Shown in pieces: positions 1 through 64,000 of a stretch of 64,000 nt of DNA. Location of the stretch: assembly GCF_000172155.1 (NCBI RefSeq), contig NZ_ABIZ01000001.1, positions 2,265,105-2,329,104 on the forward strand. Direction: 5' to 3'. The DNA comes from Verrucomicrobium spinosum DSM 4136 = JCM 18804 (GTDB lineage Bacteria > Verrucomicrobiota > Verrucomicrobiia > Verrucomicrobiales > Verrucomicrobiaceae). Numbering within the stretch: position 1 is the first letter of the stretch; each line of letters opens with the position of its first letter. The notes under the pieces were generated by a model. That model was not told the DNA's origin, did not search any database, and saw nothing but the letters and a program-made list of their open reading frames with translations. Both the position numbers and the translations under genes were made by a program.

Positions 1-507
1 TTGGACCCGGGTCTTTCGGTCGAGGAAGAGACTCAGCAAATCGCGGCCTTCATCTGGCTGCACGGACAGCCTTTGCCTGCTGTGTGCTCCGCACTTTGGT
101 CGGGGCGTTGGAGGGTGGTAATGGAGTCTTTCAATGAACCCATGCCGAGCATCGTTGCTGCCTTTCGCCAGTGGCGAATTCGCATTGTGGCGATGATTCA
201 CGCGGCAAGCATCAACATTCGGCCTAGGCCGAAAAAGGTGGGTGCTAAAGATGATTCGCCCCGTGACCTTGTTGGGCCTAGCCAGTTCGCGTTCACTATC
301 GGAACCATTGCCAGCTATACCCATTTCAGTCGCCAAGAGATCAAGTGGCATATCTTTCTCCCTGAGGCGATGCAATACTACCACGCGGCTTTGCGCGACT
401 CGGGTTACTGGACGGTCCCCGTGGGGAGGCGGGTCACTGAGGAAGATGTCTCGGACCTTGTTCCGGACTTCCTCAAGGGTGCGGTTGACACGGGGCAACC
501 TCCGTGA
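1..507 (+). CDS. Prophage protein of unknown function, 5' end outside window
   Basis: The frame is open from the first base (TTG) to the stop at 507, so the true start probably lies upstream. The visible part has about 168 residues and no signal peptide or membrane segment. It directly abuts the gp10-like gene (next ATG at 508) and is co-directional with the whole tail module, so it is read here as a virion gene. Its C-terminal half (FSRQEIKWHIFLPEA, about residues 107-121) has the feel of a tail-assembly-chaperone-like protein and faintly resembles the small gene at 15177-15419 in the decayed prophage. This resemblance is weak. No enzymatic motif is visible. Confidence 0.6.
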   Translation: MDPGLSVEEETQQIAAFIWLHGQPLPAVCSALWSGRWRVVMESFNEPMPSIVAAFRQWRIRIVAMIHAASINIRPRPKKVGAKDDSPRDLVGPSQFAFTIGTIASYTHFSRQEIKWHIFLPEAMQYYHAALRDSGYWTVPVGRRVTEEDVSDLVPDFLKGAVDTGQPP

Positions 508-1278
508 ATGAGAGATGGCCTTACACTAAAAACGGATCGCTTCGCCCGGGCAATGACCCTGCTGGCGGGCTATACGAGTAAGACTATCGAAGATGAAATG
601 CTCTCTCAGTCGAAGGGGGTAATTCGTGAGGTGCTTTCGATCACGCCACCCGCACAACGGGGCGAGGGCGTCAAGCTGATGGGCGTAGCTGCTCGTCGAG
701 CTGGTGAGGCAAGAATTGATGCGGATCTACGCGGAGTGTTTCAGGGTGTGAAGATCCGGGGCTTTCGGATGGTGCCTCATCTCTTTGGTGATCGCTCGCC
801 TGAGGTGGGGAAAAAGCCGCCCTATCGCGTCGCGACCAAAGAGAAGCATTTGAACGTTGAGGGCATTTACAATGCCCGTCAGGCCTCGCGTTCACGTCGA
901 GGCAAGAAGTCTCTGACTCGTGGGCAGAGGGCTCCTTACTATGTGGATGAAAAGAAGCTCGATGCCCTGGCGCGAAAGCTGAAGGGGAACGTCGGGAAAT
1001 TGGCGCAAGGGTTCAAGCCTGCGGCTGATCGCCTAGGGTTGGCGATGCCTGTCTATGCGCGGGGTCAACACAATGCGCCCGGGTCCATCGACATCGATTT
1101 TAAGCCGAATCACCTCCGCATCGTTTTCACAAACAATGTTTCATACAGTGCCCTGGTGCCTGATATGCCTCGTCGGATGCAATGGGCTGTTGATCAACAG
1201 GCCCGAAAGATTGAGCGGCAGCTTCCCTATCTGATCCGGAAGGCTGCTCGTGACAGTGGTTTCAAAGTGCGTTCATAA
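508..1278 (+). CDS. Phage virion morphogenesis / HK97-gp10-like tail protein
   Basis: This 256-residue soluble protein sits just before a tape-measure-like gene, the usual place of gp10-like tail-completion proteins. It has an N-terminal helix, then an SITPPAQRGEG stretch and a basic middle. The decisive support is internal: the - strand pseudogene at 15435-16142 has the same arrangement (AITPPASVGTT near its N-terminus, VVPHLFGEKNPE against MVPHLFGDRSPE, then VGKLAAGYNAAAQRLGV against VGKLAQGFKPAADRLGL). Two diverged copies in two prophages show that it is a conserved protein-coding gene. The function is inferred from family position, not from a catalytic motif. The stop is followed after two bases by the next start. 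Confidence 0.7.
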   Translation: MRDGLTLKTDRFARAMTLLAGYTSKTIEDEMLSQSKGVIREVLSITPPAQRGEGVKLMGVAARRAGEARIDADLRGVFQGVKIRGFRMVPHLFGDRSPEVGKKPPYRVATKEKHLNVEGIYNARQASRSRRGKKSLTRGQRAPYYVDEKKLDALARKLKGNVGKLAQGFKPAADRLGLAMPVYARGQHNAPGSIDIDFKPNHLRIVFTNNVSYSALVPDMPRRMQWAVDQQARKIERQLPYLIRKAARDSGFKVRS

Positions 1279-1280
1279 AT

Positions 1281-3014
1281 ATGATCCAAGGTGAGTTAGA
1301 TCTAGAACTTGCGCGGTTCAACACGCGGCTCGCTGAGGCGGTGAACAGTTCCGCAAGGGCTGGCGATGCCATGCGGCGAAATATGTCCGGCGTGGGTGAC
1401 GCTGCCGCTGCTGGAGCTGGTGGTGTCGGCGATGCTGTTGCCGAGCAGATCACGGGGTTGCTTGCGGTTGGGGGTATTGCCGGGGTGGCCTCGGCAATCA
1501 AGTCGATCACGAAAAGCATGGGGGACTTGAGTGACATGTCCACCCGCCTTAATGAGAGTCCTGAGACGCTGCAACGTGTTGGGGCTGCGGCGTCCTGGAC
1601 GGATAGCTCTGTAGAGGGGTTGGCGAATAGTTTTCTCAAGCTTGAGAAGTCATTGGGGACCATCGACAACGAGCCAGCCGTTGAGGCTCTGGAGAGGTAC
1701 GGATTGACCGCCTCTCAGTTGGCGGGGATGCCTCTGGACCAAAAGATTCTGGCTCTGGCTGGGGCCTTCCAGAAGGCTCGGGAGACTGGCACGGGGCTCG
1801 CGGATCTGCAAACGCTGTTGGGCAAGTCTGCCTCGGAGCTGATCCCGCTTCTATCCATGAGTACGGATGAGATCAAGGAAATGTTTGAAAGTGTTTCCGT
1901 CGTGTCTGATGAGGTGATCGACCGCCTTGCCTATCTCGATGATCGGATGGATCAGATTGGGCAGTCGGCATCGACAATGGCGGCAACGGTGATTGATGCC
2001 TTTGCGGGGATTCTAGAATTCTCGTGGGATTCACTGGCTCATGGTGGCCCTGGTCTGGCCTTCGAGCGGCTCGGAGAAAAGCAGTACGAGGCTCAGTTGG
2101 CGCGTGCGAAGCGTGCGCGGGAGCGGGAGGAGAGTCGCGCAAAGGCGGCGGAGGGTGTGGGTGCCGCTCAGAGTGTGGCAAAGGAAGAGGAGGCGAAGAA
2201 GAAGAGCGAAGCCTCAACCAAGAAACTCGATGAATCGAAGGAGTCTGTGCAGTCCCGCAAGTATGAGGGGATGACTGACATGGACAAGCTGAGGGCTCTC
2301 GATGAGGAGTTGAAGGCCATCTTCGATAAGATGCAGAACTCTGGAGGCAAATTCTTCGCCTCCACCATCGAGGGGTTAGAGCAGTGGGCTAAGAAGCTCG
2401 AAGGCATGGGCATGAAGGATGAGGCCACTAAGGTCTATGAAATGCTCAGGAAGGCCCTTGAGGTCACTCAGAAGATGGACGGCATCAGCTCGGGCATGCG
2501 TGAGAAAGCGGCTCAAGAGGCGGAAACGAAGCAAAAGGAGCTGGAAAAACTGAGGGATGACTCGGATGAGAAAGAGGGCAAGTTGCTCAGTCCGGAGGAG
2601 CAGGCGACTCAGCTCCGGGAAAAGCTTGCTCAGTCCCTCGGGCTTAAGATCACGAGTGCTGCTGATGTTTCCAAGGGGCTTGAGAAGGCTCGTGCAGAAG
2701 TTGAGGAGAAGAAAAAGAGCGGTGACGTGAACGGTGAGCTTGAGGCAAGGAAGCGCTATAACACTGCTCTTGAGCAGGCAGATCAGCTTTCGGGTTTGGC
2801 CAGTGGGGCAAGGGCTCCCGCTGCCCTCGCGGGCGAAACGGCCGGCGCTCTAAGTCTTCTGATGGGCGGTAGTGGGAACGACCTGGTGCTTGATGAAACC
2901 AAGCAGCAAGGGCAGACCCTCAAGGATATTCAACGCGTTCTTGAACGGATCGAAAAAGGTGCAGAGGGCGGGTATACGGGAAACAACTCCGGATTTGGAT
3001 TTGATCTAAACTAG
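1281..3014 (+). CDS. Tape-measure-like phage tail protein
   Basis: The protein has 577 residues. The N-terminal 100 residues are Ala/Gly-rich with a short hydrophobic stretch (ITGLLAVGGIAGVASAI, about 55-71). Residues about 260-470 are highly charged, Lys/Glu/Arg-rich helix typical of coiled coil, and a Gly-rich end follows. Its size, composition and place after a gp10-like gene fit a tape-measure protein that sets tail length and is ejected with DNA. It is short for the family, which implies a short tail if the assignment is right. It does not align obviously with the tape-measure fragment of the second prophage (13851-14533). The next gene starts two bases after its stop. Confidence 0.65.
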   Translation: MIQGELDLELARFNTRLAEAVNSSARAGDAMRRNMSGVGDAAAAGAGGVGDAVAEQITGLLAVGGIAGVASAIKSITKSMGDLSDMSTRLNESPETLQRVGAAASWTDSSVEGLANSFLKLEKSLGTIDNEPAVEALERYGLTASQLAGMPLDQKILALAGAFQKARETGTGLADLQTLLGKSASELIPLLSMSTDEIKEMFESVSVVSDEVIDRLAYLDDRMDQIGQSASTMAATVIDAFAGILEFSWDSLAHGGPGLAFERLGEKQYEAQLARAKRAREREESRAKAAEGVGAAQSVAKEEEAKKKSEASTKKLDESKESVQSRKYEGMTDMDKLRALDEELKAIFDKMQNSGGKFFASTIEGLEQWAKKLEGMGMKDEATKVYEMLRKALEVTQKMDGISSGMREKAAQEAETKQKELEKLRDDSDEKEGKLLSPEEQATQLREKLAQSLGLKITSAADVSKGLEKARAEVEEKKKSGDVNGELEARKRYNTALEQADQLSGLASGARAPAALAGETAGALSLLMGGSGNDLVLDETKQQGQTLKDIQRVLERIEKGAEGGYTGNNSGFGFDLN

Positions 3015-3015
3015 C

Positions 3016-3711
3016 ATGAGGATACAACTCAAGGGCATCACTGGGGGAAAGGATCGTCGCGGGCTGTTGGGCCTTTCGTATCGGTTCCTGTTTACCGACT
3101 CATCGGAATCGGAAGCGCTGCTTGCGGCTTTGCCCGTGTCCATCGGTCTTCCAGAGGTGGATCGGAATATCAGTGAGTGGGATGTCGACAATAGCGGTTT
3201 CATCGTTCAAGCGAATTTTGAGGGCTTGGTCGATGAGCCGGGGGAGGATCAGGATCAATACATTATCCGCCCTGAGTGGAGAGAGGAGCCGATTGAGGCG
3301 TTTCCAGATCGCGGCACGCTTGAAACAAAGTACGGGGCATATGAGGAAGAGGGGCGCATTAAGTTTCCGCAATACATGGAGCGTCCTTCAGAGTTGGGCG
3401 GGTCGAGCGCGAAAGAGGATGAGCCCAATCCGCTCTTTGGCACTACGACTTATCCCGTGATGAGGATCACGGCCTCGCATAGCTATGTGAGGTTTCGCGT
3501 GCCTTCATCCGTCTATACCAACGTCGGCAAGGTGGTGAAGCGGTTGCCTTCGGGGTTTCAAGATCCACCCAAGCGGACTTGGATTGTGGATGTGCCTCAG
3601 GTGCGTCGACGGGGTAACTGCTGGGAAATCGTCGAGACGTGGAAGGAAGTGGATCGACTGAAGCACCTTGAGGCCCTGTATCTTCTGTTGGGTAAACTTG
3701 GAAACAAATGA
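3016..3711 (+). CDS. Prophage tail-region protein, unknown
   Basis: The product is a 231-residue soluble acidic protein with no signal peptide or recognisable catalytic motif. It is tightly packed between the tape-measure-like gene and the next tail gene, whose ATG overlaps its stop by four bases (ATGA). By position it is probably a distal-tail or tail-hub component. I do not recognise the family. Translational coupling and uninterrupted reading support a real gene. Confidence 0.6.
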   Translation: MRIQLKGITGGKDRRGLLGLSYRFLFTDSSESEALLAALPVSIGLPEVDRNISEWDVDNSGFIVQANFEGLVDEPGEDQDQYIIRPEWREEPIEAFPDRGTLETKYGAYEEEGRIKFPQYMERPSELGGSSAKEDEPNPLFGTTTYPVMRITASHSYVRFRVPSSVYTNVGKVVKRLPSGFQDPPKRTWIVDVPQVRRRGNCWEIVETWKEVDRLKHLEALYLLLGKLGNK

Positions 3712-4265
3712 CGAACCATCTCACGCGGACGGGGCCGATACGTGTGCATCAGTATCGGGCAGGTGTCGCCATCGTGGCGGATCTGGCAACCCCGGGATAT
3801 TTGGGGGCCTTCAAGGTCGCCATGGCGGGAGCTGCTGCGGTGCGCGTGGGCTTGGGGCTCATTGAGAACATTGTGCCAAAGCTCCGACGTGTCCCCTTGG
3901 ATGGTCGTGACTCGAAGGGGCGTCGTGTGTCGGTGCCGGTGCTCAAGGTCGAGGATGGTCCGAACAAAGACTTGCAATCGTGGGTGTGTCTCAAGGTCAC
4001 CGTCGACAAGCTTGGGGTGATCGATGCAAAGGCAGAGATTCCGGTCGACGTGGTGCATTTGAATGACCTGACGGGGAAGTTCGCCAACGGTTTTAGCGTC
4101 GATCAGGATGGCGTGGGATACCTACCGATTGCGCTGCTCCTCTGGCGTGATCAACGTCGGCTGTTCAAGGTTGTTCAGAACGTCTACTTCAATCAGCGAC
4201 ATTCCTTTGCGCCTCCGGAAAAGGACGGCGGCAAAGGGTGGCACGTCTTCTCTCCTGTTGCATGA
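3708..4265 (+). CDS. Prophage tail-region protein, unknown
   Basis: This 185-residue protein starts inside the stop of the upstream gene (ATGA overlap) and overlaps the next gene in the same way. It has a mildly hydrophobic N-terminal third and many beta-prone segments. There is no signal peptide and no known motif. The chain of four-base overlaps through 3016-5257 indicates one translationally coupled operon, so a structural tail role is inferred from context only. Confidence 0.6.
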   Translation: MTNHLTRTGPIRVHQYRAGVAIVADLATPGYLGAFKVAMAGAAAVRVGLGLIENIVPKLRRVPLDGRDSKGRRVSVPVLKVEDGPNKDLQSWVCLKVTVDKLGVIDAKAEIPVDVVHLNDLTGKFANGFSVDQDGVGYLPIALLLWRDQRRLFKVVQNVYFNQRHSFAPPEKDGGKGWHVFSPVA

Positions 4266-5257
4266 GTGGCGGCAACCGTATCTTGAGCCTTGTTGCTTTG
4301 GAGGGTGCGCCCTGGCGGCATCCTTGGGGTGTTCGCCTGAGGTGGAATCGGAAGCTTGAGGTGTGGGAGTGTAATATCAAAGCGGGCCTCGTGAACTGCG
4401 TTGATCCAACGATCTCCATCCCGGGTAAGCAGGCCCCTAAAAGGACTGTGGCGAGGTTGGGTCGTTTGGCTGCTGAGCAGGCTGTTGATGCATGGTTGAC
4501 CGAATCCCCTTGGTTCGAGGTTGGTCCACTTAGGGCGATAGGTCCTGACAGTTCGCCGGAAGGTGTTTCCTCCAATCCTGACGGGAGCCTCAACCTCACG
4601 TTTGAGGCGGTGCCGGAATTCTTCAGCTATCGGGGTGTCGGTCCTCCGCCTGCGGCTACGTTTGATCCTGCGGGTTTAGGTGGGCAGGCGGTGTCCGGAC
4701 TGTTGGATAAGTCCGGTCAGGGCACGCGGCTCCTGCGGGCGTGTGACCTGGTGCTTTTCATAGACCGTCCGTCCAACTCTACTCAGTGGGATACTGGCTC
4801 GGGTGTGGATGGATTGTTTGCTCAATTCACGGTCACGACTGTTGAGAAGCCGAATGCTAAGGAGCGTCCCTATATTCGGCTCACGTCCAAGTGGGAGCCT
4901 CCCATAGATTCAGCGGCTTCTGACAAGCTTGCAGGGGATTGGGAGGGTCAGCCTTGGGATGAGTATCTCATCGCCACGGTGTTCTTGATGTCGCCACCCA
5001 ATGCGGCTTTGGACAGTCCTCCCGATGGATCATGGAGTGCCTTTGTGAAGCACTCCTTGTTTTGGAATTTGCATCATGGGGTGAGTCGACTCGATCCCTC
5101 TCTGGCGAGATTGCAATTGTCTCTGCAGACGGGTTTGGCGGGCGGCGTTGGCGATGCCTTGGGGCTCTTTATTCAGGCTCAAATCAATGATGCAAATAGC
5201 GCTGCCTCTGAGTTCCTTGGGCGAGAGGAAATTCAAACGCACCTCTGGACGGTTTGA
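4262..5257 (+). CDS. Prophage tail-region protein, unknown
   Basis: The ATG at 4262 was chosen because it overlaps the previous stop by four bases. An in-frame extension to 4238 would run back into the upstream gene. The product has about 331 residues, with many Trp/Pro and beta-prone segments, and no transmembrane helix. By order it could be a baseplate or tail-tip component. I do not recognise the family. Confidence 0.6.
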   Translation: MSGGNRILSLVALEGAPWRHPWGVRLRWNRKLEVWECNIKAGLVNCVDPTISIPGKQAPKRTVARLGRLAAEQAVDAWLTESPWFEVGPLRAIGPDSSPEGVSSNPDGSLNLTFEAVPEFFSYRGVGPPPAATFDPAGLGGQAVSGLLDKSGQGTRLLRACDLVLFIDRPSNSTQWDTGSGVDGLFAQFTVTTVEKPNAKERPYIRLTSKWEPPIDSAASDKLAGDWEGQPWDEYLIATVFLMSPPNAALDSPPDGSWSAFVKHSLFWNLHHGVSRLDPSLARLQLSLQTGLAGGVGDALGLFIQAQINDANSAASEFLGREEIQTHLWTV

Positions 5258-5272
5258 CTCGCGGTCCGTTTC

Positions 5273-5431
5273 ATGGCTGGACTCGACAAGGCGTCACGAA
5301 TGGAAAGGGAGCGAGCGGATAGGCTCGCGGCAGAGAGGAAAAAGAATCGATCCTTAGACCCTAGATTCCCGTTCGTGGCGCGGGCGCTGAATCCAAGCTT
5401 CTTTCGCCTGCTGGGTCGGCGGAAGCTTTGA
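5273..5431 (+). CDS. Small basic prophage protein, 52 aa
   Basis: ATG at 5273, TGA at 5429-5431. The product is very basic (ERERADRLAAERKKNR near the N-terminus) with a hydrophobic/aromatic C-terminal part. It fills the gap between two tail genes, and the following gene starts 15 bases after its stop. It is supported only by context, spacing and composition; the function is unknown. A small adaptor is as plausible as a regulatory leader peptide. Confidence 0.4.
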   Translation: MAGLDKASRMERERADRLAAERKKNRSLDPRFPFVARALNPSFFRLLGRRKL

Positions 5432-5446
5432 CAGCCTCGCGCTCTC

Positions 5447-8122
5447 GTGCAGGGGATACTTTACGCAAACATCACGGCGCTGGAATTGCGCGGGGCGCTC
5501 GACGGCGGAGAATACTCCTTTCCAAAGGTTGTTGCTGGTTCTCACCTCTCCCTCAAGCTGCGGCTCTCTCAAGATCTTGAGGGGGAGCCTGCCGATGTAA
5601 GGCGAACTGTCCACGCTATCAAGGCTTCACTCGGGCGGGCGGATGCGCGTCCTTTGGGGGGTGGTTTCCAGCTCAAGCTGGGGGATGCTGCGGAATCGGC
5701 GGGGGTTAATGTGACCGTTCCGCTCGCCTATAATTGCACGGCGGCTCAGCTTGAGTCGGCGATCAACGGCTTATCCGGTGTCCCGGACCTCAGGCCCTGC
5801 AAGGTGCAGTTTGCAGAAGGCTCATTCGAGATCCGGTTTGCTGATGATTCAGCTCCGGTCGAGATCGTGTGTGTCGACAACGATCTTTGGCCCGTGTCCT
5901 TCGTCAATGCCTCAGCGGTCGCGTTCGATGAGGGGTTCACCCACGAACTTAGGTTGGTGCAGTCTCCTGTAGCTCAGACGGTCGAGTTTGGGTTGATTGT
6001 CCCTGATCCGCCTGAGGTGATTAGGCTGCAAGCGGGGGGTGAGAATACCGGTGTGACCTTCAATGAAATACAGAAGCTCACGATCCCCGTTGAGTTCCGC
6101 GGGGCCTTCCAGCTTTCCCGGGGGTTTCGTCGGACGGCTCCCATAGGCCTTCCTACGGATGGCGATGAGGTGTTGGAAAAGATTGAAGCTCTTGCTGATG
6201 TCGATGGCGTTTTCAGTGTGACGGAAGAGCAAGGTTCGCTCTTGATTGAGTTCGGCGGTTCCATGGCGGGTGAAGAGCAAGAGTTGCTCGCGGTCACGGT
6301 TTTCGATCCTCCCCCCGGTGATCTCTTGATCAACCTGGACACGGACAAGGCGGAGATGTATCGCCTCATGCGGGGCGTCGACCGCAACGGCGAGGTGAAG
6401 GTGCCTCTTGAGATCACTCTTACCCTCGAAGATGAGCAGTTCCCCGATGTTCTTCGCTCGGTGGTCTTCCGGTCTGAAGTGACTTTTGTTCCGCGTGTAA
6501 ATGCGGAGGCTCAGAATGTCACGCCTTCGCTAGAGTGGAATCAGCCGCCCGCAAAGAGGCGTTACATTCCGTTCAGTCCTGATCAAATCCTCATCGGTCA
6601 GAGAAACTACCGGGCTCCCTTCGGGGATGGGGTGGCAACGGGTTATACCTTTAACCATGATCTAGACACCTCAGAGTTGCATGTCACCGTGAGGCAAAAC
6701 GTTGAAGGGGGTGAAAGGATTCCTGACGACGAATACACGCTGACTTACGACAACGACAACTCGGTGACGGTGTCGTTCGTGGCTGCTCCTGCCGTGAATG
6801 CGCTGGTGGTCCTCATTACCACGGCAGACTTTCCCGCGACGTTTCAGGCACACAATCACGCCATCGGGGAGGTGGATGGACTCGACTTGATTCTAGCTGA
6901 GTTGGGAAGCCGTTTGACCGAATTGGAAACGCTTGTGCCGTCTGGGTCTCTGACCGCTAGTCCAAAGCAGGAGTTGCCTGTTGCCCAATGGGTCTTGCCG
7001 GACATTCTGGAGTTGTTTCCTGTGCCACGTTCCTATGAGCTTCCGGGCTCCGCTACCAACGGTTTGGCGGATCTGATCAAGGCTGACTTGCCTCGTATCG
7101 GTGGCCTGCTGCCTGCCGTGCATGATGCCGCATCGGAGGCGTTGAGTCTCCCGCTTGCCACGGCCCCCAGCGACAGTTTGGAGGGCAAGGTTTTCCAGAA
7201 TACTTCTGGCGCAGTCGTGCAGCTCCCTGGCGGGCTCGGTAGGAGGGCAGTGGCTCTCAGGGCCAATGAATACTGCGCGTGTGTGTCAGAGGCTCCCAAT
7301 CGACTCTCTTGGTATCGGGTGGCGAAAGCGGTCGGATCGGAAACGAGCTGGTACCCTACAGACTTCGACCGCGAGTTGTTTATGCTTTCGGTGAATGACA
7401 AGCAGTTGCGTTATAAGAAGACGCTTCAGGTTGGTTTCGCTCTTGAGCTTGCAATCTTTGCCTCAAACACTCGGGCTCATTACGTCGTGGTCATCGAGTG
7501 GGGTAAGTATGCTGACGACTTGGTGCCGGAAAGTGCTGCAAAGACTTTCACTGCCAACTTTTCAACGAATGTACTGACCTCAGTCGCGCACGGGTTGGGT
7601 AACGGCACTCCTCTCAGGTTGGCGAGCAGCACGGCGCTCCCTGCGGGCCTAGGTGCGGGTAATCGCTACTATGTGATCAACGCTGCTGCCGACACGTTTC
7701 AAGTGTCTCTAACGCTGGGTGGTGCGGCGGTTGATTTTGCGGACGCTGGGACGGGGGTGCATCAAGCATTTGCCGTTACGGGCCTAAACCTTGCGTCAAT
7801 CACCTGGCAGACGGCCGCGCCGATTCTGCAACAACGGGTGATCCTGACCTCGGTGCCTTGCACACATGTCTTCGGGTGCCGCATCAAGCGTGAGTTGTTG
7901 GGTGGCGTAGACACTCTTTCCTCGGTCCGTATTCTCTATGGCGGGGAGGAAGGTGGGGCGAGCGCTCCCGATTCCGCCAACTTTGCCCTGCGGGCGCGGC
8001 TCATCCGCTTCGACACGGAGAACTCGGAGGCTGATCCTCGGGGCCTTGTTGGCATCGCGGGACTTAAGCGCGTTGTTGGGGCTGAGGAGTCCGGAGGCGC
8101 GGGAACGGCTCAAATCATTTAA
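5447..8122 (+). CDS. Large phage tail / host-contact protein (891 aa)
   Basis: Translation must start after the in-frame stop at 5429; GTG at 5447 is the first usable start. The product is 891 residues, beta-rich, without membrane segments. Near residue 475 it carries a HNHAIGEVDGLD segment followed by a short helical, coiled-coil-like stretch (LILAELGSRLTELETL), a pattern seen at the head-binding or collar part of tail fibres. The C-terminal 350 residues are beta-strand and Gly/Ala rich. It is the largest gene of the module and probably forms a baseplate or fibre component. The exact family is not recognised. Confidence 0.6.
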   Translation: MQGILYANITALELRGALDGGEYSFPKVVAGSHLSLKLRLSQDLEGEPADVRRTVHAIKASLGRADARPLGGGFQLKLGDAAESAGVNVTVPLAYNCTAAQLESAINGLSGVPDLRPCKVQFAEGSFEIRFADDSAPVEIVCVDNDLWPVSFVNASAVAFDEGFTHELRLVQSPVAQTVEFGLIVPDPPEVIRLQAGGENTGVTFNEIQKLTIPVEFRGAFQLSRGFRRTAPIGLPTDGDEVLEKIEALADVDGVFSVTEEQGSLLIEFGGSMAGEEQELLAVTVFDPPPGDLLINLDTDKAEMYRLMRGVDRNGEVKVPLEITLTLEDEQFPDVLRSVVFRSEVTFVPRVNAEAQNVTPSLEWNQPPAKRRYIPFSPDQILIGQRNYRAPFGDGVATGYTFNHDLDTSELHVTVRQNVEGGERIPDDEYTLTYDNDNSVTVSFVAAPAVNALVVLITTADFPATFQAHNHAIGEVDGLDLILAELGSRLTELETLVPSGSLTASPKQELPVAQWVLPDILELFPVPRSYELPGSATNGLADLIKADLPRIGGLLPAVHDAASEALSLPLATAPSDSLEGKVFQNTSGAVVQLPGGLGRRAVALRANEYCACVSEAPNRLSWYRVAKAVGSETSWYPTDFDRELFMLSVNDKQLRYKKTLQVGFALELAIFASNTRAHYVVVIEWGKYADDLVPESAAKTFTANFSTNVLTSVAHGLGNGTPLRLASSTALPAGLGAGNRYYVINAAADTFQVSLTLGGAAVDFADAGTGVHQAFAVTGLNLASITWQTAAPILQQRVILTSVPCTHVFGCRIKRELLGGVDTLSSVRILYGGEEGGASAPDSANFALRARLIRFDTENSEADPRGLVGIAGLKRVVGAEESGGAGTAQII

Positions 8123-8128
8123 TTCGCC

Positions 8129-8872
8129 ATGGCTGCACCTGTCATCGATCCAACTACATCCATCCTCGCCTACCGGGTTGGTGAGCATTTCGTTTATCAG
8201 CCCGCTGCAACAAACTCCCCCACGAGCTGGACGGCTGAGGGGCTTCCTGCGGGCCTTGCTATCACCTCCGGGACGGGGCGGATCAGCGGGGCAGCTACTG
8301 AGGCGGGTGTCTACAACGTCGCCTTGAGGGCGATCAATGGAGACGGGGCGAGTGCTCCGCTCTTCGTGGCTATCGGCATCGAGACGAGTGCCTATAGGCC
8401 CGACGCGTTCGTTGAGGTGAATGTGGACATTTCCACGGGGAAAGTTTCTCTGGTTGGGGGTGAGGTCAGTGAGACGGCTGTGCTCTTCGGAAAAAAGGGT
8501 GACTGGCTGATGTTGTCGGTTGGCTTCGTCAAGGGTGGCATCTTGCAGGATTTGCCTGTTTCAGTGCTGACGTACGTCATCAAGGAATATGACCTTGAGG
8601 GTATTCTTGTGCAGAGTGCAGGCGACTTTGAGAAGATTGGGTCCTATGAGGCAACGCGTTATCGCATCGTGTGCCACCTCGACCCGGTGCCGGTTGGCAA
8701 TGCCCTGATCAACTACGATGACGACAAGGGCACGAGCTTTGATGCCGTGAGTGAATTGCGGTGGGGCATCTTGCATGAGCTTCCGGGCGATGAAGATCCC
8801 GCGGAATTCGAACGGTCTTCCCAGAACTTCACAACGGCGATCTGGCGCGATTTGGCTCCCGACCTGGCTTGA
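8129..8872 (+). CDS. Prophage protein with putative Ig-like (He_PIG) domain
   Basis: The product has 247 residues. The N-terminal 85 residues match the He_PIG pattern: LPAGLAITSGTGRISGAATE is the characteristic LPxGLxIxxxTGxIsG signature, followed by GVYNVALRAING. Such domains act in surface or carbohydrate contact and are common in Verrucomicrobiota and in phage fibres. The remainder is beta-rich and unassigned. It lies between the large fibre-like protein and a Gly-rich protein in a tightly packed run, so a role in host contact is inferred. Confidence 0.65.
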   Translation: MAAPVIDPTTSILAYRVGEHFVYQPAATNSPTSWTAEGLPAGLAITSGTGRISGAATEAGVYNVALRAINGDGASAPLFVAIGIETSAYRPDAFVEVNVDISTGKVSLVGGEVSETAVLFGKKGDWLMLSVGFVKGGILQDLPVSVLTYVIKEYDLEGILVQSAGDFEKIGSYEATRYRIVCHLDPVPVGNALINYDDDKGTSFDAVSELRWGILHELPGDEDPAEFERSSQNFTTAIWRDLAPDLA

Positions 8873-8874
8873 TT

Positions 8875-10065
8875 ATGGCAATAGCCACGATGAACTTTCC
8901 TGCGGCGAAACGCTATGCCAAAGCAGGCTATGCCATTCGCCGTGTAATCTGGGGCGCTGAGGGCGGTCTGCCTTTGGCATGGGTCACTTATCGGTGGGGG
9001 CTCTATCATTTCACTACGGCCTCTGAGGCGCGAGTAGTGCGGGCGCAAGACGTGGATGTCGATGATCTGCGGGCAAGTGACTGGACGCTTCAGGGTGTCG
9101 ACGGCGTGGCTGTCGACGTTCCTCCGGTGGATGAGTTGCCAGACGGTCCGGGTGCGCCTCCTTCGGGCGGCGGCTCCTCTGGGGGGGCTAGCGGCGGCGG
9201 CGGTGGCTCAGGCGGCGGTGGTGGTGGTGGCCCTGGTGACTACCCGGGTGGTGAAGGTCCTGGTGACCTTGACAATCCCAACGGCGGCGGTGGCCCTGGG
9301 GATGGTGACGGCGGCGGTGGGGATGGTCCACCCCGGAAGCCTAAGCCTGCGCCCACGGCTACGGGCATGACGCTCGATGTCACCCGCACCTCTGGAGATT
9401 GCATCGTGCAGGTGGGGGGTGCTCCTAATCAAGGGGATGTGACGGACAATTTTTCGTTTACCCTTGAGCTGTCGGGAACAACCGATGCTCCTGCGGGCTT
9501 GTGGATGTATACTGTTCGTCACGGCTCGCCTACAGGGCCAAAAGTTGCGGGGCGTGGCACCATTGCTCCCGGTGATTCAGCGGATGGGGTGTTTGAAATA
9601 ACGGCTCCTCGGGGCTCAGGGTCGTTCAAAGTTTGGGCAAGTGCTTATCGTTCGTACACGGGCTACAGTGCGCAAGCGAGCACTCAGGCTCAGATGCGCA
9701 ACACTGATTGTCCTCCGGTGGGGCATCGCTATGACGGTGGGGGAAGTCTGACGGGTGGAACGGGGGAGGTGAATCTTTTGCTAGGCTGGCTCGCTGGTGA
9801 TCTCCTGGCGTTCCCGTTTGCGGAGATTGATGATATTCCCGTTGAGTCGCCCGCTGATGGGCGGGCTGCTCTGGCTGCTGCTCTCTCGTCCTCGGTTGAT
9901 GATCTCACGGTAACGGCTGGTTTAGTGGACGATACTTGGGAGGTTCAGGTCAACGGTGATCCTGTGTTGGTAAATGTAGAGTGGGCCATCTACACGGATG
10001 GCAATCCTTTGGATGGAGGCACGCACGGTGGAGGTGGCACGATGTTCGCGGTGGACTGGGTTTGA
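8875..10065 (+). CDS. Gly-rich prophage surface protein
   Basis: ATG at 8875 follows the previous stop by two bases; a TTG at 8869 is a less likely alternative. An N-terminal segment of about 80 residues is followed by a long Gly-rich linker (coding 9165-9345, almost only G, S, P, D, N) and then two beta-sandwich-like segments. The layout, small domain - flexible linker - adhesive domains, suggests a phage fibre or displayed protein. The linker is a simple-sequence GGC/GGT tract that could vary in length. No catalytic motif is visible. Confidence 0.6.
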   Translation: MAIATMNFPAAKRYAKAGYAIRRVIWGAEGGLPLAWVTYRWGLYHFTTASEARVVRAQDVDVDDLRASDWTLQGVDGVAVDVPPVDELPDGPGAPPSGGGSSGGASGGGGGSGGGGGGGPGDYPGGEGPGDLDNPNGGGGPGDGDGGGGDGPPRKPKPAPTATGMTLDVTRTSGDCIVQVGGAPNQGDVTDNFSFTLELSGTTDAPAGLWMYTVRHGSPTGPKVAGRGTIAPGDSADGVFEITAPRGSGSFKVWASAYRSYTGYSAQASTQAQMRNTDCPPVGHRYDGGGSLTGGTGEVNLLLGWLAGDLLAFPFAEIDDIPVESPADGRAALAAALSSSVDDLTVTAGLVDDTWEVQVNGDPVLVNVEWAIYTDGNPLDGGTHGGGGTMFAVDWV

Positions 10066-10080
10066 CATATAGCGCCGTCG

Positions 10081-11625
10081 ATGCGCATAGTTAACCTTAC
10101 TTATGATCTCGGGTCCGGCGAGCTGTCGGCTGATTCCACCGTCAATCTCTTCAAGGGGTGCAGTCTTGAGCTGCGTCTGAAGTGTGTTTCGGGTGGTGCT
10201 CCGGAGCTGCTCCCTGTGGGGAGCTTCCTCGTTGCGGCAATGCGGGCAGATCTCGACGGTGAGGCTGTCACTGCTCTATCGGAATGGGTGTCGCCACCTG
10301 ATTACAAGGGGTATTACAAGGGGGTGCTCGTGCTCGCTGGTGATGAGATGGAGGCGTTATTTCCTGTGGAAGTGTCGGAAAAGCGCGTCTGGCTTCAGAT
10401 CATCCACCGTCCCACGGAAGGAGACTTCCCGATCTTCTCCGGTTTCGTTGAATGTGTCGTCAGGAAGCCTGCGGTGCATCCGGATGATGCGCCTCCCTTG
10501 GTGACGGCTCCCAATCCCTTCGCCGTCACGGACGCCCGTTATGCGGCGGTGCAAGAGTCGTTGACGGCGGTGGTCGACATCACGGGCGATGATGACACGG
10601 GGGAGATTGGCAAGCCGGGCCGGCCCTTCTTGACCATGCAGGCCGCTCTCTCCGCCATCATGGCGGCGGAGGCTTCAAATCCTTCCGATGTCTTTGTGTT
10701 GCGTGTGAAGCGCTTGGCTAGCTATGAGCCAGAAGTCACGGTTCCGGAGGTGGATTACCGTACCATTTTCCTCGACCTTGAGCCGGGTTACGGTGCGACT
10801 ACTGGCACCCTGAACCTGACGATAACCTTCGTCCCGGGCGCTGCCCACTCGATGACGATCTTGCTTCGGGGTGAGATGTCCAACCTGTACGCAAAGGGTA
10901 TTTCCCTTACGCTCGTTGGTCAGGGTGGGATTGTCTCTGGGATTGAGATTTCAGATCCAAGTGATGAGCAGAACAATCCGTATGCGGCTCTTTCCGCTTA
11001 TGGGGACCTGCAAATTCAAGGTAGCATCAACGCATTCGGTGCCAGTGGTGTTCCGGGTAAGAATGTGAGTCTGGGTGGGCGGGTTAACTTCGCTAACAAC
11101 GCTGTCTCCATCTCGACGAATGGTTCTCCCATGGGGAGCATCAGTGTGCAGGATTTTGCGCGAGTGTGTCCCATGAACGGCGGGTTGAGTGTTCTGCCCA
11201 ACCTGGACTCTTCCATTCTGCGGGCGGGGGTGCGTGATTATCGCTCGATTAACACGTATACTTTGACCTCGACGCCTCAACAGATGGGGGGGTATGTGGA
11301 GCTTCCTTCACCCGGTCTCTGGCTTCTGAGTGGGCAGGCGGTTGTGCAGCTTGCGGGAGCGACCTTTTCATCGAGCCGCACGATCTCGCTGCGCTTCCGT
11401 AGGGTCAACAACACTGAGGCGGATGTCGGGAATGCGCTTGAGATGCCGACTCAGGTGGCATCCAATCAGACGCGTAGTCTGGGGTCGTGCGCCCTGCCTG
11501 TGCAGTTGTATCAGACGATTCGGTCCGGCGACCGAATCTCGCTATTTGGTGGCGTCTCCGTTTCGCCGTCGGCGGGGAATCTTGAGGTGGTGGGCTGGAG
11601 TATGCTGGCCTTCCGGGTTGCGTAG
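10081..11625 (+). CDS. Tail-fibre/spike-like protein, last gene before terminator
   Basis: The product has 514 residues. The N-terminal domain (about 1-140) is probably the particle-binding part. The middle begins with GKPGRPFLTMQAALSAI, the usual entry motif of right-handed beta-helix (pectate-lyase-like) spikes, and continues with regular beta repeats. The C-terminal 120 residues are beta-rich, as in trimeric fibre tips. A strong hairpin-T terminator begins 19 bases after the stop, which ends this transcription unit. A receptor-binding role is inferred. Confidence 0.6.
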   Translation: MRIVNLTYDLGSGELSADSTVNLFKGCSLELRLKCVSGGAPELLPVGSFLVAAMRADLDGEAVTALSEWVSPPDYKGYYKGVLVLAGDEMEALFPVEVSEKRVWLQIIHRPTEGDFPIFSGFVECVVRKPAVHPDDAPPLVTAPNPFAVTDARYAAVQESLTAVVDITGDDDTGEIGKPGRPFLTMQAALSAIMAAEASNPSDVFVLRVKRLASYEPEVTVPEVDYRTIFLDLEPGYGATTGTLNLTITFVPGAAHSMTILLRGEMSNLYAKGISLTLVGQGGIVSGIEISDPSDEQNNPYAALSAYGDLQIQGSINAFGASGVPGKNVSLGGRVNFANNAVSISTNGSPMGSISVQDFARVCPMNGGLSVLPNLDSSILRAGVRDYRSINTYTLTSTPQQMGGYVELPSPGLWLLSGQAVVQLAGATFSSSRTISLRFRRVNNTEADVGNALEMPTQVASNQTRSLGSCALPVQLYQTIRSGDRISLFGGVSVSPSAGNLEVVGWSMLAFRVA

Positions 11626-11644
11626 TCGTCCATTGTTTTGACAG

Positions 11645-11676
11645 GTGGCGGTGCCAAGAGGTGCCGCCACTTTTTT
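11645..11676 (+). terminator. Intrinsic terminator after tail operon
   Basis: GTGGCGG pairs with CCGCCAC around a short internal part, directly followed by six T residues. It separates the tail genes from the holin/lysis genes. Confidence 0.85.
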
Positions 11677-11717
11677 ATGATCATCACGTTCGCTGTAGAG
11701 AAAGGAAATAACAAAGA

Positions 11718-12134
11718 ATGCTCACGCTGATGAATCTCTTTGCTCTCATTCACCACGCCGAGCCTCATTGGAAATGGGCGCTGGCTGCTGGAGCGGGGAT
11801 TATTGCGGCTGTGGGAGATATTGTTACACCGCCTGAGGCGGTCTGGGAGGATCGCACTTGGAAGGGCATCCTTGTGGCGGTGATCATCTTCCTTTTCAAG
11901 TTGCTTCTGAGTCAGCAAAAGGAGCATAAAGCGGAAAATCTTGAGCGGGAAAAGAGCATTGAGTCCTCCATGAAGGAGTTGAAAGAGAGCCTTGAAAAAG
12001 TGACCGAGTCGAATCAGAAGCTTGTCACTGTGACGGAAGAGCAGACCGGGTTTTTTAAGGCTGTTACCCGTGATCTTGTGAAAGAGCGATTGGTCGGCAA
12101 AAAGGAGGCTAGGGAAACAAGAGATCTGCCATGA
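11718..12134 (+). CDS. Holin-like membrane protein
   Basis: The product has 138 residues. Two hydrophobic segments (about 19-33 and 49-66) are followed by a charged, Lys/Glu-rich helical tail predicted to be coiled coil. This topology, together with its place after the tail operon and upstream of an endolysin, fits a phage holin or holin-associated protein that lets the M15 endolysin reach peptidoglycan. The stop overlaps the next start by four bases. The assignment rests on context and topology, not on sequence signature. Confidence 0.6.
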   Translation: MLTLMNLFALIHHAEPHWKWALAAGAGIIAAVGDIVTPPEAVWEDRTWKGILVAVIIFLFKLLLSQQKEHKAENLEREKSIESSMKELKESLEKVTESNQKLVTVTEEQTGFFKAVTRDLVKERLVGKKEARETRDLP

Positions 12135-12451
12135 AACGAGGATATTGGAAATTAGCTCTGCTGTCGTCCGGGGCGATGGCTTTCGTGTTGCTCCTCTTTG
12201 GAGTGCTTTTCATGGTCCCTGGGAATCCTGCCAGAAAGTGCCAGTGGAAGCCAAGCGCACCCTGTACATGTGCAGGCATTCGTGGGCCTTACGTCTATGC
12301 TTGTGAATGCTGTGAGGCGAGCCCTTGTGTGCCTGAGTCGAATCTCAAGCTCGATGCCATTCTCAAGGATCAGCGCGAGAGGGCTCGGAAGGCCCACGAG
12401 GCGGGCAAAGAACTGCGGGATCAGCCGCATGAAGAAATTTTACGGAAATAA
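12131..12451 (+). CDS. Cys-rich single-pass membrane protein of the lysis cassette
   Basis: 106 residues with an N-terminal membrane anchor (about 9-29), then a short segment with eight cysteines (including CTC and CECC) and a charged helical tail. The Cys spacing suggests disulphides outside the cytoplasm. It overlaps the holin-like gene by four bases and precedes a small lipoprotein gene, a typical place for spanin-like or lysis-accessory proteins. I do not recognise a family. Confidence 0.5.
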   Translation: MKRGYWKLALLSSGAMAFVLLLFGVLFMVPGNPARKCQWKPSAPCTCAGIRGPYVYACECCEASPCVPESNLKLDAILKDQRERARKAHEAGKELRDQPHEEILRK

Positions 12452-12455
12452 CTCG

Positions 12456-12617
12456 ATGAACAAAGTTCGCCTCATTCTTCTTTTGGTGGCCCTGCCTCTC
12501 ACCTCCTGTTATCTCCAAAACTACAAGCGGACCTACAGTGTCAGCTACATCACTCCGGAGGGGCAGCAAGTCGGGGTGGGGGCCACCTTCGACCCGGTGA
12601 AAAGATCGAGCAAGTAG
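12456..12617 (+). CDS. Small prophage lipoprotein (spanin-like?)
   Basis: ATG at 12456. 53 residues: a signal peptide with a clear lipobox (LTSC, Cys at about residue 18) and a short mature part of 35 residues. A tiny outer-membrane lipoprotein right after a single-pass membrane protein in a lysis cassette is the arrangement of two-component spanins (inner-membrane i-spanin, outer-membrane o-spanin), which disrupt the outer membrane in Gram-negative hosts. The upstream partner lacks a long periplasmic coiled coil, so the spanin reading is tentative. Confidence 0.55.
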   Translation: MNKVRLILLLVALPLTSCYLQNYKRTYSVSYITPEGQQVGVGATFDPVKRSSK

Positions 12618-12619
12618 GT

Positions 12620-13072
12620 ATGCAGAATCACCCTAAGCAACCCTACGCGCTTCCAATTCCATCGCCTGATGATGGCCCTCTCTATCGGGTCACATCAGAT
12701 TGGAGCTATGTTTGGAAGATCAACAGGCGAACCTATCGCCTTAGGGTTCCCAGAGGCTTTGAGTTCGACGGCGCTTCCGTGCCCTGGTGGATGTGGTCAC
12801 TGTTGCGCGTTCCTCCGGATGGGCTCCATAGGGCTGCGGCTCTGGCTCACGACTACTTGTATCGCCATGTTGGACGGGTCCCTCTGGGGCATCAGCAAGA
12901 GTTGATTCGGGGGAAGTGGATGGACTGCACCTCTCCGTGGCTGCGTGAGGAAGCGGATGCCCTCTTTGCGCGGATTCTCCGGGAGTGTGGCGTGAGCATG
13001 GTTCGACGGCGGCTCATGTACCTCGGTGTCCGGATCTTTGGCAAAAGCAGTTGGAAGACAAGAATCGTATGA
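12620..13072 (+). CDS. DUF1353 family phage protein
   Basis: 150 residues. The central part (YRLRVPRGFEFDGASVP, then HRAAALAHDYLY) is the DUF1353 signature found in many phage lysis/structural regions. The function of the family is not established. It begins two bases after the small lipoprotein stop, and its own stop overlaps the endolysin ATG by four bases, so it belongs to the lysis cassette. Confidence 0.75.
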   Translation: MQNHPKQPYALPIPSPDDGPLYRVTSDWSYVWKINRRTYRLRVPRGFEFDGASVPWWMWSLLRVPPDGLHRAAALAHDYLYRHVGRVPLGHQQELIRGKWMDCTSPWLREEADALFARILRECGVSMVRRRLMYLGVRIFGKSSWKTRIV

Positions 13073-13674
13073 CGCTGGATCAAATCATCAGAGAGGTGCA
13101 ACGTGAGTTGCGTGTCGTGCAAGACGGGAAGCCTGGGCCTGGGACGTGGTCGGCCATTCATGAGCGCATTGTCCCCCGGGTGGTGCCTACTGTGGTCACT
13201 GGCGGTCGGGTGGATGATCGTAGCGAGCGAATGATTGCTACCCTTGTTCCGGAGGTCAGGGGGTACGCTCGAACGCTGGTGCAGCGTGCTGCGGCCATGG
13301 GGGTCGAGATCAAGGTCATCAGTGGCACGCGGACCTACGAGGCTCAGGATGCCTTGTACGCGCAAGGCAGGACGGCTCCGGGCTCGATTGTGACAAAGGC
13401 CCGGGGTGGCTACTCGAATCACAATTTCGGCATAGCGTTCGATATTGGTGTCTTTGAGGGTACCGAATACATCGGGGAGAGCCCTAAATACGCGGCAGTT
13501 GCGGCTATCGCGAAAGACTTGGGTCTTGAGTGGGGTGGGGATTGGAAGAGTATCCAAGATCAACCGCATTTCCAGTTGCGCCCTGTGTGGGCGCTTGGCA
13601 TGAAGGAATCAGTCATGCTTGCTCAGCTCCGGGCTCGCGTGGCGGCGGGAAAGCCGATCTTCGATGGTCCGTGA
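13069..13674 (+). CDS. M15-family peptidase, phage endolysin
   Basis: ATG at 13069 overlaps the DUF1353 stop (ATGA). The product has 201 residues. The C-terminal part carries the zinc peptidase pattern of L-alanyl-D-glutamate / VanY-like M15 enzymes: SGTRTYEAQDALYAQG, then SNHNFGIAFDIG (the SxHxxGxAxD type motif) and a distal QPHFQL histidine. It would cleave the peptide part of peptidoglycan at lysis. The N-terminal 60 residues may be a small binding or folding unit. It is the last gene of the intact prophage; the ssrA-derived attachment-like site begins 82 bases downstream. Confidence 0.85.
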   Translation: MTLDQIIREVQRELRVVQDGKPGPGTWSAIHERIVPRVVPTVVTGGRVDDRSERMIATLVPEVRGYARTLVQRAAAMGVEIKVISGTRTYEAQDALYAQGRTAPGSIVTKARGGYSNHNFGIAFDIGVFEGTEYIGESPKYAAVAAIAKDLGLEWGGDWKSIQDQPHFQLRPVWALGMKESVMLAQLRARVAAGKPIFDGP

Positions 13675-13755
13675 CTTTTTGAGGCTTGGGGAGTATTCAG
13701 GGAGTATTCAGAAACAAGCGACGTAAAGCATTGATAATGAACGGTGACGCAAGGC

Positions 13756-13783
13756 TTCAACTCCCCTCGCCTCCACCAAGTGA
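13756..13783 (+). other. ssrA 3'-end fragment, candidate prophage attachment site
   Basis: These 28 bases are identical to the reverse complement of 26200-26227, which holds the T-loop, acceptor arm and CCA of the tmRNA gene plus AGTGA beyond it. The bases upstream (TGACGCAAGGC) are unlike ssrA, so only the 3' end is present, as in an att duplication. Phages and islands commonly integrate at ssrA 3' ends. The two copies here are inverted relative to each other, which is not what one integration gives. Confidence 0.75.
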
Positions 13784-13850
13784 CTGCCCCCGCAAACGCG
13801 GGGCGACAAGTGGGCCCAAAAATGGGTCACCTCGAACCCACAGCCGGATT

Positions 13851-14533
13851 TCAAACTCCTGTTGCCGCAGACTGCCCGTCCCGAAGGGACGAAGGATGGG
13901 AGCCGGTGGTGCAGGGAGCCTTGGCGACCGCAACCACCGGCTCCGGGTCCGCATTTCCACTCGTCCCGGAGGGACGCCGGAAGCCTGCCACAAGTTCCTG
14001 GCTCAGTTGCTCCGCCGGGATCGCCGTGTTGGCCAGCGCATTGGCGAACATCCCCACCAGCTCAATGTTCTCTTCCGTGCTCACGCCGGCAGATTGCGCA
14101 CTGGCCGCTGTCGCCAGTAATCCCTGCACCAGGTCATTCAGCCCCGCGGCCGTCTCCGGCTCGATCCGGTTGATCGCCGCCATTGCCTTCGCCGCCTCTT
14201 GTTTCGCGGCCTCCTTGTTCAGCCCCTGGAACTTCGCCAGCACATTCGCGATCCCCCCCCCTCCGCGTCCCCCATCGCCTGGTTGAACTCAAAGCCCTCC
14301 CGGGTCACCGCCGCCACTGCAGCCAGGCCACGCACCGCCGCACTCATGCGACCGATCGCCCCCGTGAATCCACTCCCGATGCTCCCCAGGATCCCCTCCG
14401 TCTGACCCTTGAACCCCTTGATAACCCCCGCCGTCTCCTTCGTCCCCTGCACCACCTGACTGCCATCCCATCCTACTCTGGTGACGACATCGGCGGAGTT
14501 GGGCATATCGGCAGGGTTGGGATTCCCCCACAC
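13851..14533 (-). pseudogene. Tape-measure-like gene fragment of a decayed prophage
   Basis: Two - strand frames join across a C-run at about 14249-14258. The upstream part (14533 downwards) has Gly-rich helical sequence ending in EGFEFNQAMGDAEGG; the downstream part begins VLAKFQGLNKEAAKQEA and continues with NLVQGLLATAAS-like alternating Ala-rich helix, typical of the N-terminal region of tape-measure proteins. A one-base indel in the C-run accounts for the shift. The downstream coding sense fades into the REP-like element near 13980, so the 3' part is lost. It is not an obvious homologue of the tape-measure-like gene at 1281-3014. Confidence 0.6.
13875..13983. repeat. REP-like palindromic element
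   Basis: Nested inverted repeats: AGCCGGTGGT (13901-13910) pairs with ACCACCGGCT (13933-13942), flanked by CGTCCCGAAGGGACG-type and CGTCCCGGAGGGACG hairpins. It lies between the att-like site and the decayed tape-measure gene. No coding sense is seen. Confidence 0.5.
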
Positions 14534-15176
14534 CCCGCTGTCAATCCGACCTGTTTAACAAAGAGCCGCTTTTTGTTATACGAAGGACCAACTTTCATGA
14601 AAGTGGCCTAGGCTGTTCAAAAAACCTGTCCGCGCTGCAGCCCTTGTAGAATGGGCGTCGCAGCGGTTTTCAGCCCTGCTGCAAACTGTATGCTCCTTGC
14701 GCTTGATCACCACTAGACCTAAAATCAATACAGATGGCTTCGTACAAAGAGACCCCACCCAAAAGATCAGTCCTTGCACGGACTGTTTCTCAAGGATGGG
14801 GTCGATTGTCGGAGATAACGGCGAAGACTCGCAATTACCTCGTTCGATTCATACACATCGAATCTAAGGTGCTGGAAACAGGATTGCAAGCTGAGCTCCC
14901 ACGGAATGTGGAACATTCCCAGCAACCCCGCACACAACCATCACCTTATGACTCCCAGTCATCCGACGGTGGAATGTGGGCTCAGCCGAACCATCGACCA
15001 TCGATGGCGTCTTGAGGTCAAGGTGAGTCATCGCCTTCACAGTCATTCCCTTACGACGTACGGAGAGCACATCTTCACCCGCAAGCACGAGGCCGCCAGG
15101 TTCAAGAAGGAACTGAAGCGCCGATACAGTTAACTGTATCTCCCTCTCAAGCGATCCCGCCGGCAATTTAGCCCCG
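14534..15176. other. Non-coding or degraded prophage DNA
   Basis: No convincing gene. A + strand ORF from 14947 to 15133 (62 aa, basic C-terminus FTRKHEAARFKKELKRRYS) and an opposing - strand ORF overlap; neither has clear support. A 12-bp palindrome CTTTCATGAAAG at about 14593 also occurs in ssrA but is probably coincidental. In the prophage order this is where genes between the 15177 gene and the tape measure would be. Confidence 0.4.
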
Positions 15177-15419
15177 CTAATTTGCTGGCGGGAACCTTTT
15201 CCCTCTCCCCTTAAACCACTCACACATCCGCTCCCAATACCTCCCCACCCGGCTCAGCTTCCGGTCCGGCCACTGCATCGGCTTTCCAGCCAGCACACAG
15301 CCCGCGTGGATCAGCACCAGCCCCTTGGCCTTCGAGATCTCCCACTCGATCTGGTAGAGCGTCAATGAGAGCACTGCCCGCGCCAGCAAGACCACATACT
15401 GGGCCGCTGAGACCGGCAA
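15177..15419 (-). CDS. Small prophage-remnant protein, 80 aa
   Basis: 80 residues, hydrophobic N-terminal third (AAQYVVLLARAVLSLTLYQIEWEIS starts at about residue 5), basic C-terminus with several Trp. It lies 15 bases downstream of the gp10-like pseudogene on the same strand. Open reading and codon character look intact. In the intact prophage the corresponding flank carries the gene at 1-507, with which it shares only a vague pattern. Function unknown. Confidence 0.45.
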   Translation of the reverse strand: MPVSAAQYVVLLARAVLSLTLYQIEWEISKAKGLVLIHAGCVLAGKPMQWPDRKLSRVGRYWERMCEWFKGRGKRFPPAN

Positions 15420-15434
15420 TGGTAGTTTCCTTTG

Positions 15435-16142
15435 TCAGTCCATCCGTCGCTCGAACTTGTTCTCCTGGATCCACGCCGCACTCTCCGCCAGGTGGTGCAG
15501 GCACTGCGCACGCGCATACGGGATCCGGTTCGAAACCACCACAAAGTACGACTTGCTCGTGATCGTCACCCGCACCGTCCCGTACTTGGAGCCATGGCGC
15601 TTGATCCACGCCGACACTGCAACTCCTAGCCGCTGCGCCGCCGCATTGTAGCCCGCCGCCAGTTTGCCCACCGCGGCCCGCGTCTCCTTCTCGAGCGCCC
15701 GGAATTTCCTGTCACTCACATACTACGCCTGCTTCCGGCCTCGCGTCATCTTCCCATCGTGGCGCCGCTGCCTCCGTTGGTTGTAGATCACAATCAGGTC
15801 CGAATGCGTCTCCGTCGTCGGCACCGTGTACGGCGGCTGCCTCTTGATCCCCTCCGGATTCTTCTCGCCGAACAGGTGCGGAACCACCCGCTTGCCCTTC
15901 ATGCGGACGGGTTGAAATACCCGCATTAGATCCCGGCACACACTCTCCTCCCCTTGCTTCTTCGCGGCCGCACCCGTCGTGCCCACGCTGGCCGGAGGCG
16001 TGATCGCGATCACCGTCTTCACGAACCCCTTCGCCTCCTGCGGGATTACCGTCGCCATCGTGTCCTGCATCACCTGCGGCACCGCCGCCAGCTTCTTCAG
16101 CAGCACACCGATCTCCACCCTCGTCTTGCGCTGCGCAGCCAT
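15435..16142 (-). pseudogene. gp10-like phage gene interrupted by an amber codon
   Basis: Homologue of the gene at 508-1278. The reading frame from ATG 16142 stops at TAG (15723-15725), but the same frame continues directly as YVSDRKFRALEKETRAAVGK to 15435. Aligning with the intact copy (RAPYYVDEKKLDALARK), the TAG falls exactly where the intact copy has Tyr. A single-base change from TAC or TAT explains it. The product would otherwise be about 235 residues. Amber suppression is formally possible, but neighbouring frameshifts point to decay. Confidence 0.75.
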
Positions 16143-16483
16143 TCTCCGCCAAGCACCAAGCACCACGAATTGGTTCAACACACCCCAGCCGCCACGCCAC
16201 CTCATGGCGATCACGGCCGCCCACCTCGTTCACCTTGTAGGTTTCGTTCCCCTGCTTCACCAGCGTCCCCACACTCGGCTCCCCAAGCATCGCCGACTTG
16301 GGAATCAGCACCGTCATGCCACGAATCGGCCGCAAGCCTCCCTGCGGCGTCTCCTTCATCATCGTCCCCTTGTCTACCGCCGCCTCATAACACCACCCCG
16401 CCGATCACCACCTGGCCGCTATACACCGCCAGAATCGTCGTCACCAACATTCCCTGGAATGCCTTCAGCGCTGCTTGGTTCAT
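16143..16483 (-). pseudogene. Frameshifted head-tail adaptor-like phage gene
   Basis: One frame starts at ATG 16483 (MNQAALKAFQG, then a hydrophobic stretch ending GQVVIGGVV) and stops at about 16387. The next frame continues as EAAVDKGTMMKETPQGGLRP and shows a small beta-rich domain (TVLIPKSAMLGEPSVGTLV, then NETYKVNEVGGRDRHE). One extra T at about 16387-16390 would restore a continuous protein. It precedes the gp10-like pseudogene, the place of head-tail joining proteins. Its start overlaps the 3' end of the membrane gene split by the ISL3 element. Confidence 0.55.
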
Positions 16484-16588
16484 CGTCGCTGGCGCGTGTC
16501 AATTCTTTCTCACGGCCCACTAAGGTCATGTAGGCAACCAACATGGCGTGGCGCAGCGCCGGGATCTCCTCCAGCACCCGAATAAATT

Positions 16589-17890
16589 GGCTCTTCGTAA
16601 AAGCCCGTGGGATTTTTGGTTGGGCTGGATAGATTGCGCCTCATGCAGGACACAGAGTTTTATGAGCGGTTGCTGGGCTTGAGCAAGCCTTGGAAGGTGA
16701 CGGATGTCGACATGGACATAGCCGCTGGTGAAGTCCGGGTGAAGGTGACTTGCAATACCACTGTTTGGGTGGGGGATGCGGGACAACGTCTCCATGTTCA
16801 CGGCCACGAACAGCGTCGCTGGCGGCATTTGGACACCTGCCAGTTTCGCACCATCATCGAAGCCTCGGTGCCCCGTGTGCTTGACCCTGCCGATGGCAAA
16901 ACACAGATGGTGCAGGTTCCCTGGGCGGGGCCACGCAGCGGATGGACCCTCATGTTTGAGCACTTTGTCGTCCGGGTCCTGCTAGCTTGCACCACTCTCA
17001 GTGATGCTCTGCGTCTTACCGGGCTGGAGTGGCACCAGGCTCAAGGGATCATGAGCAGAGCCGTTGAGCGTGGCCTGCAAAGGCGCAAGCTGGAGCAGGT
17101 TGACTATGTGGGGCTGGACGAGAAGAGCTTTCGGCGGGGGCAGGACTACATCTCTGTGATGACTGACCTTGTGGCTCAGCGGGTGCTGGAGGTGCAACCC
17201 GGACGGGACACCGCCGCAGTGCTGAAGCTTTGGGAACTGTTGCCCGAAAACACCCGACAGCAGGTGCAAGCGGCGGCCATGGACTTTGGAGCGGCCTATG
17301 CAGCGGCAACGCGCCAGGCGGTGCCGCATGCGCTCATTGTCTATGACAAGTTCCATGTGAGCCAGATGTTGAGCAAGGCGGTGGACACCGTGCGACGTCA
17401 GGAACACAAGATCTTGATGGGACAGGGTGATGACACGCTCAAAGGCTCCAGATATGTCTGGCTGCGTGGACTTGAAAAGATGAGCGACGCGGAGTTTTTG
17501 AACTTCCAGCAACTGGTGGAACTCTCGTTGAAGACCTCGCGGGCGTGGGAGCACAAGGAGCTGTTTGCGGCCTTCTGGGAACAGCGCACTGCCGCAGAAG
17601 GGGCCAAGTTCTTTGCCCGATGGTTGAAGCGGGTCATGAGTTCACGTCTTGAGCCCGTCAAGAAAGCAGCGCGCACGTTGAAGACGCACCTACAGGGGTT
17701 GCTCAACTACTTTACCCACCCCATCACCAACGCGCTGACAGAAGGGCTCAACAGCCGCATTCAACTGCTCAAGGCGTCGGCACGGGGCTTTCGCAACTTC
17801 GACAACTACCGCATACGCATCCTGTTCTTCCTCGGCGGGCTCGACATGCTCCCCGCCTTGTCAAAATCCCACGGAAACTAACGAAGAACC
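16589..17890 (+). mobile_element. Complete ISL3-family insertion sequence
   Basis: 1302 bp. Ends are imperfect inverted repeats: left GGCTCTTCGTAAAAGCCCGT..., right (reverse complement) GGTTCTTCGTTAGTTTCCGT..., both followed by GGGATTTT. The 8-bp direct repeat AATAAATT lies at 16581-16588 and 17891-17898, the target-duplication length usual for ISL3. It interrupts the membrane-protein gene. Confidence 0.95.
16643..17881 (+). CDS. ISL3 family transposase
   Basis: About 412 residues from ATG 16643, preferred over the upstream in-frame start at 16607 that would begin in the terminal repeat. The zinc-binding N-terminal part is atypical here, with few cysteines. The DDE domain shows VGLDEKSFRRGQDYISVMTD, then AAMDFGAAYAAATRQAVPHALIVYDKFHVSQ and the C-terminal NALTEGLNSRIQLLKASARGFRNF with the catalytic Glu, all standard for ISL3 transposases. 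It is intact and the element has a clean target duplication, so it was recently mobile. Confidence 0.95.
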   Translation: MQDTEFYERLLGLSKPWKVTDVDMDIAAGEVRVKVTCNTTVWVGDAGQRLHVHGHEQRRWRHLDTCQFRTIIEASVPRVLDPADGKTQMVQVPWAGPRSGWTLMFEHFVVRVLLACTTLSDALRLTGLEWHQAQGIMSRAVERGLQRRKLEQVDYVGLDEKSFRRGQDYISVMTDLVAQRVLEVQPGRDTAAVLKLWELLPENTRQQVQAAAMDFGAAYAAATRQAVPHALIVYDKFHVSQMLSKAVDTVRRQEHKILMGQGDDTLKGSRYVWLRGLEKMSDAEFLNFQQLVELSLKTSRAWEHKELFAAFWEQRTAAEGAKFFARWLKRVMSSRLEPVKKAARTLKTHLQGLLNYFTHPITNALTEGLNSRIQLLKASARGFRNFDNYRIRILFFLGGLDMLPALSKSHGN

Positions 17891-18630
17891 AATAAATTCT
17901 TGCTTATCACGCACCATCCTTGGGGGCTGATCCGGCGTTCCCTTTAAATCCTCCACGAGGAACTTCCGCTTGGCTTTCATCTCTGGACTCGACATTCCTC
18001 TAATCAGAGCACGCGTTGGATCACCCTGAAACTGCAATGGGACTCTTTGCAACATGAGCTCCATGCGTCTCTCAGCCACATCATACTTCGCGACCAAGTG
18101 ACTCACTTCGAGTTGCCGGTTCATCGCTGCAGCGAGAGTCGTCGTCGCCTGCGTCTGGGCGTTCATTGCATCAATCTGCTCGCGGGCCAGTAATTTATCA
18201 GCAGCGTGCCGCACTTCCGAGGCGACATCATCTTTATGCTTTACGTGCAGCCCGTAGGCAACGGCAGCAAAACCCACGATCGCCACCACGGCATTCAACG
18301 CACCGAAGCTGTCCCCAAAGACACCACGTTGGCCGGGATCACAGATTTGCCTACCTAGCACCCAGTGATAAGCCAAGGCAATGAGGATCGCCCCAGCGAG
18401 GGCTCCGAGCATCATAAGTGGAAACTTGGGTTTCTCCATCCTCCAACCCTGCCCCATCCCCACCACCCCGCAACTTAAAACCCTTGTCCCTTCCCCCTCT
18501 TCCCTTCCATAAAACAAGAACGCCCGCCTGGATCTCTCCAGGCTGCGGCTATGGCTGAGGGACTGAGGATGAACACCGACAAACAAAGACACCTGTCAAA
18601 ACAACCACATCAGCCCAGCAGCAGCGCAAG

Positions 18631-19152
18631 GTGCTACGCCTGGAGGTAGATCCCGTGATTGGCCCGGATGGTTATACCATCGACCTCAACCTCGCCCCCG
18701 AGGTCACAGAGTTCGAAGGTTTCATCAACTACGGCAGCCCCATCAACACTGCTTCGACGGATGCGCTCGGCAATCCCACCACCGTCACGCTCACGGAGAA
18801 CAAAATCGAGCAACCTGTCTTCTCCACCCGCAAGGTCACCACTGCGGTGACTGTCTGGGATGGCCAGACTGTCGCCATGGGCGGCCTCATCCGCGAGGAT
18901 GTCCAGGATGTGGAAGACAAGGTGCCGATCCTCGGCGACCTGCCCTTTCTGGGGCGACTGTTCCAGAGCAAGGCCGAAGATCACTTCAAGCGCAACCTCA
19001 TGATCCTCGTGACTGCCAAGCTGATTGATCCCTCCGGCGAGCCCGTCCGCAAACCCGCGCCTGCCCCCACAGCGCCCGTGTCTGGCGGAGCGAGCACCAC
19101 TCCCGTCAGCCTGGATGGCGGCCCGGGACTGCTGCCCGCGGTGAACCCGTGA
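18631..19152 (+). pseudogene. 3' fragment of a type IV pilus secretin gene
   Basis: The frame encodes the last about 170 residues of a secretin (LEVDPVIGPDGYTIDLNL, VWDGQTVAMGGLIRED, VPILGDLPFLGRLF). It matches the C-terminus of the full gene at 26701-29166 almost residue for residue, and the DNA is roughly 93% identical over the conserved part by eye. The 5' two thirds of the gene are missing; homology begins abruptly near 18646. No start or leader for a functional protein is present. It is inverted relative to the full copy. The differing tails (PAPAPTAPVSGG against PTPTPVAPAP) indicate a diverged paralogue rather than a recent copy. Confidence 0.85.
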
Positions 19153-19164
19153 GAGAGCAAAGGG

Positions 19165-19206
19165 TGCGGTGGGTCAGCAGGAGAGTCTGGCCCACCGCAT
19201 TTTTTG
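19165..19206 (+). terminator. Intrinsic terminator after the secretin fragment
   Basis: TGCGGTGGGTCAG pairs with CTGGCCCACCGCA, followed by six T. It is well preserved although the gene before it is truncated. Confidence 0.85.
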
Positions 19207-19614
19207 AGTAAGGTTCTCGTTAATTTAAAGCACAAGAGCACGCACAGTTTTCTCGGCCGACCACAGTTCCGACTCACCCAACGAAAAGTTCGACCAGTTG
19301 ACACTTTTATTCATCCCATTTCCCGCTCATCTGCATCGTCGATAGAAGACAGAGCCCCGGATCGATGGAGATTGCAGCATTTGCGTTGAATATAGCGGTC
19401 TCGGCACTGGACATCGTTCGCCACTTACTCGAGATCTTATCTGTCGGGGCAGTAGCGTAGACACTTCTCCAGCAGGCGGTGACGGGCACTTCGAGTGAAG
19501 TGCCGGAGGGGGCCTGCCTCTACCGACGATTTAAGTAGCAACGTAAAAATATATTCCTTGATGCTTTAGAGTAAACTACATTACATTTGTGCTCCCTTTT
19601 GGAGCCACATTCGT
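19207..19614. other. Upstream region of the defence operon
   Basis: AT-richer than the flanks. A 31-codon + strand ORF at 19365-19460 (MEIAAFALNIAVSALDIVRH) is possible but unsupported. A GGCACTTCGAGTGAAGTGCC hairpin lies at about 19484-19503. The promoter of the defence genes presumably lies in the 100 bases before 19615, but I see no confident -35/-10 pair. Confidence 0.4.
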
Positions 19615-21612
19615 ATGCGTCTCGAAACGATAGAAGTCAGAAATTTTCGACTATTGCGCCGATTGTCGATCGACCTTACCAAGGAGAAGACGACGACAAT
19701 TCTTGTGGGGCCAAACAACAGCGGGAAGACATCTGTGATGGACGCCCTCCGATTGTTCGCTGGAGTCGGCTCAGACGCCCTCCGGATTACATTTCACGAT
19801 CTGTCCCAGCTACGGCACCGGAATCTAAGGTGGATCGAAACCAAGCTCAGCAGATCCAAAGACGCGGAGGAAAAGATCGCGGTCCTGAAGCGATTTTCGC
19901 CACGCATGCGCCTGGATCTAACCTTTACTTACGATGAAAGCCCAGCCGATCTTGTGGCCGCCACGCGGCTGTTGATGGACCTGAACCCAAGCACCAACAA
20001 GGTTCGGCTACGGATTGAATATGCACTGGACAATGCCAAAAAGCTGCTAGACGATTTCGACAATAGGCAACGGAAAGCACAAACTCTTTGCGAATTTCTT
20101 CGGGACAGTTTCCGTGAATACTTCAAACGGACCTTTTTCAAGATCTCCTTGAACGGTCAAGAGGTCGAATTACTCGAGGAAAGCGGGCTCCTCAATACCC
20201 TTCTGCGTATCGACATCGTGCCTGCACAGCGCCATGTCGATGATGATGACAACAGCAGATCGGCAAAGCTTTCCAAGCTACTGCACGATCACTACGAACG
20301 ATATTACAAAGTTGACAATGCCGCTGGCTATCAAGCACTAGAAAACGCTGTGACAGAGAGCGCTAGCGATCTAACGGTCAAATACAGTCTTGCTTTCGGG
20401 CGTCTCACTAAACGCCTCAAGAGCTTCGGATATCCGTCCGGCCAAACAGCACCCGATCTTCGCGTCCGCGCCGAATTGAGTACCGAGACAATCTACCGTG
20501 ACAACGCCCGCATCTTCTACGCAAGTGAGCATGCAGGGAAGCAAGGTTTGAAGGAGAAATTCGAACTCCCCGAAAAATACAACGGACTGGGCTTCAAAAA
20601 CCTCATCTATATCGTACTTCAGCTCGAATCTTTCCGAGCGGCAATTGACGCACTCACGGGCGAAAAACCCCGCGTTCACATTATCGCTGTTGAGGAACCG
20701 GAGGCGCATCTCCATCCTCAGATGCAGACCGTTTTCATCAGCGAGATTTCCAAGGTGCTTGAAAATGACGGAGGCTCCACCGCTCAGGTCCTGCTTTCTA
20801 CGCATTCGTCACATATGATCGCCCACTCGGGGTTTGAACCGATTCGATACTTCCGTCGAATCGGACGCGAGGTTGTCATACGAGACTTGTCGAAGCTCCC
20901 GTTGGACCACGATGACTCCGACCTGCTTGGATTTCTAAGGCGATATATCCGCCTGACCCATTGCGACCTGTTTTTCGCAGACAAAGCGATCTTTGTTGAG
21001 GGCCAGGTCGAGAGGTTGCTATTGCCGATGATGATCGAAGAGCTCGCCAAGGAAGAGGGTTGCGAAAACTTAGCCAGCCAATATATCAGCATATCCGAGG
21101 TCGGGGGAGGTCACGCCCACAAGTTCAAACCGATCATTGATTTTTTAGGCATACCGACTTTGATCATTACCGACTTGGATTCCGTGGATGGAAATGGAGA
21201 AAAATGCCCAGTAGCCGACGGCGAAGGCACAAGCAATGCCTGCTTGCGCGAATGGATTCCAGCAAAAAAGACCGTCGGCGAACTACGTGCATGCGTTGAC
21301 CACGAGAAAACACGTGGAAGCATCCGAGTTGCCTATCAGGTAACCCAAGAGCGCTACTGCGGTCGCTCGTTCGAAGAGGCTTTCATTTATGCTAACATTC
21401 CTTGGCTTACAGCCAACTTCGGCAAACTCAGCACCACCAAAGCTGCAATCAAGAAGGCCTTGAAGAATGGCCTCGCAACCCAGGCCTGGGACTTGAGTGG
21501 GAAGCTCGGGAAGGTGGATTTTGCCCTCGATCTAATCAGCGAGCCTGGTTGGAGCACCCCCCTCTATATTAAACAGGGACTTACTTGGCTCGCACAATTT
21601 CCATCAAGATGA
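19615..21612 (+). CDS. gajA: Gabija-like GajA: OLD-family ATPase with TOPRIM nuclease domain
   Basis: 665 residues. The N-terminal ABC-type ATPase has Walker A GPNNSGKTS (about 32-40), the signature/Walker B area EEPEAHLHPQMQ (about 360) and a later LLSTHSSHMI switch segment. The C-terminal TOPRIM part has FVEGQVERLLLP (catalytic Glu, about 463) and LIITDLDSVDG (DxD, about 521). This is the OLD/GajA architecture; characterised GajA senses nucleotides and nicks DNA. The gene overlaps the helicase gene by four bases, the defining Gabija pairing. At 665 residues it is somewhat longer than typical GajA. Lower GC than neighbours suggests horizontal acquisition. A class-2 OLD system with helicase is the alternative name. 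Confidence 0.85.
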   Translation: MRLETIEVRNFRLLRRLSIDLTKEKTTTILVGPNNSGKTSVMDALRLFAGVGSDALRITFHDLSQLRHRNLRWIETKLSRSKDAEEKIAVLKRFSPRMRLDLTFTYDESPADLVAATRLLMDLNPSTNKVRLRIEYALDNAKKLLDDFDNRQRKAQTLCEFLRDSFREYFKRTFFKISLNGQEVELLEESGLLNTLLRIDIVPAQRHVDDDDNSRSAKLSKLLHDHYERYYKVDNAAGYQALENAVTESASDLTVKYSLAFGRLTKRLKSFGYPSGQTAPDLRVRAELSTETIYRDNARIFYASEHAGKQGLKEKFELPEKYNGLGFKNLIYIVLQLESFRAAIDALTGEKPRVHIIAVEEPEAHLHPQMQTVFISEISKVLENDGGSTAQVLLSTHSSHMIAHSGFEPIRYFRRIGREVVIRDLSKLPLDHDDSDLLGFLRRYIRLTHCDLFFADKAIFVEGQVERLLLPMMIEELAKEEGCENLASQYISISEVGGGHAHKFKPIIDFLGIPTLIITDLDSVDGNGEKCPVADGEGTSNACLREWIPAKKTVGELRACVDHEKTRGSIRVAYQVTQERYCGRSFEEAFIYANIPWLTANFGKLSTTKAAIKKALKNGLATQAWDLSGKLGKVDFALDLISEPGWSTPLYIKQGLTWLAQFPSR

Positions 21613-23285
21613 TCACCGAGGCAGATGCAAAGATTCTTGAATGTATAAAGGAGAGGCGAAGTTTTTTGATAGACGCCGGAGCGGGATCTGGCAAAACATC
21701 GTCCCTCATTCGCGCCTTGGATCACCTTCGTGGCCCTGATCGCATAAAATTTTTGACTTGCAATCAACAGATAGCTTGCATCACTTTCACGAACGTCGCC
21801 AAAAACGAAATTATAGAGAGAACTGAGCACGATCCTCTGTTTGTTGTCACTACCATCCACGATTTTCTCTGGGCAGCGATTAGCCCTTTTCAAAAGGAGC
21901 TGAAACTAGCACTACAGTCATTCAACGCCAGCCTCCCAGGTCGAAGCCGCCGCAAGCAGGATGAAACTGAGTTGGAGAAAGCCCTAAAGGGGGGGGCAGA
22001 GATCCGTTATTCCGATCGAGGTGCCAATTTCATGGAAGGCCGCATTTTCCATGACGACCTTCTTGGCGTAGCGCATTTCATGTTCCGCGATCATTTCATG
22101 CTTTCCAAGGTGGTGGCCGCACGCTTCCCGTTCATCTTCGTGGATGAATATCAGGACACCGATCCGCAAGTAATCTCCATCCTACTAGACCATCTCATCA
22201 AAACCGATTCGCCCCCACTTCTCGGATTCTTTGGCGATAAAATGCAAAACATTTACACGGGCGGAGTGGGCGAACTGTCGCCCGATCACCAGAGCATGCT
22301 TGTGCAGATCAAAAAGGAAGAGAACTACCGCTGCTCCAAGGCAGTGATCAATCTGCTCAATAAAGTGCGAACTGATATTAGACAAGAGCCTGCCGGTAAC
22401 AATCTCTCCGGCGGGGCCGTCTATTTGAACTTCGCCGGCATTGATCCGGCCGTCGACCTGACCAGGATGGAAGTTCAGAAGGTGCGAGAAAAATTCTACT
22501 GGGAACTGGAAGGCGAGCTGAAAGTCCTTTTCCTCACCCATCGGCTCATTGCTCGGAAGGCTCGCTATGAGGCATTGTGGACCGCCTACAGCGAACTGGG
22601 CGGCTTCGCGAGCGACCGCTTTCATGGCGGTGAAGATCCGATTGCCATCTTCTTCCTCGACGAGGTTGAATCCGTGATCACCTCCTGGCGACAAGGAAAA
22701 GTTGGCCGCACCATCAGTCTAATTAGTGATCGACCCCAACCAATTGCGGCGCGACTTGAGAAAGTCCGAGTGAAGACTGCACTGGATGGTTTGATCGCAT
22801 TAGTTGATGGCGGCGCAACCGTAGAAGCGGTTCTGAAACATCTCAAGGCCACCGAATTGGTGCCCCTGCTTGACGACCTCGAAGATGGAATTTCAGGAAA
22901 GCTAACGCCAGCCGAAGCCGGGACACCTGAGGCACAGCATCAAGCCTTCATTGCCAAGATACTAGCCACCCCTTATGCCGAAGTCAGTAACTATTGCGCT
23001 GTGCTTCAAAAGAATCTCCCCTATTCCACAAAGCATGGCGTAAAGGGCGATCAGTTTCAGAACGTGTTAGTCATTCTAGACGATGCCGGAGCAAATTGGA
23101 ATCAATATGCTTTCGACAAACTACTAGCCGAAACAGACACTAGTGAAGCTCGCACGAAGAGGTCGCGAAATCTCTTCTACGTATGCTGCTCAAGGGCAAA
23201 GGATAAGCTGATTGTGGTGAACATGGGCGCAACCAACCAGACAAAGATCGAAGCGCTTTTTGGAGCAACAGCGGTAGCGATGTAA
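21609..23285 (+). CDS. gajB: Gabija-like GajB: UvrD/Rep-type helicase
   Basis: ATG 21609 overlaps the gajA stop (ATGA) and is preferred over an upstream in-frame start at 21585. 558 residues. Superfamily 1 motifs are visible: motif I AGAGSGKTS (about 22-30), motif II VDEYQDTD (about 178), motif III FGDKMQNIY, and motif VI FYVCCSRAKDKLIV (about 523). GVKGDQFQNVLVILDD is the UvrD C-terminal motif. In Gabija, GajB associates with GajA and responds to DNA ends produced during phage infection. Downstream, the IS66 element begins 150 bases after the stop, so the operon itself is intact. Confidence 0.85.
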   Translation: MITEADAKILECIKERRSFLIDAGAGSGKTSSLIRALDHLRGPDRIKFLTCNQQIACITFTNVAKNEIIERTEHDPLFVVTTIHDFLWAAISPFQKELKLALQSFNASLPGRSRRKQDETELEKALKGGAEIRYSDRGANFMEGRIFHDDLLGVAHFMFRDHFMLSKVVAARFPFIFVDEYQDTDPQVISILLDHLIKTDSPPLLGFFGDKMQNIYTGGVGELSPDHQSMLVQIKKEENYRCSKAVINLLNKVRTDIRQEPAGNNLSGGAVYLNFAGIDPAVDLTRMEVQKVREKFYWELEGELKVLFLTHRLIARKARYEALWTAYSELGGFASDRFHGGEDPIAIFFLDEVESVITSWRQGKVGRTISLISDRPQPIAARLEKVRVKTALDGLIALVDGGATVEAVLKHLKATELVPLLDDLEDGISGKLTPAEAGTPEAQHQAFIAKILATPYAEVSNYCAVLQKNLPYSTKHGVKGDQFQNVLVILDDAGANWNQYAFDKLLAETDTSEARTKRSRNLFYVCCSRAKDKLIVVNMGATNQTKIEALFGATAVAM

Positions 23286-23495
23286 GGGTAGTCAGTTCGA
23301 CTTTCTTGAGTCCGATTCTCCGACGTCAACAGTATGAGAAAATGTACGAATGGGCGGGCTCTGCCAACACGCAATCATTCAGCCAGCTTACCAAGATGAC
23401 CCCGCCAGAACTCTGAGGAGCTCGATGTTCGTTGACAGTAAGCAGATCAGCAAGGCCGTCTGGTGCGCGGAGCGCAGCCGGGCAAGTTTGCGCGT

Positions 23496-23843
23496 ATGCC
23501 TCGATATACAGCCCTGCAACGTCGTCGTCTAGTGCGCCAGTTTCAATCCAGCGGCCTGACCCTGGCAACTTTTTGCCGGCTTCATTCTTTGAGTGTCTCA
23601 AGCCTTTGTGCCTGGCGTCGCCATGTTGAACTTCAGAAGCGCTCCTCTGATCCTGCGCCGCCTCCATGGCTGCCGGTGGAAGTTTCCTCACCTCCGGGGA
23701 GCACTGCTGCGGGACTTCCCGGCTTGGATTATCTCATCGAAGCGGGTCTCTGGCGTCTGCACGTCCCTTCAGGCTTTGGCCGCGATGAAGTGGCCGCCCT
23801 CCTTGAACTTCTCCATGCCAGGCAGGGAGGTGCCCCATGCTAA
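23496..23843 (+). CDS. tnpA: IS66 TnpA-like accessory protein
   Basis: ATG 23496 chosen; an in-frame GTG at 23463 is an alternative. 115 residues with an N-terminal helix-turn-helix (RRRLVRQFQSSGLTLATFCR, then LSVSSLCAWRRH), as in the small orfA of IS66 elements. The stop overlaps the tnpB ATG by seven bases, consistent with translational coupling. Required with TnpB for transposition in characterised IS66 elements. Confidence 0.8.
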   Translation: MPRYTALQRRRLVRQFQSSGLTLATFCRLHSLSVSSLCAWRRHVELQKRSSDPAPPPWLPVEVSSPPGSTAAGLPGLDYLIEAGLWRLHVPSGFGRDEVAALLELLHARQGGAPC

Positions 23844-24193
23844 GCCTGGGTCCTGCCACCAAAGTCCATTTGCTGGCAGGCGCCACCGACATGCGCCTTG
23901 GGTTTGAGGGGCTGCTCGCCCTGGCTTCTGGTCTGTTGCGCGAGGATCCTTTGAGCGGTCACCTCTTTGTCTTTTGCAACAAGCACCGCACCCGTCTCAA
24001 GGCCCTCTACTGGGACGGCTCGGGCTTGTGGGTGTGCGCCAAGCGGCTGGAGAAGGGGCGCTTCCACTGGCCGCAGCCCCCAGCGCAAGGAGCTTCACGC
24101 AAGGTGGTGCTCACCCAGGCGGAGCTCACTTTGCTGCTGGCGGGCATTGACCTGGAAGGCACCCAACGGAGGGCCTGGCACCGGGTCGGGTGA
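23837..24193 (+). CDS. tnpB: IS66 Orf2 (TnpB) protein
   Basis: 118 residues with the diagnostic IS66 Orf2 sequence: TKVHLLAGATDMRLGFEGL near the N-terminus, HLFVFCNKHRTRLKALYWDGSG in the middle and WVCAKRLEKGRFHWP. Full length for the family and undamaged. The biochemical role within transposition is not settled. Confidence 0.95.
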   Translation: MLSLGPATKVHLLAGATDMRLGFEGLLALASGLLREDPLSGHLFVFCNKHRTRLKALYWDGSGLWVCAKRLEKGRFHWPQPPAQGASRKVVLTQAELTLLLAGIDLEGTQRRAWHRVG

Positions 24194-24263
24194 GGGTGCG
24201 GGAAGAGGTGTTTTTTAGGGTTCGCGGTAACAACTTGTTGCAACGAGCCCGCTGCTGGGCATC

Positions 24264-25946
24264 ATGCAGCTCCCGCTGCTCATGCCCGCCACTCCTGCCA
24301 CCCCGGATCTGCCTGAAGCCCTGTTGCTTTCTTTGGGACCCCGGGAGCGTCTTGCCCTGGAGGAGATCCTGCGTCAGCGCGATGAGCGTATTGCCACCCT
24401 GGAACTGGAAGTGCGCCTGCGTGAGGAGCAGTTGCGGCTGGCCCTCATCAAGAAGTACGGTCCCAAAGGCGAGGGCCTCGGCAAAGACCAGGCCCTGCTG
24501 CTGGATCTGGAGCCCGGCGTGCAGGAGGCCGAGGTGGCCCTTGAAGTGGGCCTGGCCCTGGCGGACAAGACCCTGCCCGAGGCTGGACGCCTGGAACAGG
24601 AGCAGGCCGCCCGGCTCAAAAAGAAAAAGCCCGGCACCCCGCGCTACGCCCAAGTGCATCCTGGGCGGCACGAACTGCCCGCGCATCTGCCGCGGGTGGA
24701 AGTCATCCTACCATGCTTGGAAGCGGCGCAAGGCGAACTGGTGGGCTATGAGATCAAGGAAGAGCTCGTCATCAAGCCTGCGGAGTTCTTTGTGCGGGTG
24801 CTCAAGCGCGAGAAGCGAGTCATCCAGCTGGGGGACCGTCGCACGGTGGCCACAGCCGCCTCCCCTGGGCGCATCGTCGACAAAGGGCAGCTGGCCAACG
24901 AGACGGTGGTGGAGCTGGTGGTGCGCAAGTACGCCGATTATCTGCCGGTGTACCGTCAGCTACAGGGGTGGGAGCGCGATCACAGTGTGACCGTGCGTCA
25001 GGCCACGGCGACGCGGGCGGTGATGGCCGCAGGAGCGTTGCTGCAACCTCTGGCGCGGGCCATCGGCCAGGAGCTGCGGCAGGGGCCGCTCATTCAGGCC
25101 GATGAGACGAGGCTGCCGGTGCTGCAAGATCTGGGTAAAGGCCGCAACGATGTGGCGTGGTTGTGGCAGTACTCCATCCCCGGAGGGCTGGTGTACTTCG
25201 AGTACCAGGACAACCGTGCCCAGGCGGGGGCGAGGGCCTATTTGAAGGACTACGGAGGCATCCTGCAAAGCGACGGCTATGTGGTCTATGACTGTCTGGA
25301 GGGGCAGGTGCAGCGGCATGCGGGATGTTTTGCCCACGTGCGACGCAAGTTCGTGGAGGCGTGCCAGGCCGCCCCCAAGGAAGTGCCGTGCGAACCGGGG
25401 CTGGCGGTGGTGGCCAGCATCGGCGCGTTGTATGGAGTTGAAGAGCGGGCGCGGGAAAAGCAGTTGAAGGGGCAGGCCCGTCTGGACTACCGGCAGGAGC
25501 AGGGTGTGGCGCAAAAGCTCTCCAGCCTCAAGGCGCAGATCCTGGAGGTGCGGGCCAAGGCCCTCCTGCCGCAGAGCCTGCTGGCCAAGGCCTGTGACTA
25601 TGCGCTCAACCAGTGGGAGAAGCTGGAGGTGTATGCCAGCCACGGGGAGGTGGAGATAGACAACAACTGGTGTGAGAATGCCATGAGGCCGGTGGCGCTG
25701 GGGCGCAAGAACTGGCTGCATCTAGGAAGCCACGAGAGCGGGCCCAAAGTAGCGGCGATCCTGACGGTGCTGGCCAGTGCTCAGCGGCTGGGGCTCAACG
25801 TGCGGGAGTATCTTGGGGAGGCGCTGGAGACCCTGTGTGACGGTGAGGGGTTCAACATCACGCGCATCGGGGAACTGCTGCCCAGCCGCTGGAAGCCCAA
25901 ACCTGCGTCAGGGCTCGAACCTGAAGCTATGCCACGGGATTGCTGA
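24264..25946 (+). CDS. tnpC: IS66 family transposase (TnpC)
   Basis: 560 residues. N-terminal leucine-zipper-like helix (about 30-60), DDE domain with QADETRLPVLQ (first Asp), SDGYVVYDCLEGQVQRHAGCFAHVRRKF (second Asp region) and HGEVEIDNNWCENAMRPVALGRKNWL (Glu region), then a C-terminal helical part. All parts are present and in frame. It catalyses cut and strand transfer of the element. The stop lies just inside the right terminal repeat. Confidence 0.95.
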   Translation: MQLPLLMPATPATPDLPEALLLSLGPRERLALEEILRQRDERIATLELEVRLREEQLRLALIKKYGPKGEGLGKDQALLLDLEPGVQEAEVALEVGLALADKTLPEAGRLEQEQAARLKKKKPGTPRYAQVHPGRHELPAHLPRVEVILPCLEAAQGELVGYEIKEELVIKPAEFFVRVLKREKRVIQLGDRRTVATAASPGRIVDKGQLANETVVELVVRKYADYLPVYRQLQGWERDHSVTVRQATATRAVMAAGALLQPLARAIGQELRQGPLIQADETRLPVLQDLGKGRNDVAWLWQYSIPGGLVYFEYQDNRAQAGARAYLKDYGGILQSDGYVVYDCLEGQVQRHAGCFAHVRRKFVEACQAAPKEVPCEPGLAVVASIGALYGVEERAREKQLKGQARLDYRQEQGVAQKLSSLKAQILEVRAKALLPQSLLAKACDYALNQWEKLEVYASHGEVEIDNNWCENAMRPVALGRKNWLHLGSHESGPKVAAILTVLASAQRLGLNVREYLGEALETLCDGEGFNITRIGELLPSRWKPKPASGLEPEAMPRDC

Positions 25947-25955
25947 ACTGCATAC

Positions 25956-26199
25956 CGTTGACACGTTGCAAGTGACACATGGTAGAGACAAGAGAAAAGG
26001 ACATCGTAGCAACCAATCAATGACCAACATCCTTCCCTTTGCCACGAGCGAATCCTTTCAAACTGCTTCTCCAAAGAGCCACTCGGGCGTAAAGCCTAGC
26101 AGCTCCTTGGAATGTGGACACAAAGAGACAATCTCAGGCCTCAGAAAGCATATTCACAATGCGTTCCTAAAAATCCTCTTGGACCCAACTCACAAATCT
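25956..26199. other. Spacer between IS66 and ssrA, no gene seen
   Basis: About 240 bases that include the right target duplication (25956-25963). They should represent island DNA immediately downstream of the ssrA 3' end before the IS66 insertion. No ORF with coding character and no further ssrA-like repeat was seen. Confidence 0.5.
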
Positions 26200-26227
26200 T
26201 CACTTGGTGGAGGCGAGGGGAGTTGAA
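26200..26227 (-). other. 28-bp att-like core overlapping ssrA 3' end
   Basis: The reverse complement is identical to 13756-13783. It covers the last part of ssrA plus five bases beyond CCA. The intact ssrA side is to the right; island DNA (IS66, Gabija operon) lies to the left. Confidence 0.75.
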
Positions 26228-26559
26228 CCCCTGTCCGAACCACCTTTCATGAAAGCGTCTCCATGCTCAGGCAATTATTTGATCTCGATGTCCAGCCTCC
26301 AACTGCCAGGATGCCGTCCATCCAGCGTCCTGTAGATCTCGCCTTGGGGCCGTTCGCCCGCCCTTTTGGCCAGCATGTAAGTAGTCGCTCCTCCAATTCA
26401 CAGACTTCACTGGAGGAACGTCACCGTCAATTAAGCGGCGAGAGCAAGCTCGTTAGAGTCCGCATTTAGTTTTTTGATCCGAATTGTTAAAGCGGCCAAC
26501 GAATCATCCGCGGCATGCAGCCTCCACTTCTAGTAATCCGTCGAAACCAGAACGCCCCC
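26205..26559 (-). ncRNA. ssrA: tmRNA (ssrA), complete
   Basis: The RNA reads from 26559: GGGGGCGTTCTGGTTTCGAC, the conserved 5' end. The 3' end at 26205 is ...TTCAACTCCCC, then acceptor strand CGCCTCC and ACCA. The acceptor pairs GGGGGCG with CGCCTCC and includes the G3:U wobble that AlaRS recognises. The tag frame is GCG GAC TCT AAC GAG CTT GCT CTC GCC GCT TAA (26463-26431), giving ADSNELALAA, with the usual LAA end for ClpXP. 355 nt, normal size. It rescues stalled ribosomes. Its 3' end doubles as an integration site (see 13756-13783). Confidence 0.95.
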
Positions 26560-26642
26560 AAGTGAAAGTCACTTTTTCAAAGTGGTGGTACGTGCGGAGA
26601 ATGCAAGTGGAGACATTCTGAACAGGGCCTTTTAGGAATTTA

Positions 26643-26672
26643 CAGGGCGGACAGGGTGCCCTGTCCGCCCTG
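26643..26672 (-). terminator. Perfect 14-bp inverted repeat downstream of secretin gene
   Basis: CAGGGCGGACAGGG and its complement with a two-base spacer. It follows the secretin stop (26701) on the - strand and is not followed by a clear T-run, so it may be a weak terminator, a transcript-stabilising hairpin or a REP-like unit. The ssrA promoter must lie between 26560 and about 26640. Confidence 0.5.
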
Positions 26673-26700
26673 CACGAAGGGGGAGGTTTTGAATTCTCAG

Positions 26701-29166
26701 CTATGGATTGATGGTGGGCAACAATCCGGGGCCGCCATCCAGGCCTACGGGAGAGGGTGAGGTGGGCGCAGGGGCGACCGGGGTGGGGGTAGGCTTGCGG
26801 ACGGGCTCGCCGGAGGGATCAATCAGCTTGGCAGTCACGAAGATCATGAGGTTGCGCTTGAAGTGATCTTCGGCCTTGCTCTGGAACAGACGACCGAGAA
26901 AGGGCAGATCGCCGAGGATCGGCACCTTGTCTTCCACATCCTGGACGTCTTCGCGGATGAGGCCGCCCATGGCGACGGTCTGGCCGTCCCACACGGTAAC
27001 AGCGGTGGTGACCTTGCGGGTGGAGAAGACGGGTTGCTCGATCTTGTTCTCCGTGAGCGTCACGGTGGTGGGGTTGCCGAGCGCGTCGGTGGAGGCGGTG
27101 TTGATGGGGCTGCCGTAGTTGATGAAACCTTCGAACTCCGTGACCTCGGGGGCGAGGTTGAGATCGATGGTATAACCATCCGGGCCAATCACGGGATCTA
27201 CCTCAAGACGGACGCCGACGGGGCGCATCTCAAACGCGGTGGGCGTGGTGGGGGTGACGGGAAACGAGGAGGTGGAGGAGGTGCCGGTGGTGGAGGTGGA
27301 GCTGGTGGCACCGAAGTTCTGGGGAATCTGCGGTGGATCGAACTCCGTGGGATAGATGAATTCACGAATGACCTCTACGGTGGCGCGCTGACCGGAGCGA
27401 GTGGTCACACTGGGGGCACTCATGAGATCCACGCCTTTCTTCTGGCTGAGCGCCCGAATGGTGACCTGAAACTGGGGATCGGTGAAGACCCCGGCCAGGG
27501 TGAAGACTCCGGGGGCCACGCTGGAGGCCTGGCTCTGGCCGGAGATGAGACCATCAATGGAGTCTGCGGCGATGGCGGAACTGCCAGAGCGGTTCCCGGA
27601 AGTAACGGAATAGCCCCCAATCGCCGTGCCGTCCTGGGTGAAGGAATAGTTGCTGGAGGTGGCCGCGGTGCCGCCGGATGCGAAGGTTCTGCCTCCGATG
27701 TCGAACTGCCCGAGCAGCCAGTCAAAGCCCAGTTCATCCGTGTTCTTCTGACTCACCTCCACGAACTTGGTGGTGATGTAGATCTGCTGGGGCACAGCCT
27801 TGGTGAGCCCTTCCACAAAGGCTTCCACCTGGTCCAGATTGGGCTGGGTGTTGCGCACAATGAGCTGGGAGGTGGCGGCTACGAAGGTGGCGGAGGAGCC
27901 TTCGGGGAAGTTGATGCCGTTGTTGCGAAGAATCTCCAGGGCGGTGGCCTTGGGCTTGAGCGTGGCTGCGGCGGTGGAGGCACCACCGCTGGCGAAGGGA
28001 TCGGCCGCAGTGGCCGGGGAGGCGGCTGAGCTGTCCTGACCCAGGCTCAGAAACGATGGCGGCACCTTGAAAGTGCGGGTGTACTGTTCCGTGCCTACAT
28101 CCGACAACGGCACCACCACCACGGCATAGGGCTCGATCTTGTACTTCATGCCCGCGAGTTCGGTGATATAACGGAGGGCCTCGACCATGGGCACGTCTTT
28201 GAGATCCAGGCTGATCTGTGCCGTGGATGGGGAGGCTCCTGACTTGAGGATGAGATTGACACCCCGCCTGCTGGGATCGCGCTCCACCGTGTCATAGTCG
28301 CGGCTCTTGATGCGCATGAACTCGATGGCTTCGTCAATGCTCGCACCCTGGAACTGCACGGCGGGGAAGATGATGCGCTGCATCTTCTCCGTGTAGTAGC
28401 GGGAGGCGTCGGGGCCGCCAGTGTAAACATCGGTGACGGTGGAGGTCACCGCCGCCGGGACCTGGTCCTCCCAACCGGCGTTCACCGCGTTGAGCATCTT
28501 GGCGCGCTGATGATCGCGGGCGGTGTCGTAGTACTCGGCACGCTTCTGCTCTGCGCGCTCCATGCCGCGACGTGCGGCACCGTTGTGCTTGTCGATGCGC
28601 AGTGCATCTTGAAAGGTCCGAATGGCGGCATCGTAGTCGCCAATGTTGTAGTAGCTGTAACCCATCTGCAATGTCGTCTCCACCTGGGCCACGTTCTTCA
28701 CGTGCTCTGGTGTGAGGGCTGGCTCGTAGCGGGCGGGGTCATCGAGATCGGCCAGGAGCTTTCGCGCCGACTCAGAGGGGGAGTTGAGTTTCAACACACC
28801 CTCCAGAAGGGTGCGTGCCTCCGCGTAGCGTCCGTTCTTGGCGCGCTCCCTGGCGAGGCACACGGCGGCATCGCCATAGCGGGCCATGGCCTCCTCCCTG
28901 AGCGCCTGGGTTCTAGGAGCATCGGGGAGGAGGTCGATGGCGGCCTGGTACTCCCGGGCTGCGGCTTCACAGTCTGCGTCCTTCATGAGGGCATCCCCCC
29001 TGGTCAGGCATTCCCGGGCCTCAGTCTCGCGCTGCATGCGCCTGGCGAGTTCCCGTTCAGCGAGGCTGGCGGCTCCTCCGCCAGGAAGAGGGGCTCCGGC
29101 CATGGCGGGGGCCAGGGCGCAGCAGCACATGAGGGAGGTGTGACAGAAGATGAGGGCGGGATTCAT
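26701..29166 (-). CDS. TPR-secretin, Amuc_1098-like type IV pilus outer membrane protein
   Basis: 821 residues. Signal peptide (about 1-23), a TPR-rich part (about 35-225, YNIGDYDAAIRTFQDALRID), a short secretin N-domain (about 265-360), the helical/GSx linker, then the secretin barrel ending with VWDGQTVAMGGLIRED and VPILGDLPFLGRLF. This domain order is that of the verrucomicrobial secretin Amuc_1098, part of a type IV pilus-like machine. It forms an outer-membrane channel. No other pilus gene lies beside it, so it may act with genes elsewhere. Its 3' third is duplicated in inverted orientation at 18631-19152. Confidence 0.85.
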   Translation of the reverse strand: MNPALIFCHTSLMCCCALAPAMAGAPLPGGGAASLAERELARRMQRETEARECLTRGDALMKDADCEAAAREYQAAIDLLPDAPRTQALREEAMARYGDAAVCLARERAKNGRYAEARTLLEGVLKLNSPSESARKLLADLDDPARYEPALTPEHVKNVAQVETTLQMGYSYYNIGDYDAAIRTFQDALRIDKHNGAARRGMERAEQKRAEYYDTARDHQRAKMLNAVNAGWEDQVPAAVTSTVTDVYTGGPDASRYYTEKMQRIIFPAVQFQGASIDEAIEFMRIKSRDYDTVERDPSRRGVNLILKSGASPSTAQISLDLKDVPMVEALRYITELAGMKYKIEPYAVVVVPLSDVGTEQYTRTFKVPPSFLSLGQDSSAASPATAADPFASGGASTAAATLKPKATALEILRNNGINFPEGSSATFVAATSQLIVRNTQPNLDQVEAFVEGLTKAVPQQIYITTKFVEVSQKNTDELGFDWLLGQFDIGGRTFASGGTAATSSNYSFTQDGTAIGGYSVTSGNRSGSSAIAADSIDGLISGQSQASSVAPGVFTLAGVFTDPQFQVTIRALSQKKGVDLMSAPSVTTRSGQRATVEVIREFIYPTEFDPPQIPQNFGATSSTSTTGTSSTSSFPVTPTTPTAFEMRPVGVRLEVDPVIGPDGYTIDLNLAPEVTEFEGFINYGSPINTASTDALGNPTTVTLTENKIEQPVFSTRKVTTAVTVWDGQTVAMGGLIREDVQDVEDKVPILGDLPFLGRLFQSKAEDHFKRNLMIFVTAKLIDPSGEPVRKPTPTPVAPAPTSPSPVGLDGGPGLLPTINP

Positions 29167-29285
29167 GGGGGGGGACGGAAGGTGGTCAGTCAGAAGCAGA
29201 TGAGTCGCGGGCGCGTTTCATCGAACCCGCGACCGTCTGGGGGGCCGGGGCGGGATCGATGCGTGGGGCTGGAACGGTGAAAGCG

Positions 29286-30137
29286 CTAGCGGGAGGACAG
29301 GAAGTAACGACGTGATCCTGTCACAGTCATTTTGAGGGTTTCGGAGCTTTCAGAGACCTCGTCGATGGTCTTGGGGGTGATGGCTGCGAGGAAGTCAGGA
29401 TCGCTGAGGAAGTCGAAGACATCCGTCAGCACCACCGTGGTATCCTCATCGGTGCTGATTTCGGCGAGACTTTCCGCAATCTGCTGGGCCAGGCCGGCGA
29501 CGATGGACTGGGCGTCTGGGTTGATCAGGGTGAGCTGCCCGGTGCCGCTAAAGCGGAGCTGGGGATAGGTCTTGGTGATCTTGGCCACAAAGTTGCCGTT
29601 GGCCACGAAGCCACGGCCGCCGTTGTTGACCACGCTGCTGGAAGCATTGACCGAAGAGCTTGATGTGGTCTGCGAGCTGGTGCTAGATTGCTCGTCAAGA
29701 GTCACTTCCGACTGGGAGTTGAACACACACGTGACCTCACGCGTCTCCATGTCCGACATGCCCGTGGCATTGCCAAAAAACGCCACCCCCTTGTAATAGA
29801 GTACGGCGCGATTGAGGTAACTGCCCACGGATGAGGCTGAAGTGGTGGTCGTACTGCTGGATGAGGATGACCCGGACGAAGCCGAGGGGCCGAGGTCTGC
29901 GTTGTTGGCCCATTGCACGTAGCCGCTGCCATTCTTGTAACGGATGGAGGCCTGATAGACCCCCTGGTCATCGAGCGTCGCGCTATAGTCTCCGTTGTCA
30001 AACGGCCCTCCCACCCAGGCAAGAGCCGAGGTGTGACTAATCAAGAAGAGTAGGCCTGCCAGGAGGCAGGCGAAGGAGGACTTCCGCTGGGGGTGATAGA
30101 GGGGGGGCATAGCTGTATGGTTGGGGTGGTCTAACAT
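29286..30137 (-). CDS. Exported protein of unknown function
   Basis: 283 residues from ATG 30137; an internal ATG at codon 10 is an alternative start just before the signal peptide (CLLAGLLFLISHTSALA). The mature part opens with WVGGPFDNGDYSATLDDQGVYQ, contains two Ser/Thr runs (about 93-104 and 160-170) that look like flexible linkers, and ends with a short helical region. No lipobox or catalytic motif. It lies 119 bases upstream of the secretin gene on the same strand; the pair may be co-transcribed. It is probably an outer-surface or periplasmic protein. Confidence 0.65.
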   Translation of the reverse strand: MLDHPNHTAMPPLYHPQRKSSFACLLAGLLFLISHTSALAWVGGPFDNGDYSATLDDQGVYQASIRYKNGSGYVQWANNADLGPSASSGSSSSSSTTTTSASSVGSYLNRAVLYYKGVAFFGNATGMSDMETREVTCVFNSQSEVTLDEQSSTSSQTTSSSSVNASSSVVNNGGRGFVANGNFVAKITKTYPQLRFSGTGQLTLINPDAQSIVAGLAQQIAESLAEISTDEDTTVVLTDVFDFLSDPDFLAAITPKTIDEVSESSETLKMTVTGSRRYFLSSR

Positions 30138-30617
30138 GGTTGGGTTCAGCGAATTCCGCGGGCATGTCGCAACTGACCTGCCGGTGTGGTGTTGTGAATG
30201 AGTGTCAGTCAGTTTTTCGGCCTGCCAGAAGGCTTCGCTCTGTGCGGAGAATGATGGAGGGCATCAACGAGGTCGAACCTCTTGGTACCAAGCCGGGGAA
30301 TGATGTCGCAGACGCCTTGAAAGTGATGACGAAACAATCTCCCCTCCGCTGGCGGCAATGCCGCCCCAAGCCCATCCCATGCGGGTTGGGCGACGCAGGA
30401 ATCATCAGAAACCTGTTGCAGTGCGCCCTTGAAAACGGCTTGATGACCGGAGCTGTCACGCAAGTGCGCGGGCAGACTGGACAGGAGAGTGCAGATCGCA
30501 TGCCATCATACCCGGGGCGGTTCACGGTATCGCGTCGCTCACGCTCCACTTTGTCTGTGACAGAAGGTGAAACTGAACATCCACCCGAAGAGGCCGGGGG
30601 GCCACTTAACAAATTTC
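30138..30617. other. Divergent intergenic region
   Basis: It separates the - strand exported-protein gene from the + strand sensor kinase, so both promoters should lie here. Overlapping ORFs on both strands have no supporting features. A GCGGAGAATG-like stretch near 30243 is not convincing as a site. No hairpin-T structure seen. Confidence 0.4.
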
Positions 30618-31805
30618 ATGAACCCTGATGCTTCTTCCAGTGTTGCAAAGGTGTCTGGAGGAGATCCCAGTCGCCCCGATCCAAGAACTCGTGCGCTGGA
30701 GGATGACCTCAGGTTTGAGAGGACCACCAGGGTGGTAAATGTGATTCTCTGGCCGATGCTGGCGGTGCTGTTCGCCACGCAGTTCAAGTTTTCAGCAGCC
30801 CATTCCTGGACCTTTGCCCTGCTCTTCGGGGCCATGATCTGGATGCCGTGGATGCTGTTGACCCCGGTTATTGTCAGAGGAGTCAAGCGCTGGTGCACGA
30901 CGCCCCATCACCTGGCCATGGACATGCTCGCGTGGACGGTGGGCATGGTGCTGTGTGTGGGATTCTACGCCGTGGTGGCAGAAGCGGGCATGGATGAGGC
31001 GAGGGACAAGACCCGGGATTTGCGACGTCCACCGCCCTCGTCCTGGCGGGAGAACCCTCCCCCCAAGCCGCCGATGTTTGTCCCGCAAGTGTTGGTGGGA
31101 ATGCCTGTCTATCTGGGGATCACCGCGTTTGCCGTGATGTCGGTGGCCAGAGTCAAGATGCGGGAACGGGAGCGCCGGGTACTGCAGGCCACAGCGGAGC
31201 TGCATCGGTCACGATTGGAGATGCTCTATGCGCAACTGCGACCACACTTCCTGTTCAACACCCTCAATACGATCGCCTCGCTGGTGCATCGTGAGCCGGA
31301 GGTGGTGGATCGCATCGTCACCTCGCTGGGGGTGTTGCTGCACGAGACTCTGGAAAGCGACGTCAACCGTGAGGTCACCTTGGAGCACGAGATCGAACTG
31401 GTGGAGATGTACCTCAAAATCGAGCGCGCGAGATTTGGCGAGGGATTGAAGCTCACGACGGACATCGACGCAGACTGTCTGACGTGGATGGTGCCGGTGT
31501 TGATCCTGCAGCCAGTGGTGGAGAACGCCGTGCGGCACGGACTGGGACCCCGAAAAGGGGTCGGGACCATCGCCATCAAGGCGCGTCTCGAACCCGAGCG
31601 GCAGATGCTGCGTCTGGAGGTGCGGGATGACGGGGTGGGGATCAAGGAACCGCTTCGCGACGGTATTGGGCTGGAGAACACCCGCGCCCGGCTACGGGCG
31701 GCGTATGGAGATATGGAAGGGCTCGATGATAGAGTCACGGTGCTGCCCTGCGAAGGAGGCGGCTCTATCGCGGTGATCGAAATTCTACATGGGAGGCGAC
31801 TGTGA
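30618..31805 (+). CDS. LytS-type sensor histidine kinase
   Basis: ATG 30618 (MNPDASSSVAK) is chosen over an in-frame start at 30567. About 395 residues. Three to four hydrophobic segments form the N-terminal membrane part (about 45-180). The cytoplasmic part has the His_kinase (LytS/YehU) motif YAQLRPHFLFNTLNTIASLVH with phosphorylated His near residue 209, followed by an ATPase domain with VVENAVRHGLGPRKG (N box) and VRDDGVGI (G1). The stop overlaps the response-regulator start by four bases. The signal is unknown; no dedicated extracellular domain is present. Confidence 0.9.
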   Translation: MNPDASSSVAKVSGGDPSRPDPRTRALEDDLRFERTTRVVNVILWPMLAVLFATQFKFSAAHSWTFALLFGAMIWMPWMLLTPVIVRGVKRWCTTPHHLAMDMLAWTVGMVLCVGFYAVVAEAGMDEARDKTRDLRRPPPSSWRENPPPKPPMFVPQVLVGMPVYLGITAFAVMSVARVKMRERERRVLQATAELHRSRLEMLYAQLRPHFLFNTLNTIASLVHREPEVVDRIVTSLGVLLHETLESDVNREVTLEHEIELVEMYLKIERARFGEGLKLTTDIDADCLTWMVPVLILQPVVENAVRHGLGPRKGVGTIAIKARLEPERQMLRLEVRDDGVGIKEPLRDGIGLENTRARLRAAYGDMEGLDDRVTVLPCEGGGSIAVIEILHGRRL

Positions 31806-32557
31806 AGAACTGGAATCTGCTGGTGGTCGAAGACGAGACGCCTGCCCGTGAGCGGATGCGGCGGCTCTTGTCGGCCCATGGTGATATAGAGGTGGCGGAG
31901 GTGGAAGACGGGGCGCAAGCCATGCGCTGGCTGGACAGCCACGAGGTGCACATCATGCTGCTGGATGTGCAGCTTCCTGATGTGAGCGGACTCGAAATTC
32001 TGCAACGGATGAAGAACGTGCAGCCACCGGTGACCATTCTGGTGACGGCATCCAGAGCGCATGCGCTGGACGCCTTTGAATTCAGCGCGATCGACTACCT
32101 GCTCAAGCCAGTGGAGAACCGGCGGTTGGATGTGGCGCTGGACAGGGCGAGGAAAATACTCACTGCATTGCAGGATCAGCCCGTGAAGCCGGCGCTGGAA
32201 GCGGGGCCGGGAGCTCTGCCGCAGTCGCTGGCAAGGATCCTGGTGCGCTCTGGCATGCGGGAGCAGATCGTGAGGGTAGAGCACATCCTGTGGGTGGAGG
32301 CTGATGGCAACTATGTGAACCTGCACTGTGTGAAGGAGAAACACTTCATCCGTGAAAACATCGGCAAGCTGGAGCAGATGCTGCCGTCCTCCCAGTTTGT
32401 GCGGGTGAACCGCTCCGCGCTGGTGAACATCGAGAGCATTGTGGAGATCCGCCATTCCGGGAAGGCGGCACGAGCGGTGCTGACGGACGGGAGTGAGTTG
32501 CCCCTGACCTGTGCGATGCGGGAGCTGAGGGACCGGATGCAGTTTGGAGGAGGGTAG
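31802..32557 (+). CDS. LytTR-family response regulator
   Basis: 251 residues. The receiver domain (about 1-115) has the acidic pair VVEDE, phospho-acceptor Asp in IMLLDVQLPDVSG (about 58) and the conserved Lys in YLLKPVE. The C-terminal LytTR DNA-binding domain (about 145-245) shows ILWVEADGNYVNLH, FVRVNRSALVNIESI and GSELPLT. GTG start at 31802 overlaps the kinase stop. Such pairs usually control envelope or surface genes; targets are not visible here. Confidence 0.9.
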   Translation: MKNWNLLVVEDETPARERMRRLLSAHGDIEVAEVEDGAQAMRWLDSHEVHIMLLDVQLPDVSGLEILQRMKNVQPPVTILVTASRAHALDAFEFSAIDYLLKPVENRRLDVALDRARKILTALQDQPVKPALEAGPGALPQSLARILVRSGMREQIVRVEHILWVEADGNYVNLHCVKEKHFIRENIGKLEQMLPSSQFVRVNRSALVNIESIVEIRHSGKAARAVLTDGSELPLTCAMRELRDRMQFGGG

Positions 32558-33255
32558 GGCGGTGATTCAGTAGATCGGTGCGTCGGTGTTGCAAGGTTGT
32601 CTCATGGACCTGGAGGGTTCGCCATGGGGCGGCCGAGCAAAGCGAGAACTTTCCATGGTCTGGGTAGTTGTTTATGGGAACCGCCGGGTTCGGGGACCGC
32701 AAATGCGGAGTGGTGTTTCGACGTAAGTTGAATTGCGGGTGGAGAAGGGGACGTAGCCTCTTTGATGAGTGATAGCCGTGATTGGAGGGCCTCGCTTCCG
32801 CCTGACGTGGCTGCGTTGATGGCGGTTGGGGGAAAGCGAATGCTGTCTGCCTTCCCACCTGATCATCCTCTGCGGAGCTGCCCTATGTTGGCTCGCTTGC
32901 CGCACGTCCAACGTTGGGCTGAGCTAAAGATCCCCGCTGAGGATCAACTTCGAACTGAGACGGGCACCTCAAGGAACCAGCGATCCCGTGGAGATGGAAG
33001 CTCCCAGCAATCATCACTAAAATAGTGAGGCAGCACGCGGCATTCATGATCCGGTGCAGGTAACCAGGGGAAATGCCGTGGCTTCCCCGATACGGGAAGA
33101 GGCGAGGTTCTTAGGCGCGCCCGATGGATACAGCCCGAACCCTCATTGGACCCCCTGTCTGGACCGGGACACGCTTCACCCATGGCACCCTTAGGATGTA
33201 TGGGCGTGCACCGCCCGTGCGGGCTTCGCTTCCAACCCACCAAAACCCTACCAAA
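32558..33255. other. Long intergenic region, no confident gene
   Basis: About 700 bases. A + strand ORF at 32765-33025 (MSDSRDWRASLPPDVAALMAVGG...) has some coding flavour but no homology I recognise and ends in low-quality sequence; several - strand ORFs overlap it. It may be a gene remnant. The start of the next gene was placed at 33256 because a signal peptide begins there. Confidence 0.4.
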
Positions 33256-34413
33256 ATGAAAAATCGCCCCTTTTCGGGTCGCAAGGCCTTCGCCTTCGGC
33301 TGCCTGCTGACCCCCATGCTTGCATTTTCCGCCCTCGCGCAGAGTCCAACGACACCCACTGCAACCGCCCCCGACCCGGATGCACCTCGACTGGAGGTGC
33401 AAACGCAAGCAGAGGGCTTCACGCTTTTTAATGGTAAAATGTATCGCATTAGCAACGGTCAAGCCATGCCGGTGACTGAGGAGAAAACGCTGCGCATCAC
33501 CAGCAGTGGGGCAACGGACTTCACCGGGCAACCTCTGAAGATTCCGGCTGGATCCATGCTCACTGCGGGCGGACGGGTGGTGCCCATGCCGGGCGGCATC
33601 CGATTTACCGACGGCTCAGCGGCGACGACGGATACCAGCCCGCCGCCCGCGACACCCGCCAATGCAGGCGCAGTGGCAGATCGGGCCTCCCTTCCGCCCT
33701 TGGGGGGCAATCCAGGCTATCCTGATCGGGGTGTCACGGGTGAAAACCTCTCCGGGCTGGCTCCTGCGACGGGCAGCCCGGCTGCCTCGTCTGGCGCTTC
33801 CCAGCAAAGCGGGCAGAACATGACCTCTCCAACTGCTGCCGGCGGTAGCGGCAGTGATCATAGCTCTCCCAATTCCCCGGATCGTGATCCCAACGGGGGC
33901 GTGGCCAATCCGGGACTGCCAGTCATCATTGGGCCCGGTACGGGAGTGAGCGGGGGCATTCCGGGGGGAAATGCCGTAAACACGGGGACAGCAGCCGCCA
34001 GTGCCGCAACCAACGCGAACCCCAATGCCGCGGCTCCAAATAATAACAATGGCAATGGCAACATGAATCGTGGAAACACGGGCAATGGAGCTGGAAACAA
34101 CTCAATTGCCAACCCTGCCGCCACCAACACGGGAGCCACCGGGACGGCACCGGGAGCCAGGAGCACCGATTCCAACAGCAATACCACGAACCCGAATGCG
34201 GTGCCGGCCAGAGGTAGCAACGCCACCCAGCCTCCGGCGGGCGGTGCGAATACGGCTCCAGGCGGCCCTGCCTCCAGCGAGATCAATCGGCGCACACCTG
34301 CGGCAGGTCAGAATAACGGGGCAGGCACTGGCACAAATAATGGGGCGACTCGCCCAGCCAGTGGAGCCTCCGGTTCCGGCGCGAGCACGGGTGCAGGCGG
34401 TGCAGGACGATAA
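33256..34413 (+). CDS. Exported low-complexity protein with DUF6799-like N-terminal domain
   Basis: Start at ATG 33256 gives an immediate signal peptide (FAFGCLLTPMLAFSALAQ). 385 residues. Residues about 50-120 contain FNGKMYRISNGQAMPVTEE and a second similar unit ending MPGGIRFTDG, resembling the small DUF6799 repeat of Bacteroidota/Verrucomicrobiota. The rest (about 130-385) is Gly/Ala/Asn/Ser/Pro-rich, disordered, and probably a surface or matrix tail. Function unknown. The next gene begins 101 bases downstream. Confidence 0.65.
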   Translation: MKNRPFSGRKAFAFGCLLTPMLAFSALAQSPTTPTATAPDPDAPRLEVQTQAEGFTLFNGKMYRISNGQAMPVTEEKTLRITSSGATDFTGQPLKIPAGSMLTAGGRVVPMPGGIRFTDGSAATTDTSPPPATPANAGAVADRASLPPLGGNPGYPDRGVTGENLSGLAPATGSPAASSGASQQSGQNMTSPTAAGGSGSDHSSPNSPDRDPNGGVANPGLPVIIGPGTGVSGGIPGGNAVNTGTAAASAATNANPNAAAPNNNNGNGNMNRGNTGNGAGNNSIANPAATNTGATGTAPGARSTDSNSNTTNPNAVPARGSNATQPPAGGANTAPGGPASSEINRRTPAAGQNNGAGTGTNNGATRPASGASGSGASTGAGGAGR

Positions 34414-34514
34414 GGGGCATCCCAGAAACGTGGCTCCCCCGCCAGTGCAGCGGCTTCCAGAGAAAAGAGTTTGGGTTTTTCAATCAGAACAAGAACAACT
34501 CACCTGTGAAATCC

Positions 34515-34850
34515 ATGAACTTGAGAACCTCCCTTCTGTTTGCCGGCGCGGGAGCCGGTGCGAGTTTGGTTGCCGCCGTGGCGGTGGGATTGATCTCCCT
34601 CGGCGGGCTGGCCCCTTCGTCAGCCCGTGCCCAGAACGTGGTGGTGGAAGCTCCTCCCGGAGCGACGGGGGCCACTTTGCAGACCGCTCCACGCCTTGAG
34701 CAATACAAGGTGGTGGACATCTCTACCGTCCCAGTCGCCAGGGCATCGGGTGGGCCGGTGGGGACGCTGGAGGGGGTGCTAAATGGCCTGGCGGCAGAGG
34801 GGTGGAGACTCCGGGAGGCTACGGGAAATTACCTCATTTTTGCGAGATGA
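34515..34850 (+). CDS. Small exported DUF4177-like protein
   Basis: ATG 34515 (GTG 34506 is an alternative). 111 residues: signal peptide or anchor with small residues (LLFAGAGAGASLVAAVAVGL), then EQYKVVDISTVP and LEGVLNGLAAEGWRLREATGNYLIF, the pattern of DUF4177 (a short beta-alpha-beta unit with a conserved GW). The biochemical role of the family is not known. It may be co-transcribed with the preceding secreted protein. Confidence 0.65.
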   Translation: MNLRTSLLFAGAGAGASLVAAVAVGLISLGGLAPSSARAQNVVVEAPPGATGATLQTAPRLEQYKVVDISTVPVARASGGPVGTLEGVLNGLAAEGWRLREATGNYLIFAR

Positions 34851-35255
34851 GATTCGCTTGATGGGGCGTCCCTTAGTGACAGGAGGGACATTTGGTTTTT
34901 GCGGAGATTAACAAGATGCGGCGGGGCGGAGGCAGGCACCCGGCGTGGAGCGGCTATGGAATTGATGGGGTGCGCGTGACGGAGGGTGGCGGGAATTGTT
35001 TTTAATTGTGCCTTTTTTGCGTCCACCTGATTAGATGCGAATCGAGATCCAAGAAGAGATCGGCGCAGAAAAATTACAGCAGGTGACGCGCTTCGTTGAG
35101 CCTGCAGGGCTGATCAGACGCCTCAAGCCAGGTGGCGGTAGATGATGGGTTCATGGAAAAAACGAACAATTTTGAAGCGGCGTCTCCCGACAGAGGTGCC
35201 TGGCAGCAATGGAAACGGGTGTTGCGCATGACTTTTCTGGCGTATCGTTGTTGAG
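34851..35255. other. Intergenic region with a possible 36-aa ORF
   Basis: A + strand ORF at 35035-35145 (MRIEIQEEIGAEKLQQVTRF..., 36 aa) is the only candidate and has no recognised family. Otherwise nothing is seen. The desaturase promoter presumably lies between 35146 and 35256. Confidence 0.35.
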
Positions 35256-36335
35256 ATGAAGAATCAGAACGCGCTCAATGCGGGGCTGTTTGGTGCTGCC
35301 CCCGTCCCCCACCCAGAACCGACAGCGGAGTCCTGGAAGGAGATTGTGCGCAAGTACCAGGTGCCCTCCTCGTGGCGCGCGAGCTGGCAGGTGGTGAACA
35401 CGCTTGTGCCGTACGTGGCTCTGTGGGCGCTCATGTACTGGGCGATGTCTGTTTCTTACTGGCTGGTGGTGCCGCTGGCCATTCTGGCCGGCGGTTTTGT
35501 GGTGCGCACCTTCATCATCTTTCACGACTGCACCCACGGCTCTTTTTACGCTTCTCGGCGCGCGAATGACATTCTGGGTTTTATCACGGGCGTCTTGACC
35601 TTCACGCCCTATCAGCACTGGAAATGGGAGCACACGGTGCATCATGCCAGCGCGGGGAATCTGGACCGGCGTGGCATGGGGGATGTGTGGACTCTCACCG
35701 TCCAGGAGTACCTTGACGCTTCGCGCTGGAAACGCTTTTCCTACAAGCTGTCTCGCAATCCGGTGGTCTTGTTCGCCCTGGCTCCGTTGGGACTCTTTCT
35801 TGTTTTGAATCGGCTGACCGCCAAAGGGGCGAAGGAGAAGGAGCGGCGCTCAGTTTACATCACCAACGTGATGCTGCTCGTGATCGCAGGTCTGCTGACC
35901 TGGGCCTTCGGCTGGAAGGCGTATCTCATCATTCAGCTTACCATCCTGGTCGTGGCAGGCACGGCGGGCGTGTGGTTGTTCTATGTGCAGCATCAGTTTG
36001 AGGACGTGTACTGGGAGCGGCATGATGAGTGGGACTTTGCCCAGGCAGCGCTGCAAGGCAGCTCTTTCTACAAGCTTCCCAAGATCCTCCAGTGGTTCTC
36101 CGGGAACATTGGTTTCCACCACATTCACCATCTCAGCCCGCGTATCCCCAACTACCGCCTGGAGCGTGCTCACAAGTCGGAGCCGCTCTTCCAAAGCGTG
36201 CAGCCATTGACGTTGCGCAAGAGCTTGAAATCACTGACCTTCCGGTTGTGGGATGAAGGCAAGCGCAAGCTGGTGGGGTACAAGGCGGCGAGGCTGGCAC
36301 GGGCGGAAAGGGCGAAAAAGGCGGCGGCGGAGTGA
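35256..36335 (+). CDS. Fatty acid desaturase (membrane di-iron)
   Basis: 359 residues. The three His boxes of membrane desaturases are present: HDCTH (about residue 90), HTVHH (about 126) and FHHIHH (about 288). Two pairs of hydrophobic segments flank them (about 48-85 and 165-235). The enzyme introduces a double bond into acyl chains of membrane lipids using O2 and an electron donor; the omega-6/delta-12 type is suggested by box spacing, but the regiospecificity cannot be read. The gene stands alone with its own upstream region; temperature control would be usual but no element is seen. Confidence 0.9.
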   Translation: MKNQNALNAGLFGAAPVPHPEPTAESWKEIVRKYQVPSSWRASWQVVNTLVPYVALWALMYWAMSVSYWLVVPLAILAGGFVVRTFIIFHDCTHGSFYASRRANDILGFITGVLTFTPYQHWKWEHTVHHASAGNLDRRGMGDVWTLTVQEYLDASRWKRFSYKLSRNPVVLFALAPLGLFLVLNRLTAKGAKEKERRSVYITNVMLLVIAGLLTWAFGWKAYLIIQLTILVVAGTAGVWLFYVQHQFEDVYWERHDEWDFAQAALQGSSFYKLPKILQWFSGNIGFHHIHHLSPRIPNYRLERAHKSEPLFQSVQPLTLRKSLKSLTFRLWDEGKRKLVGYKAARLARAERAKKAAAE

Positions 36336-36427
36336 TTGGAGATGCTGAGGTTCAACCACAGAGACACCGAGCGCACAGAGTTGTGATCTTTTTAGATGAC
36401 TGAGTTTCTGGGTGAAGGCAGTGAGTG

Positions 36428-36880
36428 ATGATGTCCCCGCACCTTTGGGTCTGGATTCAAAACCTCCTTTGCGTGGTAGTGCTGATTCTCGGCCCCGCGA
36501 CGGCGGGCTTTGGGAATCACTTTGAAGGAATGTCCCGGTGGGGCGTACAGGTGTTGGGCGGAGCTTTGATTTTGCGAGGGGCGTGGCTCGGCATCGCCGG
36601 GGTCCGGGATCTTGGCAGCAGTCGCTCACCGCACCCGCAGCCGCTGGAGAGCGGTCAACTGGTGACCCATGGTGTGTATGCACGTGTGAGACATCCGCTG
36701 TACAGCAGTCTCATTCACGTGGCCTTCGGCTGGTCTCTCGTCTGGGGGAGTTTCGCTGGGATGCTGGCTTCCGGGTTTTTGACCGTGTGGTTGATCGCGA
36801 AGGCGCGGTTGGAGGAGGGGTTGATGAGGAGTCGATACCTTGGGTATGCGGACTACGAAAAGCGGGTGAGGGGATTCTAG
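36428..36880 (+). CDS. Isoprenylcysteine carboxyl methyltransferase-like membrane protein
   Basis: 150 residues from ATG 36428. Four hydrophobic segments. The C-terminal part has LVTHGVYARVRHPLYSSLIHVAFGWSL and a final RYLGYADYEKRV, the SAM-binding and His/Pro motif pattern of the ICMT/PEMT family of small integral membrane methyltransferases. The substrate in bacteria is not known; lipid or small-molecule methylation is typical. It is separated from the desaturase by 92 bases and may be co-expressed. Confidence 0.8.
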   Translation: MMSPHLWVWIQNLLCVVVLILGPATAGFGNHFEGMSRWGVQVLGGALILRGAWLGIAGVRDLGSSRSPHPQPLESGQLVTHGVYARVRHPLYSSLIHVAFGWSLVWGSFAGMLASGFLTVWLIAKARLEEGLMRSRYLGYADYEKRVRGF

Positions 36881-36988
36881 CGGAGTTGCGTTTTTTGCAC
36901 CGTCAAAGGCGTGTCAAAGTTGCATCATTGAATGGTTGAACGTTTTTTCTTGTGAGCAACTTTCCGGTGCATCGTTGGACCGGACAAA

Positions 36989-38185
36989 ATGAAGAAGCGC
37001 ACTCTACCGTCGGGATCAAAAAGTTCGGAGTTTGGCAGCTCAGTCGAACCTGAAGCTCGATCATCTTTGGGCCGTGCGAAGGACGAAGCAAGGTTCACTG
37101 CTGCGCCTTCCAAGCTGGGGCTTCCAGATGCGTATGGGACCGCCTTACAGGAACTCAAGCTAAGAATTGGGAAAGAAAGAGTGCGTGCAGTTCTTGCTGC
37201 AAACGCGGCCATGGTCTTGCTCTACTGGGATGTTGGGCGCGTGATACTGGAACGTCAGTCTGCTGAAGGATGGGGCGCAAAGGTGATCGACAGGCTGTCG
37301 TCAGATCTTCGCGAAGCGTTTCCCGACATGAAGGGCCTGAGTCCTCGCAACCTCAAGTACATGCGTGCTTTTGCTGAGGCTTGGCCAGACAAGGCCATTG
37401 TGCAAGGGCCTCTTGCACAAATTACGTGGTATCACAATATCGCTCTCTTGGAGAAGCTCGACCAGCCGCAGGTCAGGTTGTGGTACGCCGAGAAAATACG
37501 TGAGTGTGGCTGGTCACACAACGTCCTGATTCTGCAAATTCAAGGTCAGGCCCATGAACGAACCGGAAAGTTGACGAACAATTTCGAACTTACGCTGCCT
37601 CCAGCCCAGTCTGATCTGGCAGTCCAAATTTTCAAAGACCCCTATCTGTTCGACTTTCTCGGGACGGCAGACCCAAGGACGGAGCGCGAGATGGAGGTGG
37701 CACTGGTTGATCACATCCAGAAGTTTCTACTTGAGTTGGGGGCTGGGTTTGCGTTTGTGGGCAGGCAAGTGCACTTGGAAATTGGAAACGAGGATTTCTA
37801 CATTGATCTCTTGTTCTATCACCTTCGCCTGCGTTGCTTCGTGGTGGTAGAGCTGAAGTCGGTGGCATTTGATGCGGCATTTGTTGGACAGCTGAATCTT
37901 TACCTTTCTGCTGTTGATGACTTGCTCCGACACACTGACGACAAGCCGACAATTGGCCTGCTGCTCTGCCGATCACGCAACAAGTTGGTGGTCGAGTATG
38001 CTCTGCGGGATCTGAAGAAACCCGTTGGCGTAGCAGAATGGCAAACTCGGCTGACTCAGTCGTTGCCCAAAGATCTCAAGGGGAGTTTGCCGAGTATCGC
38101 CGAAATCGAGGCTGAGCTGGCAGCGGGGGAGATCGAGCCGCTAAAAGTCGGCAAAAAGTCTCCGTCTCAACGAAAAAGACGATGA
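36989..38185 (+). CDS. YhcG/DUF1016 family PD-(D/E)XK nuclease
   Basis: 398 residues. N-terminal DUF1016_N helical domain (about 50-205: LLYWDVGRVILERQ, LSPRNLKYMRAFAEAWPD, ITWYHNIALLEKL) and a C-terminal nuclease domain (about 215-350) with EDFYIDLLFYHLRLRCFVVVELKS, where D and ExK form the PD-(D/E)XK core. A basic tail ends the protein. Such proteins occur near restriction, toxin and mobile loci and are thought to act on DNA recombination intermediates or foreign DNA. Here it stands alone, with its own start at 36989. Confidence 0.88.
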   Translation: MKKRTLPSGSKSSEFGSSVEPEARSSLGRAKDEARFTAAPSKLGLPDAYGTALQELKLRIGKERVRAVLAANAAMVLLYWDVGRVILERQSAEGWGAKVIDRLSSDLREAFPDMKGLSPRNLKYMRAFAEAWPDKAIVQGPLAQITWYHNIALLEKLDQPQVRLWYAEKIRECGWSHNVLILQIQGQAHERTGKLTNNFELTLPPAQSDLAVQIFKDPYLFDFLGTADPRTEREMEVALVDHIQKFLLELGAGFAFVGRQVHLEIGNEDFYIDLLFYHLRLRCFVVVELKSVAFDAAFVGQLNLYLSAVDDLLRHTDDKPTIGLLLCRSRNKLVVEYALRDLKKPVGVAEWQTRLTQSLPKDLKGSLPSIAEIEAELAAGEIEPLKVGKKSPSQRKRR

Positions 38186-38428
38186 CCTACGAGGGGGCAA
38201 ACAGCGTGGCAATTTATTCTGAAGTGCTTTCTGCCAGAGAGGCATTGCTCGGACAGGGCAGGAGTTTGCCATGCTGAAAGCTTTGCGTAGGTGCGGAGTC
38301 TCCTCAGGTTCGTTGGAATGGTTGTCCTGCGCAGAACTACGACTTCAGGTCAGGTGGACGGCCTATTGAAATGCGCTGAAGGGACATCGCTTCCTCGATG
38401 ACATCCGGGTGTCACTGCATGGCTCCCC

Positions 38429-40291
38429 TCAAGGTCTCTTGTTCGGAGTGGGTGTAGCGTTCTTCCCAGCAGCGAGCCTGGCTTTGTTCTTCTGGGCTTC
38501 AGCCAGGGCTTTGTGAAGGTCCGTACCAACCCAAACTTCGGTGCAGACTGCCGGGGCGTTGGCGAAGTCGCCGTTGAGATTGATGATGAGGGCGTCGCCC
38601 ACAGCGAGATCCTTAAGTGCGGCGTGTGTCTCAAGTGTCCCTTTCCACACCTTGGTGTCCTTGTTGAGGCGAATGAGGCTGCGGCCGATGTCGGGCGGGC
38701 GCTCCATGTCACCGTTGTAATTCTTCACCTCGGGGATCTGCCAGCTTACGTTCACGGTGAGGCTGGAGGGATCTGTGGAATTCAGCGTGGGCTGGAGGGA
38801 CTCCACACGATAGGTCATGGCGTTGGTGGCCAGACGGGTGAATTCATCGGTGACGAGGCTGGCCTTTGTGAACTTGCCCTGCTCATCCTGGAAGAGATGA
38901 AAGCGGCAGCGGGTACCGATTGGCAGATCTGCCAGGGTGGCATCGGTATTGAGATACTTCACCGTCCCGAGGTTCTGCGGCAGGAGGCTGAAGTCCACTA
39001 GCTCGCCCGTGCGGTCGGTTTTGAACTGGCCGGTGCGGGTGGCAGCGTCCACTTTCGTCAGTTCTCCTAGAACCACGTGCTGGGCGAAGGGGGGCGGAGC
39101 GATGCCGGGTTTGAGCTGGTACCAAGGTAGGTGTTCGTTGCCAAAGTCGGTGCGGAAGGGGAACTGATCGGGATACTCCTTGGCGGGGTTTTCCTCGAGT
39201 TCAGGAGTCTGAAGACGGCCGAAACCATAGCCCATCAGGCTCTCGCCATAGAACTGGTCCTTGGTGGGCCAGCCGGAGCCAAAGAAGCGGACGACGCGTC
39301 CTTTGCGGAAGCCCTCCAGCATGTTGGAGACCTTGAACGTTGCGCGAATGCCGCTGTTGCCATAGCCATCGGTGGGGATCCGCTCGGAGGCGATGATGCT
39401 GCAACCGTCCTTGTCCACGCCTGGATTCCAGGTGCGCAGATCCTGGTTGGCCACACAAAGATTGCCACCCTTGCCCTGGGCGAGCACCTCGCCGTAGAGA
39501 GTCTGGTACAGCTTGGCATCGCCGCTGAAGAAGGTGACCGTCACCGTATTGCCCTCGGTCTTGGTCACCCAGCCGGGCAGGCCGCGATGTTTGGTGAAGG
39601 CGTCAAACTTCTCGCGCATCTGTTTGGTGGCCAGGGCGTGGGTTTCCACGCCTGCCCAGATGTCTGTGCAAACGCCGGGGTTCGAGGAAGTCTTTCCCGT
39701 GAGGGTGTAAAGCAGTTCGTCGCCGGGTTTGAGATCTGCTGGTTTGATCTGGTCTGTTCCTCGCCAGCAGCGGGTGGCGGGAGTGAGCAGCAGTTCCTTC
39801 TTGCCCAGATCCTCCTGTTTCTTGCTGATGCTGTGCTTGGTGGTAAGAAGCTTGTTCTCCGCCAGCTTCACCTCATCCAGCCGGTAGGTGAAGCTGCGGC
39901 TGGCGTCCATGGTGTACTGGTCCTGCATGGTGGCCAGCCGGGTCCAACCGCCCTGGGTGTCCTGGTTCAGGAAAAACAGGAAGAACGTGCCCAGCGGGAG
40001 ATCGCGGAGCGAGGCCTCTGAATTCAGATACTGTGCGGTGCCATAAGGGGGCAGGGTGAACTCCACGAGTTCCCCGGTTTTGGTGGCGCGAAACTGGCCG
40101 ATGCGGCGGATGAAATCGATGCTGACCAGTTCCCCGCTGATCCGCTGGTCCGAATGGTGGGCAGGGAATGCCGGTGAGGAGGTGGTGCTGGTAGTCGCTG
40201 CTGGGGGGGCGGCGGCCTTTGCGTACGCGGGAGGCAGGAGGGTGTTGCAAGATAGGAGGACGCAGAGAGCGTGGAGGAAGCGGCGTTGCAT
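38429..40291 (-). CDS. Exported two-repeat protein, unknown
   Basis: 620 residues with a signal peptide (about 1-24, LLSCNTLLPPAYA). The mature protein holds two copies of a module: ISGELVSIDFIRRIGQFRATKTGELVEF with YLNSEASLRDLPLGT (about 50-125), and VLGELTKVDAATRTGQFKTDRTGELVDF with YLNTDATLADLPIGT (about 410-480). Each is followed by a second unit ending in GDxL(I/L).L.G...N.PGVCT(D/E)(I/V)W.G. No catalytic motif is obvious. It lies 106 bases downstream of a DUF1552 gene on the same strand and is probably the last gene of that operon, so an extracellular role in the same process is inferred. Confidence 0.7.
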   Translation of the reverse strand: MQRRFLHALCVLLSCNTLLPPAYAKAAAPPAATTSTTSSPAFPAHHSDQRISGELVSIDFIRRIGQFRATKTGELVEFTLPPYGTAQYLNSEASLRDLPLGTFFLFFLNQDTQGGWTRLATMQDQYTMDASRSFTYRLDEVKLAENKLLTTKHSISKKQEDLGKKELLLTPATRCWRGTDQIKPADLKPGDELLYTLTGKTSSNPGVCTDIWAGVETHALATKQMREKFDAFTKHRGLPGWVTKTEGNTVTVTFFSGDAKLYQTLYGEVLAQGKGGNLCVANQDLRTWNPGVDKDGCSIIASERIPTDGYGNSGIRATFKVSNMLEGFRKGRVVRFFGSGWPTKDQFYGESLMGYGFGRLQTPELEENPAKEYPDQFPFRTDFGNEHLPWYQLKPGIAPPPFAQHVVLGELTKVDAATRTGQFKTDRTGELVDFSLLPQNLGTVKYLNTDATLADLPIGTRCRFHLFQDEQGKFTKASLVTDEFTRLATNAMTYRVESLQPTLNSTDPSSLTVNVSWQIPEVKNYNGDMERPPDIGRSLIRLNKDTKVWKGTLETHAALKDLAVGDALIINLNGDFANAPAVCTEVWVGTDLHKALAEAQKNKARLAAGKNATPTPNKRP

Positions 40292-40397
40292 CGGCGGAGT
40301 TGTCAGTGGGCAGTGGGCAGTGGGGTGGATGATCGGAAATATTCGGAGGAGCAGGTCAATCCAAAATCACAAATCACAATTCCCAAATCCGTCTCTC

Positions 40398-41810
40398 CTA
40401 CACGATCTCTGATATGGGGCCGAGGCTGTCCACGAAGGTCTCTGAGTTGACTTCCATCTTCTGAAGCATGGTGAGCAGCACGTTGTTGAGGCGGGCTTTG
40501 GAGTCTTTGGGTTTGCCGCAGAGGCTGCGCCATTCGTCGTAGCTCAGGGTGTAGTCTTCCTTCAGGTGAGGGCGGTTGTAGTCGAGGTGCTGGCCGTGCT
40601 TCAGCCCCAGGCCCCTGCCGCCGGCGAGGAGGATGGGCAGGTTGCTGTTGCAGTGGCTGTGACCATAACTCATGCCGCTGCCAAAGAGGACCATGGTGCG
40701 ATCGAGCAGGGGGGCGTCACCGTCTTTGACTGTTTGAAGTTCATTCAAAAAGTGGGCGAACTGCTCCATGAGGAATGCGTCGCTCTTGGCCAGGCGTTCC
40801 AGCACGACTGGGTCGCCATTGTGGTGGGAAAGATTGTGGCGGGCCTGAGTGATGCCGATTTCCGGAATGGCGAGGCCATTGCCCTCACTGCCATTCATGT
40901 AAGTGACCACTCGTGTCATGTCGGTGCGCAGGGCCAGGACGATGAGGTCAAACATGGTGCGCCAGTATTCACCGGCCTGGGCTTTGGGGACGTCTTTCTG
41001 GAAGGGGGCGGAGCTCTTGTTGTCCACCGCGGGCTTGGGGACATCCAGCCACGAGTCCAGTCGCTCGGTGCGTTGCTCAACATCGCGAACGGCGTGCAGG
41101 TACTCGTCCAGCTTGGTGCGATCTTCAGTGCCCAGCGCCAGTCTCAAGGACTTGGCGTCATCCATGACCGCATCCAGGACGCTGCGACGTTTGGTCAACC
41201 GGGCCCGCTGGGCGGCGATGCCGCCGGTTTCTTCACCAAAGAGACGGTTGAAGATGACTCGTGGATTGTCATCCGCAGGGAGGGGGACGCCATCCCGGGA
41301 AAAGGCGAGGGTGTTGCTGTTGAAGGGCTGACCCGTGCCTGAGGAAATGGAGAGCTCCAAGGAGGGGAAACGAGTCTGTTGGCCCGTGACCTCGGCCATG
41401 ACCTGATCGCAGGACACACTGTTCTCGTACTTTCGTCCACCTTGGGCATCGATCTTGGCACCGGTGAGCCAGGTGTCCGCGCAGACGTGGGCCTGGCCCA
41501 ATCCATTAGGATGATGCAGGCCGCTGAAGACGGTGAAATCCGACTTGTACTTGGCCAGGGGTTTTAACGACTCGGACAGTTCGTAGTCCCGGCCGGCCTG
41601 CTTCACCTGCCAGGTCATGCCGTTCACGCCATTGGGCACATACACGAACACGCTGCGCCGCGGCTTGGCGGCTGCTGCCACACTGGCGGTGGTGGCGCGC
41701 ACCTTCATGGGCAGCATGGCATCCAAAAGTGGCAGCGCCATGGTGGTGCCGAGGCCGCGCAAGAAGCGGCGGCGGTCGAGGAGCCAGTTCTGGGAGAGGA
41801 TGTTGCTCAT
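40398..41810 (-). CDS. DUF1552 family protein, Tat-exported
   Basis: 470 residues. The N-terminus carries a Tat-type signal (DRRRFLRGLGTTMALPLLDA). The body matches the DUF1552 pattern: YVPNGVNGMTWQ, FSGLHHPNGLGQ near the start, SCDQVMAEV, then DEYLHAVRDVEQRTERLD and MLFGSGMSYGHSHCNSNLPILLAGG near the end. The family is always found beside DUF1592-type cytochrome genes, as here (next gene upstream on the same strand, 64 bases away). The biochemical function is unproven; a periplasmic redox or hydrolase-like partner is usually supposed. Confidence 0.85.
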   Translation of the reverse strand: MSNILSQNWLLDRRRFLRGLGTTMALPLLDAMLPMKVRATTASVAAAAKPRRSVFVYVPNGVNGMTWQVKQAGRDYELSESLKPLAKYKSDFTVFSGLHHPNGLGQAHVCADTWLTGAKIDAQGGRKYENSVSCDQVMAEVTGQQTRFPSLELSISSGTGQPFNSNTLAFSRDGVPLPADDNPRVIFNRLFGEETGGIAAQRARLTKRRSVLDAVMDDAKSLRLALGTEDRTKLDEYLHAVRDVEQRTERLDSWLDVPKPAVDNKSSAPFQKDVPKAQAGEYWRTMFDLIVLALRTDMTRVVTYMNGSEGNGLAIPEIGITQARHNLSHHNGDPVVLERLAKSDAFLMEQFAHFLNELQTVKDGDAPLLDRTMVLFGSGMSYGHSHCNSNLPILLAGGRGLGLKHGQHLDYNRPHLKEDYTLSYDEWRSLCGKPKDSKARLNNVLLTMLQKMEVNSETFVDSLGPISEIV

Positions 41811-41874
41811 GGAGTTGGTGAAGTGAAAAGTGGCTAGTGAAAAGTAAAAAGTGAAGTCAGTCGCCTGTGGTGGG

Positions 41875-44370
41875 TTAGCGCTTCTGGAAGAGAGGGCTGG
41901 TGACGAAGGCTTCGATGAGGGATTGGATCTTGTAGTCGGAGGACTGAGCCTGATCGGAGATCTGCTTCAGTTCCTCACGGTCGCTGAAGGTCATGCCGCG
42001 ACGCAGGGCGTAGGTGGCCAGTTTTTCGGTGAAGGCGAGGGCGAACTTGTCGGCGTCGGAGAGGAGCAGTTGCTTGAGTTCGGCTCCGTTCTTGAAGGCG
42101 CGGCCGTCGGGCAGGGCTCCACTGGGATCGAGCTGGGGATCCGCGCCGGTGCCATCACGTACTGTCTCCACGGTGCGCCAGCGACCGATGGCGTCATAGT
42201 TGTCGAAGGCGACGCCCAGGGGATCGATCTTGTTGTGGCAGGCGGTGCAGTTTGGATCCGCACGATGCTGCTCCAGTTTCTCGCGCACGGTCACCTTCTT
42301 CTCTCCAGCAGCCGGCGTGGTGAGCGCGGGCACGTTCGCAGGGGGCGGGGGCGGGGGCTTGCCGATGATGGACTCCAGCACCCATACGCCCCGGTGCACG
42401 GGGCGATGACGGGTCCCGTCTGAACTGAGGCTGAGAATCGCTCCCTGCGTGAGCAATCCTCCGCGGTGATCTTCTGGTTTCAGTGAGACGCGCTGCACTT
42501 TGTCCCCCCGGACGCCCGGGATGCCGTAGTGCGCGGCCAGACGCTCATTGAGCATGGTCCAGTCGGAATCGAGGAAAGCACGCAGGCTGTCATTCTTCTT
42601 CAGCACCTCGCCAAAGAAACCCACCGTCTCCGCCACCATGCTCTGCTCCAGGTTTTCATCGTATTCAGGGTAGAGCACTTTGTCCGGCGGGAACATGCCC
42701 ACCTTGCGCAGTAGCAGCCACTGGCGGGGGAAGCTGTCGGAGAATTCCGCGGCCTTGGGATCGGCCAGCATACGCCGCACTTCTGCACGGAGTACTTCCG
42801 GTTCGTGGAGTTTGCCGGATCGCGCCTGGTTGAGCAGGCGGTCGTCTGGCATGCTGCTCCACAAGAAGTAGGAGAGGCGGGAGGCAAGCTCCCAGTCGGT
42901 CAGGCGGGGGGAGCCGTGGGACGCGTTGCCCTCCTCCAGATAAAGGAAGCTTTTCGAGCACAAGATGGCCACCAAGCCACCGCGGACAGCGGACTCGAAG
43001 CCCTCGCCCAGTTGCTGGGCTTTCTCCACAGGTTTCAGGAAACGATCAATTTCTCCGGGCTGCACCGGGCGACGCCAGGCCTTCTCCGCGAAGCGGGCGA
43101 GGATCTCCCGGGCATACGGGATGTCCTTGTCTTGCTCGGGGACATCACTGCCACGGAAGAAGGCGCGCTGGTGCGCGGGGGTGGGCCAGGACTCCACGAT
43201 GGGCCCGTCCCACTCCACGGAGTCGATGATCAACGTGGGCTGGATGGGCTTGTAGTCATCATCCGTCAGCTTCATCTGCCACGGCACGCGGCTCTTCGTG
43301 GTGGTGAAGGCATTGGCGGTGCCAGAGTGGCGGGAGCGACGGGCTTCCGGATTGGGCCCGGGCACGGAGTTGATGAGGCGGATCGGATACTTCCCGGCGA
43401 TCAGGTGCACGCGGGCCTCCACGGTGATGGGCGAGTTCTCCGGGGCATCCACATCCTGCTCCAGCAAGGTCTTGTCCACGCTGGACATGTACACCTTCAG
43501 GCGGGGAGCCCGGCCCCCCTCCGGACGCAGACCGCTGAGCTTCACCCGCAGGAGGTAGTCTCCCGTGGTTTTCACCTCCAGGGGCCAGGTGTCTGTGGTG
43601 TAGTTGTTCGGGACGATCTCGATGCGTACCTGATCTGCGATGCCCCGGGCTTCGTACTCCTTTGCGAATCCCTTCCAGCGCATGTCAAACGGCATCCACC
43701 GGATGACGTCGCGCTTGGGCTCCGGACGGAGGGAGAGAGCTTCATCCAAGACGGCCTCTGCGGCAGCAAGGTGCTTCTCAACATGAGCGGGAGACAATGT
43801 CAGCACTGGCCCGATGCGCTCGAAGCCGTGCCAGTCCGGGTCCTCCGGCAGACCGGAAGGGCCTTTGACATCAAAGTTCACCCCTAGCAGGTCGCGGACG
43901 CTGTTTGCATACTCGCGCCGGGAGAGCTTGCGAAAGGAGACACGCTCCGCACCGGAAGCCTGGTTCTGTGCTTCCGCCTCGCGGAGCTGGCCCACAATCC
44001 ACTCGGCGACTTTGGCCACCTCAGCGGGGGCGGGGCGCGGCTCATCGTCAGGTGGCATGTCGCCGGAGTTGATCCGGTTCATGATCTCCTCCCAGTGCCC
44101 CATGGTCTTGGGAGAGCGGGCGTTGATCAGGAGCGTGTCCGTGCGCAGATCCGCCTTCTGCTTCTTCTCCCCGTGGCAGGCGTTGCAGTGCTGCTGGAAG
44201 AAAGGACGTACGACGTCATCGAGTCCGGCAGGGGTGCCAGTCCCTGCGGCGGCAGTTGACTCTGCCGACCAGAGGGAGGGGCAAGACCCTGCTGCCAGCA
44301 AGGCGGCCATACCCAGTACTGGGAGAGGGAGAGGGAAAGGGAAGATGGGACGTGACGGGGAGGAAATCAT
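41875..44370 (-). CDS. Planctomycete-type cytochrome with DUF1587/1592/1595/1588/1585 domains
   Basis: ATG 44370 places a signal peptide at the start; a GTG at 44400 is an alternative. About 831 residues. Haem motif CNACH (about 63) in a PSCyt-type cytochrome domain, then DUF1587 (SFRKLSRREYANSVRDLLGV), a carbohydrate-binding-like insert, DUF1595/1592 (FAEKAWRRPVQPGEID, LASRLSYFLWSSMPD), DUF1588 (HRGGLLTQGAILSLSSDGTRHRPVHRG, CTACHNKIDPLGVAFDNYDAIG) and C-terminal DUF1585. A second CxxCH lies in the DUF1588 part. Predicted extracytoplasmic c-type cytochrome; the substrate is unknown, though the family is expanded in polymer-degrading Planctomycetota and Verrucomicrobiota. Confidence 0.88.
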   Translation of the reverse strand: MISSPSRPIFPFPLPLPVLGMAALLAAGSCPSLWSAESTAAAGTGTPAGLDDVVRPFFQQHCNACHGEKKQKADLRTDTLLINARSPKTMGHWEEIMNRINSGDMPPDDEPRPAPAEVAKVAEWIVGQLREAEAQNQASGAERVSFRKLSRREYANSVRDLLGVNFDVKGPSGLPEDPDWHGFERIGPVLTLSPAHVEKHLAAAEAVLDEALSLRPEPKRDVIRWMPFDMRWKGFAKEYEARGIADQVRIEIVPNNYTTDTWPLEVKTTGDYLLRVKLSGLRPEGGRAPRLKVYMSSVDKTLLEQDVDAPENSPITVEARVHLIAGKYPIRLINSVPGPNPEARRSRHSGTANAFTTTKSRVPWQMKLTDDDYKPIQPTLIIDSVEWDGPIVESWPTPAHQRAFFRGSDVPEQDKDIPYAREILARFAEKAWRRPVQPGEIDRFLKPVEKAQQLGEGFESAVRGGLVAILCSKSFLYLEEGNASHGSPRLTDWELASRLSYFLWSSMPDDRLLNQARSGKLHEPEVLRAEVRRMLADPKAAEFSDSFPRQWLLLRKVGMFPPDKVLYPEYDENLEQSMVAETVGFFGEVLKKNDSLRAFLDSDWTMLNERLAAHYGIPGVRGDKVQRVSLKPEDHRGGLLTQGAILSLSSDGTRHRPVHRGVWVLESIIGKPPPPPPANVPALTTPAAGEKKVTVREKLEQHRADPNCTACHNKIDPLGVAFDNYDAIGRWRTVETVRDGTGADPQLDPSGALPDGRAFKNGAELKQLLLSDADKFALAFTEKLATYALRRGMTFSDREELKQISDQAQSSDYKIQSLIEAFVTSPLFQKR

Positions 44371-44425
44371 GGAGCAGGACTGAGCAAACAAAGGGCGCAC
44401 GGATGCAGACCTTTCGGGGAGTGAC

Positions 44426-44441
44426 CCCCGAGTTTTCGGGG
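44426..44441. promoter_or_regulatory. CCCCGA...TCGGGG hairpin upstream of DUF1592 gene
   Basis: CCCCGA GTTT TCGGGG, 56 bases upstream of the ATG at 44370, between two DUF1592-type genes. The same hairpin with one loop change (GTTC) lies at 48403-48418 upstream of the other pair. Could be a terminator-like or operator element. Confidence 0.45.
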
Positions 44442-44449
44442 TGGCACGG

Positions 44450-47071
44450 TCACTTCTGGCGGAAGATCTCGCTCTTCACGCACTGGAGGATGATCTCACG
44501 AAGAGGGAAATCGGCCTCTGCCGTGCCCTCCACGATACGACGGATGGCCGGGCGGTCCGTGACTTCCAGATCGCGGCCCAGCGCGTGAATGAAGAGCTTC
44601 TCTACCAGACAGCGGGCGAACTGGTCACGTCGGTTGAGCAGCTCCGCCTTGAACCCGGTGACGTCGTTAAAATGCGTGCTGCCGAACTGACCGCTCGCAT
44701 CCACCGGCAGAGCGGTCTTGTTGTTGAGGTAATGCCCCCGCCAGCGGCCGATGGCGTCGAAGTTCTCCAGGGCAAAGCCCGGCGGATCAATCTGGCGATG
44801 GCAGCTGCGGCAGCTCCCGCTGGCCTGGTGCTTCATGAGCTGGTCCCGGATCGTCTTCGCCCCGCGGATGTCCGGCTCAATGGCGGGTACATTGGGCGGG
44901 GGAGGTGATGGTGTGGCCCCCAGGATGTTTTCCAACAGCCAGACTCCGCGGATGACGGGCGAGGTGTCCACCCCATTCGCGGTGAGCGTGAGCACACTGG
45001 CATGGCCCAGCACCCCGCCACGGCGGCGATCGGTGAGCTTTACCTGCGTGAAGCCGAGCGATGGTGCGTGCCCGGCCCCGTCAGGGACCAGCTCCTGGGG
45101 CGTCAGTCCCGGCACTGCGGTAGCAAGGTTCTTTGAGACAACTTCCGGGCTCATCCCGTAGAGCCGGGCCAGGTCCAGGTTCACCAGCGTGTAGTCAGAG
45201 TCCAGCAGACGGGTGGCGGGGCCGTTCGTGTGAAGGAGCTGGCGGAAATAGAGGCGCGTCTCCATCCGCATGGCGGGTTCGAGGTCATTGTCATAGTAGG
45301 TGGCAAACTTGTGCACGTCTGGGGCCATGGTGCCGAGCTTGCGCAGGTCCAGCCATCCGTTGAGGAACTCCTCCACGAAGGCCTCTGAGCGAGGATCGGC
45401 CAGCAGCCGCAGAGCCTCCCGGCGCAGCACTTCTGGCCGGGCAATTTCCCCGCTTCTGGCAAGCTTCATCAGGGGCTCATCCGGCATGGAAGACCACAAG
45501 AAATAGGACAAACGCGAGGCGAGCTCGTAGCCCGTGAGCTGAGACGCCTTTTCCTCGCGATAGAGGAACTCCGGCGCACAAAGGATGGCCTTGACGCCCT
45601 CCTGGATGGCTGCCTCTGCACTCATGCCGGATTGCTCTGCCTGCATCACGAGCGCGAGGAGAGGAGCCACCTCGGTATCTGCCACCGGCCGCCGCCATGC
45701 CTTGGAGGAGAAGTGTTTCAATACTTCCGCCGCAGACTCTTTGCGATAGGGGGCGCTGCCGAAGATGGCCTGATGGCTCTCCGGTGGCCAGGTGTCGTGC
45801 AGAGGGCCAGTAACCTCTATGTGGGAGACCTGGATGCGTGGTGACTCGAACCACATGAAGAGGTTCCAGTCATTGGACTTGTCCTGCTCGTACCTGGCCC
45901 GTTGCTCTGCATTTAGCAGCCGCTCAAAGTTCGCTTTGAAATAGTTGCGCAGCCGGTTGTTGCTGTCGCTGGGACCATTGGGGAAGCCCAGGCGGGGGAA
46001 CTGCCCACGATCCATCCACACGCGACATTCCAACCACGTGGCCTGATCATCGGGCAGATCCCAGACGGCGAGCTGGCGCTGGCCCGACTGGTAGCCCGTC
46101 GCGGCCGTGTCCAGCGCCTCTTTATTCTCGGGGTCAATGCCCTCCAGCGTGCCGGTGTAGATGCCCAACCGGATGGGCTCGGAAGGATCCCAGAGAGAGG
46201 GGAACTTTTGTTTCCTCAAATCCAGGGCGGGATCCTTGGGATCCAGGTCGGCATAGCGGTGCTTCGCCTCGGCGCGGATGCGGATCTGGTACCAGCCACT
46301 CTCCGGGACTCCGGCGCGCAGTTCATCCACTGGCGCATAGCCCATCTGGGGAAGCCCACGCATCCGCTCTGTGAGTGACTGGTGAGGGGGACACTGGCGC
46401 AGCGTCTTCTGATAGTACGCGTTCTCTGCGTAGGCGAAGCCTCGCGTGGTGCGGTCAAAGGGCGGCACCAGGTGCCATTGCTGCACCTTCGGCTGCGCGC
46501 GGAACTGCACGGCCCGGGTCACAATCTGCTCTGCGGATTCCAGATACTGCCGCAGCAGGAAGCTGGAGGTGACGAGCTTCTCCCCGTTGCTGGCGAAGCC
46601 ATGAACCCGGGTGTCCTCTGGAAACTCACGGCTGGGGTCAAAGCTGCTCACGTCCAGGTGCAGCAGATCTCGAATCGTGAGCCGGTACTCGGTACGGTTC
46701 AGGCGGCGCAGGGTGGCGGGCCGGTGGGCGGCACTCCCCACCGCCGTGACCTGGCCCCGGGCGTGAGCCACGAGCTTGTCCTCCAGCGTCTGCACCACGG
46801 TGTGCCGCTCCTCACGAGGGGGCTGGTCTTTGTCCGCTGGCGGCATGTTCTGTCGCTCGATCTGCTGCAGGACCTTCAGCCAGTCTTTGGCATTGGCCGG
46901 GGTGATGGTGGCGTCCAGATGCTCCATGCTGAAACCGCCCTTCTTCGTGGAGTCATCATGACAGTCAAGACAGCGTTCCGAGACGAAGGTCCCCAAGTCA
47001 GGGCCCGCACCGACGAGGGAACTGGAGACTATGGGAAATAACAGTGATGCGAGAGCGGCGGCCGGCGTCAT
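44450..47071 (-). CDS. Planctomycete-type cytochrome with DUF1587/1592/1595/1588/1585 domains (second copy)
   Basis: 873 residues with a signal peptide (about 1-21). Haem motif CLDCH (about 36), DUF1587 (LRRLNRTEYRLTIRDLLHL), a long insert with a carbohydrate-binding look (about 240-460), DUF1595/1592 (FSSKAWRRPVADTEVAP, LASRLSYFLWSSMPDEPL), DUF1588 (GGVLGHASVLTLTANGVDTSPVIRGVWLLENI, CRSCHRQIDPPGFALENFDAIG) and DUF1585. It starts 12 bases after the stop of the upstream DUF1552 gene, so the two are one operon. It is a paralogue of 41875-44370, not a tandem duplicate: the sequences are well diverged. Confidence 0.88.
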   Translation of the reverse strand: MTPAAALASLLFPIVSSSLVGAGPDLGTFVSERCLDCHDDSTKKGGFSMEHLDATITPANAKDWLKVLQQIERQNMPPADKDQPPREERHTVVQTLEDKLVAHARGQVTAVGSAAHRPATLRRLNRTEYRLTIRDLLHLDVSSFDPSREFPEDTRVHGFASNGEKLVTSSFLLRQYLESAEQIVTRAVQFRAQPKVQQWHLVPPFDRTTRGFAYAENAYYQKTLRQCPPHQSLTERMRGLPQMGYAPVDELRAGVPESGWYQIRIRAEAKHRYADLDPKDPALDLRKQKFPSLWDPSEPIRLGIYTGTLEGIDPENKEALDTAATGYQSGQRQLAVWDLPDDQATWLECRVWMDRGQFPRLGFPNGPSDSNNRLRNYFKANFERLLNAEQRARYEQDKSNDWNLFMWFESPRIQVSHIEVTGPLHDTWPPESHQAIFGSAPYRKESAAEVLKHFSSKAWRRPVADTEVAPLLALVMQAEQSGMSAEAAIQEGVKAILCAPEFLYREEKASQLTGYELASRLSYFLWSSMPDEPLMKLARSGEIARPEVLRREALRLLADPRSEAFVEEFLNGWLDLRKLGTMAPDVHKFATYYDNDLEPAMRMETRLYFRQLLHTNGPATRLLDSDYTLVNLDLARLYGMSPEVVSKNLATAVPGLTPQELVPDGAGHAPSLGFTQVKLTDRRRGGVLGHASVLTLTANGVDTSPVIRGVWLLENILGATPSPPPPNVPAIEPDIRGAKTIRDQLMKHQASGSCRSCHRQIDPPGFALENFDAIGRWRGHYLNNKTALPVDASGQFGSTHFNDVTGFKAELLNRRDQFARCLVEKLFIHALGRDLEVTDRPAIRRIVEGTAEADFPLREIILQCVKSEIFRQK

Positions 47072-47082
47072 GGGAGGGAGAG

Positions 47083-48345
47083 TCAGATCACGCCATTCAT
47101 CGTGCCTGTGCTGTAGCCAAAGCGCTCCGCATCCCGGCCAAAGCGCTGCGCCATCGTGAGGTAGAGGTTGCTCAGCGGCACCTTCCTGCCTTCCTCCTCC
47201 GGCATCCTCACATGAGTCTGGTGGCGATATCCTCCTCCGGCCACCAGGATGGGCAGATTGCGATTGGTATGAGCGCTGCCGTCTCCCATGCCGCTGCCAA
47301 AGAGCACCTGAGTGCTGTCCAGCAGGCCGAGGTCAGAGAGCTTGGTGATGAATCGGGCGAGCTGGGTCATCTGGTAGCGCTCCACCTTCCGCATCCCCGC
47401 CATCAGCGTGGGGTCCTTGCCATGGTGAGAGTAGGCGTGGTATCCCTTGGCCTCGATGCCCACTGCCCCTGTGTCGAAGGCACCGGGAATCTCGATGGTG
47501 GCCACTCGTGTGGAATCGGTTTGCAGGGCCAGGGCAATGAGGTCGAACAGAATCGGGAGCTGCTGCGTCACCGTGCCATTTTTGGGCTCTTTCATCTCCA
47601 CCTTGGGACGTGGACGGGAGACCCAGTCCCGCTCCTGCTGGAGGGTCTTTTCCACTTCACGGATCGAGGTGAAATACTGGTCGAGCTTCTCCTTGTCGCC
47701 GTGACTCAGCCGGCTGTTCATCAGCCGGGCCTGTTCCTGAATGGTGTCGAGAATGGAACCCTGCTGCTGATACCGGGCGGTGCGCTGGGCCGCCTTCTCG
47801 GCAGGATCATCCACAAAGAGCATCTGAAAAACCTGGCTCACCTTTTGGATGGAGGGCACCATCACTCCAGAGCGTGTCCATGAGAGCTCGACACCGCCGC
47901 CATTGTTGCTACCCGCAGAGGTGTTCAGCACGGGGAAGCGGCTGGCCCCTGCCACCTGCTCGGCACAGTACTGGTCCAGCGTGATGTTCCCGTCCGGCAT
48001 GCCTGCGGCCTCGGAGGATCTCACTCCAGAGAGAAACGCATGGGTCCCGGAGTGGCCTCCGTTCAGTCCGTGGTCCAGATGGGAAAAGACTGTGAACCTC
48101 CCCCGCACCTCCTCCAGGGGCTGGAGGCTCTCTGGCAGGGCGGCGTTCAACCCCGTTTCTGCAGGGAAGAAGGCGTCCTGAATCATGCCGAATGGGTTGG
48201 CCACGCAGACGAAGCGTTGCACGCTGGTCTGACCTGGGATCCCCTGACCCATGGCCTCCAGAAACGGCAGGGCGAGGCAGGCCCCCGCCCCGCGGAGCAG
48301 ATGGCGGCGGGAGAGACGTCGGCGGTAAGTCAGGATGTGGCTCAT
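47083..48345 (-). CDS. DUF1552 family protein, Tat-exported (second copy)
   Basis: ATG 48345 is chosen because it gives MSHILTYRRRLSRRHLLRGAG, a Tat-like leader; the frame is open upstream but non-coding in character. 420 residues with the DUF1552 marks FSHLDHGLNGGHSGTHAFLSG, LDQYCAEQVA, LDQYFTSIREVEKTLQQERD and VLFGSGMGDGSAHTNRNLPILVAGG. Paired with the cytochrome gene 12 bases downstream. Function unknown but always linked to DUF1592-type proteins; probably acts on the same extracytoplasmic substrate. Confidence 0.85.
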   Translation of the reverse strand: MSHILTYRRRLSRRHLLRGAGACLALPFLEAMGQGIPGQTSVQRFVCVANPFGMIQDAFFPAETGLNAALPESLQPLEEVRGRFTVFSHLDHGLNGGHSGTHAFLSGVRSSEAAGMPDGNITLDQYCAEQVAGASRFPVLNTSAGSNNGGGVELSWTRSGVMVPSIQKVSQVFQMLFVDDPAEKAAQRTARYQQQGSILDTIQEQARLMNSRLSHGDKEKLDQYFTSIREVEKTLQQERDWVSRPRPKVEMKEPKNGTVTQQLPILFDLIALALQTDSTRVATIEIPGAFDTGAVGIEAKGYHAYSHHGKDPTLMAGMRKVERYQMTQLARFITKLSDLGLLDSTQVLFGSGMGDGSAHTNRNLPILVAGGGYRHQTHVRMPEEEGRKVPLSNLYLTMAQRFGRDAERFGYSTGTMNGVI

Positions 48346-48402
48346 GGCGGAAAGGCAGGGACAGGCGCTCGGAGAGTAACGGACGGAATCCTGAATTGCC
48401 TC

Positions 48403-48418
48403 CCCCGAGTTCTCGGGG
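48403..48418. promoter_or_regulatory. CCCCGA...TCGGGG hairpin upstream of DUF1552 gene
   Basis: CCCCGA GTTC TCGGGG, 58 bases upstream of the DUF1552 start and about 65 bases from the divergent sensor kinase start. Counterpart of 44426-44441. Confidence 0.45.
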
Positions 48419-48482
48419 TGAACAGGTGAAAATGGTGGATGGCAAACGCAGGTCGCGAAGCTAAGCTGGGCGGGTCCCACCG

Positions 48483-50576
48483 ATGAACGCTGCTCTACGC
48501 GAACGAGATTCCTTCCCTCCAACCGTCCGGTGGGGGAAGGGGGGGACGCGCAGGACGGCGACCTTGGTCGTGGCCGGGGCTGCATGGGGGCTGGCTCTGT
48601 TCTCCCTCCCGTGCCACGCCGGTATTTTGGAGTGGTTAAGCCCGGAGCTCGCCCACATGGAGCGGGAGCGCGCGGACCTGGAGCAGCAGCTTCCCAGCCT
48701 CCCTGCTGCGCCTGCTGTGCATCCGTCCGAGCGGATCGGGTGGCACAGCGTTTATTTAGGCTCGCCCGACACGGAGCAGTGGGTGGATCTCCGGCTGGGC
48801 CGGCCACAGGTTGTCGATGCTGTGGTGCTGATTGCTCCTCCACCTGGCGGTGCGACGACGAAAGCGGGCTATGGCTTTCCCAAGCGTTTCCGCGTGGAGG
48901 CGATTGTGGCAGAGGATGCGCAAGACGGCACCGATGACGATGGTCCTGTGGTACTGGCGGACTACACGCGGCAAGATTTCCCCAATCCCGGCAATCTGCC
49001 AGTATGGATCCCGGTGGGGGGGAGGATGATCAGGGAGCTTCGCATCACGGCGACCCGCCTGTACACTGAGGGCGGGCGCAGTTTTGTAGCGCTGGGGGAG
49101 GTGATGGTGATGCAGGGGAAGAGAAACCTCGGGCCGGAACTGGAGGCCGTGGGGCCAGACCGGGTAAAGGCCCGTAGCAGCCAGGGCACGCGGCCCGACT
49201 GGGGGAGGATCAATCTGGTGGATGGGCACACGGTGCTGGGGCCACCGCTGGGGCGCCGCGAAAGCCCGGCGTTGGGATTCCGCAGCAAGCCAGCCAGTGA
49301 GAGTCTCGGGCTCACGCGACCGTGGGTCATGGTGGACCTGGGTGAAGTGGTGCCCGTGGATGAGGTGAGGCTGTTTCCTGCGCATCCGCCAGCCTTTGCC
49401 CACAGCCCCGGGTATGGTTTTCCGGTGCGTTATCACCTGGAACTCCGGCTGGATCAGACGGAGCTGCCGGAGTATCTGGCACCCCCGCAGTCCGGCAGCT
49501 ACACGGCACCTCCCGGGGATAATGTGGTGACCCTCGTCGGGGAAGGTCGGCGCGCCCGGTTCGTCCGGCTGAATGTGGATGAGCCTCACGTCAGCAACGG
49601 CAGTGCCGTCTTTGCCCTTGCGGAACTGCAAGTGTGGTCTGGTGGGCAGAATGTGGCGCTAGGCAGGCCGGTGACTTCCTCTGACTCCACAGAAGTGGAA
49701 GGCTGGGAAAAAGGGGCGCTGGTGGATGGCTATGCCAGCGTGGCCGACATTGTGGACTGGCCCGACTGGCTGGAGGGCCTTTCAAAGCGTCGGGAACTGG
49801 AGCAGCAACTGGCGGCGCTGGCTGTGCTGCGTGGTAGCATCGTCCAGCGCTGGCAGCGGGCGGGCTTGCTGATTCTGGGTGGATTGGCTGCGGCAGCCGT
49901 GCTCGCCATGGTGGGTTGGAATTTGCGCCAGCGTCAGCTGCGGCGGTCGGAAATGGAGGCCCTGCGGGAACGAATTTCCCAGGACCTGCATGACGAGATC
50001 GGCAGCAGCCTCGGCAGCATTGCCCTGATCAGCCAGGACGCTCTGGCCATGGCACCGGATGATGATCTCAGGCGGGAGTTGCAGGAAATACGGGATACCG
50101 CCCAGCAGACGCTGGACTCCATGCGGGATATTGTGCGGCTGGCCCAGAGCGGGGTCTATGGGCAGGGAGACCTGACTGCGCATCTGCGGGAGATCGCGGA
50201 CCGCATGCTGCGTGGCATTCCGCATGAGTGGACGTCCGACCCAACAGTGGACCGGGCCTTCAACGCGCTGCCGATGAACCAGCGGCGGGACCTGGTGCTG
50301 ATGTTCAAGGAGACCTTGCACAACATCATGCGCCACTCCCGCGCGACAAACGTCCAAATCCACTTGAACCGCGAGAACTCCATGGTCGAGGTCTCGGTCC
50401 GGGACAACGGGTGCGGGTTTGCCTCCACAGCGCAAAAGGCAGGATCATCGGCCAATGGCAGCGGCATGGGACTGTCCAATCTGCAGCGGCGCGCTGCCAA
50501 ACACGGCGGGCGTACCATCATTGATTCCACTCCCGGACAGGGCACCCACATTCGCCTCCGGCTCCCACTTTCCTAG
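48483..50576 (+). CDS. NarL-type sensor histidine kinase with two discoidin-like sensor repeats
   Basis: 697 residues. A signal/anchor near the N-terminus, then two related beta-rich modules (about 75-215 and 235-410: WVDLRLGRPQVVDAVVLI / WVMVDLGEVVPVDEVRLF, each followed by YGFPxRx and ending ALxEVxV), resembling F5/8 type C (discoidin) carbohydrate-binding folds. Membrane segment about 459-479, then HisKA_3 (RISQDLHDEIGSSLGSIAL, His near 503) and an ATPase domain (HNIMRHSRATNVQIHL, DNGCGF). It sits divergent from a DUF1592/DUF1552 operon and 6 bases before its regulator, so sensing of a carbohydrate handled by those proteins is a reasonable inference. Confidence 0.85.
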   Translation: MNAALRERDSFPPTVRWGKGGTRRTATLVVAGAAWGLALFSLPCHAGILEWLSPELAHMERERADLEQQLPSLPAAPAVHPSERIGWHSVYLGSPDTEQWVDLRLGRPQVVDAVVLIAPPPGGATTKAGYGFPKRFRVEAIVAEDAQDGTDDDGPVVLADYTRQDFPNPGNLPVWIPVGGRMIRELRITATRLYTEGGRSFVALGEVMVMQGKRNLGPELEAVGPDRVKARSSQGTRPDWGRINLVDGHTVLGPPLGRRESPALGFRSKPASESLGLTRPWVMVDLGEVVPVDEVRLFPAHPPAFAHSPGYGFPVRYHLELRLDQTELPEYLAPPQSGSYTAPPGDNVVTLVGEGRRARFVRLNVDEPHVSNGSAVFALAELQVWSGGQNVALGRPVTSSDSTEVEGWEKGALVDGYASVADIVDWPDWLEGLSKRRELEQQLAALAVLRGSIVQRWQRAGLLILGGLAAAAVLAMVGWNLRQRQLRRSEMEALRERISQDLHDEIGSSLGSIALISQDALAMAPDDDLRRELQEIRDTAQQTLDSMRDIVRLAQSGVYGQGDLTAHLREIADRMLRGIPHEWTSDPTVDRAFNALPMNQRRDLVLMFKETLHNIMRHSRATNVQIHLNRENSMVEVSVRDNGCGFASTAQKAGSSANGSGMGLSNLQRRAAKHGGRTIIDSTPGQGTHIRLRLPLS

Positions 50577-50582
50577 ACCATC

Positions 50583-51311
50583 ATGGCTGACGCATCTGCC
50601 CCTTCTCATTCCCCTGTGCCTGTCTGGCTGGTGGAGGATCACAAAACCTATGGCGAGCGGCTCATGCGGGCTCTCAACCGGCTGGACGGCATCACCTGTG
50701 GACAGCGATTCACCGCGGTGGAGGATGCCGTGGCCCGGTTGCAAGCGGTGGGTGGCAGCGATCCTCCGGCAGTGCTGCTGTTGGATGTGGAACTCCCTGG
50801 CATGAGCGGCATTGAGGGAATCGCGTCCTTGAAGGCTCATGCGCCGAACCTGGCAATCGTCATTCTCACCGTGTTCGAAGATGACGACAAGATCTTCCGC
50901 GCCATCTGCGCCGGTGCCGCAGGCTATCTGCTGAAAACCGCCGGGGTGGAGGACATTGCCGGGGCCATCAGGACGGCAGCCAGCGGAGGATCACCCATCA
51001 ATCCCGCAATCGCCAGGCGGGTGCTGGAGATGTTCTCCAAAGTGAATGCAGGACGGGCGGGGGATCAAGGAAACACCGTTGGGTCAGAAGGAGCAGTGAA
51101 CCGCGGAGGTCAGGTCTCGTACGGCCTGACCCCTCGGGAGCTGCAGATCCTGGAGCTGCTGGTGCAGGGGCACACCATCAAGCAGGCAGCGGGAGAGATG
51201 GGCATCGGCTACTACACGGCGGACGAGTACATCCGCAGCGTGTACGAGAAGCTACAGGTGCGCAGTCGTGGTGGAGCGATTGCCAAAGCCGTGAAAGAAC
51301 GGTTGGTTTGA
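50583..51311 (+). CDS. NarL/LuxR-family response regulator
   Basis: 242 residues. Receiver domain (about 12-130) with VEDHKTY, phospho-acceptor Asp in VLLLDVELPGMSG (about 66) and GYLLKTAGVEDI. C-terminal LuxR-type helix-turn-helix (about 175-240): LTPRELQILELLVQGHTIKQAAGEMGI... Partner of the kinase directly upstream. Likely targets are the divergent DUF1592/DUF1552 genes; the hairpin at 48403-48418 is a candidate site but this is not shown. Confidence 0.9.
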   Translation: MADASAPSHSPVPVWLVEDHKTYGERLMRALNRLDGITCGQRFTAVEDAVARLQAVGGSDPPAVLLLDVELPGMSGIEGIASLKAHAPNLAIVILTVFEDDDKIFRAICAGAAGYLLKTAGVEDIAGAIRTAASGGSPINPAIARRVLEMFSKVNAGRAGDQGNTVGSEGAVNRGGQVSYGLTPRELQILELLVQGHTIKQAAGEMGIGYYTADEYIRSVYEKLQVRSRGGAIAKAVKERLV

Positions 51312-51333
51312 GAAACGGGTAGGCCCGCAGGGG

Positions 51334-51405
51334 AAATTAGGAATTAGGAATTAGGAATTAGGAATTAGGAGGTTTGAGGTTTGAGGTTTGAGGTTTGAGG
51401 TTTGA
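51334..51405. repeat. Two adjacent 7-bp tandem repeats
   Basis: GAATTAG repeated about five times (51334-51368) directly followed by GGTTTGA repeated five times (51371-51405). They lie between the response regulator and the 3' end of the tRNA array. Such heptamers can change copy number. Confidence 0.9.
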
Positions 51406-51423
51406 GGTTTTGAAATGGTTGGG

Positions 51424-51496
51424 TGCTCACGACAGGATTCGCACCTGCACTGGCGGCGCTCTCAACGCCGTGCCTCTGCTGTTGGGCTACGCGAGC
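51424..51496 (-). tRNA. tRNA-Leu(GAG), short variable loop
   Basis: Acceptor GCTCGCG/CGTGAGC, A73. Anticodon arm CGGCG TTGAGAG CGCCG. Five-base variable loop instead of the long arm expected for Leu. D-loop AACAGCAGA (AG for GG); T-loop TGCGAAT. Confidence 0.85.
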
Positions 51497-51514
51497 GAAG
51501 TGATGGTAAATTGG

Positions 51515-51587
51515 CAACCCCAGCCGGATTCGCACCGGCATTCTTCGATAGAAAGTCGAAGGTCTTGGCTGATTAGACGATGGGGTC
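51515..51587 (-). tRNA. tRNA-Glu(TTC)
   Basis: Acceptor GACCCCA/TGGGGTT, G73 and encoded CCA. Anticodon arm TTCGA CTTTCTA TCGAA. D-loop AATCAGCCA; T-arm GCCGG TGCGAAT CCGGC with G55. Confidence 0.85.
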
Positions 51588-51628
51588 AAGGGGAAAGGGA
51601 AGAGGGATAAGCCTGCTTCTAGAATTGG

Positions 51629-51719
51629 CGGAACGCGGAGGACATGCTCCCCATCGCACAGTAGAGTACGACGAATCCGTTAGCACCGGGCCCCAGCGCG
51701 CTTGTCTGGTTCACGTTCC
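51629..51719 (-). tRNA. tRNA-Ser(GCT), long variable arm
   Basis: Acceptor GGAACGT/GCGTTCC, G73 and CCA encoded. D-stem CCAG/CTGG with loop ACAAGCGCG. Anticodon loop GTGCTAA. Class II variable arm. T-loop AGCATGT, so 54-56 reads AGC. Confidence 0.8.
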
Positions 51720-51887
51720 GTTGAGAGAGGTAAGGGTTTAGACTGAGTATGATGGGTTGGCGTAGCACCAAGAGAGGAGGGAAGCCTGAGATGGGTGGTT
51801 TCGCGCTCAGGTGGAGGAGGTGAAGAGTAGTTTGAGGGCGTGTTGGCCTTGCCGGATCACGAGACGTTCGAACCTGGGGCAATGAGA
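51720..51887. other. Spacer inside tRNA array, nothing recognised
   Basis: About 170 bases without a cloverleaf or convincing ORF on either strand. It is longer than the other spacers and could hold a lost tRNA. Confidence 0.4.
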
Positions 51888-51890
51888 TGG

Positions 51891-51963
51891 TCCCGATGGC
51901 AGGAGTTGCACCTGCACTGACTCCGGTTTGAGCGGAGCGCCTCTGCTGTTGGGCTACACCGGG
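51891..51963 (-). tRNA. tRNA-Leu(CAA), short variable loop
   Basis: Acceptor CCCGGTG/CATCGGG, A73, CCA encoded. Anticodon arm CTCCG CTCAAAC CGGAG. Variable loop five bases. D-loop AACAGCAGA; T-loop TGCAACT. Confidence 0.85.
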
Positions 51964-51977
51964 GGAAGAGAAAATGG

Positions 51978-52053
51978 TGCTCGTGGCAGGACTTGCACCC
52001 GCATGGGTCTATTACGGTTTCAAGGAGTTAGAAACTCCAGCCGATACACGAGC
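51978..52053 (-). tRNA. tRNA-Arg(TCT)-like, no recognisable D-arm
   Basis: Perfect acceptor GCTCGTG/CACGAGC, A73, CCA. T-arm GCGGG TGCAAGT CCTGC. After TA the sequence goes into TCGGC and an anticodon arm GGAG TTTCTAA CTCC; no D-stem precedes it. About 20 bases containing ACCGTAATAGAC follow before the T-arm. The sister gene at 52153 has the same layout. Confidence 0.7.
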
Positions 52054-52072
52054 ATGGTGGAGATGAAGTTGG

Positions 52073-52145
52073 TCCCGGCGGCAGGATTCGCACCCGCACT
52101 GGCTCCGTTCTAAGCGGAGTGCCTCTGCTGTTGGGCTACGCCGGG
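52073..52145 (-). tRNA. tRNA-Leu(TAG), short variable loop
   Basis: Acceptor CCCGGCG/CGCCGGG, A73, CCA. Anticodon arm CTCCG CTTAGAA CGGAG. Variable loop CCAGT. D-loop AACAGCAGA; T-loop TGCGAAT. Confidence 0.85.
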
Positions 52146-52152
52146 GAAATGG

Positions 52153-52228
52153 TGCTCGCGGCAGGACTTGCACCCGCATGAGTCTGTTACGGTTTCAATG
52201 GGTTCGAAGCCCAAGCCGATACGCGAGC
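52153..52228 (-). tRNA. tRNA-Arg(TCG)-like, no recognisable D-arm
   Basis: Acceptor GCTCGCG/CGCGAGC, A73, CCA. Anticodon arm TTGGG CTTCGAA CCCAT lies only five bases after TA; then TGAAACCGTAACAGACTC before the T-arm GCGGG TGCAAGT CCTGC. The AACAG motif typical of this array's D-loops appears after the anticodon arm. CGG near the start can pair with CCG beyond the anticodon arm. Confidence 0.7.
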
Positions 52229-52247
52229 ATGAATAGTAAAGTGGACC

Positions 52248-53673
52248 CACAGTCATCCCATAGCCCTGCAAAAGCAGCGCCAGAGGCTTGAGTTGGTGAT
52301 GTTTTGAAGTGCCTTTTGCGAAAGTGATTTCTCAAACGGGGCGGTCCTGCTCCGTTATGCGACGCCTGCTGTCCCATAGACGGGGGGCTCCAGCCCAGGC
52401 AGATACACGCTTTGCGGGCTGGCTCGCATCTTCCATGGACCGCCTGCTGTCCCATAGAACGCCAGCAATCTGAGCAGATCCACCCGGCTCCAAGTCACCC
52501 CTCGGATCATCGTGAAGAGGCGGGTGAAGCTGTGCGGCCAGCCCGATACTTGTGCCAGGAACCGCAGCAGCACATAGAGCAACAGGGCCGCCCAGAGCTG
52601 CCAGCGGATCGCGTTTTTGCTATGTCCCAAAAAATCACAGATGCAGAGCGTTTGCTTGATCTGCTTGAAGAACACTTCAATGCCCCAGCGGCTCTGGTAG
52701 AGTTCTCCTACCGTGCTGGCGGCCCATTCTGTCTGGTTGGTGATAAAGGCCATGCGCACTTCCTTGCCGTCAAGCTCCACGAGCATCTCCACCCGGCGCA
52801 GCGGGCCGGGATGTTGCGAAAGGCTCCTGGCTCCTTTGAGCACAATGAGGTCATCGCGCAGCACCTTGCCTTGCGGCCGTGCCTGGAGCTTGCGCGTCAC
52901 CCGGTAGCTCATGTTGTCCTTGGCACGGGTGACCCAGAAGATGCCCCGCCCGGTCAACTCCCAGAGGTGGGCAAAGTTGATGTAAGCCTTGTCAAACAAG
53001 GCAATTTCCCCGTCTTTGAGGCTGGCACAAAGCGCGCGGGAGCGCGAGTCATCATGATGAGAGGCTTCTTCGATGATGGCAAAGGCTGGCAGGAAGGTTT
53101 GCAGGTTGAGACGCAAATGGAGCTTGGCCGCCGCCTTGCGCTGCCGGTGCTTGGCCCAACTCATACAGTTGGCCACCAGGGCGATGGTGCTGGAGTCGAT
53201 GGCGTAGATGGCCCGTCTAAACCGCCGGGGCAGTCCTTCATAGCGCAGGCCAAACCCGGGGTGCCGATGCTGGAGATGATCCAACATCTTCCAAAAGAGG
53301 GTCTCCATCAGGTCGCTGTCCCGATTCTTATTGGCATGGGACAGGGTGTTGCGGGCTGGCGGTGTCGCTCCGCGGATGGCAGCGAGGGCCCCGGCATGAT
53401 GCCTCAAGCTGTCGCACACATCGTTGAGACTGATGGAGTGTGTCAGTTGCGCGTAGAGCAGGCTGACCACGTGACTCCAGGAACTGAAGGTGCGCGGCTG
53501 GCTGCCGTGGTGGTGTTGAGCGCAGAGGTTCGCGACCAAGTGCCCGGGAATGAGCTTGCAAAGCTGCCCCAGAACGCTTCCAATGACTTTGGCTGGTTTG
53601 AATTTCATCTCAGGCCTACCCTGTGTGGGGTAGGCCGCCAGTCACCTTTTTGTTTCGCTGTGGGACGGCTGTG
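52248..53673 (-). mobile_element. Complete IS4-family insertion sequence in the tRNA array
   Basis: 1426 bp. Terminal repeats CACAGTCATCCCATAGC (left) and CACAGCCGTCCCACAGC (right, complement). The 9-bp duplication AAGTGGACC is at 52239-52247 and 53674-53682, in the range usual for IS4 elements. It lies between two tRNA genes and breaks neither. Confidence 0.9.
52355..53608 (-). CDS. IS4 family transposase
   Basis: 417 residues. N-terminal DUF4372-like helical part (about 5-75), then the DDE domain: YAIDSSTIALV (first Asp, about 137), GEIALFDKAYINF (second Asp, about 212) and YQSRWGIEVFFKQIKQTL, the Y-(2)R-(3)E-(6)K signature of IS4. C-terminal segment intact. It is transcribed in the same direction as the tRNA genes, which may or may not allow read-through from the promoter-proximal half to the distal half. 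Confidence 0.95.
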   Translation of the reverse strand: MKFKPAKVIGSVLGQLCKLIPGHLVANLCAQHHHGSQPRTFSSWSHVVSLLYAQLTHSISLNDVCDSLRHHAGALAAIRGATPPARNTLSHANKNRDSDLMETLFWKMLDHLQHRHPGFGLRYEGLPRRFRRAIYAIDSSTIALVANCMSWAKHRQRKAAAKLHLRLNLQTFLPAFAIIEEASHHDDSRSRALCASLKDGEIALFDKAYINFAHLWELTGRGIFWVTRAKDNMSYRVTRKLQARPQGKVLRDDLIVLKGARSLSQHPGPLRRVEMLVELDGKEVRMAFITNQTEWAASTVGELYQSRWGIEVFFKQIKQTLCICDFLGHSKNAIRWQLWAALLLYVLLRFLAQVSGWPHSFTRLFTMIRGVTWSRVDLLRLLAFYGTAGGPWKMRASPQSVYLPGLEPPVYGTAGVA

Positions 53674-53715
53674 AAGTGGACCTGTGAGTTGCTTGCTGCC
53701 CCGCAATTCACCAAG

Positions 53716-53789
53716 CGGCTCCGGATGGATTTGCACCATCAACCACCCGGTCCAAAGCCGGGTGCTCTGTCTGATTGAGCTACGGAGCT
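53716..53789 (-). tRNA. tRNA-Gln(TTG)
   Basis: Acceptor AGCTCCG/CGGAGCC with a weak first pair (A1:C72), G73. D-stem GCTC/GAGC, loop AATCAGACA. Anticodon arm CCCGG CTTTGGA CCGGG. T-arm GATGG TGCAAAT CCATC. No CCA encoded. Confidence 0.85.
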
Positions 53790-53924
53790 CCTCGTGGTGA
53801 ATCTGAAACATGGTGGCAAGGGGGATTGGTCGGGCGCGTCCGAGTTGCACGGCTCAACTCCACACCGAATGGAGCATGCTGCTGTCACATCCCGCGCCCG
53901 GGATCTTTGAGCACTGAAAACTGG

Positions 53925-53998
53925 TCACGCAGGCAGGACTCGCACCTGCTTCCACTTGTCTCCCGGACAAGTGCCTCGTCTGCTTTGGCCTCTGCGTG
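53925..53998 (-). tRNA. tRNA-Pro(GGG) with C33
   Basis: Acceptor CACGCAG/CTGCGTG (C1-G72) with A73, standard for Pro, and CCA encoded. Anticodon arm CTTGT CCGGGAG ACAAG: position 33 is C, not T. D-loop contains GCAGACGA; T-loop TGCGAGT. Confidence 0.8.
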
Positions 53999-54032
53999 AG
54001 CTGGGGTTCATGAAACACTGAAGGGAAGTTGG

Positions 54033-54105
54033 ACGCACGCCCCGGACCTTCACCGGGTAATCCGGTTTTGCAGACCGGTGGCGCGAGGACTTTGCCTTGC
54101 GTGCG
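54033..54105 (-). tRNA. tRNA-Cys(GCA)
   Basis: Acceptor CGCACGC/GCGTGCG, T73 as required for CysRS, CCA encoded. D-stem GGC/GCC, loop AAAGTCCTCGC. Anticodon arm CCGGT CTGCAAA ACCGG. T-loop TGAAGGT, the only one with A at position 56; the D-loop has CT where C18:G55 and T19:A56 could pair. Confidence 0.8.
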
Positions 54106-54123
54106 ATTGGCGGGAGAAATTGG

Positions 54124-54195
54124 GGTGATCAACGGGACTTGCACCCGCACGTCAGCCTTCACAGGGCTGGATGCTAACTATTACATCATGATCAC
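54124..54195 (-). tRNA. tRNA-His(GTG)
   Basis: Acceptor GTGATCA/TGATCAC. C73 with G at -1 (54196), the His identity pair, then CCA. Anticodon arm CAGCC CTGTGAA GGCTG. D-loop TAATAGTTAG; T-loop TGCAAGT. Confidence 0.85.
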
Positions 54196-54223
54196 CATTT
54201 GATAAGGGGGCTAAAAAGTTTGG

Positions 54224-54315
54224 CGGAAGCCGGAGGGCATGCTCCCCATTCCACTGTTGGAGTGGAACGATCCGTGTTCGAGACGGTCCCGGCGCGCTGG
54301 TCCGGTTCAGCTTCC
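54224..54315 (-). tRNA. tRNA-Ser(CGA), long variable arm
   Basis: Acceptor GGAAGCT/GGCTTCC, G73 and CCA. D-stem CCGG/CCGG with loop ACCAGCGCG. Anticodon loop CTCGAAC. Variable arm with TTCCACT/AGTGGAA stem. T-loop AGCATGC. Confidence 0.8.
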
Positions 54316-54343
54316 AGCATATAGAGGGGGACGGAGAAAAAAG

Positions 54344-54433
54344 CGGAAGTCAGTGGACATGCTCCACAGCCCGGGAAATCCAGGCCCGGCCGGTTTCCAG
54401 CCGGCGGCGGCTCGCTTGTCCGCTTTGACTTCC
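54344..54433 (-). tRNA. tRNA-Ser(GGA), long variable arm
   Basis: Perfect acceptor GGAAGTC/GACTTCC, G73. D-stem GCGG/CCGC, loop ACAAGCGAG. Anticodon arm GCCGG CTGGAAA CCGGC. Class II variable arm. T-loop AGCATGT. No CCA encoded. Confidence 0.8.
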
Positions 54434-54457
54434 AAAATTGTTGAGGTTGAGAAATGG

Positions 54458-54528
54458 TGCGCCATGCCGGATCTGCCCCGGCACCCGCGGTTTGGAAGAC
54501 CGACATGCTGCTGTTACACCAATGACGC
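54458..54528 (-). tRNA. tRNA-Gly(TCC)
   Basis: Acceptor GCGTCAT/ATGGCGC, A73 (U is usual for Gly), CCA encoded. Anticodon arm CGGT CTTCCAA ACCG. D-loop TAACAGCAG. T-arm GCCGG GGCAGAT CCGGC. Confidence 0.75.
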
Positions 54529-54542
54529 GTTAAATGAAGTGG

Positions 54543-54614
54543 TGGCTGCGTCCGGTATCGCGCCGGACTCTCTTCGTCTTCAGCGAAGCGCTAATCTGTC
54601 TCAGCTACACAGCC
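54543..54614 (-). tRNA. tRNA-Phe(GAA)
   Basis: Acceptor GGCTGTG/CGCAGCC, A73, CCA. Anticodon arm CTTCG CTGAAGA CGAAG. D-loop AGACAGATT. T-arm TCCGG CGCGATA CCGGA. Confidence 0.8.
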
Positions 54615-54627
54615 TTTTGAAAAGTGG

Positions 54628-54700
54628 TCCTTCCGGCAGGGTTCGCACCTGCGACCTGCGGCTTATCGGGCCGCTGCTCTGCTGACTGAGCTACGAAAGG
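54628..54700 (-). tRNA. tRNA-Ile(GAT) with C33
   Basis: Acceptor CCTTTCG/CGGAAGG, A73, CCA. D-stem GCTC/GAGC, loop AGTCAGCA. Anticodon arm GCGGC CCGATAA GCCGC: C at position 33. T-arm GCAGG TGCGAAC CCTGC. Confidence 0.8.
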
Positions 54701-54733
54701 TGGTGGAATAAAATGAGGTGGTATGAAATAAAG

Positions 54734-54821
54734 CGGAGCACCAGGGACTTGCACCCTGAACGCCTGGAATGCAGGCGCGGCTGGTTTCAAAGCAGCGTCC
54801 TCGTCTGGCCGGTCGTGCTCC
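54734..54821 (-). tRNA. tRNA-Ser(TGA), long variable arm
   Basis: Acceptor GGAGCAC/GTGCTCC, G73. Anticodon loop TTTGAAA in a GCTG/CAGC stem. Variable arm CGCCTG/CAGGCG. T-arm CAGGG TGCAAGT CCCTG. D-loop GGCCAGACGA. No CCA encoded. Confidence 0.8.
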
Positions 54822-54860
54822 ATGCAATGCTATGTGGCAATCTAAGAAATTAAGAAATGG

Positions 54861-54933
54861 TCGCGCACCCCGGTGCTGCCCCGGGCGACGCCTCGTTCCA
54901 AACGAGTCGGGTTCGCTGGCTCCCTCATGCGCG
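54861..54933 (-). tRNA. tRNA-Pro(TGG)
   Basis: Acceptor CGCGCAT/GTGCGCG (C1-G72), A73, CCA. D-stem GGG/CCC, loop AGCCAGCGAA. Anticodon loop TTTGGAA. T-arm CCCGG GGCAGCA CCGGG. Confidence 0.8.
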
Positions 54934-54952
54934 ATGAAGTTGTTGAAAAAAG

Positions 54953-55038
54953 TACCGCGTCCAGGTAATGCTCCTGGCCGATCCTCGAGGGATTTTGGTT
55001 TTACAGACCAATTCGTGTCTTTAACGAACTACCGCGGC
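54953..55038 (-). tRNA. tRNA-Tyr(GTA), long variable arm
   Basis: Acceptor GCCGCGG/ACGCGGT, A73. D-stem TTCG/CGAA, loop TTAAAGACA. Anticodon arm TTGGT CTGTAAA ACCAA. Variable arm ATCC/GGAT. T-arm CCAGG AGCATTA CCTGG. No CCA encoded. Confidence 0.85.
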
Positions 55039-55051
55039 GTTGGGAAAATGG

Positions 55052-55120
55052 TTGCGGGACGTGGGGTCGCACCACGATGGGAAAGCTTATGAGACTTTCC
55101 AGGTTCTCAACCTTCCCGCG
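55052..55120 (-). tRNA. Initiator-like tRNA-fMet(CAT) with reduced D-arm
   Basis: 5' CGCGGGA, 3' TCCCGCA then A73 and CCA: the C1:A72 mismatch that marks initiator tRNAs. Loop CTCATAA as in fMet. The D-arm is a bare hairpin AGGTT GAG AACCT; the anticodon stem is about seven pairs (GGAAAGT/GCTTTCC) and lacks the three G-C pairs next to the loop. T-loop TGCGACC. Confidence 0.75.
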
Positions 55121-55176
55121 GTTGAATTTGGACGGCTCCAGAATTGGAAACTGGACCAGAATTGACGGAAAAATGG

Positions 55177-55250
55177 TAGCGGGGGCAGGAATCGAACCTG
55201 CTCAGTCTCCGGTTTATGAGACCGGTGCCTTCCCATTTGGCGACCCCGCC
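55177..55250 (-). tRNA. tRNA-Met(CAT), canonical core
   Basis: Acceptor GGCGGGG/CCCCGCT, A73, CCA. Anticodon arm CCGGT CTCATAA ACCGG. D-loop AAATGGGAA with GG; T-arm GCAGG TTCGATT CCTGC. The only gene of the array with normal G18G19 and T55. Could be elongator Met or a lysidine-type Ile. Confidence 0.9.
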
Positions 55251-55269
55251 GTTTAACGACGACGAATGG

Positions 55270-55339
55270 CACGGCGTCCCGGTGCTGCTCCGGGCGGGCT
55301 GAGTTTTGGAGGCTCTGCTGCGCGGCTGGCGCACGCCGT
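55270..55339 (-). tRNA. tRNA-Trp(CCA)
   Basis: Acceptor ACGGCGT/ACGCCGT (A1-T72), G73 and CCA, as in bacterial Trp tRNA. Anticodon loop CTCCAAA in a weak stem. D-arm is GCGC CAGCC GCGC, a short-loop hairpin. T-arm CCCGG AGCAGCA CCGGG. Confidence 0.75.
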
Positions 55340-55893
55340 GTTCGACATTTTTTGACTAATTGTTTCCTGAAGCGGAAACGCTGTATTTTGACTCTTCAAT
55401 AAATGATCGCTCACCGCTGCCAGCTCTCCTTGAGCTCGCACCCGCAGGTGATTTCACGGCGGATGTTTCGGTGATTTTGAGGCACACCTCCTAAATTGGG
55501 TGCAGCGAGGTTCACCCTGATGGAGGGTGTAGTCGGGCTGCGGCCCAGGCCTGTTGGGATTTGTCTGAAAAGTGGATGCCCGCAGAGGGGAGAGGCGTTG
55601 GTGCGGTGCAAAAGTATCCCTAAGTTAGGCCACCCAGTTCCAACTAAGTGGATAAGTGGATGGGATAACTTGACAGTGGGAGGGCGTGCTGCCACTGTTA
55701 TAGTGGAAGCCAGACCATGGAACCCAGTCTCTGCTAGGGACGGTTTATGTATCGGTGACCAATCCGGCTCCGTCGTCAGTTGCCGCTGACGGCGGGGCCT
55801 TTTTCACCTGAGGGGGCGGATGTTTGTTGGGTGGGGCACGCTCCTTTCCAGGAGTGGACCATTAAGGTCCTTGTGTAAGTGGTTGAAAATGAA
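55340..55893. other. Region upstream of the tRNA array
   Basis: No confident gene. The - strand promoter of the array should be in the first 100 bases. A + strand hairpin CGTCAG TTGCCG CTGACG at 55774-55791 followed by a T-run (55799-55804) is terminator-like and could end a small + strand RNA starting near 55690. A GCGGGTGCGAGCTC stretch on the - strand near 55433 recalls the array's T-arms and may be a tRNA relic. Confidence 0.4.
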
Positions 55894-55928
55894 GAACCCT
55901 GCGAGCCTTTTGAAGGCGGGCAGGGTTC
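55894..55928 (-). terminator. Hairpin downstream of the 55964 ORF
   Basis: GAACCCTGC (55894-55902) pairs with GCAGGGTTC (55920-55928); on the - strand the next bases are T-rich (TTCATTTTC). It lies 36 bases after the - strand ORF stop. Confidence 0.6.
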
Positions 55929-55963
55929 TCGGAAAAGGGATCCTCGGATGGAGGTCTTGAGAA

Positions 55964-56110
55964 CTAGCTGCCGGCGTCTGCGCACAGAATGCCCATAAAC
56001 TCGGATTGCTCGTGATACGGCAATCCTCTCAGGGCTTCCATGGAGCGACTGCGATACCCCCAGGGTATTCCTGGAAGTTTCGAGAGGTCGCTGTGCCGGA
56101 GTGAGTTCAT
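55964..56110 (-). CDS. Small hypothetical protein, 48 aa
   Basis: ATG at 56110 (MNSLRHSDLSKL); an in-frame start at 56149 is less likely. The peptide is polar, without membrane segment or signal, and ends GILCADAGS. Its main support is the terminator-like hairpin immediately downstream on the same strand and AT-rich, promoter-like sequence upstream (56115-56170). No family recognised. Confidence 0.35.
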   Translation of the reverse strand: MNSLRHSDLSKLPGIPWGYRSRSMEALRGLPYHEQSEFMGILCADAGS

Positions 56111-56272
56111 TTGCTTTGAATAGATGATGTTTAACTCGATGTTATTCAATCGTCAATGAAAATTCACATAACTTTCTGCGAATTTTTCTCCGTGTGGGAG
56201 GGGATTGGTTGGGAATGTGTTAGGGTATAGAACCTGGGTGTGGGAGGTTTATGCCGTCTCCGGACAACGGAG

Positions 56273-56326
56273 CCCCGGCAGTCAGGTCAGGATGCATGAG
56301 ACTGTTTCCTGGCCCGACTGCCGGGG
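56273..56326 (+). ncRNA. Possible small RNA ending in a long hairpin
   Basis: CCCCGGCAGTC (56273-56283) and GACTGCCGGGG (56316-56326) form an 11-bp stem with a 32-base loop, followed by TTTCTTC. A TATAGA-like box lies near 56226. No ORF fits. It could equally be a weak bidirectional terminator for the small gene at 56364. Confidence 0.3.
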
Positions 56327-56363
56327 TTTCTTCGACTGCTGGTCGCCACGTGGCGCGAAGGTG

Positions 56364-56492
56364 CTAGGTGCACCCGCGCATGAGGAAGAAAATAAGGAGC
56401 ACAGGGATGGGTACGCCCAGGAGCCAGAGGAGAATCCAGCCTGCCTTGCCCTCTTGTTGACGTTGCCAAAGGGTTTGGAGTTTTGTTTTCAT
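56364..56492 (-). CDS. Small single-pass membrane protein, 42 aa
   Basis: ATG 56492, TAG 56366-56364. MKTKLQTLWQRQQEGKAGW then a hydrophobic segment (ILLWLLGVPIPVLLIFFLM, about 20-38) and RGCT. The pattern GWxLLWLLGVPIPVLLIxFLxRGCT is one I recognise from short conserved membrane proteins of several Gram-negative bacteria; function unknown. A GGGAT stretch just upstream of the start may act as ribosome binding site. The gene is too short for usual ORF cut-offs. Confidence 0.7.
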   Translation of the reverse strand: MKTKLQTLWQRQQEGKAGWILLWLLGVPIPVLLIFFLMRGCT

Positions 56493-56704
56493 ATCCCTGA
56501 ATCGGGAGTTCCTGCCAGTGGGATGGATCAAATGTGAGCAGGGCTGTCATCTTTGGGGATGCAGTGGTGGGTACACCTCGGGGGCGAACCATCTCGTGAC
56601 GGATGGCTCTGCCAAACTTGCGCTATTTGAGCTTTTCTTCCGTCTCTCGATACAAAAGTGCTCTGTCCGCAACACCGGCACAGGGGCTGCGTTCTGTTCT
56701 CCTC

Positions 56705-57358
56705 ATGTCTGATGCCGATCTCCTTGCCCAACTTGCCCCTCTGTACGCCGCTGTTGTTGCCGATGTGCTGGACGGACTGGGTTTCCCCAACCAAACGCTG
56801 CCCGCGAATCTGCGTCCGCTCACCCAGGTCCACAAGATTTATGGAAGGGTGTTTCCTGCCCAGGCCACGACGGTGACAGAAGTGCCTGCTGAACCGTACA
56901 AGCTGGAGATTGCCGCAGTGGACGCCATGACCCGTGGGGATGTGCTGGTGGTGGACGTGGGCAATGATGAGACCTGCGGATTTTGGGGGGAGTTGCTGAC
57001 CACCGCCTGCCTTTTCAAAGGGGTGCATGGGGTGGTGATGAGTGCCTGCACCCGGGACATGTGGAAAATTCGGGAACTCGGCTTCCCAGTGTTTGGCATT
57101 GGATATCATCCTGCCGACAGCAAGGGGCGCGCCGACATCGTGGAGATTGCGGAGCCAATCCGGCTGGGAAACGTGGTGGTGAAGAAAGGTGACTACATTC
57201 TGGGTGATGAGGACGGTCTGGTGGTGATCCCGCAGGAAGTGGCGACTGAGGCGATCCGCCTGGCCAATGAAAAGGTTCAAGGTGAGAACATCGCCCGCGA
57301 GGACTTGGCCCGCGGGGTGCCCATGGGCGAGGTGTTCCGGAAATACGGCATCCTTTGA
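56705..57358 (+). CDS. RraA-like family protein (aldolase/demethylmenaquinone methyltransferase fold)
   Basis: ATG 56705 (MSDADLLAQL) is preferred over 56603, which would add an unrelated basic leader. 217 residues. Family marks: VVADVLDGLGFPNQTLP, GDVLVVDVGNDETCGFWGELL, VVMSACTRD, then VVVKKGDYILGDEDGLVVIP, where G-x-x-x-GD-x2-GDxDG is typical of RraA-like HMG/CHA aldolases. It probably cleaves a 4-hydroxy-4-methyl-2-oxoglutarate-like acid rather than regulating RNase E. It heads a cluster with M81 peptidase and RidA (10 bases to the next gene). Confidence 0.85.
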   Translation: MSDADLLAQLAPLYAAVVADVLDGLGFPNQTLPANLRPLTQVHKIYGRVFPAQATTVTEVPAEPYKLEIAAVDAMTRGDVLVVDVGNDETCGFWGELLTTACLFKGVHGVVMSACTRDMWKIRELGFPVFGIGYHPADSKGRADIVEIAEPIRLGNVVVKKGDYILGDEDGLVVIPQEVATEAIRLANEKVQGENIAREDLARGVPMGEVFRKYGIL

Positions 57359-57367
57359 GATCCAGGC

Positions 57368-58864
57368 ATGAGACCCCGGATACTTCTTGCAGGCTTGTTT
57401 CATGAAACCCACACCTTTGTGGAGGGCGAGACTTGTCTGGCGGATTTTGCCACGCTGCGTGGGAACGATATTCTGGCCTGCAGAGGCGACGCTTCACCTC
57501 TGGGTGGCGTGCTGGAGGCTGCGGAGAGGCTGGGCTGGGAGGTCATCCCGGCCATTGACATGCGGGCCTCGCCGGGGGGCATGGTGCCGGATGAAGTGGT
57601 GGAGACATGGTGGCGGGAGTTTGCCCTGGTGGCGGATGCGGCACTCCGGACCGGACTGGATGCGGTGTATCTGGTGCTGCACGGGGCGATGGTGTCCCCG
57701 GTGCATGAGGATGTGGAAGGGGAGCTCTTGAGCCGGATCAGGGAGCTGCCGGGGGCAACTTCCTTGCCGGTGTTCGGTGTCTTTGACCTGCATGCCAACT
57801 ACACGCCACGCATGGCGGCCGGGGCCAACTGTCTGGTGGCCTACCGTGAGAATCCCCACACCGACGGGCGTGCAATGGCCGTTCATGCTGCGGAACTGCT
57901 GCATCGTTGTTTGAATGCGGGAAAAGCTCCCCGCCAATATTGGCGGCATGCCCGTGTGGTCTGGCCTCCCACCGGCACAGGCACGGCTGCGCCCCCCATG
58001 CGAGATCTGGAGAGCATGGCGCGGGCACTGGAGGCCCGGCATAAAGCCTTCTATGCAGTGAATGTGGTGGCTGGCTTCTCCTTTGCTGACACAGCGGAAA
58101 CTGGTGTGAGCTTTTGCATCTCCTCTGAAGGTGAGTCGGCCGAGGCAGAGGCGGCCCTTGCCGATCTCTGCAACCTCGCGTGGGAGCTGCGCGAGGCTGG
58201 AAATGTGCGGGACGTCTCTCTGGACGAGGTGATGGCCCAGGTGATCGATGCTTCGCAGACACCTTTCCGCGGTCCGGTGGTGATTGCCGAGCCGGCCGAC
58301 AATATCGGAGGTGGGGCACCGGGCGATGGTACCGGGCTGCTCCGGGCGTTTGTGAAACACGACCTGCAGAATGCTGCCATTTGCATCAATGACCCCGAGG
58401 CAGTGAGTCGCTTGCAGGGGAGTTCACCTGGCTCCAAGGCAATGTTGCCCATTGGCGGCCGCGGGAGCTCGCTGGATGACGGGCCACTCCACCTCGAGGT
58501 GGAGGTGGTGTCTCTAAAAGATGGGCTCTTCCGTCTGGAGGACCGCCGCAGCCACCTCGCCAGCATGTGTGGAGACGCTTTTTACATGGGCCCATGTGCG
58601 GTGGTGCGTCACCGCGGGGTGACAATCCTGCTAACCTCCAACAAGACTCCGCCCTTCGATCTGGGGCAGTGGACCTCCCAGGGCATCGCTCCAGAGAAGC
58701 TTGAGGTTATAGGAGTCAAAGCAGCGGTGGCCCATCGCCGGGCCTATGAGGGCATCGCCTCGCTTATGCTTTGGGCGGACACCCCTGGCCCCTGCCGCAG
58801 TGATGTGACAAAGATGCCCTACCGCAGGCTGCGGCCTGATGTTTACCCTTTTGTGAATAGCTGA
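57368..58864 (+). CDS. M81 family metallopeptidase (MlrC-like)
   Basis: 498 residues, cytosolic. N-terminal DUF1485 part with GLFHETHTFVEG (metal-ligand ETH/H type), VYLVLHGAMVSPVHEDVEGELL, VFGVFDLHANYTP and AYRENPHTD, which carry conserved Asp/His/Glu ligands. The C-terminal MlrC domain holds VIAEPADNIGGGAPGDGTGLL and HRRAYEGIASLMLWADTPGPCRSD. Family members open cyclic or linear peptides and N-acyl compounds; many are in catabolic clusters of unknown substrate. With RraA, RidA and an MFS carrier nearby, degradation of a small modified amino acid or peptide is inferred. Confidence 0.9.
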   Translation: MRPRILLAGLFHETHTFVEGETCLADFATLRGNDILACRGDASPLGGVLEAAERLGWEVIPAIDMRASPGGMVPDEVVETWWREFALVADAALRTGLDAVYLVLHGAMVSPVHEDVEGELLSRIRELPGATSLPVFGVFDLHANYTPRMAAGANCLVAYRENPHTDGRAMAVHAAELLHRCLNAGKAPRQYWRHARVVWPPTGTGTAAPPMRDLESMARALEARHKAFYAVNVVAGFSFADTAETGVSFCISSEGESAEAEAALADLCNLAWELREAGNVRDVSLDEVMAQVIDASQTPFRGPVVIAEPADNIGGGAPGDGTGLLRAFVKHDLQNAAICINDPEAVSRLQGSSPGSKAMLPIGGRGSSLDDGPLHLEVEVVSLKDGLFRLEDRRSHLASMCGDAFYMGPCAVVRHRGVTILLTSNKTPPFDLGQWTSQGIAPEKLEVIGVKAAVAHRRAYEGIASLMLWADTPGPCRSDVTKMPYRRLRPDVYPFVNS

Positions 58865-58915
58865 ATCTGCTTGAAGCCAGACACTCCCGTCAGACAACGA
58901 ACTCCCCATTAACTC

Positions 58916-59305
58916 ATGACAGTTTCCTATCCCCGCGATCCCAATACTCCCGTCTCACATCTCCCCTTCAGCCCCGTGGTGGTGGCAGGTGAGCTTGTCC
59001 TCATTTCCGGGCAAGCCTCCGTGGATGAAACGGGGCAGATTGTGAGCGACACCTTTGAAGGAGAATTCCGGCGCTCAATCGAGAACGTGCGCAAGGTGCT
59101 GGCTGCGGCGGGGTGCACCCTGGCTGACGTGATCCAGACCCGCAACTATGTGCGCGATCCCGCCGATGTGCCGCTCTACAATCAGCTCTACCGGGAGTAT
59201 TTCTCCGAGCCATTCCCGACTCGCACCACCATCACCAACTGCCTGCCTCCGGCCTTGAAGTATGAGATCGAGGCGGTGGCGGTGAAGCCCAAGGGCCAAG
59301 GTTGA
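58916..59305 (+). CDS. RidA family enamine/imine deaminase
   Basis: 129 residues. The RidA (YjgF/YER057c/UK114) fold is shown by HLPFSPVVVAGELVLISGQ, VRKVLAAAGCTLADVIQTRNYVRDPADVP, then FPTRTTITNCLPPALKYEIEAVAV; the arginine of FPTRTT corresponds to the conserved active-site Arg. It hydrolyses reactive 2-aminoacrylate-type imines formed by PLP enzymes. It lies 51 bases after the M81 gene. Confidence 0.92.
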   Translation: MTVSYPRDPNTPVSHLPFSPVVVAGELVLISGQASVDETGQIVSDTFEGEFRRSIENVRKVLAAAGCTLADVIQTRNYVRDPADVPLYNQLYREYFSEPFPTRTTITNCLPPALKYEIEAVAVKPKGQG

Positions 59306-59906
59306 AGATTGGCAAACTATTGCTGAGCAGCGTGAATGAGTGACTCTGACCTTGTTCGTTTCCGTGGCAGGGTTGGAGTTCCGCGTTTACGCGGCTCAGT
59401 TGAATTATTGGGAGAAAACAGACGTTCGCACTGAACCGCCTAAACGCCAATGCCATCAGGGAAAACGCATCGTCTTGCTGTTTTGCCTTGGCGCGCCTCG
59501 GAGCCGCGATGGTGCAACCGCCACGACTGTAACTGGTGAGCCCCTTGCAGAAGGGCCGAAGGTCCGGGTTCATACCAGCCTGGGGCAACGCCCCGGGGAT
59601 AGATGGCCAAACTACCCTTGAGGGCTGTAGGCCCGGTGTCATCAAGTCTGCCTATGACGAGCATCCCTGAATGACGTCGGGCCTGCAGCCCTCAAGATCT
59701 AAAACGAGCGCCTACCTTGGGCGTTGCCCAAGGCTGCAATGATGCCGGACCTTCGGCCCTCAATACTTTCACAAAAGGGAGATGCTCGACCTCTCCACTT
59801 TTCCCTGATGGCATTGGTCCCGCATGCGGGACGGGACTCCAACCCTGTTTGAGATATTAAAGGGGGAGGTGAGTGGACTCTGTGAGGTCGCCGCCTCCTG
59901 ATAACA
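59306..59906. repeat. Intergenic region with REP-like inverted repeats
   Basis: GAGGGCTGTAGGCCCG (about 59619) and CGGGCCTGCAGCCCTC (about 59680) form a long imperfect stem; CCTTGGGCGTTGCCCAAGG (about 59715) is a separate hairpin; a GGCAACGCCCCGGGG piece lies near 59585. These nested palindromes look like REP/RAYT-associated elements. No gene is seen. Confidence 0.55.
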
Positions 59907-61232
59907 TCATGCCTCCGCGATCTTCCGGTCGGCATTGATCCCAAACGACAAAATCCCTGCGAGGGTGAAGGCCAACGCGCAGGCGATGAAAAGCTCCTGC
60001 TGGTCACCGTTCTTGTCGAACGTCTTCAGGAGCCATCCCGCAGTTGCGGCCTGGATGGCGGCACCAAAGTTGCCCCACATGTTGGCCCAGCCGAAGATCG
60101 GCGCGACATTGCGGCCGCCGACGTCCTGGGCCCAGGCCCACACTGCGGGCAGGGCGGAGTCGGTGGAGAAGACCATGAGGCCCAGGCACACAGCGAGCAG
60201 CCAGGGGCTGTCTGCCCAGAGGCAGGCCAGACACATGCCCGCTGAAAGGAAGCGGGTGACCGACAAGGGAAGCAGCCTGCCCAGACGCAGTCCCAACTTG
60301 CGTGTCAGCCAGTCCGTGAGCAGGCCGCCTAGCAACAAGCCGAACATGCCGATAAACAGCGTGAGCGTGGAGATATAGCCGTTCATGTCCTCACTCAGGT
60401 GGCGCACATCCCGCAGGTAGGTGGACATGGAGTTGATGACGAAGGCCCAGCCGAAATTGGTGAGCATCTGGTAGAAGCACATCATCCACAGGCTGCGATC
60501 ACGAAGGACTGCCTTGAGCGGAAACCGGTAGCCGGGGCCACCTGCCTTGGTGTCGGCGGGAGCGGCGGGAGCGGCGGTCCGTCCTTCGGCGAGCAGGGCG
60601 CGCTCCGCCTCATTGCTGCCCGGGTGTTCCTCCGGCGTCTCGCGGAAAGCCATCCAGAACAGCCATGCGACCAGGAGCCCGGACAATCCATACGCCCACC
60701 CCGCCCATCGCCAACTGCCGAAAAGGAGGATCACCTTCACGGTGATGAGCGGGGCCAGCACAAACCCCAACCGTCCGCCGAGCGATACCACGCCGCTGGC
60801 GAAGCCCCGCCAGTTGATGTGCGCCCAGCGACTGAGCAGGCTGCCGCTGATGGGGTAGGCACCCGCCTCCGCGATGCCGCAGCCAATGCGAGCGATGAAC
60901 AGCATCGCGACGCCATTGGCAAAGCCAGATAGCGCAGTGAATGCGCTCCACAGCACAATGAGCACCGTCATGAGTGTGCGCTTGCCAAAGCGTTCTGCAA
61001 GCCACCCAGCCGGAACTTGCGCCAGCGCGTAAGCCCAGAAGAACGCGCTCTTCAAATGACTGGCCTGATCGTTGGTAAGATGGATCTCGTCCTTGAACGA
61101 CTGGGAGTCCAGCATCCACGCGAGGCAAGCTCGATCAATGTACATCAAGAACGCCGAAAGGGTCGTGACGGCGAGAATCCAGTGGCGGACAGGCGTGGGG
61201 GAGGGCTTCAATTGGGTGGCAAGTTCTAGCAA
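59907..61232 (-). CDS. MFS transporter (anion:cation symporter / hexuronate-like)
   Basis: 441 residues with 12 predicted membrane segments and a longer central loop (about 205-235). The N-terminal half has FLMYIDRACLAWML and the intracellular loop AERFGKRTLMT; AGWLAERFGKR is the MFS loop 2-3 signature. The overall pattern resembles the ACS family (glucarate, phthalate, galactonate permeases). Convergent with the RraA/M81/RidA genes, it may import the acid they degrade. Confidence 0.85.
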   Translation of the reverse strand: MLELATQLKPSPTPVRHWILAVTTLSAFLMYIDRACLAWMLDSQSFKDEIHLTNDQASHLKSAFFWAYALAQVPAGWLAERFGKRTLMTVLIVLWSAFTALSGFANGVAMLFIARIGCGIAEAGAYPISGSLLSRWAHINWRGFASGVVSLGGRLGFVLAPLITVKVILLFGSWRWAGWAYGLSGLLVAWLFWMAFRETPEEHPGSNEAERALLAEGRTAAPAAPADTKAGGPGYRFPLKAVLRDRSLWMMCFYQMLTNFGWAFVINSMSTYLRDVRHLSEDMNGYISTLTLFIGMFGLLLGGLLTDWLTRKLGLRLGRLLPLSVTRFLSAGMCLACLWADSPWLLAVCLGLMVFSTDSALPAVWAWAQDVGGRNVAPIFGWANMWGNFGAAIQAATAGWLLKTFDKNGDQQELFIACALAFTLAGILSFGINADRKIAEA

Positions 61233-61645
61233 CTACGCTGCCACTCGCACCGGGTCTTAGCGGATGATCATTAATGTATCACAATGGGATACATTGGGGT
61301 GGAGCAGATGGGGGAGCTCCGAATTTCAAAAAGCAAACTTCAAGGGGAGCCTGGATCGAGCTCCCTGAGGTCGTGGAGAGGGCTGGAGGAGGTAAGTTTC
61401 TCCAGTCTGATTCTAGCGGCCCTCTGGGGGAGGGCTGTTGCTGGCATGATGGTGCTCAATTTCAACGCGATGCAGAGAAACGGGCGGTCGGCACCTGGGA
61501 AACCGGGGCTGCCCGGAGCCGTCTGTCAAGCAAGTTTCCCGTCAGGCTTGGCAAGCGAAAATCGCCCCCCTGCACGTTTTGGGTTGCCGCTGGCGGGTGG
61601 GGTCGCTAATTCACCTTTGCACGTTCCTTCCCCCTCATTTGATCC
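61233..61645. other. Divergent intergenic region before tex
   Basis: About 410 bases. ORFs in two + strand frames overlap here but lack recognisable features; one would run into the tex start. GTATCACAATGGGATACATTG near 61275 is an imperfect inverted repeat (GTATC/GATAC) that could be an operator for either gene. No terminator seen. Confidence 0.4.
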
Positions 61646-64000
61646 ATGAATCTGAAACACGTTGAAACCATCGCCCGCGAGCTGAATGTCAAAGCTTCGC
61701 AGGTGAGTGCCACGGCCAAGCTGATCGCCGAAGGCGGCACAGTGCCGTTCATCGCCCGTTATCGTAAAGAAGTGACCGGCTCGCTGGATGAGGTGGCCAT
61801 CACCGGGATCCGCGACGGCATGCTGCGCTTGGCCCAGCTCGATGAGCGCCGTGAAGCCATTGTGAAGTCCCTGGAGGAGCGCAAGCTCATGACAGACGCC
61901 CTCAAGTCGAAGATCGAAAAGGCCGAGACCATGGCCGTGCTGGAGGACTTGTTTGCCCCCTACCGTCCGAAGCGCCGCACCCGGGCCACCATCGCCAAGG
62001 AAAAGGGCCTTGAGCCCCTGGCTGATTTCATCGAGCAGAATCAGACTGTCTCCAGCGCTGATCCGGCCAAGGAAGCTGCGAACTACATCAAGACCGAAGA
62101 TGTGGCGGATGAGTTGAAAGTTGCCAGTGCAGATGAGGCTCTGGCAGGTGCCCGCGACATCATTGCGGAGCGGGTGAGCGATGCAGCCGAGGCCCGCGCG
62201 GCGATCCGCAAGCTCATTGCGGAGCAGGCCACGATCAGCTCGAAGGTGATGTTTGGGAAGGAAGAGGACAAGGATGCCGCGAAGTTCCGTGACTACTTTG
62301 ACTGGAGCGAGCCGCTCAAAGCCATTCCCTCGCACCGCATGCTGGCCATCCGCCGTGGGGAGAAGGAAGGCTTCCTCATGATGCGCATCACCGCGCCGGA
62401 AGGTGAGGCCATCCGTCTGTTGGAATCCCAGTTTGTGAAAGGGCACACCGCCTGCGCCAGACAGGTATCCGAGGCTGTGCAGGACGGCTACAAGCGCCTT
62501 CTGGCCCCCTCCATGGAGACCGAAGCCCGCCTGGAAGGCAAGAAGAAGGCGGATGCCGAGGCCGTGAAAGTGTTCGCAGATAATCTCCGCGAACTCCTTC
62601 TGGCCGCCCCCCTGGGCCAGAAGCGTGTGATGGGCGTGGATCCCGGCTTCCGCACGGGTTGCAAGATCGTGTGTCTGGATGCCCAGGGCAAGCTGCTGCA
62701 CAACGACGTGATCTACCTCCTGGGTGAGGGCAACTCTCTTGTGCAGGCGCGAACCCTGATTCTCAATCTTGTGGAGCGCTTCAAGATCGAGGCCGTGGCG
62801 ATTGGCAACGGTACCGCCAGCCGCGAGACGGAAATGTTCTTCAACAAGATCGGACTGCCCAAGTCGATCCTCATCCTCATGGTGAATGAGAGCGGCGCAT
62901 CCATCTACTCCGCCAGTGAGGTGGCTCGTGAAGAGTTCCCGAACCATGACGTCACCGTGCGTGGTTCCGTTTCCATCGCCCGCCGTCTCATGGATCCCCT
63001 TGCCGAGCTGGTGAAGCTTGATCCCAAGTCGATCGGGGTTGGTCAGTACCAGCACGACGTGGATCAGACCCTGCTGAAGGACGGCCTGGATGACGTGGTC
63101 ATGAGCAGCGTGAACGCCGTGGGCGTGGAAGTGAACACGGCCAGCAAGCAGCTGCTGTCCTACGTCTCCGGCTTGAACCAGAGCCTGGCCGCCAACATCG
63201 TGGCGTACCGCAACGAGAACGGTCCCTTCAAGAGCCGTGCCGAATTGCGCAACGTGCCGCGTCTGGGTGACAAAGCATTTGAGCAGGCCGCAGGTTTCCT
63301 GCGAATCCGAGCTGCGGAAAACCCGCTGGACTCCAGCGCCGTGCACCCGGAGCGCTATGAAGTCGTGACCCGCATGGCCAAGGATCTCTCCTCGGATGTG
63401 AGCGACCTCCTCACGAAGGAAGAGCTGCGCAAGAAGATCGATCTCAAGAAGTATGTCACGGAGGATGTGGGGCTGCCCACCCTTCAGGATATCGTGAACG
63501 AACTCGCCAAGCCGGGCCGTGACCCGCGCAAACAGTTTGAGGTGTTCAAGTTCCAGGAAGGCGTGGAAAAGCCCGAAGACCTTAAGGTGGGCATGAAGCT
63601 CCCCGGCATCGTCACCAACGTGACCGCCTTTGGCGCCTTTGTGGACATTGGCGTGCACCAGGACGGTCTCGTTCACGTGAGCCAGCTCTCGGATCACTTT
63701 GTGAAGGATGCGAGCGAGGTGGTGAAGGTGCAGCAGAAGGTGCAGGTGACCGTGACCGAGGTGGATCTGCAGCGCAAGCGCATCGCTCTCTCCATGAAGT
63801 CGAAGCCGGACTTTGAGAAGAAGTCTGGCGGTGGCGGTGCGGGTGGCGGGAATCGTCAAGGCCCCGGTGGCCCCGGTGGTGGCGGCGGAAACCGCAGCTT
63901 TGGCGGCGGTGGCGGTAACCGTGGCAGTGGTGGTTTTGGCGGCGGCTCCGGTGGCGGTGGTGTGGACTGGTTCTCCGCAGCCGTGTCCAAGGGCAAGAAG
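61646..64000 (+). CDS. tex: Tex family S1 RNA-binding protein, 3' end outside window
   Basis: ATG 61646; the frame stays open to the window end (785 codons). Tex order is visible: N-terminal helical domain (IAEGGTVPFIARYRKEVTGSLDEV), LEDLFAPYRPKRRTRATIA, the YqgF/RNase H-like fold (KRVMGVDPGFRTGCKIVCLD, about 327-347), helix-hairpin-helix units (NIVAYRNENGPFKSRAELRNVPRLG), HTH-like part and the S1 domain (VGMKLPGIVTNVTAFGAFVDIGVHQDGLVHVSQLS, about 650-685). A Gly-rich C-terminal tail follows. Tex is a nucleic-acid-binding factor linked to transcription and RNA turnover. The long antisense ORF at 61526-63859 is a shadow. Confidence 0.95.
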   Translation, partial: MNLKHVETIARELNVKASQVSATAKLIAEGGTVPFIARYRKEVTGSLDEVAITGIRDGMLRLAQLDERREAIVKSLEERKLMTDALKSKIEKAETMAVLEDLFAPYRPKRRTRATIAKEKGLEPLADFIEQNQTVSSADPAKEAANYIKTEDVADELKVASADEALAGARDIIAERVSDAAEARAAIRKLIAEQATISSKVMFGKEEDKDAAKFRDYFDWSEPLKAIPSHRMLAIRRGEKEGFLMMRITAPEGEAIRLLESQFVKGHTACARQVSEAVQDGYKRLLAPSMETEARLEGKKKADAEAVKVFADNLRELLLAAPLGQKRVMGVDPGFRTGCKIVCLDAQGKLLHNDVIYLLGEGNSLVQARTLILNLVERFKIEAVAIGNGTASRETEMFFNKIGLPKSILILMVNESGASIYSASEVAREEFPNHDVTVRGSVSIARRLMDPLAELVKLDPKSIGVGQYQHDVDQTLLKDGLDDVVMSSVNAVGVEVNTASKQLLSYVSGLNQSLAANIVAYRNENGPFKSRAELRNVPRLGDKAFEQAAGFLRIRAAENPLDSSAVHPERYEVVTRMAKDLSSDVSDLLTKEELRKKIDLKKYVTEDVGLPTLQDIVNELAKPGRDPRKQFEVFKFQEGVEKPEDLKVGMKLPGIVTNVTAFGAFVDIGVHQDGLVHVSQLSDHFVKDASEVVKVQQKVQVTVTEVDLQRKRIALSMKSKPDFEKKSGGGGAGGGNRQGPGGPGGGGGNRSFGGGGGNRGSGGFGGGSGGGGVDWFSAAVSKGKK

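Follow-up and report, generated by a model that had tools for sequence, protein, structure and literature searches.

Bacterial tRNA genes were called 'surprisingly uniform' in a 2014 review (PMC4033280), and a survey of cyanobacterial tRNAs describes ordinary, conserved D-arms (PMC5733544). Translation in E. coli can use a tRNA-His without a D-arm, both in vitro and, once a single pnp mutation is present, in vivo (PMC11551756); folds of this kind are thus not necessarily barred by the ribosome. Supplementary tRNA sets have also been described, and the trn operon of Anabaena is silent until translational stress (PMC10272220). Among phages, a tRNA-Tyr restores infection when a retron effector depletes the tRNA-Tyr of the host (PMC11555353), and it has been proposed that phage tRNAs escape tRNA nucleases through changes in their anticodon loops (PMC10264068). 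In the open-access literature that we searched, no bacterial or phage tRNA was described as permuted or pseudoknotted in its mature form; a previous description may exist, since most subscription papers were outside the scope of that search.

We examined two tRNA-Arg genes within a 64,000-nucleotide stretch (hereafter, the window) of the genome of Verrucomicrobium spinosum, a species reported to have 62 tRNA genes (PMC12283558). Both genes have the order acceptor (7)-TAT-CGG-C-anticodon arm (17)-TGAAA-CCG-TAAYAGA-5 variable bases-T arm (17)-acceptor (7)-A-CCA. Written in full, the UCG gene is GCTCGCG TAT CGG C TTGGG-CTTCGAA-CCCAT TGAAA CCG TAACAGA CTCAT GCGGG-TGCAAGT-CCTGC CGCGAGC A CCA. The five variable bases are CTCAT and CCCAT in these genes and TCCAT in one congener. 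The parts of the two genes are as follows.

52150-52228, minus strand: tRNA-Arg(UCG) gene, putative permuted D-arm layout, CCA encoded, 79 nt
52222-52228, minus strand: UCG gene, acceptor 5' strand, pairing with 52154-52160 (7/7 pairs)
52216-52218, minus strand: UCG gene, CGG, proposed D-stem 3' strand (S1a), invariant in 6 genes, assigned by analogy with a covarying helix
52198-52214, minus strand: UCG gene, anticodon arm, anticodon TCG at 52205-52207
52190-52192, minus strand: UCG gene, CCG, proposed D-stem 5' strand lying 3' of the anticodon arm (S1b), invariant, assigned by analogy
52183-52189, minus strand: UCG gene, TAACAGA, proposed displaced D-loop, assigned from AAYAG in many D-loops of the array and from linker/T-loop coupling
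52161-52177, minus strand: UCG gene, T arm, loop TGCAAGT (G55, no U55)
51975-52053, minus strand: tRNA-Arg(UCU) gene, same layout as the UCG gene, CCA encoded, 79 nt
52041-52043, minus strand: UCU gene, CGG, proposed D-stem 3' strand (S1a)
52023-52039, minus strand: UCU gene, anticodon arm, anticodon TCT at 52030-52032
52015-52017, minus strand: UCU gene, CCG, proposed D-stem 5' strand (S1b)
52008-52014, minus strand: UCU gene, TAATAGA, proposed displaced D-loop, assigned from linker/T-loop coupling
51986-52002, minus strand: UCU gene, T arm, loop TGCAAGT

The acceptor is paired at 7/7 positions and the T stem at 5/5 (one of them G-U) in both genes, and the anticodon stem consists of 4 bp with a T-T at its base; this T-T and the T-stem G-U are the sole stem flaws. 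Because the anticodon arm begins at base 15, there is no D-arm hairpin between base 8 and that arm. Neither gene has G18G19 or U55C56, and AAYAGA and TGC stand there instead. An earlier note had described intact acceptor, T and anticodon arms, an anticodon arm starting only about five bases after positions 8-9, and about 20 bases after it containing AAYAGAC; these observations held and were confirmed from the sequence, and the gene ends were amended to 51975 and 52150 to take in the encoded CCA. The same note had argued that a layout shared by two genes could be no single accidental defect. This argument is weakened: the gene order around them is Arg-Leu-Arg-Leu, so that the two genes look like tandem duplicates, a likely inference, and their common layout is not independent evidence. 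The point is supported instead by conservation across species.

Standard detection tools do not recover a cloverleaf. The earlier note held that a consistent standard cloverleaf obtained through an alternative fold would refute it; this check was run with ARAGORN and Rfam, and no such cloverleaf was found in either gene by ARAGORN or by the Rfam tRNA model (RF00005), the latter matching neither gene at E up to 10. As read from the sequence, bases 27-43 form no anticodon stem. The tRNA-Sec model (RF01852) scored the UCG gene at 23.7 bits (cut-off 47) through an alignment that deletes most of the D arm, and gave no listed match for the UCU gene. Identity as tRNA-Sec was considered and rejected: RF01852 is the best Rfam match of several of the permuted tRNAs described below, but at 23.7 to 32.5 bits against the cut-off of 47, and the anticodons of the permuted tRNAs are UCU, UCG, CCU or GUA, never UCA. 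Folding energy was no more decisive. Compared with shuffled sequences, both genes gave z of -2.18, with 6/200 and 5/200 shuffles equal or better; the minimum-energy folds are not tRNA-like and compete with the T arm, and the tRNA-like fold lies 4.5 and 3.3 kcal/mol above the minimum in a model that leaves out tertiary contacts. We rejected folding energy as an arbiter, because several tRNAs of the array in which the genes lie, ordinary ones included, have minimum-energy folds that are not cloverleafs.

The layout is conserved in congeners. A covariance model of the window-type Arg genes (R2) found, at E <= 1e-10 among 68 genomes of the family, six genes, two in each of three congeners (the genome of the window included), and none in a fourth congener, whose genome is 76% complete. 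In the two other congeners the Arg genes are identical to those of the window at 75-78 of 79 bases without a gap, whereas the spacers are identical at 313/373 and 320/381 positions (∼84%) with 80 and 262 gap columns; this comparison was limited to 51401-52245, and one Ser gene, read by eye, was counted as 'spacer'. Across the six genes of the genus, two anticodon-stem pairs and one acceptor pair are altered on both sides, i.e., compensatorily. The contrast between gap-free genes and gappy spacers, together with these compensatory stem changes, shows that the window layout is under purifying selection.

What conservation does not supply is proof of the helix that would replace the D-stem. CGG and CCG co-occur in 6/6 genes of the genus, offering 3 bp with zero variation, and just 3 columns vary among the 20 bases after the anticodon arm. 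Some 3-bp run between the two segments is expected by chance (probability 0.74-0.75), and the chance of CCG in a shuffled 20-base segment is 0.155. A second, crossing helix (S2, see below) is unsupported in these six genes, with 66.7% of cells paired in the one register counted; in the next register, read by eye, two pairs are present in 6/6 genes and a third in 2/6. In other genera of the same family, the arrays contain Arg(UCU) or Arg(UCG) genes that form ordinary cloverleafs. Beyond the genus, R2 scores highest on two Arg(UCU) genes of the ordinary kind in a sister genus, matching them in the 3' half (40.0 and 37.7 bits). It is possible that the window genes were rewired from an ordinary Arg(UCU) gene, but this is a hint and no more, Leu genes scoring closely below (36.3 and 35.4 bits).

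Evidence for the strand order also comes from relatives. DNA matches to the array region occur in 23 of 57 genomes (the genome of the window included), and two genomes (G050 and G048) carry Arg(UCU) genes with the strand order of the window genes and better helices. A model built from these two genes (R1) matched 28 of 386 genomes of the order at E <= 0.01; by inspection, 23 of these have the Arg form, two have a Tyr(GUA) form only, and three have ordinary-looking tRNA-Ser. The 25 genuine genomes belong to two sister families (19 in f3, 6 in f2), and no genome of the window's own family was matched by R1. A script also located the Tyr form in one genome of a further family (L031, f4) and beside Arg forms at L050, L058, L062, L077, and L098. 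In a separate collection, genome_contigs, six named contigs with a permuted tRNA were found, all titled Verrucomicrobia; the pattern used there was too loose, giving at least 119 stretches, of which 80 were examined and all 80 scored, and at least some of the six contigs apparently repeat genomes already counted. A class-wide search with a further family model, R3, matched 25 of 384 genomes at E <= 0.001, just two of them strongly (G168 and G181, both known from the earlier search); the other 23 scored 25.2 to 29.4 bits, mostly over a 75-nt span that suggests ordinary tRNAs (these loci were not read). As only 11 candidates per genome were scored, this search is weak evidence of absence. In one genome (G109), the permuted Arg gene (L069 1501-1606) has an internal tandem repeat over the S1b and linker region.

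In this wider family the order is acceptor, 3 nt, S1a, a spacer (1 nt in the Arg form), anticodon arm, S2a, an A-rich loop, S1b, a linker, S2b, and T arm. The S1a:S1b helix encloses the anticodon arm, and S2a:S2b crosses S1, making a pseudoknot. In 20 chromosomal Arg rows, 94.2% of cells are paired, 13 pairs are altered on both sides, and S1 is 97% paired; in 14 distinct phage rows (including one Tyr gene and the doubtful L330), double-sided changes occur in 5/5 S1 pairs and 2/3 S2 pairs. A combined set of 35 rows, chromosomal and phage, Arg and Tyr, has 94.1% of cells paired and a covariation of 0.767, as against 0.197 when shuffled (0/500 shuffles reaching it) and at most 0.119 in a slid control. 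Taken alone, S1 in these rows is 96% paired with covariation of 0.777 versus 0.171, and S2 is 98.9% paired with covariation of 0.527 versus 0.131, neither being reached by any of 500 shuffles. Two of the five whole-structure measures, doubly changed pairs and pair types, were reached by 21/500 and 16/500 shuffles, respectively. The first T-stem pair is unpaired in 35/35 rows, so the T stem of the family is 4 bp.

A referee may object that the alignments produce the pairing that they are used to measure, since they were fitted to models containing S1 (S2 was not in those models), and sequence kinship does inflate covariation counts. An alignment-free exchange of partner strands gave 0/1000 for S1 in both Arg (38) and Tyr (13) genes and 0/1000 for S2 in Arg genes; S2 of the Tyr genes, the sequence of which hardly varies, fails alone at 391/1000. 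A smaller run of the same kind gave 8/500 (S1) and 1/500 (S2) for 20 Arg genes, and 0/500 (S1) and 333/500 (S2) for 8 Tyr genes. The occurrence of four Watson-Crick pair types at single S1 positions is hard to explain without real pairing. We conclude that covariation shows the S1 and S2 helices to be real in the wider family. As to the rows, of 30 R1 places those in G186, G373, and G233 resemble tRNA-Ser of the ordinary kind and were excluded; two that resemble the Arg form, in G109 (with the internal repeat) and G087 (matched in part), were not used; L330 was excluded from the 35-row set; and the duplicates L304 and L397 and the repeats of L362 and L366 were not scored with R3.

The linker between S1b and S2b behaves as a D-loop. 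Among array cloverleafs of relatives, a TTC T-loop goes with GG in the D-loop in 87 of 88 cases, and an NGC T-loop occurs with GG in 33 of 479 and without it in 446 of 479 (572 of 686 places had the ordinary layout and were at most 80 nt; five with other T-loops were set aside, and T-loops with C56 only were counted). The permuted tRNAs follow suit, with GG in the linker of 29/29 TTC rows and 4/21 NGC rows. This count comprises 51 rows, among them G071; L287 (T-loop ATC, with GG) falls in neither class, and L067 (G289), identical in its tRNA letters to L066, is absent. Of the four NGC exceptions, L064, L065, and L068 have Gs that extend the G-run of S1b, so that their reading depends on register; the Tyr gene of L098 is a true exception. 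The phage Tyr gene L373 combines TTC with GG, and 11/12 NGC Tyr rows lack GG. In the TTC-type Arg rows, GG is followed by A in 27 of 28. A20 is an identity base for ArgRS in E. coli, and the A after the linker GG would be A20. Coupling of linker to T-loop is thus shown by covariation in the wider family, as a tendency with 4/21 NGC exceptions. Because cloverleaf D-loops show this coupling, we read the linker as the D-loop, and S1a and S1b as the 3' and 5' strands of the D-stem, respectively. On this reading the D-arm of the family is permuted around the anticodon arm, rather than missing. The window genes, with a TAAYAGA linker lacking GG and a TGC T-loop, agree with the family tendency (17/21).

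The fold is also found in phages. Loose patterns in IMG/VR gave 54 loci, 10 of which matched R3 at E < 1e-6 (L330 being doubtful), on contigs of up to 424,529 bases, and a Tyr pattern gave 95 stretches, of which 80 were examined and 15 matched. A window-type pattern had 0 matches in viral_contigs. One copy compared by blastn with 50,697 phage records matched 53 records, with at least 80% of the query covered in 9; for two other copies the matching records numbered 343 and 335 (31 and 39 with such coverage), and the IMG/VR copy L314 matched no phage record. Shorter blastn matches were left uncounted, as they perhaps reflect T-arm similarity alone. Nine cultured phages carry permuted genes (AhSzw-1, Lazarus, Arash, Va1, Av-05, ME3, D260, PG07, and 1.063.O), AhSzw-1 having two in tandem, Arg(CCU) and Arg(UCU). 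The phage genes are located as follows.

L310, L296, L306, L314, L297, L287, L331, and L344: permuted Arg genes on IMG/VR contigs, several of these contigs being 100 to 424 kb
L326, L373, L362, L352, L366, and L396: permuted Tyr genes on IMG/VR contigs, several of these contigs being 100 to 424 kb
L436 1400-1487 and 1494-1578; L437 1495-1579; L438 1494-1580; L439 1494-1582; L440 1499-1583: permuted Arg genes of cultured phages
L441 1501-1585; L442 1494-1580; L443 1492-1578; L444 1494-1580: permuted Arg genes of cultured phages

R3 matches 10/10 of the cultured-phage genes, and at none of these places is a tRNA annotated. ARAGORN detects 0/10 of them, yet it finds ordinary tRNAs in 7/9 of the same phage stretches; in some phages the permuted tRNA is close to ordinary tRNA genes. 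In the blastn rows listed for these copies, no tRNA is named at the matched place; the entry there is a hypothetical protein in some, and other records are unannotated. Two side observations were made in these sequences. A viral contig (L330 8849-8933) holds a possible Ser(GCU) tRNA with no D-arm hairpin and a long variable arm, which is weak and doubtful, and a group I intron match (L441 2088-2424) lies near the permuted tRNA gene of Acinetobacter phage ME3.

The two window genes belong to a tRNA array on a single contig of 8,220,857 bases that has 62 tRNA matches. The features of the array that concern us are the following.

51421-55340, minus strand: tRNA array with both Arg genes, ∼22 tRNA genes
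52355-53608, minus strand: transposase ORF (DDE_Tnp_1, DUF4372) of an insertion between Arg(UCG) and Gln(UUG)

A script gave 17 places in the array, with some anticodons misread, and the remainder were read by eye; ARAGORN and the Rfam tRNA model each find 8 tRNAs there (9 in another run). Most array genes lack G18G19 in the D-loop and have an NGC, not TTC, T-loop; the Met gene at 55174-55250 is ordinary. Elsewhere in the genome ARAGORN found 52 genes on 48 stretches spanning 53 other tRNA matches, and 52/52 have GG in the D-loop region and TTCRA; this ordinary set includes Arg ACG, CCG, CCT, and TCT. In two congeners no insertion separates Arg(UCG) from Gln(UUG), and the two genes are neighbors. 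In this strain the insertion stands upstream of both Arg genes within the array, and their transcription is possibly disturbed. Three tRNA-Leu genes of the array (51421-51496, 51888-51963, and 52070-52145) have 5-nt variable loops, whereas the ordinary Leu genes of the genome have a long variable arm. The Leu D-arm sequence of the array (TAGCCCAAYAGCAGAGGC) also occurs in 22 viral stretches (L319-L340), 10 of which were run through ARAGORN and have 3 to 35 tRNA genes each. This hints that phage and chromosomal tRNA arrays have undergone exchange. A transposase scan of viral contigs gave no match.

We favor the reading that the window genes encode tRNA-Arg in which the D-arm is topologically permuted, not lost, and give it a probability of roughly 0.6; RNA synthesis, charging, and decoding are inferred. 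In this view, CGG (bases 11-13), 3' of the acceptor side, would be the 3' half of the D-stem, one base from the anticodon stem as in an ordinary tRNA; the anticodon arm would come next, followed by CCG as the 5' half of the D-stem, by TAAYAGA as the D-loop, and by the variable bases and T arm. A vertical arm, with the D-stem stacked upon the anticodon stem, and a D-loop/T-loop elbow could then form with an altered strand order. In sister families and phages the second helix, S2, adds a crossing to this order and makes it a pseudoknot. It is an inference that the window genes use the CGG:CCG helix, that they are transcribed and processed into RNAs that accept arginine, and that these RNAs decode AGA/AGG and CGN. 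As for their use, they most likely form part of a supplementary set beside the full ordinary one, an altered elbow and D-arm letting them escape an enzyme or toxin that attacks ordinary tRNAs; this last step is a guess, and one less likely to hold than not.

The alternative put forward in the earlier note, a missing D-arm or a changed order of the arms, is supported by the absence of a standard cloverleaf, by the conserved layout, and by covarying tRNAs elsewhere with the same order. Its suggestion that CGG near base 11 pairs with CCG agrees with the family helix, which starts at base 11 with a one-base spacer in the Arg form, but remains unproved in the window genes, where both strands are invariant. 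The window genes would be a minimal form without S2 that fits the family scheme at the same positions; this is a fit and not a proof, resting on an invariant helix of 3 bp. They share with the family an anticodon arm that begins within about 10 bases of the acceptor and a long stretch ahead of the T arm. Homology with the pseudoknot family is not shown: R1 (E up to 10) run on the window's Arg genes and on 20 array loci did not match the Arg genes, and R1 and R3 run on the window's own genome did not match them either. The motif AAACCGT, common to the window genes and several family members, is a weak hint of homology. The window genes themselves may possibly be a variant or a convergent case.

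The rival that survives best is that these are plain D-armless tRNAs of the animal-mitochondrial type, with a short acceptor-anticodon link and with the 20 following bases as an unstructured variable region. It remains possible, since CGG:CCG is short and invariant, since chance would be expected to provide a 3-bp run (0.74-0.75), and since the models of the pseudoknot family miss the genes. Against it, the genes are of normal tRNA length (79 nt with CCA) and show no shortening, the position of the helix and its one-base spacer agree with the covarying family, the linker contains a motif like that of array D-loops, and only 3 of the 20 columns vary in six genes. A second and unlikely rival is that these are supplementary tRNAs or tRNA-like RNAs working outside ribosomal translation, e.g., as amino-acid donors or decoys. 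In its favor, most of the array lacks G18G19 and U55 and the ordinary set is present in the genome (52/52). The cell-wall tRNA-Gly of staphylococci likewise lacks these G18G19/U55 features. However, the arrays cover many amino acids with intact anticodon arms, the two paralogues have different anticodons and stems changed to match, a sign of decoding, and some phages have the fold near ordinary tRNA genes. That the genes are decaying pseudogenes of a degenerate array is very unlikely: they are unseen by ARAGORN and the Rfam tRNA model, other array genes score low or are missed, and an insertion element splits the array, but gap-free identity at 75-78 of 79 bases against gappy spacers of ∼84%, compensatory changes in two stems, and an encoded CCA all speak against decay. 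A standard cloverleaf reached through an alternative fold, an intron, or another gene boundary would suit minimum-energy folds that differ from the layout, but is all but excluded by the lack of an RF00005 match at E up to 10, by a tRNA-Sec alignment (23.7 bits) with its D arm mostly deleted, and by the absence of a stem in bases 27-43.

The reading of a permuted D-arm can be extended into a bolder one, that there is a natural class of non-cloverleaf tRNA in which the D-stem closes around the anticodon arm and the D-loop follows, usually pseudoknotted. Such a class would serve Arg and Tyr, occur in phages (T4-like, T5-like, and very large) and in arrays of Verrucomicrobiales, be missed by ARAGORN, have arisen or been captured more than once, and include the window genes as its minimal form; it would have been kept because its members decode and yet are spared by tRNA-cutting enzymes that recognize the ordinary D-arm or elbow. 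Taken jointly, these statements seem to us slightly likelier to hold than to fail. As with the anticodon-loop changes of phage tRNAs, evasion of tRNA-targeting defense by a permuted D-arm is possible, by analogy.

What appears to be new here is the tRNA topology of the wider family, not necessarily the window genes. If the interpretation is correct, bacteria and cultured phages naturally build the tRNA shape from strands in another order, and Arg and Tyr tRNA genes overlooked by phage annotation come to light. The ribosome, EF-Tu, ArgRS, and TyrRS could be probed with such natural molecules, which would also offer a testable idea for why phages carry tRNAs.

Compared with known systems, the window genes are like the canonical bacterial tRNA-Arg (RF00005) in acceptor, T arm, anticodon arm, CCA, and Arg anticodons, with a 3' half resembling the Arg(UCU) of a sister genus, and unlike it in having D-loop-like bases 3' of the anticodon arm, no D-arm after base 8, and no G18G19 or U55. 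The array recalls the Anabaena trn operon of 26 supplementary tRNA genes (PMC10272220), a clustered supplementary set beside a housekeeping set, which differs in lying on a cyanobacterial megaplasmid. Several permuted tRNAs have tRNA-Sec (RF01852) as their best Rfam match, below cut-off, but differ from it in having UCU, UCG, CCU, or GUA rather than UCA anticodons and no D-stem hairpin in the usual place. The permuted tRNA genes of algae and an archaeon (PMC4033280) also have tRNA parts in changed order; there the gene alone is permuted and processing restores an ordinary tRNA, whereas here, by inference and without a search for splicing motifs, the order would differ in the mature RNA. Finally, the D-armless tRNAs of animal mitochondria and the synthetic mini HisT (PMC11551756) share the missing D-arm hairpin and the short acceptor-anticodon link, but the window genes are not shortened, and the ∼20 bases before their T arm are, in the wider family, the site of covarying helices and of a D-loop equivalent.
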